In this document: positions 1 to 22,054 of the stretch, piece by piece
Layout of the letters: every line of letters starts with the position of its first letter
Position numbering within the stretch: position 1 is the first letter of the stretch
DNA from: a virus
Direction: 5' to 3' (one strand)
DNA: 22,054 nucleotides
IMG/VR virus record: IMGVR_UViG_3300009187_000085
Span: 1-22,054 of that record
The notes under the pieces: model-generated
Told to the model about the DNA's origin: nothing
What the model saw: the letters and a program-made list of their open reading frames with translations, nothing else
Database searches by the model: none
Translations under genes and position numbers: made by a program

Positions 1-249
1 CAAATCAATCTGAACTTGCATACCACGGGTTGTATAACCCAAACCAGTTGGAACCAACTCGTTATCTTTTTTAGCCATGTAACGCATATAAGACAATTTC
101 AACAATGCATCACAAGCGGCGGCACTATGAGTGGCGGTAGCAAAGGTACCACACACACCACCTACAGTAGTGTAGACACCAAATCCGTCAAACATCACAC
201 GGATTTTTTGTGAATTCTTAAAGCCGTCAATAAAAGTCTTAGTACGCAT
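1..249 (-). CDS. Partial conserved phage protein, N-terminal 83 residues
   Basis: The reading frame starts at an ATG whose first base is 249 and stays open to the left edge, so the C-terminus is missing. AAGGA lies 8 bases before the ATG, and a sigma70-type promoter (286-313) lies about 30 bases further up, which supports the start. The visible protein begins MRTKTFIDGF and is rich in Gly, Thr and Ala around residues 25-45, followed by a basic stretch (YMRYMAKK). I see no signal peptide, membrane segment or catalytic motif. It is the first gene of its own transcription unit. I do not recognise the family, and function is unknown. Confidence 0.75.
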   Translation of the reverse strand, partial: MRTKTFIDGFKNSQKIRVMFDGFGVYTTVGGVCGTFATATHSAAACDALLKLSYMRYMAKKDNELVPTGLGYTTRGMQVQIDL

Positions 250-271
250 ATCAAATTTCCTTATTTCTCAA

Positions 272-288
272 TCACTACAGAATCTATT
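272..288 (-). repeat. 17-base repeat downstream of -10, copy 1
   Basis: On the minus strand this reads AATAGATTCTGTAGTGA and is identical to 818-834. It covers the end of the -10 and the initially transcribed region in both places, so it may be a regulator site or simply shared promoter ancestry. Confidence 0.8.
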
Positions 289-313
289 CTACTCTCTTCG
301 GCAGAAAAGTCAA
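286..313 (-). promoter_or_regulatory. Sigma70-type promoter A
   Basis: Read on the minus strand, TTGACT (308-313) and TAGAAT (286-291) are separated by 16 bases. The -10 is followed by AATAGATTCTGTAGTGA, repeated exactly downstream of promoter B. It points at the gene starting at 249 with a leader of about 30 bases. Confidence 0.75.
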
Positions 314-348
314 CAACTATTTTTCAAGTTGTTGCTTTTTTGCAACAA
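311..348. repeat. Two mutually exclusive hairpins after the 349 gene
   Basis: CAACAACT (311-318) pairs with AGTTGTTG (327-334). The segment TTGTTGC (329-335) can instead pair with GCAACAA (342-348) around a six-T loop. The two stems share bases 329-334. The first hairpin is followed by CTTTTTT on the plus strand. On the minus strand the element sits right after the stop at 349 and runs into the -35 of promoter A. It could end the upstream transcript, but the minus-strand T-run is short. Confidence 0.45.
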
Positions 349-684
349 TCACAGATAGTGAGGACCCATCCACTGGATTGAATATCCACCGTCCAGAATG
401 TTACCACGGGCGGCGTTACGTGCAGGAGCCGCCCAACCAGCCGCTTTCAGAATGTCGCCTTTACGGAATTTTTTGTCCGTATCAGTTTTCACAATGAAAC
501 CCCAAACCGAGGAACCAGTAACAATCTTGATGTACTTGCTACCTTCATCAATCCGAATTCCGTTGATAAACTCGTCAAGCATCCGTGCTTGGATTTCGGT
601 GCGAGGTTTACCGCTTAGTGTCTGCCAACTTTCATAATCGGCAACAATGTCATTCTTCAAGGTTTCTAGTGCTTCGTACATCAT
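349..684 (-). CDS. Uncharacterised phage protein, 111 aa
   Basis: I place the start at the ATG at 684, giving MMYEALETLKND, because AAGGA lies 7 bases before it. An in-frame ATG at 690 would be almost on top of that ribosome site, and a TTG at 702 lies before it. The protein has an acidic N-terminal helix, a stretch around YESWQTLSGKPR, and a C-terminal half with many Gly and Trp residues (AGWAAPARNAARGN) that looks like a small beta domain. No signal peptide or membrane segment is seen. It follows the 30-aa membrane peptide, with which it shares promoter B. I know of no function. Confidence 0.7.
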   Translation of the reverse strand: MMYEALETLKNDIVADYESWQTLSGKPRTEIQARMLDEFINGIRIDEGSKYIKIVTGSSVWGFIVKTDTDKKFRKGDILKAAGWAAPARNAARGNILDGGYSIQWMGPHYL

Positions 685-702
685 TTTCATTTCCTTTATC
701 AA

Positions 703-795
703 TTAACCGAGGGTTTTAACAGAACCGCCAACTGCGGCACCGAACAGAACCATCGCAACAAACAAACCCATCAAAATCGCTAAAATCGTAATCAT
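703..795 (-). CDS. Tiny single-span membrane peptide, 30 aa
   Basis: This small frame begins with ATG at 795 and ends with TAA at 703. GGAG lies a few bases before the start, and promoter B gives a leader of about 30 bases. The peptide starts MITILAILMGLFVAMVLFG, one uninterrupted hydrophobic helix, and ends in a short polar tail with a single Lys. The shape suits a membrane-inserted phage peptide. It is first in a two-gene unit. The start signals and promoter make it a likely real gene despite its length. What it does is unknown; a regulatory or membrane-perturbing role is possible. Confidence 0.65.
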   Translation of the reverse strand: MITILAILMGLFVAMVLFGAAVGGSVKTLG

Positions 796-817
796 TTAAA
801 TCTCCAATCAATCTCAC

Positions 818-834
818 TCACTACAGAATCTATT
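818..834 (-). repeat. 17-base repeat downstream of -10, copy 2
   Basis: Identical to 272-288. It overlaps the last bases of the TATAAT of promoter B and extends into the transcribed leader. Confidence 0.8.
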
Positions 835-859
835 ATACAGGTACTGGTGGGCAAGTCAA
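832..859 (-). promoter_or_regulatory. Sigma70-type promoter B
   Basis: On the minus strand, TTGACT (854-859), a 16-base spacer and a perfect TATAAT (832-837). One base upstream of the -35 lies an AT-rich 16-base block, CAAAGCCAAAATAACC, shared with promoter C. It drives the 30-aa membrane peptide and the 111-aa gene. Confidence 0.85.
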
Positions 860-860
860 C

Positions 861-876
861 GGTTATTTTGGCTTTG
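861..876 (-). repeat. 16-base upstream promoter block, copy 1
   Basis: CAAAGCCAAAATAACC on the minus strand, exactly repeated at 6359-6374. In both places it sits one base upstream of the -35, where an UP element contacting the RNA polymerase alpha subunit would be. Confidence 0.8.
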
Positions 877-900
877 TGTGAAAATACAACACTTGTGGGG

Positions 901-947
901 AAAAAACAACAGCCCTAGAACCGATTTTGGGCGGTTTCTAGGGCTGT
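901..947 (-). terminator. Strong intrinsic terminator after the 997-4551 operon
   Basis: Bases 909-923 (ACAGCCCTAGAACCG) pair with 932-947 apart from one bulged T, making a stem of about 15 pairs with an 8-base loop. On the minus strand the stem is followed by TGTTTTTTCC. It lies about 50 bases past the stop at 997. A second, smaller inverted repeat with one bulge sits between them (965-973 with 978-987). This is the clearest terminator in the window. Confidence 0.88.
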
Positions 948-996
948 GGAGGGGTGTCAGTACACTAGACGGTCAAAACCGTCCTAGAAGGCGGTT

Positions 997-1599
997 TTAG
1001 GCGTCTTCTTCGGCTTCATCCTCGTCCTGTGGGAGGGTTTCGCCACGTTCTAATCGATGGGTGTCGCACAATGTTGAAATCCATCCGTAGTTATTTGAAC
1101 GACCAGGACTGCCACACACTTCGCATGTGCGATATGACATGGACTCTGCCATTGAAATCATTGCACTAATTCCATCAGTATATCCATTCGTATAAAATCG
1201 TAATCCACCAAACTTTTCTTTCACTTGACTTGCTGTGATGTATGGCATAAGTGGAGGAACTTCTTTGTACTCTGCCCTTTCAATTGCTTTGTTTGCATAT
1301 TCGATTCCAAATGAAGTTGGTTCTGTTTTGCTACCAAAACTAAAATGCATTTGAAGTGGACGTACATCTCCAGCCAATGCACGTTTTAACGCACGATTAA
1401 ATTTCAATGCATTTGCACGATTTTTGCGTTTGTGGTCCACATGATGTTGAATGTTTGAACACAATGCATCAACAATGTTGTACCAACCATCACCACATTC
1501 AAAACCCCAACACATAGCAGTATGTGTCATTGGCGCATGACGATACTTAAAAATCTTTGGGTATTTTGCTACTAGTGCTTCATCCAATTCTTTTTTCAT
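997..1599 (-). CDS. Conserved phage protein with zinc-binding C-terminus, 200 aa
   Basis: A widespread phage family without a name, recognised from the N-terminal pattern MKKELDEALVAKYPKIF, the MCWGFECGDGWYNIVD block at about residues 29-44, and the QVKEKFGGLRFY block near 125. The C-terminal part has CEVCG and a later LCDTH, giving three Cys and a His in zinc-site spacing. The tail is very acidic (DEDEAEEDA). No enzymatic motif is visible. It is the last gene before the terminator at 901-947, 16 bases after its upstream neighbour. The family is from memory, the zinc site is inferred from spacing, and function is unknown. Confidence 0.8.
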   Translation of the reverse strand: MKKELDEALVAKYPKIFKYRHAPMTHTAMCWGFECGDGWYNIVDALCSNIQHHVDHKRKNRANALKFNRALKRALAGDVRPLQMHFSFGSKTEPTSFGIEYANKAIERAEYKEVPPLMPYITASQVKEKFGGLRFYTNGYTDGISAMISMAESMSYRTCEVCGSPGRSNNYGWISTLCDTHRLERGETLPQDEDEAEEDA

Positions 1600-1615
1600 A
1601 ATATACTTTTGTAAG

Positions 1616-1804
1616 TTATTTTATTTTGTCAAATTCTTCAAATTCATCCCACTCATCTTCGGCAAGATTTTTGGGGTCGATAAACTTTGTCTGATGCTTG
1701 AACTTGTCTTTTTGTTTTTTAGATTCGTTCAACTTCGGTTTCCTTGCTCTGCCTTCGTCTTCATAGAAGTCACGGAAACTTGAATATTTCTTTGTTTTGG
1801 CCAT
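1616..1804 (-). CDS. Small highly charged protein, 62 aa
   Basis: Begins MAKTKKYSSFRDFYEDEG. The middle is strongly basic with many Lys, and the last 15 residues are strongly acidic (EDEWDEFEEFD). There is no hydrophobic core, so it is probably disordered. It sits 4 bases after the DUF6433 gene in the same operon. The charge split suggests binding to nucleic acid or to a basic or acidic partner, but no family is recognised. Confidence 0.65.
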   Translation of the reverse strand: MAKTKKYSSFRDFYEDEGRARKPKLNESKKQKDKFKHQTKFIDPKNLAEDEWDEFEEFDKIK

Positions 1805-1808
1805 TTTG

Positions 1809-2252
1809 TTACTCTGACTCTCCCTGCAAAATTTCGGGCAACGCTTCTTCGATTAGTTTTCGATTGATGCCTTTGTAAGTAAGTTTTTTTTCTTTCATCA
1901 TCAAAACCAATTTGGCTTCTTCTGGTGAAACGCTCTCTAGAACCTCAATAAACATTGCTTCCCGTTTGATGGGATTCAAATTATTTCCAGTTATAAAATA
2001 CTGAAACTTTCTTAACTCTCTAGGCAATCTATTGTGCCCCCAATTTGCTGGAGTCTCCATCTCTTTATATGGAGGAGCACCTTTGGGTAACTCAAACTGT
2101 ATATTCTTATGAAATGTATATTTGAGGACAGTTTTCAATTCTGGTGTCAAATTTGCAATTTGCTTCAATGCACTTGCTTTCTTTGCCGCAGGCAAATCTC
2201 CGATATGCTGTAGCAACTCGGGCAAAGTCATCTTATCAATATTAATAGCCAT
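1809..2252 (-). CDS. DUF6433 family phage protein, 147 aa
   Basis: I recognise the DUF6433 pattern of T4-like phages. It has an N-terminal helical part with LPELLQHIGDLPAAKK, then LPKGAPPYKEME, then the C-terminal REAMFIEVLESVSPEEAKLV and a Lys-rich segment ending in IEEALPEIL. The family is soluble, almost always lies in early or replication regions of myophages, and has no known biochemical role. Here it lies directly after the RNase H type nuclease gene, one base apart, so the two are surely co-transcribed. Confidence 0.8.
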   Translation of the reverse strand: MAINIDKMTLPELLQHIGDLPAAKKASALKQIANLTPELKTVLKYTFHKNIQFELPKGAPPYKEMETPANWGHNRLPRELRKFQYFITGNNLNPIKREAMFIEVLESVSPEEAKLVLMMKEKKLTYKGINRKLIEEALPEILQGESE

Positions 2253-2253
2253 T

Positions 2254-3120
2254 TTAAAATTCCTGTATATGTTCCATCAACTGCTTCATGCGGTTTTGGA
2301 TAAAATAGTTAAGTAGTTTTTCCCTACCACGTTTAGGGGTATTTTCGTATGCATCAAGAATCTTCTCTTGATACTCAGTTGGAATCTTCGACAGGTCAAT
2401 CAGTAATTCGTTTCGCTTGTAATTTCTCAGCATCACTTCATCACAAAAAGACTCAGGTTCTTCTTCTAACCACTTATTTAGCTTTTTTTCAGTTACAGGT
2501 TTTTGTCGTGCTTCTACGACAAATGTGTCATCGGAAGACATGAAGTTGGGAATACCGTCACTTCTATCGCCTCTGATAATGTGTTCTTTTAAGAATGCTT
2601 CTGGTGTATTGGTACGCAAGAATTTCTTACCCATTGGGCTATATTGTTCCACATTAGCGAACTTCTGCAATTGCATAAAGTCTTTGTCGCTAGACAGAAT
2701 CAGAATCTTTTCAGTAGTGCTGTTCTTAAGTGGAACACCGAACTTGTGTGTCAACGTAGCAATAACGTCATCGGCTTCAGTCTTGTCAACTTGAATCACT
2801 TTATACGGAAAGTATTCTTTGATTTCATCACGTACTTTGTTTAACGTTTCAAAAATTAGATTCCAATCAAACGGAGATGCTTCTCTGTCTTTCTTACGGC
2901 TAGCTTTGTAGTATGGAAAGTAATCACGCCTCCAATACTTTTTGTCATCGCAACAAATAACAATGTCGCCGTAATCATCACGGAATTTAACATTGTACAT
3001 GCGAATGCTATTCAATACCATGTGACGAATCAGATTCTCATCAATAGGGTTTGACGCATTCGAATTCACTTGCATCATCAAGTTTGAAATCATTACCTGA
3101 TTCAGGTCGACTAAAATCAT
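2254..3120 (-). CDS. rnh: T4 RNase H-like 5'-3' flap exonuclease
   Basis: This FEN-1 family nuclease would remove RNA primers and 5' flaps on the lagging strand of phage DNA. Acidic metal ligands appear in order: D5 (ILVDLNQ), D58/D59 (CCDDKKYWRR), E115/D117/D118 (TEADDVIA), D145/D147 (SSDKDFMQL) and D185/D188 (RGDRSDGIPNF). The basic stretch YYKASRKKDRE after the second ligand group matches the part of T4 RNase H that lies over the DNA bridge. At 288 aa it is close to T4 Rnh (305 aa), and the C-terminal part is helical and basic. It lies between a conserved 373-aa protein and DUF6433. All catalytic residues appear intact, so it should be active. Confidence 0.92.
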   Translation of the reverse strand: MILVDLNQVMISNLMMQVNSNASNPIDENLIRHMVLNSIRMYNVKFRDDYGDIVICCDDKKYWRRDYFPYYKASRKKDREASPFDWNLIFETLNKVRDEIKEYFPYKVIQVDKTEADDVIATLTHKFGVPLKNSTTEKILILSSDKDFMQLQKFANVEQYSPMGKKFLRTNTPEAFLKEHIIRGDRSDGIPNFMSSDDTFVVEARQKPVTEKKLNKWLEEEPESFCDEVMLRNYKRNELLIDLSKIPTEYQEKILDAYENTPKRGREKLLNYFIQNRMKQLMEHIQEF

Positions 3121-3126
3121 TTTAAA

Positions 3127-4248
3127 TTATCCAGTTATTACTCTTACAATAATTGTATCAGGATTAATACGTCCTGTCAACTCGGAAGGCTTGGTAGTCA
3201 ATCCATCCAATAACTTCTTCAATACAATCTTACCGCCATCAAGTACTTGCTTAACAGTCACTTCAGGCTTACGCAAACGTTTGCCAGAAGACGATTCTGT
3301 ATTGAAGTTTTGAATTGTTGTACCTTTGATTGTCAAACCTTTTGCATTGTCGGCATTGTACATGCCAAGCAATTTTGTTTTTGTATTGTACAACCACACT
3401 TGATTTGCACCGATAATCTTTTCTGGTAGAACACTCTTCAAATTCAATTCGGGAAACTCTTTCATGTATTGCACTTTAGCGGCAATGACACTAGCAGGTT
3501 TCTCTTTTACTTTACGTGCTTTGCGGGTGGGTTTCTTTTCTGCACCACGATTTGTTTCTGCAACAATCGCATCATAGAATTCTTTAACCTTACGCAATTG
3601 CACTTTGGTAAAATTAGAATATGCTTCTTTTGTATCTGCATCCGTTGCATTCATTACTTCTTCAAATTCTTTAGAACGTTTAATGAACACTTCACACATG
3701 CGTTTCTGCACAACGGAAGACAACTCTTTGCTCTTCAGATATGATTGCATATCTGGTGCAGACTTACATCCACCAACAATGAAGTCATCTACAAGTCCTT
3801 CAATCTCTCCGACTTCTTCAGCCGCTTTCTCACGAATTCTATCCTGAATAGAAACGACTGGTGCAGTTGATGCAACAACAGGTGCTTTTGCTTTTTTAGT
3901 TTTCTTTGCGGTCTCTATAGCAGTCTTAAACTCTTTGACAAAGAATTTTTTGAATGACTCGGATGGTTCATAGCCCATGCACATCATACGTGCTACCCAA
4001 CCAAGTTGTACTGGAATAGATGCGTCACTTGATGCAACCAAAGAAATTTCTTCCTTTGGTCTGTCAATGCTAGCCATGTATTCGACAACAAACGTTTTTG
4101 CTTGTTTGTTGTCACAAAAATAATTATACCAATTCAATGCACGAATTTCTTCGCTTCTGAGATTTTGCATCTCGGCTTGATTGGTCCAAGAAGGTTCCAT
4201 GCCATATGCTTTTGCATCGGCACCAGGATTAATCTTGGAAAATTTCAT
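3127..4248 (-). CDS. Conserved T4-like phage protein, 373 aa
   Basis: A large phage protein of unknown function that I associate with T4-like marine and freshwater phages. The N-terminal domain contains LNWYNYFCDNKQAK and GWVARMMCMGY, both typical of the family. An Ala/Lys/Val-rich linker (about 113-130) leads to a helical, charged middle (about 135-225), a second basic linker (KKPTRKARKVKEKP), and a beta-rich C-terminal domain with NQVWLYNTKTK, KGTTIQNF, RLRKPE and GRINPDTIIVRV. The three-part shape with basic linkers suggests a scaffold or nucleic-acid-associated protein. It lies upstream of the RNase H gene with a 6-base gap. No enzyme motif is seen. Confidence 0.8.
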   Translation of the reverse strand: MKFSKINPGADAKAYGMEPSWTNQAEMQNLRSEEIRALNWYNYFCDNKQAKTFVVEYMASIDRPKEEISLVASSDASIPVQLGWVARMMCMGYEPSESFKKFFVKEFKTAIETAKKTKKAKAPVVASTAPVVSIQDRIREKAAEEVGEIEGLVDDFIVGGCKSAPDMQSYLKSKELSSVVQKRMCEVFIKRSKEFEEVMNATDADTKEAYSNFTKVQLRKVKEFYDAIVAETNRGAEKKPTRKARKVKEKPASVIAAKVQYMKEFPELNLKSVLPEKIIGANQVWLYNTKTKLLGMYNADNAKGLTIKGTTIQNFNTESSSGKRLRKPEVTVKQVLDGGKIVLKKLLDGLTTKPSELTGRINPDTIIVRVITG

Positions 4249-4251
4249 AGT

Positions 4252-4551
4252 TTATTCACCCAATGTAAATGATACAGATTTGATAGAATCGTAGCGGAAT
4301 GAACGCCATTCGTTTTTCTCTAAGTCAACTACAGAGATAGACTCATCAGTTGAAGTGGTGCGAACACGTTCGGTTTTCTTTTCGTATGTTGGAATTGCAC
4401 TCTCTTGCAATGTGCATTTCATGGTACGCATTGTACCGTCTTTCTTAAGAAAGTCAACAGTCACAGGACCGTATTTGAGATGGCTAACAAGCCAATCACG
4501 AAATAGTTTTTGTTCTTTTGGTGTAGTTGTTGCATAATTAAAAGTTGTCAT
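4252..4551 (-). CDS. SH3-barrel phage protein, WYL_2 / DUF2693 type, 99 aa
   Basis: The pattern of a helix (KLFRDWLVSHLKYG), then VTVDFLKKDGTMRTMKCTL, then a linker and VVDLEKNEWRSFRYDSI matches the WYL_2 SH3 beta-barrel family of phage and plasmid proteins. I choose the ATG at 4551: GGAG lies 11 bases before it, and promoter D would place the transcript start near 4589. That leaves an ATG at 4584 with almost no leader; an ATG at 4566 remains possible. The family is thought to bind nucleic acid or small ligands, but no role is established. First gene of the operon running to 997. Confidence 0.78.
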   Translation of the reverse strand: MTTFNYATTTPKEQKLFRDWLVSHLKYGPVTVDFLKKDGTMRTMKCTLQESAIPTYEKKTERVRTTSTDESISVVDLEKNEWRSFRYDSIKSVSFTLGE

Positions 4552-4595
4552 ATCAAAATTCTCCATGTTAAAAATATCTTTCATTCAATGTCTCT

Positions 4596-4624
4596 AGTAT
4601 ACCTACAATCCGTTCAGTTGTCAA
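4596..4624 (-). promoter_or_regulatory. Sigma70-type promoter D
   Basis: Perfect TTGACA (4619-4624), a 17-base spacer and TATACT (4596-4601) on the minus strand, in the only real gap between the glutaredoxin-like gene and the SH3-barrel gene. It should drive the six-gene operon 4551 to 997. Confidence 0.85.
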
Positions 4625-4634
4625 GTTTGCCATG

Positions 4635-4880
4635 CTAACTCTTTTCTATTCTCAACTCATCATAAAGATAATCATGCAATTCATTGATACCACCAATATA
4701 AGTTAAGTTGTGGTATATGTGTGGAACAAAAGTAGTTCCTGGAATTAGCTTATCCAATTGATCTCTTGTATAGTCTTGTCCTAAGATAAAAAGTTTATAT
4801 TTTCGTCTACAAACATTTAAAAGCAATTCTGCTTTTTCGGTAGACTTGCTTCCTATTGCACCATAAACATAGTACGTCAC
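4635..4880 (-). CDS. Glutaredoxin-like protein lacking the CxxC active site, 81 aa
   Basis: The length and pattern are those of a small glutaredoxin: beta strand YYVYGA, a helix (TEKAELLLNV), FILGQDYTRDQLDKLIPG, the cis-proline loop TFVPHIY (P53), and the glutathione-side motif YIGG (61-64) followed by the last helix. The usual CPYC is replaced by SKST at residues 11-14, and the only Cys (C24) lies in the helix. It should therefore not act as a dithiol reductant. It may bind a partner or glutathione. The start is GTG, overlapping the upstream TGA as GTGA. Last gene of the envelope operon. Confidence 0.7.
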   Translation of the reverse strand: MTYYVYGAIGSKSTEKAELLLNVCRRKYKLFILGQDYTRDQLDKLIPGTTFVPHIYHNLTYIGGINELHDYLYDELRIEKS

Positions 4881-5281
4881 GGCGCATTGTACACCTGCAC
4901 AAATTCACTTGGTTCATAATGTAGTATTGCAGTTTTTAGTGTACCCTTAAATTCATATGTAACTTGATAGCCTTTAATTACATCATAATAATTTTGATGT
5001 GTCACAAGATTACATACAGGTCTTGAATCTGTTTCAGTTTTTGCAATTATGGGAGAATTTACAGAAGTACCGCTGTAATGCGTAGTCCCATAATATCTCT
5101 CACAATAATTTTTTGTTGCCATATATGCTACCTTTTCTACTATAGGTTTTTTTGATATAACCCTTGCCATATAGATTCCACTTTGGGTAGAAGAATCTTC
5201 GACAAGAACAACTCCAGCTTTTGCAATAGATGCAAAAAAAGAAATTGCTATAATACTATGTAGCGCACACAACTTTTTCAT
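4877..5281 (-). CDS. Secreted or periplasmic protein, paralogue of its neighbour, 134 aa
   Basis: A clear Sec signal peptide: Lys-Lys start, hydrophobic core at about 6-19, and AKA at 20-22 before the likely cut. The mature part shares its layout with the gene at 5284-5736: an ARV strand (39-41), a Cys about 20 residues later (C60), a second Cys (C90), then GYQVTYEFKGTLKT and a Pro-Ser turn ending in VQVY. This resembles the domain preceding the glycine zipper in some betaproteobacterial outer-membrane lipoproteins, but there is no glycine zipper and no lipobox. Probably periplasmic with one disulfide. Function unknown. Confidence 0.72.
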   Translation of the reverse strand: MKKLCALHSIIAISFFASIAKAGVVLVEDSSTQSGIYMARVISKKPIVEKVAYMATKNYCERYYGTTHYSGTSVNSPIIAKTETDSRPVCNLVTHQNYYDVIKGYQVTYEFKGTLKTAILHYEPSEFVQVYNAP

Positions 5282-5283
5282 AA

Positions 5284-5736
5284 TTACTGAATTACGTATA
5301 CACTAGTAACCGCTTTAATTCTTACTGTATCACCGGGATCGTTTTCCATACGAACTGTACGTATCTGTCCAAAATATTCAAACGTAACGTCATATCCATT
5401 AACGACTTGTTTATATTCTCTGTCATTATATGGAACGCAACGTTGAATCATCTTTGATTGTCCCGCACCAACAACGCCTCCAGAGACTGCTGGAGATGGA
5501 GATAAGTCTTCAACTAACGTGCATGATTGGCGAATAACACTATAAACTTTTGAGGTTGTAATGGGCTGAATTCGCACAACTCTAGCTAAGTCATATTTTA
5601 CAAAATTATCACCGCTACCTGTGCTATATCCTCCAGTAACTTCTGGAGAAGTATTACGTCCCGACCCATAAAAAGCCTCTGCACTTGAATTTGTTATTAC
5701 GCAAATGCCAAGCAGACTGGCAAGTAAAAGTTTCAC
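5284..5736 (-). CDS. Secreted or periplasmic protein, paralogue of its neighbour, 150 aa
   Basis: Starts with GTG overlapping the upstream stop (GTGA), with GGGGAG before it. The signal peptide covers about residues 1-19 (core LLLASLLGICVI, cut near SSA/E). A Gly/Ser-rich stretch (22-45) precedes the conserved domain: LARVVRIQPI, C72, C100, then GYDVTFEYFGQIRTVRM and DPGDTVRI at the end. This last block is closer than its neighbour's copy to the domain of glycine-zipper lipoproteins, so this may be the parent copy. It acts outside the inner membrane; whether it affects surface properties or phage exclusion is unknown. Confidence 0.72.
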   Translation of the reverse strand: MKLLLASLLGICVITNSSAEAFYGSGRNTSPEVTGGYSTGSGDNFVKYDLARVVRIQPITTSKVYSVIRQSCTLVEDLSPSPAVSGGVVGAGQSKMIQRCVPYNDREYKQVVNGYDVTFEYFGQIRTVRMENDPGDTVRIKAVTSVYVIQ

Positions 5737-5954
5737 TTTGAACTCCCCAATAGTGCATTAACTAATGCAGTCAACCAAAACATTGACATTACAGTTTCCC
5801 ATGTCACGGGAATATCCGTAGAAAACAAAGTATTAACTGCACACAATGTAATGTATGAACCTAAAATGTACAATGATATCCAAGCAAACAATGCGCCAGC
5901 AATAACACCGCCAGTCATTTTTTCTTGTGCGAACGTAAACGGACCGATTTTCAT
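5733..5954 (-). CDS. Small two-span membrane protein, 73 aa
   Basis: A polar N-terminus (MKIGPFTFAQEKM) is followed by a first hydrophobic helix at about 15-40 and, after a polar turn with TWETV, a second at about 54-70. I have seen comparable small proteins in other myophages, without a known role. The ATG at 5954 is preceded by AGGAG at good distance, and promoter E lies about 20 bases above it. It leads the operon that continues with the two secreted paralogues and the glutaredoxin-like gene, which suggests an envelope-related role. Confidence 0.7.
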   Translation of the reverse strand: MKIGPFTFAQEKMTGGVIAGALFAWISLYILGSYITLCAVNTLFSTDIPVTWETVMSMFWLTALVNALLGSSK

Positions 5955-5980
5955 AAAAAACTCCTATTTAATGTTTGTAC

Positions 5981-6009
5981 AGTATAACACATCATATCCA
6001 ATATGTCAA
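5981..6009 (-). promoter_or_regulatory. Sigma70-type promoter E
   Basis: Perfect TTGACA (6004-6009), 17-base spacer, TATACT (5981-5986) on the minus strand. The TGA stop of the upstream GIY-YIG gene (6006-6008) lies inside the -35 hexamer. It drives the envelope operon 5954 to 4635. Confidence 0.87.
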
Positions 6010-6323
6010 AATGTATTTAACGATGGTTCATATTCGGCAATCAATTCTCGTTCACGCTGGTGTGCAGGTTTACGCCCACGGATCACTTCGACAACTTCAT
6101 ATTGCCAATTTGCACCAGCCAACTCACGCAATGCATTACACATTGCCCAATTTTTGTTTTCACACTTAGCACGACTCACATGTTTTTGCCAACGGATTTT
6201 AACCGAACGCAAATAGGCTTGACCCTGTGCAACAGTCAAGCCAACATATGTATCGCCAGTATCAACGCATGTAACTTTGTACAGTACATGGTTTCGGTCG
6301 CAACGTTTCTTTCTCAATGTCAT
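6006..6323 (-). CDS. GIY-YIG family nuclease-like protein, 105 aa
   Basis: The GIY-YIG fold is visible: strand with Y15 (HVLYKVTCV), second strand with YVG at 26-28 (GDTYVGLT), the helix with R44 and H48 (VKIRWQKHVSRA), a Glu in HQRERELI (E91/E93), and N103 in the closing SLNTF. The first Gly of the name motif is Val, but the catalytic Tyr, Arg, Glu and Asn positions are filled. At 105 aa it is a bare catalytic domain, so a homing role with a DNA-binding tail is unlikely. The -10 of promoter C ends only 6 bases before this ATG, so the message may be leaderless. A role in host DNA breakdown or repair is possible. Confidence 0.72.
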   Translation of the reverse strand: MTLRKKRCDRNHVLYKVTCVDTGDTYVGLTVAQGQAYLRSVKIRWQKHVSRAKCENKNWAMCNALRELAGANWQYEVVEVIRGRKPAHQRERELIAEYEPSLNTF

Positions 6324-6329
6324 ATAGAC

Positions 6330-6357
6330 AGTATACCATACTGGGACAGCAGGTCAA
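6330..6357 (-). promoter_or_regulatory. Sigma70-type promoter C
   Basis: TTGACC (6352-6357), 16-base spacer, TATACT (6330-6335) on the minus strand, with the same 16-base upstream block as promoter B one base above the -35. The predicted transcript start falls at or next to the ATG at 6323. Confidence 0.82.
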
Positions 6358-6358
6358 G

Positions 6359-6374
6359 GGTTATTTTGGCTTTG
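6359..6374 (-). repeat. 16-base upstream promoter block, copy 2
   Basis: CAAAGCCAAAATAACC on the minus strand, identical to 861-876 and in the same place relative to the -35. It overlaps a small 7-bp inverted repeat (TTTGTTG 6371-6377 with CAACAAA 6386-6392). Confidence 0.8.
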
Positions 6375-6428
6375 TTGCTCAAAAACAACAAAAATCCCCC
6401 TCTGAAACGTGTCAAAAACTTGGTTTAC

Positions 6429-6436
6429 CATAAATA
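6429..6436 (+). promoter_or_regulatory. Possible T4-type late promoter for the plus-strand island
   Basis: CATAAATA on the plus strand is one base off the T4 late octamer TATAAATA. It sits in the divergent gap, 30 bases before the ATG at 6467. I see no good sigma70 promoter facing this way. Short AT-rich octamers arise by chance, so this is tentative. Confidence 0.4.
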
Positions 6437-6466
6437 TGTTGTCAAGTCCTAGGGAGGATAATAGTT

Positions 6467-6616
6467 ATGGACATTGTAGAGATACTTTTAAAAGCATGGC
6501 CAGTATTCTTAGCATTCATTACTTTAGTCATAGTTTTGGCTAAAATGGACGTGCGAATCGGGGTATTAGAAGAAAAAGTCAAATCATTATTCGATTTGCA
6601 TAACAAAGGAAAATAA
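6467..6616 (+). CDS. Small membrane protein, 49 aa
   Basis: Starts at ATG 6467 after a strong GGGAGG ribosome site and ends with TAA at 6614-6616, one base before the next ATG. It begins MDIVEILLKAWP, has one membrane helix at about 11-25, and a C-terminal amphipathic heptad-like helix (MDVRIGVLEEKVKSLF). The shape is that of small holin-associated or regulator peptides, and the next gene has the same order of helix then coiled coil. First gene of the plus-strand island. A holin or antiholin role is a possibility, not shown. Confidence 0.72.
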   Translation: MDIVEILLKAWPVFLAFITLVIVLAKMDVRIGVLEEKVKSLFDLHNKGK

Positions 6617-6617
6617 A

Positions 6618-6965
6618 ATGGCAGAAAAAACAGCAGAACAAGCGCATGAAAAAGGTGCGTTTATAGAGAAATTATTATTTGCTCTATTACCTTTATTAGT
6701 TGGTTCAGTTGGATATTTAATTCAAGCATTAGGTTCTATTCAACATGATGTGACCATTCTGAATCAAAAAGTGAGTTTAGTTGTTACTACAGATAACAAG
6801 CAGGCTAGCAATAGTGGTGCTGAATTGGCACGTGAAAAACTATGTCAAGACTTAGAAAAAGAAATTCAAAAGAACCGTGATGCTATCATGGAAAATCGTC
6901 AGCACATTGCTATCCTTGAAGATAGAGCCGGCATGAAGAAAATGGGACCAATGAAGGAACACTAA
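6618..6965 (+). CDS. Membrane protein with C-terminal coiled coil, 115 aa
   Basis: A charged N-terminus (about 1-18) precedes one membrane helix at about 19-39 (LLFALLPLLVGSVGYLI). The rest is soluble and mostly helical, with heptad-like spacing in IQHDVTILNQKV and again from about 75 to 105 (EKEIQKNRDAIMENRQHIAILEDR). The layout resembles phage small membrane proteins of the haemolysin or holin-helper type (coiled coil plus helix), but I cannot place it in a named family. It follows the 49-aa membrane gene by one base and precedes the DUF4337 gene by one, so the three are translated together. Confidence 0.72.
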   Translation: MAEKTAEQAHEKGAFIEKLLFALLPLLVGSVGYLIQALGSIQHDVTILNQKVSLVVTTDNKQASNSGAELAREKLCQDLEKEIQKNRDAIMENRQHIAILEDRAGMKKMGPMKEH

Positions 6966-6966
6966 A

Positions 6967-7524
6967 ATGGCTGAAGTAGTATTACAACAGAAACCATTGT
7001 CACGTAGCGAACGTGAGGCACATATTAAAGATAAAGCTGGATGGGTAATTACCGTCTTAGCCGCTTTACTTGCAATTAACACTTATATATCAAATGGTAA
7101 CAGCAGTAAAGTTTTGAACAATACAATTAGTGCAAACAATACTTGGGCATTCTATCAAGCAAAATCGGTTAAACAAACTCTTGCTGAGATGGCTAGAGAT
7201 GATGCTATCGATAGAAAACAATTAGATAAAGCAGAAAAGTTAACTGCAAAGATTGATAGATACGAATCGGATCCTACTACTGGTGAAGGTAAGAAAGAAT
7301 TAATGGCAAAGGCAAAAGGTCTTGAAGCCGAACGTGACCAGATTCGCAAATCTAGTCCTTGGTTGACATTTGCGGGTTCTGCATTTCAAATTGCAATTGT
7401 TTTGTTAACTGCAAGCATTCTAGCAGTCAGCATGTCATTGTATTTCGCTAGTATTGTTGTTGGAATTTTTGCCTCAGTACTAATGAGTCAGGGTCTGTGG
7501 CTTTGGCTTCCTATCGTCTTGTAA
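6967..7524 (+). CDS. DUF4337 family membrane protein, 185 aa
   Basis: The family is recognisable from WVITVLAALLAINTYISNG (first membrane helix, 26-44), the following SKVLNNTISANNTWAFYQAKSVKQ (about 47-70) with its near-invariant W-x-x-Y-Q-A-K core, a helical charged middle (75-130), and two C-terminal membrane helices (about 133-155 and 158-182). DUF4337 is found in many proteobacteria and cyanobacteria and in some phages; no function is established. The C-terminus overlaps the next gene by 28 bases. Likely an inner-membrane protein with the helical domain between helices 1 and 2. Confidence 0.8.
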   Translation: MAEVVLQQKPLSRSEREAHIKDKAGWVITVLAALLAINTYISNGNSSKVLNNTISANNTWAFYQAKSVKQTLAEMARDDAIDRKQLDKAEKLTAKIDRYESDPTTGEGKKELMAKAKGLEAERDQIRKSSPWLTFAGSAFQIAIVLLTASILAVSMSLYFASIVVGIFASVLMSQGLWLWLPIVL

Positions 7525-7730
7525 AGTTTTCATCAATTATATTATGTTTCATTATTTTAACTGGAAGTGCTGAAGTAAAAGAAAGTCCTAAAAAACAGGA
7601 TGAAGTAAAAACCTGCACCAAATGGAAATGGGCGGGTGATGTTTTCAATCGAACAGTCTGGTGTGTGGAATGGACCATAAAAGATTGTTCTCAACGATTA
7701 CATAAAGACATATGTAAACTTGGCGGCTAA
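7497..7730 (+). CDS. Small cysteine-rich secreted or anchored protein, 77 aa
   Basis: Starts at GTG 7497 inside the DUF4337 gene; a TTG at 7503 is an alternative. Residues 8-23 form a hydrophobic signal or anchor segment. The rest carries four Cys (C40, C56, C64, C73) in a Trp-rich pattern: CTKWKWAGDVFNR, WCVEW and DCSQRLHKDIC. The even number of Cys outside the membrane segment suggests two disulfides in the periplasm. I have met the KW.GDV.NR pattern in other phage proteins, with no known function. No lipobox with Cys at the right place. Sits between the DUF4337 and MDPITIGLAF genes. Confidence 0.65.
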   Translation: MALASYRLVKFSSIILCFIILTGSAEVKESPKKQDEVKTCTKWKWAGDVFNRTVWCVEWTIKDCSQRLHKDICKLGG

Positions 7731-7735
7731 CAGTC

Positions 7736-8353
7736 ATGGATCCAATTACAATCGGACTTGCATTCTCAGCCGCCCAGAGTGCAGTCAGTCACATCAAGCA
7801 GGCAATCGCATTAGGCAAAGACGTTAACAGTCTTGTTGGACAATTCAGCAAATTTTTTGAATCTTCAGATGCCATTCATCGTGAGAGATCAAAGGTAAAA
7901 GCAAAAGCAAGTCGATTAGGAAAAACTGACGCAGAGTTAGGTAAAGAAGCACTTGAAATTGCTATGCATAGTGATGCTTTAAGACAAGCAGAACGTGAAT
8001 TGAAAGATATGATTCTGTGGCAGTTAGGTAAACCACAGATTTGGGAACAAATGATTCAAGAGCGAACTAGATTATTCAAAGAACGTGCTGATGCTGAACG
8101 TGCAGAAGAAGAAAGAAAACTAGCCCATAAAAAGAAAGTGGCAGACCAGATTTTATTTGGAATGTATTTTATTGGGTTTGCCGCTATCGTTTTTGCACTT
8201 GTAATGGGTGGTATTGGAATATATGGTGCTGTTGAAGAAAAAAGAATTTATGAAGAAAAGGTTGCTAAAAGAAATTTGCTTATACGACAGCAACAAAAAG
8301 AACGTGATGCAAAAGAACGTGATGCAAGAGATAAAGCAATTGGAGGAGGCTAA
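7736..8353 (+). CDS. Conserved phage membrane protein, MDPITIGLAF type, 205 aa
   Basis: The N-terminus MDPITIGLAFSAAQSAVSHI followed by a short GKDVNSL segment marks a phage family I know only as hypothetical. A long helical charged region (about 45-135) has the motif LWQLGKPQIWEQMIQERTRL typical of that family. One membrane helix lies at about 141-165 (GMYFIGFAAIVFALVMGG), and the C-terminus is a very charged helix with the repeated units KERDA KERDA. Possible roles include membrane-attached scaffolding or lysis timing; none is shown. Follows the 77-aa gene by 5 bases. Confidence 0.78.
   Translation: MDPITIGLAFSAAQSAVSHIKQAIALGKDVNSLVGQFSKFFESSDAIHRERSKVKAKASRLGKTDAELGKEALEIAMHSDALRQAERELKDMILWQLGKPQIWEQMIQERTRLFKERADAERAEEERKLAHKKKVADQILFGMYFIGFAAIVFALVMGGIGIYGAVEEKRIYEEKVAKRNLLIRQQQKERDAKERDARDKAIGGG
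8296..8325 (+). repeat. Perfect 15-base tandem duplication in the 205-aa gene
   Basis: AAAAGAACGTGATGC occurs twice in a row (8296-8310 and 8311-8325), keeping frame and adding one KERDA unit to the charged tail. It looks like a recent slippage event. Confidence 0.85.
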
Positions 8354-8356
8354 CTT

Positions 8357-8470
8357 ATGTACTTTAATATAATTATTACATTTAACGATTTATTATTTTT
8401 ATTCTGTATGACTCCGTTACTTGCTGTCTTTTGGGTTATGTTTAAAGATTGGTTAAAGGATAGAAAATGA
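8357..8470 (+). CDS. Small membrane protein, 37 aa
   Basis: Starts at ATG 8357 with GGAGGAGG closely upstream and stops at TGA 8468-8470, overlapping the ATG of the next gene as ATGA. It is nearly all hydrophobic: MYFNIIITFNDLLFLF, then CMTPLLAVFWVMF, then a short basic end KDWLKDRK. This makes one long or two short membrane segments with a cytoplasmic basic tail. The tight overlap with the LpxH-like gene suggests translational coupling. Could be an accessory to that membrane-surface enzyme, or a small holin-like peptide; neither is shown. Confidence 0.68.
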   Translation: MYFNIIITFNDLLFLFCMTPLLAVFWVMFKDWLKDRK

Positions 8471-9231
8471 AAACATATCGTTCTATTTTTGTGAGTGATG
8501 TACATTTAGGTACCAAAGATAGTCAGGCTGATAAGTTAAATAACTTTTTAAAGCATAACAGTTGTGACACACTATATCTAGTGGGTGATATTATTGATGC
8601 ATGGCGCATACAACAAAACAAGTGGCGTTGGAAACAAAGTCATACCAATGTAGTGCGTAGAGTATTAGGTCACGCAAAACGTGGCACTAGAGTTGTTTAT
8701 GTTGCAGGCAATCACGATGAGTTTCTTAGACCCATGATACCATATGGTTTTAGTTTTGGTCTTATCGAAATTCACAATCAAATAGAACATATAGGTGCAG
8801 ATGGCAAACACTATTTAGTTACACATGGTGACTTGTTTGATGGCATTACTAGACTTGCACCATGGTTGAGTTTTTTAGGAGATAAAGCATATGATTTCAT
8901 TCTTTCGCTCAATAGCAAGTTCAATTGGATACGTCATCGTTTTGGTTTTGGGTATTTTAGTATTAGTAAATATCTTAAGCATAGAGTAAAAAAGGCTGTA
9001 GATTTTATATTTCAATTTGAAAAAAATCTAGCCGCTTACTGTATCAAACGAGGTTTTGATGGGGTAATATGCGGACACATACACCACGCAGAGATTAAAG
9101 AAATCAATGGTGTTATGTATATGAATGATGGCGATTGGGTTGAAAGTTGTACAGCACTTGTAGAACATCATGACGGTCGATGGGAAATTATAACTTGGAC
9201 TAAGGAGAAAGATAATGATGAAACTCTGTGA
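8467..9231 (+). CDS. LpxH-like UDP-2,3-diacylglucosamine hydrolase family metallophosphoesterase
   Basis: A calcineurin-like phosphoesterase of the LpxH branch. All metal-ligand motifs are in place: D11-x-H13 (SDVHLG), D41 (GDIIDAWR), N82-H83 (GNHD), H120 (THGD), H204 and H206 (GHIHHA). The length (254 aa) is close to cellular LpxH (about 240), and the region between GNHD and THGD and the DGDWVES end are also LpxH-like. Cellular LpxH cuts UDP-diacylglucosamine to lipid X at the inner membrane in lipid A synthesis. In a phage it could alter lipid A supply, or use another pyrophosphate substrate. It overlaps a GT2 gene by 17 bases. The family is clear; the substrate is inference. Confidence 0.88.
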   Translation: MKTYRSIFVSDVHLGTKDSQADKLNNFLKHNSCDTLYLVGDIIDAWRIQQNKWRWKQSHTNVVRRVLGHAKRGTRVVYVAGNHDEFLRPMIPYGFSFGLIEIHNQIEHIGADGKHYLVTHGDLFDGITRLAPWLSFLGDKAYDFILSLNSKFNWIRHRFGFGYFSISKYLKHRVKKAVDFIFQFEKNLAAYCIKRGFDGVICGHIHHAEIKEINGVMYMNDGDWVESCTALVEHHDGRWEIITWTKEKDNDETL

Positions 9232-9928
9232 TAAAATTACTATTGTTGTGCCTTGTAAGAATGAAGAAAATTATATTCATCATCTACTAGATTCATTACG
9301 TTCACAAAACATAGGTGACACTAGAGTAATCATTGCTGACTGTTCAACCGATGCCACTAGACAAGTTATTAAGGATAACAGTATTGGACTGAATGTTGAA
9401 ATCATTGATGGTGGTCCAGTATCTATTGCTAAGAACAACGGAGCAAGACTAGTCACTACTCCGTACATTCTGTTTATCGATGCTGATGTTCGATTCTTTA
9501 AAGATACAGTTATTAGAGATGCTGTCAACAAGATGGAATTAAAGAAACTGCATCTTGTTGGACTAAACATTAAATGTTACGACAAAGACATACGAGCAAA
9601 GATTGGATTTACAGCATTTAATGTAATCAATCACACACTAAAATTCTTTAGCCCATTTGCTGTAGGTGCATTCATGCTGACACGTAAAGATAAGTTTGAA
9701 GAGTATGGTGGGTTTCCCGAAAACTTATTAACATCTGAAGACTACTTTTTATCTAAGAAATATAGTCCTAGAAAATTTAAGATTATTCGACATCACTTTG
9801 GACAAGATAGCCGTAGATTTAAAAAGATGGGCTACTTAGGTATGGGCAAATATCTTGTTAAAAATTTTGTCAATCGCAATAACAAAAAATATTGGGAAAG
9901 TTTATACCATAATAGATACTGGAATTAA
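9215..9928 (+). CDS. GT2 family glycosyltransferase, 237 aa
   Basis: A GT-A fold family 2 glycosyltransferase. Its motifs are ITIVVPCKNEENYI at the start, ADCSTDAT (41-48), a DAD metal site at 89-91 (FIDADV), a conserved acidic pair E175-D176 (TSEDYFLS), and QDSRRFKKMG at about 197-206 in place of the usual Q/R-rich acceptor motif. No membrane helix is strong, though residues 131-154 are moderately hydrophobic. AAGGAG lies 7 bases before the first of two adjacent ATGs. It overlaps the LpxH-like gene, so the two probably act together, perhaps on lipid A core, O-antigen precursor or another lipid-linked sugar. The acceptor cannot be read. Confidence 0.87.
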   Translation: MMKLCDKITIVVPCKNEENYIHHLLDSLRSQNIGDTRVIIADCSTDATRQVIKDNSIGLNVEIIDGGPVSIAKNNGARLVTTPYILFIDADVRFFKDTVIRDAVNKMELKKLHLVGLNIKCYDKDIRAKIGFTAFNVINHTLKFFSPFAVGAFMLTRKDKFEEYGGFPENLLTSEDYFLSKKYSPRKFKIIRHHFGQDSRRFKKMGYLGMGKYLVKNFVNRNNKKYWESLYHNRYWN

Positions 9929-10329
9929 ACTTTTGGTGCAGGATTTCTCTTCTTAGGCGCAGTAGTTGTAGGCGCTTTAGTAGTATTTTGTGGTTTTGGC
10001 TTAGCAGTTTTAGAAACTGCTGGTGGTGTCTTTTTAGTCCACGATTGTTCTTTTGCGGATGTGGGCTTAGGAGTTTCCGCAACAGCAGTTACAACTGGAG
10101 TTTCTTTAGGCTGAGTTACGATTTCAGCACCAACAACTTTTCCCATAACAGGCGCAGTAGTCTCTACGATATTCTTTTCGATATCCTCAGACTTTACATT
10201 GGGATTCAAGTAAGGACACTTTGCAGGATCGCCGCCATGTGCATCTTCTTCTTTTTTGTTTTTCACATACCATTGGTGTGCCAAGAAAGCAAGCACGCCA
10301 AATATAAATGATCCGATAATAATTTCCAT
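9925..10329 (-). CDS. N-terminal membrane protein with Pro/Lys/Thr-rich tail, 134 aa
   Basis: One membrane helix at about 3-19 (IIIGSFIFGVLAFLAHQ) is followed at once by positive charges (KNKK), which by the positive-inside rule puts the long C-terminal part in the cytoplasm. After a short segment with GGDPAKCPYLNP, the last 65 residues are Pro, Lys, Thr and Ala, probably disordered. The stop overlaps that of the convergent GT2 gene. It follows the endolysin gene by 10 bases, with AAGGGG before the start, so it may be part of the lysis module. Unknown family. Confidence 0.68.
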   Translation of the reverse strand: MEIIIGSFIFGVLAFLAHQWYVKNKKEEDAHGGDPAKCPYLNPNVKSEDIEKNIVETTAPVMGKVVGAEIVTQPKETPVVTAVAETPKPTSAKEQSWTKKTPPAVSKTAKPKPQNTTKAPTTTAPKKRNPAPKV

Positions 10330-10339
10330 GATTTTCCCC

Positions 10340-10960
10340 TTAAGTTAAAATTTCAATCGCATGATTGTAATGATTGATTCTGTCTTCTAAGCCAAGATAA
10401 CCGCCATTGATGCGTTTTGTCATTGTCTTAATGTCTCCAATATCTGCTAGTTCATTTAGTCTAGCCGCAGACCAGAACCAACAAGCAGAATGAATAGCAT
10501 ATTCCGCTTCAAGTAACAAATCAGGATTCTCAACTAGTACATTGCTTTCGAACAATGATTGTGAGCATTTAGTGTAATTATTTTTTCCTGTAATTTGTAC
10601 AATACCTCTACCACGAAAGTACCAACCTTCTCCAGAGGCTTCATCTCCATTACCCATACGATTTGCATATACACGATTTGCAATCATTTCTGGTCTACGT
10701 TCGTATTGTTTTGCTACTGCTTCAGTAGGAAAATATTTCTTAAACGTTCCAACTAAACCTTTTGCCGAGTAATTTAAATTCTCTTGAAGGGTAGTAAATC
10801 CACCAGACTCATGTCCACATTGTGCCATAAATGCGGCAACTCTATGTGGTGTGTCTATGTCATACTCAGGCAAGATATTAATTAAATTACTATACCACTC
10901 ATCAAAGTTTTTAACTTTTGGAATTAGTTGTCTTACTGTCTCTTCCGTAAAAAAGTCCAT
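10340..10960 (-). CDS. Endolysin, glycoside hydrolase family 19
   Basis: A family 19 (chitinase-like lysozyme) domain fills nearly the whole 206 aa. The catalytic Glu is E51 in MAQCGHESGGF, with the second acid in LQENLNYSA (E60). The later GWYFRGRGIVQITGKNNY block (112-129) is the substrate-cleft signature of GH19 endolysins, and AEYAIHSACWFW is the following helix. It would cut the glycan strands of host peptidoglycan at the end of infection. There is no signal peptide, so a holin or other membrane protein is needed for release. GGAG lies 7 bases before the ATG, and a T4-late-like octamer lies further up. Confidence 0.92.
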   Translation of the reverse strand: MDFFTEETVRQLIPKVKNFDEWYSNLINILPEYDIDTPHRVAAFMAQCGHESGGFTTLQENLNYSAKGLVGTFKKYFPTEAVAKQYERRPEMIANRVYANRMGNGDEASGEGWYFRGRGIVQITGKNNYTKCSQSLFESNVLVENPDLLLEAEYAIHSACWFWSAARLNELADIGDIKTMTKRINGGYLGLEDRINHYNHAIEILT

Positions 10961-10969
10961 TGCTATCTC

Positions 10970-10994
10970 CTATGATTATCATAGAAGTATTTAG
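10970..10994 (-). promoter_or_regulatory. Late-promoter-like octamer and palindrome before the endolysin
   Basis: In the 41-base gap upstream of the endolysin, the minus strand reads CTAAATAC (10987-10994), close to the T4 late octamer TATAAATA and to forms reported from T4-like cyanophages. Just downstream is the perfect inverted repeat CTATGATAATCATAG (10970-10984; 7-bp arms), which ends right at the GGAG ribosome site, so it could form a hairpin at the message start. Confidence 0.5.
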
Positions 10995-11001
10995 CATTGA
11001 A

Positions 11002-11727
11002 TTAATCCCAAAGTGCTTGATAGTACTTACCGAACAAACGAAATCCGTTTTGAATTCGTGTCTCAACAACTTTCATGCCTTCATAGTCACACTTGTATGT
11101 GTTATTGGGACCATCTGTCATTCGAAACAATTTAGCATCTTTCTTAGGAACTTCATTGCCATCTTTATCGACAGGTAGCCAAAGCAAGTCATGTTCACCA
11201 GAACGAAACTCTTCTTCCCAAGAATCATCATTCTTGCAAGTGAATGCAAAAATCATTTCATCTAATACCCAGTCCCAACGCTTGAAATGATTTTCGTCAG
11301 TATCCCATTCATTTTCTTTTGCTGGCGCTGAAGTTGACTTTAGTTCTTCTGGCACATCTTCATCATCAACATTGGGGGCGCCATGCTTTGTTGCTTGCAA
11401 TTGTTTCAGCATAGGTAAGACAATCATTGCAAGTGTGTGGTCCATTGACCATGTGTCGTATTTGTCAATCTTGATATAAGATTTACGATTACGCTTAGAC
11501 TCTATCCATTGACACAGTTTCAAAAGCCAAGTTTCTGGAGCATTTTTTGAATCTGTAATTTCTTCATTTGTAGTTCCATGAGAAAGCCATGTACCAAAGT
11601 TATGCACCCATTTAGGTTTGCTTTTGTATCCATATTCATCCTCAACTTTTTTTGCCCAAAAGCAAAGTGCTTCAGCAATTTGATATGGTCCAACCCAATT
11701 CTTATAGGGTCCGATATAAACTTTCAT
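11002..11727 (-). CDS. Conserved phage protein, MKVYIGPYKNWVGPYQIAE type, 241 aa
   Basis: A family common in myophages, recognised by the N-terminus MKVYIGPYKNWVGPYQIAE, the central IKIDKYDTWSMDHTLAMIV (about 84-102) with its near-invariant D-x-W-S-x-D-x-T-L-A, and VDDEDVPEEL after a KHGAP turn. The C-terminal half is rich in acids and aromatics (WDWVLDEMIFAF). No catalytic motif of a known enzyme is visible, and no function is established. It starts with ATGA overlapping the preceding stop. Last gene of the 12851-11002 operon. Confidence 0.82.
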   Translation of the reverse strand: MKVYIGPYKNWVGPYQIAEALCFWAKKVEDEYGYKSKPKWVHNFGTWLSHGTTNEEITDSKNAPETWLLKLCQWIESKRNRKSYIKIDKYDTWSMDHTLAMIVLPMLKQLQATKHGAPNVDDEDVPEELKSTSAPAKENEWDTDENHFKRWDWVLDEMIFAFTCKNDDSWEEEFRSGEHDLLWLPVDKDGNEVPKKDAKLFRMTDGPNNTYKCDYEGMKVVETRIQNGFRLFGKYYQALWD

Positions 11728-12026
11728 TTCAATTTCTTTCTAATGTGTGGACACGGATTCGGTCTAGTGCGAGTTAGTTCTCCTCCAGCAAAAGGATCGT
11801 CATCTATTAACACACCGAACTCTTTTTCTATATAGTACTTACCCATCGCTTTGATACATTGATCCATCAAACTATTAGAACCAGAAGAATCATCTTCTGC
11901 CCAAAAGCAAATCGGAGACCTACCCCATGTACGATATCTTAAAACATCGTGGAAAATTTTTCTATGTTTTTTATTACTAGGGTCAAACGTTTCGAACACT
12001 CTGCCGAATTGTTGAATCTTGCTCAT
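11724..12026 (-). CDS. Uncharacterised phage protein, 100 aa
   Basis: I choose the ATG at 12026 (MSKIQQFGRVFETFD); a GTG at 12035 is an alternative, and both have only a weak GAAAG ribosome site. The protein has a basic first third (SNKKHRKIFHDVLRYRTWGR), a PICFWAEDDSSG strand-turn, a helix with DQCIKAMGKYY, and a Pro/Arg/Lys-rich end (RTRPNPCPHIRKK). Not recognised. The first 44 bases overlap the end of the 59-aa gene upstream in another frame, so translation may be coupled. Function unknown. Confidence 0.68.
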   Translation of the reverse strand: MSKIQQFGRVFETFDPSNKKHRKIFHDVLRYRTWGRSPICFWAEDDSSGSNSLMDQCIKAMGKYYIEKEFGVLIDDDPFAGGELTRTRPNPCPHIRKKLK

Positions 12027-12162
12027 TACTTTCACTTTCTATCATAATTAAAAGGCGCTTTGATTCTTTACGAACCTCAGCAGTTACTGACCATCCAAAA
12101 CCTTCAGGATGTAGCAACTCTTGCAAAAAATGCACAACTTCATTTTCAGTTTCCAGTTTCAT
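11983..12162 (-). CDS. Overlapping small protein, 59 aa
   Basis: This frame starts at ATG 12162 with AAGGTGA before it and ends at TGA 11983-11985. It begins MKLETENEVVHFLQELLHPE and continues GFGWSVTAEVRKESKRLLIMIESES, a plausible helix then two-strand fold. It overlaps the gene before it by 17 bases and the gene after it by 44 bases. It fills what would otherwise be a 119-base hole between two tightly packed genes, has a good ribosome site and reads like a folded protein, so I take it as real. No family recognised. Confidence 0.62.
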   Translation of the reverse strand: MKLETENEVVHFLQELLHPEGFGWSVTAEVRKESKRLLIMIESESNEQDSTIRQSVRNV

Positions 12163-12379
12163 TCGTCACCTTCACAAATGGACTGTTGACGGAAAAATCT
12201 TCAGGCAACCTCTCCACAATCTTAGTGAAATGATATGGATCGGGATAGTGTCGTAGAACACTCAAAGCACGTTGACGAATGTACTTTGGCACTCTAGGTG
12301 TTACTTTCGGGTTCAACAAATCTAAAAGCATTTGATGCCCACAACGTAACGCACGATATCTTTCATCGGGTAGAGTCAT
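12146..12379 (-). CDS. BPSL0761 family protein, 77 aa
   Basis: The start MTLPDERYRALRCG, then LLDLLNPKVTPRVPKYIRQRALSVLRHYPDPY, matches the BPSL0761 family of small proteins known from Burkholderia, Pseudomonas and their phages. It is soluble, helical and without a known function. GGGAG lies 8 bases before the ATG, and the gene overlaps the end of the preceding frame by 17 bases. Its presence is one of the better hints for a beta- or gammaproteobacterial host. The family name is from memory of its N-terminal pattern. Confidence 0.75.
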   Translation of the reverse strand: MTLPDERYRALRCGHQMLLDLLNPKVTPRVPKYIRQRALSVLRHYPDPYHFTKIVERLPEDFSVNSPFVKVTNETGN

Positions 12380-12851
12380 AATTATTCTCCCGAATATGTT
12401 CTTCCATTGTTGTGAAGAATGCTTTAATCTTCATTTCATCATTCCAAACTTTTGCGTAGTCATTGTCTTTATCACACATTACCAATGCTTCTTCTTTTGT
12501 AACGACACGGTGTGACACGATAGTTTCACCCAAGTGTTCTTGTGAAAACTCTTTGGCTTCTTCTAGTGTAACTGTATCAAGTGCCCAATCTGCTTTGTCT
12601 TTACCATATCTGTCAACACCAACAGGCACTTCTACCATGTAGCGTTCACGGAACATGGATACAGTTTCAACAAGCACCCATTGTGTTTCAATTTTCTTCA
12701 TAGTCCAACTTCCATCTTTGTTGTCAATCCAATCAATAGTGTCACCAGTTTTCCAACCAGTTCCTTCTAGTATCTCATCATTCAAAGGAAGAATCAAGTC
12801 ACCTGTTTCGGGGTCTTCTTCCAGTGAAATAGTCCAAGATTTGTTTGCCAT
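12363..12851 (-). CDS. AbrB-like domain fused to a second phage domain, 162 aa
   Basis: Residues 1-54 look like a SpoVT-AbrB/MazE type swapped-hairpin domain: WTISLEEDPETGDLILPL, then GTGWKTGDTIDWIDNKDGSWTMKKI. Residues 57-150 form a second domain: VLVETVSMFRERYMVEVPVG, ALDTVTLEEAKEFSQEHLGE and IVSHRVVTKEEALVM. I recall both parts as separate small phage proteins, so this is probably a fusion. AbrB domains often bind DNA as dimers, which makes a regulator possible, but phage versions may not bind DNA. First gene of its operon, with promoter F and a GAGGAG ribosome site. Confidence 0.72.
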   Translation of the reverse strand: MANKSWTISLEEDPETGDLILPLNDEILEGTGWKTGDTIDWIDNKDGSWTMKKIETQWVLVETVSMFRERYMVEVPVGVDRYGKDKADWALDTVTLEEAKEFSQEHLGETIVSHRVVTKEEALVMCDKDNDYAKVWNDEMKIKAFFTTMEEHIRENNYDSTR

Positions 12852-12876
12852 GTGTGCTCCTCAAGTTGATAATACA

Positions 12877-12905
12877 ATTATAACTCAAGTGTCATGGAAA
12901 GTCAA
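12877..12905 (-). promoter_or_regulatory. Sigma70-type promoter F
   Basis: TTGACT (12900-12905), 17-base spacer and perfect TATAAT (12877-12882) on the minus strand. The TGA stop of the upstream membrane gene (12902-12904) lies inside the -35. It drives the AbrB-like operon 12851 to 11002. Confidence 0.88.
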
Positions 12906-13252
12906 ACTAGATGTTTGGCAAGTACCATACAGGAAATCCATGCCCATATAGTATTGAATCCCACCAATGTCGGTAGTAGTTTCTTTTCGCTTGCCCAAAT
13001 AAGTGTCAGACTTGTTGCAAGTGTGAAAAAATACAACCACCAAACGCTAATTCCGAATATCAAACCTGGTACGATAATAATTGCCTTAGCCGCCCAACTT
13101 AAAAACTCTACAGTATTGTAATCAGTCCAATACTCTCTCTTAAACCACATGCCATAACATTCTTTAATTTTAGTGAATGTGATGTGTCGATATACAAGTG
13201 CTAATAAAATTCCAAATACTAATGTTGCAACTAAAATTTGATTTAATTCCAT
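12902..13252 (-). CDS. Multi-span membrane protein, 116 aa
   Basis: Hydrophobic helices at about 4-22 (ILVATLVFGILLALVY), 50-70 (FLSWAAKAIIIVPGLIFG), 68-88 and 92-113 (LVGFNTIWAWISCMVLA), with a basic, aromatic loop (KIKECYGMWFKREYW) between the first two. Probably four spans. No transporter signature is seen. The start has GAGGATGAT before it and overlaps the previous gene by 10 bases. Last gene of the ClpP and glycosyltransferase-like operon, right behind another membrane protein, so the two may form a pair. Function unknown. Confidence 0.7.
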   Translation of the reverse strand: MELNQILVATLVFGILLALVYRHITFTKIKECYGMWFKREYWTDYNTVEFLSWAAKAIIIVPGLIFGISVWWLYFFTLATSLTLIWASEKKLLPTLVGFNTIWAWISCMVLAKHLV

Positions 13253-13536
13253 ATCATCCTCATAAGTCCAATAGTGTCAATAGTCGTTAGCAGAATATAG
13301 TTAGCCAACATGCCAAAAGATTTCCTAGTCCAACTAGCCCAAGCATACAAAGCACAGCCAAGGATCCAGACAGGATAAAGAGCAAGAAGCGGAGGGGTGG
13401 GGACCGTGAGTGCCATAGTAATGCTACAACCAATGCTAATAGCCCAAGCAAGCAACTCAATAACAAAGCGAATTCTGTTAGACTTAAAATCATCTTTAAT
13501 CCATTCTATAGTTGGTCTAAACAAATCAATAATCAT
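13243..13536 (-). CDS. Conserved phage membrane protein, 97 aa
   Basis: I choose the ATG at 13536 (MIIDLFRPTIEWIKDD), 4 bases after the upstream stop; the frame extends further upstream but only inside the previous gene. After a soluble amphipathic start come three hydrophobic helices, about 25-45 (ELLAWAISIGCSITMAL), 48-67 and 75-93 (LANYILLTTIDTIGL). The SWTRKSFGMLANY stretch between helices resembles small membrane proteins in other T4-like phages. It has no named function. Placed with glycan-type enzymes and a second membrane protein. Confidence 0.72.
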   Translation of the reverse strand: MIIDLFRPTIEWIKDDFKSNRIRFVIELLAWAISIGCSITMALTVPTPPLLALYPVWILGCALYAWASWTRKSFGMLANYILLTTIDTIGLMRMIWN

Positions 13537-13540
13537 AATC

Positions 13541-14359
13541 TCAATCCAAGTTAAACAAATCGGGATGTGTCTTTGCAAAATACAATCGTAGCAAGTTCCA
13601 ATGTTCAAATAATTCTGTTGATTGTCGCTCAACAACCATACGCTTAATGCCATACAATGATTCTAATACTTTGCTAAAATCATTAATCTGATTTTGATAC
13701 ACGCTATAGTCGTATGGCTGACTATAGACTTTATATTCTTTCATCTGAAGAAACGTAGAGAACAATCGTTCAACGATAAAGGGAAACATATTCAGATTTG
13801 CATCTCTACTGTAGTTTGCACTACCATGATAAATCTCAGCATCTTTACCCGTCAATGCTTCAAGTTTTTCTTTGATATCTTTTACGAATGCAATGTACTC
13901 TAACCAAAATGCTTTTGTCGCAACAAAGTAACTGCAATAGCAAGTTGAATCTGTCATAACTGCATTAAGCACAGAAGGATCATACCCTCCAGCAACAAAT
14001 GCGGCATGAACAACTTTTTTAATTCCTGGATGGAAATAATCTCCTTGTTCCCATACATTTGCAGTCAATGCATTCTGCACTCTAGCATGATTAAAAATGT
14101 AAACATCAAAACCATCATTATTATCAATAGCATGTTTAATTACATTCGCTTCATATCGCATTTTGCTTTGCCAACGAGGACCAAATACACCCCAAGCATC
14201 TAAGTCATCTGCAAAACCTTCGTCAATAATACGATTGAACGAATGAAACTCACGTAACTCAGGACGTTCATTAGTTGTATTATCAAATGACGTTAGTAAA
14301 GGATCAACTAAAGGAATCTGCCTGTCTTCAAAACAAATCTGAAAAATTTTATAGTTCAA
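13541..14359 (-). CDS. Glycosyltransferase-like protein, 272 aa
   Basis: The start is TTG at 14359, overlapping the upstream TGA (TTGA), with GGGGTG before it. The opening KIFQICFEDRQIPLVDP and the block VYIFNHARVQNALTANVWEQGD fit a family of glycan-enzyme-like proteins seen in phages and bacteria. The late block NLNMFPFIVERLFSTFLQM resembles the ERL helix of DUF4422-type capsular glycosyltransferases. No clear DXD site is visible; ADDLDAWG (50-57) is the nearest. Its overlapping partner upstream also looks like a glycosyltransferase. I take it as a putative sugar-transfer or sugar-binding enzyme. Confidence 0.5.
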   Translation of the reverse strand: MNYKIFQICFEDRQIPLVDPLLTSFDNTTNERPELREFHSFNRIIDEGFADDLDAWGVFGPRWQSKMRYEANVIKHAIDNNDGFDVYIFNHARVQNALTANVWEQGDYFHPGIKKVVHAAFVAGGYDPSVLNAVMTDSTCYCSYFVATKAFWLEYIAFVKDIKEKLEALTGKDAEIYHGSANYSRDANLNMFPFIVERLFSTFLQMKEYKVYSQPYDYSVYQNQINDFSKVLESLYGIKRMVVERQSTELFEHWNLLRLYFAKTHPDLFNLD

Positions 14360-15081
14360 TCTGACACCCCATTACCATTAGGAGCAATATTTCCTTGCAC
14401 TCCAATTTTTGAAATTCTTTGAATCAACTCTTCTCTCAAATGCGAAAATAGTAAATGTTCAATATCAATATACCCACCAGAATTCAAAACGTTGTTCATA
14501 GTGGCAAACATGTTTCTATAGGTGTGTGCAATCTCAGGAAGTAATTCGGAATCAAAACTCCAAAGTCTACTCATATATTGAAAGATAACATTTCCAGTAA
14601 CTGCTGGCGTAAACTGACTAGTGAATGGTCCACGAATAATAATTTTTCCTGTCGCATTGTAATGTGTATCATAATTAAATGCATCATTTAATGTATATCT
14701 ACCACTCATCTTGAAAATGCGTTTGTAGTTTTTGTATTCTCCACTATCAAGTAGTTGTTCGTACATAGTACCAAACGTCATTATCTCAGCCATGTTCTTT
14801 ACGATATCTTGACTAGGAATGACAAGAATATTTTTCAGTTGTGGTGATTCGCAAAAGCTAACAAACGTATCGATATGTGGTGATAATTCTTTTTTCTCAT
14901 CATCAGACAAGTCTTTATCACCACCATCAATAATCATAATGTCGGCAGGACACCGACTCTTAATTGATTTACAAGTTTCGATTGTTTGTTGTAGTCTTTG
15001 TGCAGGATTAAAGATTCCGTGTTTAGTATGTATTGCAGACGATACTAAAAATAGACTTTCATTCTTTTGGTTTTCTGACAT
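14356..15081 (-). CDS. Putative glycosyltransferase with SGRY motif, 241 aa
   Basis: The order of motifs is that of a GT-A like fold: LVSSAIHT strand, a helix, DIMIIDGGDKDLSDDE (nucleotide-sugar loop), a long helical part, and YKRIFKMSGRYTLNDAF at about 118-134. The K-x-S-G-R-Y pattern is typical of WavE-like and related lipopolysaccharide glycosyltransferases. The last third contains GGYIDIEHLLFSHL. ATG start, overlapping the ClpP-like gene by 23 bases and the next glycosyltransferase-like gene by 4, so the three are translationally coupled. Donor and acceptor are unknown. Confidence 0.6.
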   Translation of the reverse strand: MSENQKNESLFLVSSAIHTKHGIFNPAQRLQQTIETCKSIKSRCPADIMIIDGGDKDLSDDEKKELSPHIDTFVSFCESPQLKNILVIPSQDIVKNMAEIMTFGTMYEQLLDSGEYKNYKRIFKMSGRYTLNDAFNYDTHYNATGKIIIRGPFTSQFTPAVTGNVIFQYMSRLWSFDSELLPEIAHTYRNMFATMNNVLNSGGYIDIEHLLFSHLREELIQRISKIGVQGNIAPNGNGVSD

Positions 15082-15721
15082 TTGGTTTTCTCACAGGTTT
15101 AGCAACAGTCTTTTTTGCTCTAGGTTTTCTAGTAGCTTTCTCGGCTGCCGCAATCATCAATTCTTCTTTCTTATTTAACCTCTTAAAGACTTCCTCAGGT
15201 GCCATCCATATATCTTTATTTTCTAGAATAGATTGAATCTCTTCTTCGGTTAAAAAATTGTCGTATACACTACGCATGAATTTATCGGACCATTTACGTT
15301 CATACATGATGTTATCATACATCTCGCCGCCTTTGCCTATTGTTCCACCAGAGTAGTTGTGGAACATAAACATTGAGTGTTCGGAGATTTCAAATCCGTG
15401 TCCGCATAAAAATATCATAGTAGCCGCAGACATACATGCGCCTTCTACCGATGTGATAATTTTAGCTTCACATTCTGCCATCACACGCATCAATTGTATA
15501 GCAGTAAATAAATTACCACCAGGTGAGTTAATATGGATTTTAATGATATCAGTCTCTGAAGCATTTCTGATAATTTCATACCATTCAACGTAATCTTCCG
15601 GAGAAGATATTTCACCAGTCAAATATAGGGTATATAAATGACCAATCGGCTTAGGTTGCCTAGGTTTTTTGGAATCATCTAAGTTAAATATTGATCCCAA
15701 TTTGTTTTCTTCTTCATCCAT
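15059..15721 (-). CDS. ClpP-like serine protease, 220 aa
   Basis: A ClpP/crotonase-fold protease. The catalytic triad can be followed: S98 in EGACMSAATMI, H121 in MFMFHNYSGG and D170 in NKDIWMAPEE. The oxyanion region INSPGGN (64-70) is classical. A 26-residue polar N-terminal extension comes first, and the last 25 residues are a Lys/Arg/Pro tail (RKPRAKKTVAKPVRKP) not found in cellular ClpP. No Clp ATPase lies nearby, so it may work alone, use the host ClpX or ClpA, or act on phage proteins. First gene after promoter G. The protease family is clear, the target is not. Confidence 0.88.
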   Translation of the reverse strand: MDEEENKLGSIFNLDDSKKPRQPKPIGHLYTLYLTGEISSPEDYVEWYEIIRNASETDIIKIHINSPGGNLFTAIQLMRVMAECEAKIITSVEGACMSAATMIFLCGHGFEISEHSMFMFHNYSGGTIGKGGEMYDNIMYERKWSDKFMRSVYDNFLTEEEIQSILENKDIWMAPEEVFKRLNKKEELMIAAAEKATRKPRAKKTVAKPVRKPNVRKPKE

Positions 15722-15744
15722 AGTTACTCACTTTCTACAGTAAT

Positions 15745-15760
15745 ATAGAGTATACTCTAT
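15745..15760. repeat. 16-base perfect palindrome over the -10 of promoter G
   Basis: ATAGAGTATACTCTAT is its own reverse complement and contains the whole -10 hexamer. A dimeric repressor bound here would block the promoter of the ClpP operon; it also overlaps the stop of the upstream ruvC-like gene. Confidence 0.6.
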
Positions 15761-15777
15761 TTTGTTTTAGATGTCAA
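15749..15777 (-). promoter_or_regulatory. Sigma70-type promoter G
   Basis: Perfect TTGACA (15772-15777), 17-base spacer and TATACT (15749-15754) on the minus strand. The -35 lies in the last codons of the ruvC-like gene. It drives the operon 15721 to 12902. Confidence 0.87.
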
Positions 15778-16341
15778 ACTTTCAACTCCATATTTGCACA
15801 ACCAGTATGCATCAATCAAGTCAGAAGAAGGATTCCATTGCTTCTCAGTCATATGTAGTTCGTCTTTTAAACGAATGTCATTGAATTCTTCAAAAACTTC
15901 CTGCATTCGTTCTTTATTTGCATTGCCTTTACCAGTAGCATATTTCTTAAGTACCGTTGGTGGAACTTCTGTACATTCTACGGCAAACAACCATAGTCTA
16001 TATTTTAGAATGCCAGCATTCTCTGCAATGTTGAATACTCTGCCTTTTGATCCCATAGAATAACCTTCTAGGAATACGTGACAGTCTTTGTCTGTTTCTA
16101 ACAATTTATCGATAAAGAAATTTGATATACCATCGTATCGCAATACGTCAGTCATTCCTTCGTGGTCGAAAAATTTACCTGTTATGTTTTTAAATTGTAC
16201 ATCATATTTTCTAGATTGGGTTAGAAAATAAAAATTACAATCAGAAAAATTAAAATGTCCAATCCTGTCATTGTTTTCTCCAGTATCAAATACGCACATT
16301 GCAGGACATGTTAGGGAATAATCTATTCCTGCTACAATCAT
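15757..16341 (-). CDS. RuvC-like Holliday junction resolvase
   Basis: An RNase H-fold resolvase. D7 lies in the first strand (AGIDYSLTCPA), E92 in VFLEGYSMGSKG, and the last acids D174 and D177 in SSDLIDAYWLCKYG. The middle blocks RVFNIAENAGILKYRLW and VPPTVLKKYATGKGNANK are the RuvC substrate-binding helix and the K-K-x-x-T-G-x-G-x-A-x-K loop. It would cut branched DNA during phage recombination and before packaging. It is last in the long DNA and nucleotide operon, overlapping the zinc-ribbon gene by ATGA. All catalytic acids are present. T4 uses endonuclease VII instead, so this is a different solution to the same task. Confidence 0.88.
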   Translation of the reverse strand: MIVAGIDYSLTCPAMCVFDTGENNDRIGHFNFSDCNFYFLTQSRKYDVQFKNITGKFFDHEGMTDVLRYDGISNFFIDKLLETDKDCHVFLEGYSMGSKGRVFNIAENAGILKYRLWLFAVECTEVPPTVLKKYATGKGNANKERMQEVFEEFNDIRLKDELHMTEKQWNPSSDLIDAYWLCKYGVESLTSKTK

Positions 16342-16550
16342 CTATCGTCTTCTTCCGTGTTCCATTCATCTTCTATTAGGCTATCCCAATCTTCATCCGT
16401 CCACTCTTCTTCAATTTCCGTAATTGTTTCTTCCGATATTTGTGATCCACAATAGGAACAATTTGTTGGAATTAAATCTGATACTCCTGCCGATGGTGTT
16501 ACCGAATACTCAGCTTCGCATGTATCGCAGAATACTTTATATGTTGTCAT
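16338..16550 (-). CDS. Small zinc-ribbon protein with acidic tail, 70 aa
   Basis: Two Cys pairs, CDTC (8-11) and CSYC (31-34), separated by about 20 residues make a zinc ribbon. The second half is strikingly acidic (EEEWTDEDWDSLIEDEW) and without positive charges. AAGGAG lies 6 bases before the ATG. Such ribbons with acidic tails bind proteins or mimic nucleic acid; the tail could interact with a basic surface of polymerase, nuclease or host factor. It is coupled to the resolvase gene. No known name. Confidence 0.72.
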   Translation of the reverse strand: MTTYKVFCDTCEAEYSVTPSAGVSDLIPTNCSYCGSQISEETITEIEEEWTDEDWDSLIEDEWNTEEDDR

Positions 16551-16559
16551 GTTTTCTCC

Positions 16560-17186
16560 TTATTCGTACATTACTGTACTTGTGTCTCCAAGTGCCCATT
16601 TTGGGTCTAATTCAACATTCCATCTTTTTGTAGCAACTTTAAAATCTGGTGTCTTCATTTGTTTAGGATTGCTTGCAGGTTCTAATATGATTAATCTATT
16701 ATTTGGTTGAGCCGCAAACTGTCCATTATCACATTTGATAAAATTAAATGATTTGTGATCTTCAATATCTTCACTATGACCACAATCCAATGTATTGAAA
16801 TCTGTATGTGCAGAATCAACGGTGAAGAGATACTCGCCATACATCCAATCGCCGCCTTTTAACTTAAACTTACATTTCATGTTAGCAATCATAGATTTTC
16901 TTATGACTGTTATATCTGACGATAAACTATTCCACAACTGTAAATAGTCTAATGACAATGGCTCACCTTGAATTGGTTTCCAACAATATGCATGAAGAGG
17001 TAATTTATCGTACAATGCACCATATTCGTTTAAATATGATTCTATACGAAATGCTTGACTTCTTAATGATTTTATTGTTATCCACCAACATGGAACTAAC
17101 TCCCCAAAACCTTTTTCAAAGTCATAGAGAAATTCTTTGCGTACAAAACATTTAACTGCCGGAAGATTTGCTACGATATGTGCCAT
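16560..17186 (-). CDS. Conserved phage protein, MAHIVANLP type, 208 aa
   Basis: I recognise this as a conserved, unnamed protein of T4-like phages by its start MAHIVANLPAVKCFVRKEFLYDFEKG and the EYGALYDKLPLHAYCWKP block (about 54-71). The C-terminal half contains KFKLKGGDWMYGEYLFTVDSA and a Asp/His-rich stretch, LDCGHSEDIEDHKSFNF, that may bind metal. Cys and His residues are unusually frequent for a phage protein. No membrane helix or signal. Starts directly after the previous stop (TAAATG) with AAGG at some distance. Function unknown. Confidence 0.8.
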   Translation of the reverse strand: MAHIVANLPAVKCFVRKEFLYDFEKGFGELVPCWWITIKSLRSQAFRIESYLNEYGALYDKLPLHAYCWKPIQGEPLSLDYLQLWNSLSSDITVIRKSMIANMKCKFKLKGGDWMYGEYLFTVDSAHTDFNTLDCGHSEDIEDHKSFNFIKCDNGQFAAQPNNRLIILEPASNPKQMKTPDFKVATKRWNVELDPKWALGDTSTVMYE

Positions 17187-17336
17187 TTACCAATGCCTTA
17201 TAACGCCCGCTACGATGAATATGTTCGTTATTATATAGCAAAGCACAATACATGTTCTGATGATTGCAACTCTGTCCGACTCTTTATCACATACACTAGC
17301 TTTTTCACCTAGTGCTTTTGCCCATAGTCGCCACAT
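17187..17336 (-). CDS. Small phage membrane protein, MWRLWAKALGEKAS type, 49 aa
   Basis: I start it at the ATG at 17336 because GAGGG lies 3-5 bases before it and the upstream stop is 7 bases away. A longer frame would start inside the nuclease gene. The short soluble part WRLWAKALGEKASVCDKESDR is followed by one membrane helix at about 25-43 (TCIVLCYIITNIFIVAGV) and RHW at the end. I recall near-identical small proteins in T4-like marine phages. Role unknown; probably inner membrane with a cytoplasmic N-terminus. Confidence 0.75.
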   Translation of the reverse strand: MWRLWAKALGEKASVCDKESDRVAIIRTCIVLCYIITNIFIVAGVIRHW

Positions 17337-17343
17337 GAATCCC

Positions 17344-17811
17344 TCAATTGCACCAAGATTGTTTCGCTTCTCCGTAGTATTCACGGGCTAAACCGTTTGC
17401 AATCAATGCTTGTCTTAAACTATTCCCGTCTAAGATAACGTCACCCAAGACACGCCCACCATACTTATCCCAATCCATCAACATAACTTGTCTGTGTTTT
17501 GCCGATGCAACTGCTTTCTTTGTGAATTCTGTAGCACGTTGTCCTCTCAAGTCTTCTTGTGGACATTGCGCTCTGAATCCCTTTTCTGGTGTGTCAACAC
17601 CAAATACACGAATACTCAATTCTTTTTTGAGTGGCTCGGGAAGGAATGTCGCTTCAAACGCAACAGTATCTCCATCGATAACCCTAGTAATATTAGCGTC
17701 ATAGATAACTCCCGGTTTTTGTTTTCCTGTTTGTGCGTGTGCATTCAATGCAGAGCATACAAACCCTGCAACAATTACTGTGAGCCAAAATGTGTATTTT
17801 AGATAGTTCAT
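17344..17811 (-). CDS. Secreted thermonuclease-like (SNase) nuclease, 155 aa
   Basis: A staphylococcal-nuclease family domain with a signal peptide. From ATG 17811 (ATGA overlap with nrdB) the protein begins MNYLKYTFWL, has a hydrophobic core at about 8-22, and the site AHA/Q at 26. The domain has D46/D48 (RVIDGDTV), R68 (IRVFGVDTPE), D73, E76 and R120 (DKYGGRV), matching the calcium and catalytic residues of the family. It should cut DNA or RNA outside the cytoplasm. That is unusual in a ribonucleotide reductase operon, since host DNA breakdown for dNTPs would need a cytoplasmic enzyme. It may destroy incoming or free DNA in the periplasm. Confidence 0.85.
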   Translation of the reverse strand: MNYLKYTFWLTVIVAGFVCSALNAHAQTGKQKPGVIYDANITRVIDGDTVAFEATFLPEPLKKELSIRVFGVDTPEKGFRAQCPQEDLRGQRATEFTKKAVASAKHRQVMLMDWDKYGGRVLGDVILDGNSLRQALIANGLAREYYGEAKQSWCN

Positions 17812-18803
17812 GCCGCTTTCCCCCATACGTCTGCCCAATCACCTTTTGTAGCACCCTTTGCATAATCGGTTGCTCTGTTCTCAAAGAAATTTGTATGCGT
17901 TGGAGCATTAATCATTTCTTCAACCCAAGGTAATGGATTCTTTTTAACTTTAAAAATGCCTTTTAGTCCAAGACTGATAAGGCGCCTGTCTGCAATATAG
18001 CGAATGTACTTCTTAACTTCTTCTGAAGTGAGTCCTTCCATCGCATTGATACCGAACGCCAAGTCAATAAACTTGTCTTCAAGTTCAACCATTCGTTCTG
18101 CAATAGTATATATCTTAGATTTTAATTCGTCATTCCAAATTTCATTATTCTCTTGGATAAATGATCTGAATAATTTAATCATAGATTCTGCATGTTGCGT
18201 TTCATCAACGATAGACCATGTAATAATCTGTCCCATGCCTTTCATCTTACCCATACGTGGAAAGTTTAATAGCATAATGAATGAAGAGAATAACTGCATA
18301 CCTTCTGTGAATGCTGAAAATACTGCAATGTGAGTAGCAGTAGATTGCAAGTCGCCATTCTTATCTGAAATGTCTAACACATAATCGTGTTTGTCTTTCA
18401 TTTCTTGATATGCTAAGAATTCGTTATATGTTGTATCTGGTAGACCTAATGTTTCAATCAAATGCGAATATGCGGCAACGTGCAATGCTTCTCTAGCCGC
18501 AAAGCCAAGCAACATCATACGTACTTCTGGTTGTTTGAAGTATGGTAGATAGTTCTTTACATAGCCACCAGCAACATCAATGTCACCCTGTGTAAAGAAT
18601 CTAAAAATATTTGTTAAAAAGTGTTTCTCTTCTGTTGTTAATTTTTTCTTCCAATCTTTAACGTCTTCAGCCATCGGCACTTCAGTATGTAGCCAATGAC
18701 TCTGTTCATGTTTCAACCATGCATCATATGCCCATGGATAGTTAAAGGGTTTGAATGCATCTCTGCCATCCATTAAATTACTTTTTGTTTTTATTGCATT
18801 CAT
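17808..18803 (-). CDS. nrdB: Ribonucleotide reductase class I beta subunit
   Basis: The radical-bearing subunit of class I ribonucleotide reductase, working with the NrdA encoded upstream to make dNDPs for phage DNA. Ferritin-fold metal ligands are visible: D74 or D76 (TQGDIDVA), E105 and H108 (REALH), E167 (FTEG), E201 and H204 (DETQH). The radical tyrosine is Y112, four residues after H108 as in the usual enzyme, so it is a tyrosyl-radical type. The C-terminus (TDYAKGATKGDWADVW) is the family's flexible tail that docks on NrdA. Length 331 is normal for phages. Separated from nrdA by a thioredoxin, a 2OG-oxygenase-like gene and a membrane protein. Confidence 0.95.
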   Translation of the reverse strand: MNAIKTKSNLMDGRDAFKPFNYPWAYDAWLKHEQSHWLHTEVPMAEDVKDWKKKLTTEEKHFLTNIFRFFTQGDIDVAGGYVKNYLPYFKQPEVRMMLLGFAAREALHVAAYSHLIETLGLPDTTYNEFLAYQEMKDKHDYVLDISDKNGDLQSTATHIAVFSAFTEGMQLFSSFIMLLNFPRMGKMKGMGQIITWSIVDETQHAESMIKLFRSFIQENNEIWNDELKSKIYTIAERMVELEDKFIDLAFGINAMEGLTSEEVKKYIRYIADRRLISLGLKGIFKVKKNPLPWVEEMINAPTHTNFFENRATDYAKGATKGDWADVWGKAA

Positions 18804-19090
18804 TCGTTGACCTCAAACACTATTCTTTTATTCGGATTGTTTTTTAAAAAATTCTTTATTGCAGTTTCAATAGTTGAGCCTTGGGATAAAAATGCGTTTG
18901 TGTTTTTGTCCCAAAGAAAAATCTCATTATTATGAACTTCACTTTTACCAACAATAACTTCAACTTCTATTTGAGGTTCATTGTTTGTTATATTTGTTAT
19001 TTCATTGCTAGCCTTTGAAATCTTACGAAAAGTTAAAAATGCAACTGCTAGTAGAAATAATAGTTCTAAAATTCCAAAATCAAAATTCAT
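18800..19090 (-). CDS. Membrane-anchored small protein, 96 aa
   Basis: I start it at the ATG at 19090 (MNFDFGILELLF), which overlaps the upstream TGA as ATGA. One membrane helix at about 5-22 (FGILELLFLLAVAFLTF) is followed by a basic stop (RKISK), a polar linker rich in Asn and Thr, and a small soluble domain at about 40-96 (EVEVIVGKSEV to KRIVFEVNE) with a strand, turn, helix, strand pattern. The soluble part is probably cytoplasmic. It lies between the oxygenase-like gene and nrdB with 4-base overlaps. Not recognised beyond that. Confidence 0.7.
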   Translation of the reverse strand: MNFDFGILELLFLLAVAFLTFRKISKASNEITNITNNEPQIEVEVIVGKSEVHNNEIFLWDKNTNAFLSQGSTIETAIKNFLKNNPNKRIVFEVNE

Positions 19091-19710
19091 ATAATTGGTA
19101 TCCAATGATTGTCTGGTAAATTACCATCATTCCAACCTTCCATAACAGTTTTTCTATTTACTACATCAAACGCAATAGTAATTCTAGGTCTATTTTCATC
19201 CCAAGGCCAAGTTCTATGTTGGTCGCCGTCACTTGGACTCATTACCAACAAATTATTTTCACTAGGAATATCAATTTGATTATCACTATTGGGAAGTTTA
19301 TATGTAGTTTTACTAGGTTCGCAATCAACACAATAAAACCCATGCCAAGACAAAGTGTTTGCTGGCCAGTGCCCGTGCCAATCTATAAACTCGCCCTTTC
19401 GATAAAAGTTTAACCAACATTGCATATAAAATTGGTTGTTATCGAATTCATCTTTAGGACAAATTTCCTTGAACATGAGACATATTTCTTTATATAGAGA
19501 ATGAAATTCTGGTGATACTGGATATAAAAGTAAATTATATTGCTGAAATAATTGCGTTGTCATAGTTGAATGACCACTATAATGATTTTTTCCAAGAGCA
19601 AATGTTTTTTTAATGTGATAATACATTTGATACGACTTTAGCTTCATTTCAACTAAATCTAAATTAATTTTTTTAGTATGAATATAATTTTCAATATTAT
19701 TAATTGTCAT
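19087..19710 (-). CDS. 2OG-Fe(II) oxygenase-like protein, 207 aa
   Basis: The double-stranded beta-helix pattern of 2OG-Fe(II) oxygenases fits best. QCWLNFYRKGEFIDWHGHW (97-115) gives the first ligand His in a H112-x-H114 arrangement, LSWHGFYCVD is the next strand, NNLLVMSPSDGDQHRTWP contains the distal His H165, and R176 (RPRITIAFDV) would hold 2-oxoglutarate. In many phage members the usual HxD is written HxH, as here; D110 could also take part. The target might be a nucleotide, a base or a protein. It lies between thioredoxin and nrdB genes. The family is likely, the substrate unknown. Confidence 0.65.
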   Translation of the reverse strand: MTINNIENYIHTKKINLDLVEMKLKSYQMYYHIKKTFALGKNHYSGHSTMTTQLFQQYNLLLYPVSPEFHSLYKEICLMFKEICPKDEFDNNQFYMQCWLNFYRKGEFIDWHGHWPANTLSWHGFYCVDCEPSKTTYKLPNSDNQIDIPSENNLLVMSPSDGDQHRTWPWDENRPRITIAFDVVNRKTVMEGWNDGNLPDNHWIPII

Positions 19711-19713
19711 TAG

Positions 19714-19956
19714 TTAAGCCCCAAGCCACTCAGTCAATTCATTTTTCATTTTCATGCCAGAAAATCTTTTGACTTCAATATCGCCATCCAACATCACTAA
19801 AGTTGGGACGCCACGTATGCCGTATTGCATTGCAACTTCTTGTCTTTCATCAATATCAAAAACTTCAATTGGAATTTTACTATCAATATCTTCCAATGTT
19901 TTTGCTAACATTTTGCACGGTTGACACCATGATGCCGTAAATCTAAGTACTCTCAT
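19714..19956 (-). CDS. Thioredoxin-like protein, 80 aa
   Basis: A short thioredoxin-fold protein with the active site WCQPC (C11 and C14), the following KMLAKTLEDID helix, FDIDERQEVA and the cis-proline loop RGVPTL (P51). At 80 aa it is shorter than cellular thioredoxin (about 105) and begins right at the strand before the active site, as phage versions often do. GAGGGAT lies 5 bases before the ATG. Placed immediately after nrdA, it is probably the electron donor that reduces the CxxC tail of the phage NrdA in each cycle. Confidence 0.88.
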   Translation of the reverse strand: MRVLRFTASWCQPCKMLAKTLEDIDSKIPIEVFDIDERQEVAMQYGIRGVPTLVMLDGDIEVKRFSGMKMKNELTEWLGA

Positions 19957-19959
19957 TTT

Positions 19960-21741
19960 TTATCCCTCACATGCTAAACAAGTATCACCATCGATAAGTG
20001 CTTTCATATCTAGTTCTTTAATAACTTCACGTTCAATACGTTTTGAAACTTTATCTGCTTTACCAATCTTTTCTGAACGGCAATAGTAGAGTGTTTTCAG
20101 TCCTTGCTTCCACGCTTGAAAGTGTACTGCATGTAAATATTTAATATTCACATCAGGACGGAAAAATAGATTTAATGATTGCGCTTGATCTATATATGTT
20201 TGTCTGTCTGCGGCATGACTGACTAGCCAACGCTGGTCAATCTCCATAGAAGTCTTGAATACATCTTTCTGCCAATCATCAAGAATATCCAAGTGCTGTA
20301 CACTACCATCATTAGCAATGATGCTAGACCAAACTGTCTGATATTCATCATCTGATTTTACTACACTTTTGATGATTCTGTCAAGCCATTTGTTTTTGGC
20401 TAGAGATGATCCCGATAAAGTGTCCTGACGATAAGCATTGGCACGATAAGGTTCTATTGAAGGACTGGTATTGCCCATAATAATAGAACTAGAAGCATTG
20501 GGAGCAATAGCCATAAGATGACTAAACCTATTCCCAGTACCAACTGCATCAAGAGCCTCACCTCGCTCTTTACCCAACTTAAGATTCGCATCATTGAGTT
20601 GTTCCCTTACGTGTTTAAAGATTTGTTTGTTTCTTCCGACTGCAAGTGCTGATTCGAATGGGACGTTATTTCGTTGTAGATAAGCATGAAACCCAAGAGA
20701 ACCGATGCCAATACTGCGCTCACGTATGGCAGAGAACCTTGCACGTTCAACGGCGGCAGGAGCATTATCAATAAAATACTGAAGAACATTGTCAAGCATT
20801 TCTGCAATATCAGAAAGAAATAAAGGATCCGTTTTCCATTCATCAAAATACTCCAAGTTAACTGAAGACAAACAACATACTGCTGTTCTATCTTTATCTG
20901 TAGGCAAAATAATTTCAGAACAAAGATTACTTTGCTTAATACTTAGTCCCAAGTCTTTTTGAAACTGTGGCATAGCACGATTGCTTGCGTCAATGAAGTG
21001 TAGATATGGTTCACCAGTTTGCATACGAATGTCAAGTATACGTTGCCACAAGTCTTTTGCAGAAACAACTTCACGAACTTCATTACTGTGTGGATCTCTT
21101 AATTCCCAAGAATCATCTGCATCTTTGTCTTGCATACAATTCTCAATGATTTGCATGAATGAATCTGGAATGTTGATACCATGATGTAAATTTAATGTGC
21201 GTAGATTAGGATCGCCCGTAGGCTTTCTCATTTCCAAAAATAAAAGAATGTCTGGATGAGAAATATCAAGATAAGTAGCGTAGGAGCCACGGCGAGTCCT
21301 ACCTTGTCTATAAGCGAGAGATGATGCGTCATATGTGCGTAAGTGGGGCATGACTCCAACCGATTTATCATCCGAACTGCGAATGCCGACACCGATTCCG
21401 ACACCGCCGCCCAACATCGAAAGCCAATTAACTTCTGCAAGACAATTGACAAGCCCTTCTGCACTATCATGTAGATATGGAAGAAAACACGAAATAGGGA
21501 GCCCACGCTTACTGCGACCAAAAGACAAAATGGGAGTAGAATAAGACAACCAATGCCTACTGCTGTATTCATATAATCGTTGTGCATGTTCTGGATTGGA
21601 ACCAAACGCTTTTGAGACATAAGCAAACCTTTCTTGTGGGGAAGTTTCATCTTCTCTCATATAACTTTCTTTCAATCTTTTGATGCCCAATTCATCAAAT
21701 AATGAATCTCTGCTATAGTCGATTACAATTTCAGTTGTCAT
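19960..21741 (-). CDS. nrdA: Ribonucleotide reductase class I alpha subunit, short form
   Basis: The catalytic subunit that reduces ribonucleoside diphosphates. Essential residues are present: C85 (PISCFLP), N272-C274-E276 (SNLCSEI), C289 or C290 (AVCCLSSVNL), the paired Y552-Y553 (TLYYCR) of the radical path, the PNASSS loop (414-419) and the C-terminal CLAC (588-591) that is recharged by thioredoxin. At 593 aa it is short. The first active-site Cys is at 85, against about 225 in E. coli NrdA, so the N-terminal ATP-cone that gives dATP shut-off is missing. The start follows the thyX stop directly (TGAATG) with AAGGAA before it. Co-transcribed with thyX and thioredoxin. Confidence 0.95.
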   Translation of the reverse strand: MTTEIVIDYSRDSLFDELGIKRLKESYMREDETSPQERFAYVSKAFGSNPEHAQRLYEYSSRHWLSYSTPILSFGRSKRGLPISCFLPYLHDSAEGLVNCLAEVNWLSMLGGGVGIGVGIRSSDDKSVGVMPHLRTYDASSLAYRQGRTRRGSYATYLDISHPDILLFLEMRKPTGDPNLRTLNLHHGINIPDSFMQIIENCMQDKDADDSWELRDPHSNEVREVVSAKDLWQRILDIRMQTGEPYLHFIDASNRAMPQFQKDLGLSIKQSNLCSEIILPTDKDRTAVCCLSSVNLEYFDEWKTDPLFLSDIAEMLDNVLQYFIDNAPAAVERARFSAIRERSIGIGSLGFHAYLQRNNVPFESALAVGRNKQIFKHVREQLNDANLKLGKERGEALDAVGTGNRFSHLMAIAPNASSSIIMGNTSPSIEPYRANAYRQDTLSGSSLAKNKWLDRIIKSVVKSDDEYQTVWSSIIANDGSVQHLDILDDWQKDVFKTSMEIDQRWLVSHAADRQTYIDQAQSLNLFFRPDVNIKYLHAVHFQAWKQGLKTLYYCRSEKIGKADKVSKRIEREVIKELDMKALIDGDTCLACEG

Positions 21742-22054
21742 TCAGGTTCCTTCTCTTATGCTTTTAATTATTGGAAATACTTTTGCAATTACTTCTGCAC
21801 ATGCTATTGCAATTTCTGCGTGTTCTTTTTGTGTTCCATTTCCATCTCTGAGGTCGATGTAGTGGATCCATGATCTGAGTGTTCCGTTAACGTATAGTCT
21901 TGAGATTGTGTTCCCTTCAGGAAGAACCACTCTCGCCTGCTCCTTTGCGATACCATGTTCAATCGCCCAATTGTACGCATATTTTGCCTCATCAATTACT
22001 CTTTGTTGCATTAGTGCCCAACGTGTTTGCAATTCAATATCTTCTGTCTTTATA
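21742..22054 (-). CDS. thyX: Flavin-dependent thymidylate synthase, C-terminal part
   Basis: The frame is open to the right edge, so the N-terminus is outside the window. Visible are about 104 residues: W near the start of TRWALMQQ, then AYNWAIEHGIAKEQARVVLPEG with the A-x-E-Q-A-R-x-x-L-P core, NTISRLYVNGTLRSWIHYIDLR and QKEHAEIAIACAEVIAKVFP. These are the C-terminal helices of ThyX, with Arg residues of the dUMP site (Q-A-R, L-R) present. The flavin-binding RHRxxS motif would lie further up and cannot be seen. ThyX makes dTMP from dUMP with a reduced flavin. It leads directly into nrdA with no gap. Confidence 0.88.
   Translation of the reverse strand, partial: IKTEDIELQTRWALMQQRVIDEAKYAYNWAIEHGIAKEQARVVLPEGNTISRLYVNGTLRSWIHYIDLRDGNGTQKEHAEIAIACAEVIAKVFPIIKSIREGT

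Follow-up and report, generated by a model that had tools for sequence, protein, structure and literature searches.

The DNA analysed here, referred to as the window, is a stretch of 22,054 nt (IMG/VR record IMGVR_UViG_3300009187_000085) which, to judge by its RNR, RNase H-type exonuclease, endolysin and RuvC-like protein, belongs to a T4-like phage. Hints at the host are weak, with the exonuclease matching that of Methylophilales phage Melnitz at 58% and the RNR matching that of an Alcaligenes phage at 61%. Three ORFs follow each other on the plus strand, namely, a small membrane protein gene, a plcP homologue and a GT2-family glycosyltransferase gene (Table 1). The 37-aa ORF overlaps plcP by 4 nt (ATGA) and is translationally coupled to it, and plcP overlaps the GT2 gene by 17 nt. 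Positions and both overlaps are as a first, sequence-only reading had given them. Further membrane protein genes precede them in the same gene run. The plus-strand run opens with an ORF of approx. 50 aa that has a good ribosome-binding site, so this is probably where the local operon begins. Compared with eight relatives, plcP and GT2 showed dN/dS values of 0.04–0.14 and are both under purifying selection.

Table 1. Features of the window and of related loci (L numbers denote related contigs).
Feature	Position	Strand	Basis or remark
Membrane-like ORF, approx. 50 aa	window 6467-6616		good ribosome-binding site; upstream of 6618; opens the + strand run
115-aa membrane-protein gene	window 6618..6965	+	close to start of local + strand run
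DUF4337 membrane protein gene	window 6967..7524	+	Pfam DUF4337 1.8e-29; upstream neighbour, same gene run
205-aa membrane protein gene	window 7736..8353	+	upstream neighbour, same gene run
37-aa single-pass membrane ORF	window 8357..8470	+	one hydrophobic segment
plcP homologue, putative metallophosphoesterase-type phospholipase C, 254 aa	window 8467..9231	+	identity to PlcPs, clade, motifs, AF2 model
GT2-family glycosyltransferase, 237 aa	window 9215..9928	+	Pfam Glycos_transf_2, motifs, GT-A fold model
ORF of approx. 57 aa	L079:6749-6922		and homologues
Acidic repeat-rich protein gene, approx. 215 aa	L018:7709-8356, L032:4880-5524, L038:7541-8185, L279:3120-3764		near glycosyltransferase
Divergent plcP homologue, cyanophage-like	L452:2136-2891		example from L416-L495
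PlcP of a Methylotenera MAG contig	L161:4977-5741		inside viral clade
Second metallophosphoesterase gene	L323:6147-6965		GT4-type phage locus
DesA-like fatty acid desaturase gene	L330:6632-7342	-	and 26 other loci

PlcP is a bacterial phosphate-starvation enzyme that strips phosphorus from membrane lipids. The 254-aa protein matched Pfam Metallophos, and its calcineurin-type metal-ligand motifs were complete (SDVHLG, GDIID, GNHDE, HGD and GHIHH), in agreement with the intact enzyme, every metal ligand visible, of the sequence-only reading. All motifs of PlcP membership (DxH, GDxxD, GNHD/E, HGD and GHxH) were present. Over approx. 95% of the length, it was 55% identical to PlcP of P. aeruginosa and 49% identical to PlcP of S. 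meliloti. The P. aeruginosa reference is located on a plasmid and has a GT4 glycosyltransferase (Agt) as its neighbour, from which we take it to be PlcP; the S. meliloti reference is presumably PlcP as well, given its AHL-synthase and LuxR neighbours. In a tree of 73 rows, the protein was placed in the PlcP clade with viral sequences, near a Pseudomonadaceae group, while all seven LpxH formed one separate clade (100/100). Its AF2 model reached a pLDDT of 85.7. Judged from its sequence, the protein is a PlcP-type phospholipase C.

The sequence-only reading had instead proposed LpxH (UDP-2,3-diacylglucosamine diphosphatase), which would act on UDP-2,3-diacylglucosamine and alter lipid A or O-antigen. 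The chance of this being right is very slight. Both enzymes have a calcineurin-like fold and the metal-ligand framework in common, the homology is remote, and LpxH was the nearest solved fold (TM ~0.55, 18% identity), as is expected for sister families. However, the protein scored 43.9 bits (NF003743) and 32.4 bits (TIGR01854) on the LpxH models, far below the equivalog cut-offs of 134 and 190 bits, and these are normal scores for a PlcP, given that the PlcPs of P. aeruginosa and S. meliloti reached 38–55 bits on both. The identity to E. coli LpxH was 21% over 122 aa. Where 7/7 LpxH compared have GNRDF, the window protein has GNHDE, and GNHD is also seen in the phage relatives of its family. 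LpxH and lipid A as its substrate pathway were rejected because of these scores, the missing GNRD and the separate LpxH clade; the O-antigen precursor variant was unsupported. Its nearest homologues are instead phospholipases C of the PlcP type, which belong to another pathway and act on another substrate, an outcome that the sequence-only reading had itself named as refuting its proposal. A separate LpxH above the cut-off was present in five out of nine bacterial genomes with a close PlcP homologue. Homologues from cultured phages do carry the annotation UDP-2,3-diacylglucosamine hydrolase, but known PlcPs bear the same automatic annotation. In the phage records L154 and L155, plcP is likewise annotated as lpxH or UDP-2,3-diacylglucosamine hydrolase, and the same error may underlie the K03269 lpxH entry of a Lake Baikal virome (PMC9611531).

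The 237-aa protein matched Pfam Glycos_transf_2 (5e-20). The motifs DxD (D89, D91), SED (S174-D176) and QDSRRF (Q197-F202) were invariant in 13 phage GT2 homologues, and the model showed a confident GT-A fold (pLDDT 87.9) with no clear transmembrane helix predicted. The best matches in a structure search were polysaccharide and teichoic acid glycosyltransferases, which reflect general GT2 folds only, and the PHROG matches include GtrB-like O-antigen conversion. A bacterial origin of the enzyme was not found in 274 genomes of one bacterial class; these held no close homologue of known acceptor but generic GT2 relatives of approx. 25–30% identity (the best approx. 26–30%), and none of the best matches lay near plcP.

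The IMG/VR scan yielded at least 593 relatives, on contigs that are metagenomic and partly redundant. Among the best 80 of these, representing the window's phage family, 74 had enough downstream sequence for evaluation, and a glycosyltransferase was found beside plcP in 74/74, with GT2 in the slot in 59, GT4 in the slot in 14 and GT4 nearby in one. When loci were selected by GT2, plcP was directly upstream in 67; in four without plcP the GT2 start was within 170 nt of the contig end, and GT2 away from plcP was seen only where a contig ends. Of the 74 viral loci selected by GT4, 70 had PlcP directly upstream, and the other four had it nearby. GT2 and GT4 co-occurred in 0/310 loci. The viral GT4 shared 37% identity with P. 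aeruginosa Agt across 327 aa, and the close bacterial plcP homologues had GT4 in the slot in 58 out of 77 cases and GT2 in none. Thus, as GT2 and GT4 alternate in the slot and bacteria have GT4, the window presents a plcP-agt architecture with its second enzyme replaced. The coupled phosphoesterase-glycosyltransferase unit, probably acting on lipids, which the sequence-only reading had put forward, was thereby recovered across many phages. That reading had also suggested a search for the pair in host genomes, and in the bacteria covered the partner was mostly GT4 and never GT2.

Two other viral groups were seen. Within the one related to pelagiphage Mosig (n = 69), GT4 was in the slot in 42 loci and nearby in one more, GT2 in 14, and neither in 12. 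The cyanophage-like group (L416-L495) had a glycosyltransferase in the slot in 0/80 loci; its plcP homologue is divergent (~35% identity, GNHE motif) and has psbA upstream in 63 of the 80. One PlcP, from a Methylotenera MAG contig, formed a long branch within the viral clade and had no glycosyltransferase neighbour; the gene may have been exchanged with a host, or the contig may be a wrongly binned phage.

The 37-aa gene lies upstream of plcP only in the near-identical contigs L002 and L003. It is found downstream of GT2 in L099, together with the 205-aa gene, which travels with it and not with plcP, and it is missing from most related loci. It is a local neighbour outside the conserved module, and the idea, suggested before, that the 37-aa protein forms the third part of a module was discarded because this gene is not conserved. 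The DUF4337 gene was found in part of the related loci. In 32 of 59 GT2 loci and most GT4 loci, a conserved ORF of approx. 57 aa whose product has a hydrophobic N-terminus lies between plcP, the stop of which it overlaps, and the glycosyltransferase gene. This ORF, absent from the window, is a candidate third component. Loci such as L018 (Table 1) have, near the glycosyltransferase, a gene for an acidic, repeat-rich protein of approx. 215 aa, which is often preceded by a Pho-type box of its own and perhaps belongs to the same regulon.

The Pho-type box was defined as an exact 11-bp direct repeat, TGTMAY-N5-TGTMAY, which has the spacing and core of a PhoB site. A first scan with the E. coli consensus gave weak matches, and the variant was set after these had been seen. 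The exact box preceded 52 of 111 non-redundant viral plcP compared to 32 of 1722 other ORFs in the same loci (Fisher p ~3e-47, a value that is optimistic and partly post hoc because the pattern was refined after the first look). It also preceded 20 of 23 phage pstS. The boxes of both genes were mostly located 35–60 nt before the start codon, and shuffled plcP and pstS upstream sets gave no exact match. This window contains no exact box, and upstream of the operon no site was found even when one mismatch was allowed; its plcP is operon-internal, within a run of unrelated membrane-protein genes. The box was also missing in 14 of 17 GT2-overlap loci. The motif thus points to phosphate control for the family and not for the window copy. 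PstS was encoded within 5 kb of plcP in 30 viral loci, and the one member scored was a true PstS with 391 bits against an equivalog cut-off of 339. The plcP of pelagiphage Mosig adjoins a PstS-like gene, which is divergent. Phage genes of the pstS type thus share their loci and the type of Pho box with viral plcP, but they serve phosphate uptake, whereas the source tapped by PlcP would be the phosphorus of membrane lipids. In L323, an exact Pho-type box lies 142 nt upstream of a second metallophosphoesterase gene, which is unrelated to the first. In 27 loci (one of them listed in Table 1), viral plcP has a DesA-like fatty acid desaturase gene within ~5 kb, which possibly contributes to further lipid remodelling.

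In bacteria, lipid remodelling by PlcP is an established pathway (PMC4796936, PMC9239053, PMC9457565, PMC9804370), and plcP is commonly found beside agt or other glycosyltransferases (PMC4796936, PMC9239053). With a probability of roughly 70%, we consider the pair in the window a phage-borne module for membrane-lipid remodelling, which would convert phospholipid to glycolipid and free phosphate. PlcP would cleave host glycerophospholipids on the glycerol side of the phosphate, releasing the head group in phosphorylated form and leaving diacylglycerol. The latter would then be glycosylated by the co-translated GT2, and the resulting phosphorus-free glycolipid would replace the phospholipid and spare membrane integrity, while the freed phosphorus would feed phage DNA synthesis under phosphate shortage. 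The enzymatic activity, the sugar transferred and the advantage that the phage would gain are what we infer for this module. Diacylglycerol is the probable GT2 acceptor because the slot is shared with an Agt homologue and because bacterial GT2-family MGlcDG synthases exist (PMC5809773).

The bacterial plcP-agt operon of SAR11, roseobacters, Methylosinus and P. aeruginosa (PMC4796936, PMC9239053, PMC9804370) resembles the phage locus in its PlcP (49–55% identical) followed by an overlapping or adjacent glycosyltransferase, and the related phages add a GT4 Agt homologue and Pho boxes to this likeness. The version in the window differs in being phage-encoded, in having a GT2 (GT-A fold) and not a GT4 Agt as its second gene, and in having no Pho box. 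The cyanobacterial monoglucosyldiacylglycerol synthase is a precedent for a GT2/GT-A enzyme that glucosylates diacylglycerol (PMC5809773). The cyanobacterial MgdA is an integral membrane protein (PMC3916417), whereas the phage GT2 is predicted to have no clear transmembrane helix. Cyanophage lipid desaturases (Roitman et al. 2018, as cited in PMC12282109) are a precedent for phages modifying host membrane lipids, although they catalyse another reaction and recover no phosphorus. No report of a phage-encoded PlcP was found in the open-licence literature. Within this literature, the statement that no phage system of this composition had been described holds true, while its bacterial counterpart, the plcP-agt operon, is described (PMC4796936, PMC9239053).

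Next to the LpxH activity weighed above, two further explanations were considered. PlcP might free phosphorus or diacylglycerol while GT2 glycosylates phage DNA, a virion protein or a surface glycan, the two genes being mere neighbours under one promoter. The acceptors of GT2 families are indeed very broad, the nearest folds and the GtrB-like PHROG matches point to polysaccharide, teichoic acid and O-antigen enzymes, and the cyanophage-type plcP does without any glycosyltransferase in the slot. We nevertheless regard a separate GT2 target as unlikely, given that GT2 and the Agt-like GT4 swap in one slot and never occur together, that GT2 departs from plcP only at contig ends, and that bacterial plcP usually adjoins GT4, with GT2-family MGlcDG synthases being known (PMC5809773).

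Less probable still is that the same two enzymes serve the envelope, i.e. adsorption, superinfection exclusion, lysis timing or resistance to cationic peptides, and not phosphorus recovery. Phage receptors are expected to be affected by lipid renovation, which in bacteria also alters the sensitivity to antimicrobial peptides (PMC9804370), and the missing Pho box of the window would fit such a purpose; the Pho boxes of the relatives and their co-located PstS genes, however, point to phosphorus. Returning to the remodelling module, we lean, with clearly less assurance than for the pair itself, towards a wider picture in which T4-like phages of fresh and marine waters, as a large group, mine membrane phosphorus with pstS, plcP and a lipid glycosyltransferase switched by the host's PhoB, and in which a phage-specific GT2 that glycosylates diacylglycerol has taken the place of the Agt GT4 in one lineage.

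Bacteria have a large pool of phosphorus in the phospholipid of their membranes, and dsDNA phages are rich in phosphorus. The hundreds of related phage contigs with plcP, usually with an adjoining glycosyltransferase and often with a Pho-type switch, suggest that, under phosphorus scarcity, phages rebuild the membranes of their hosts. If true, a phage-encoded switch from phospholipid to glycolipid that responds to phosphate starvation would give phages a new way of obtaining phosphorus, and the glycolipids measured in phosphorus-poor waters would have a link to viruses. Some of the environmental plcP and “lpxH” signals would then be viral, and the misannotation as LpxH may hide the plcP-glycosyltransferase function in phage records.
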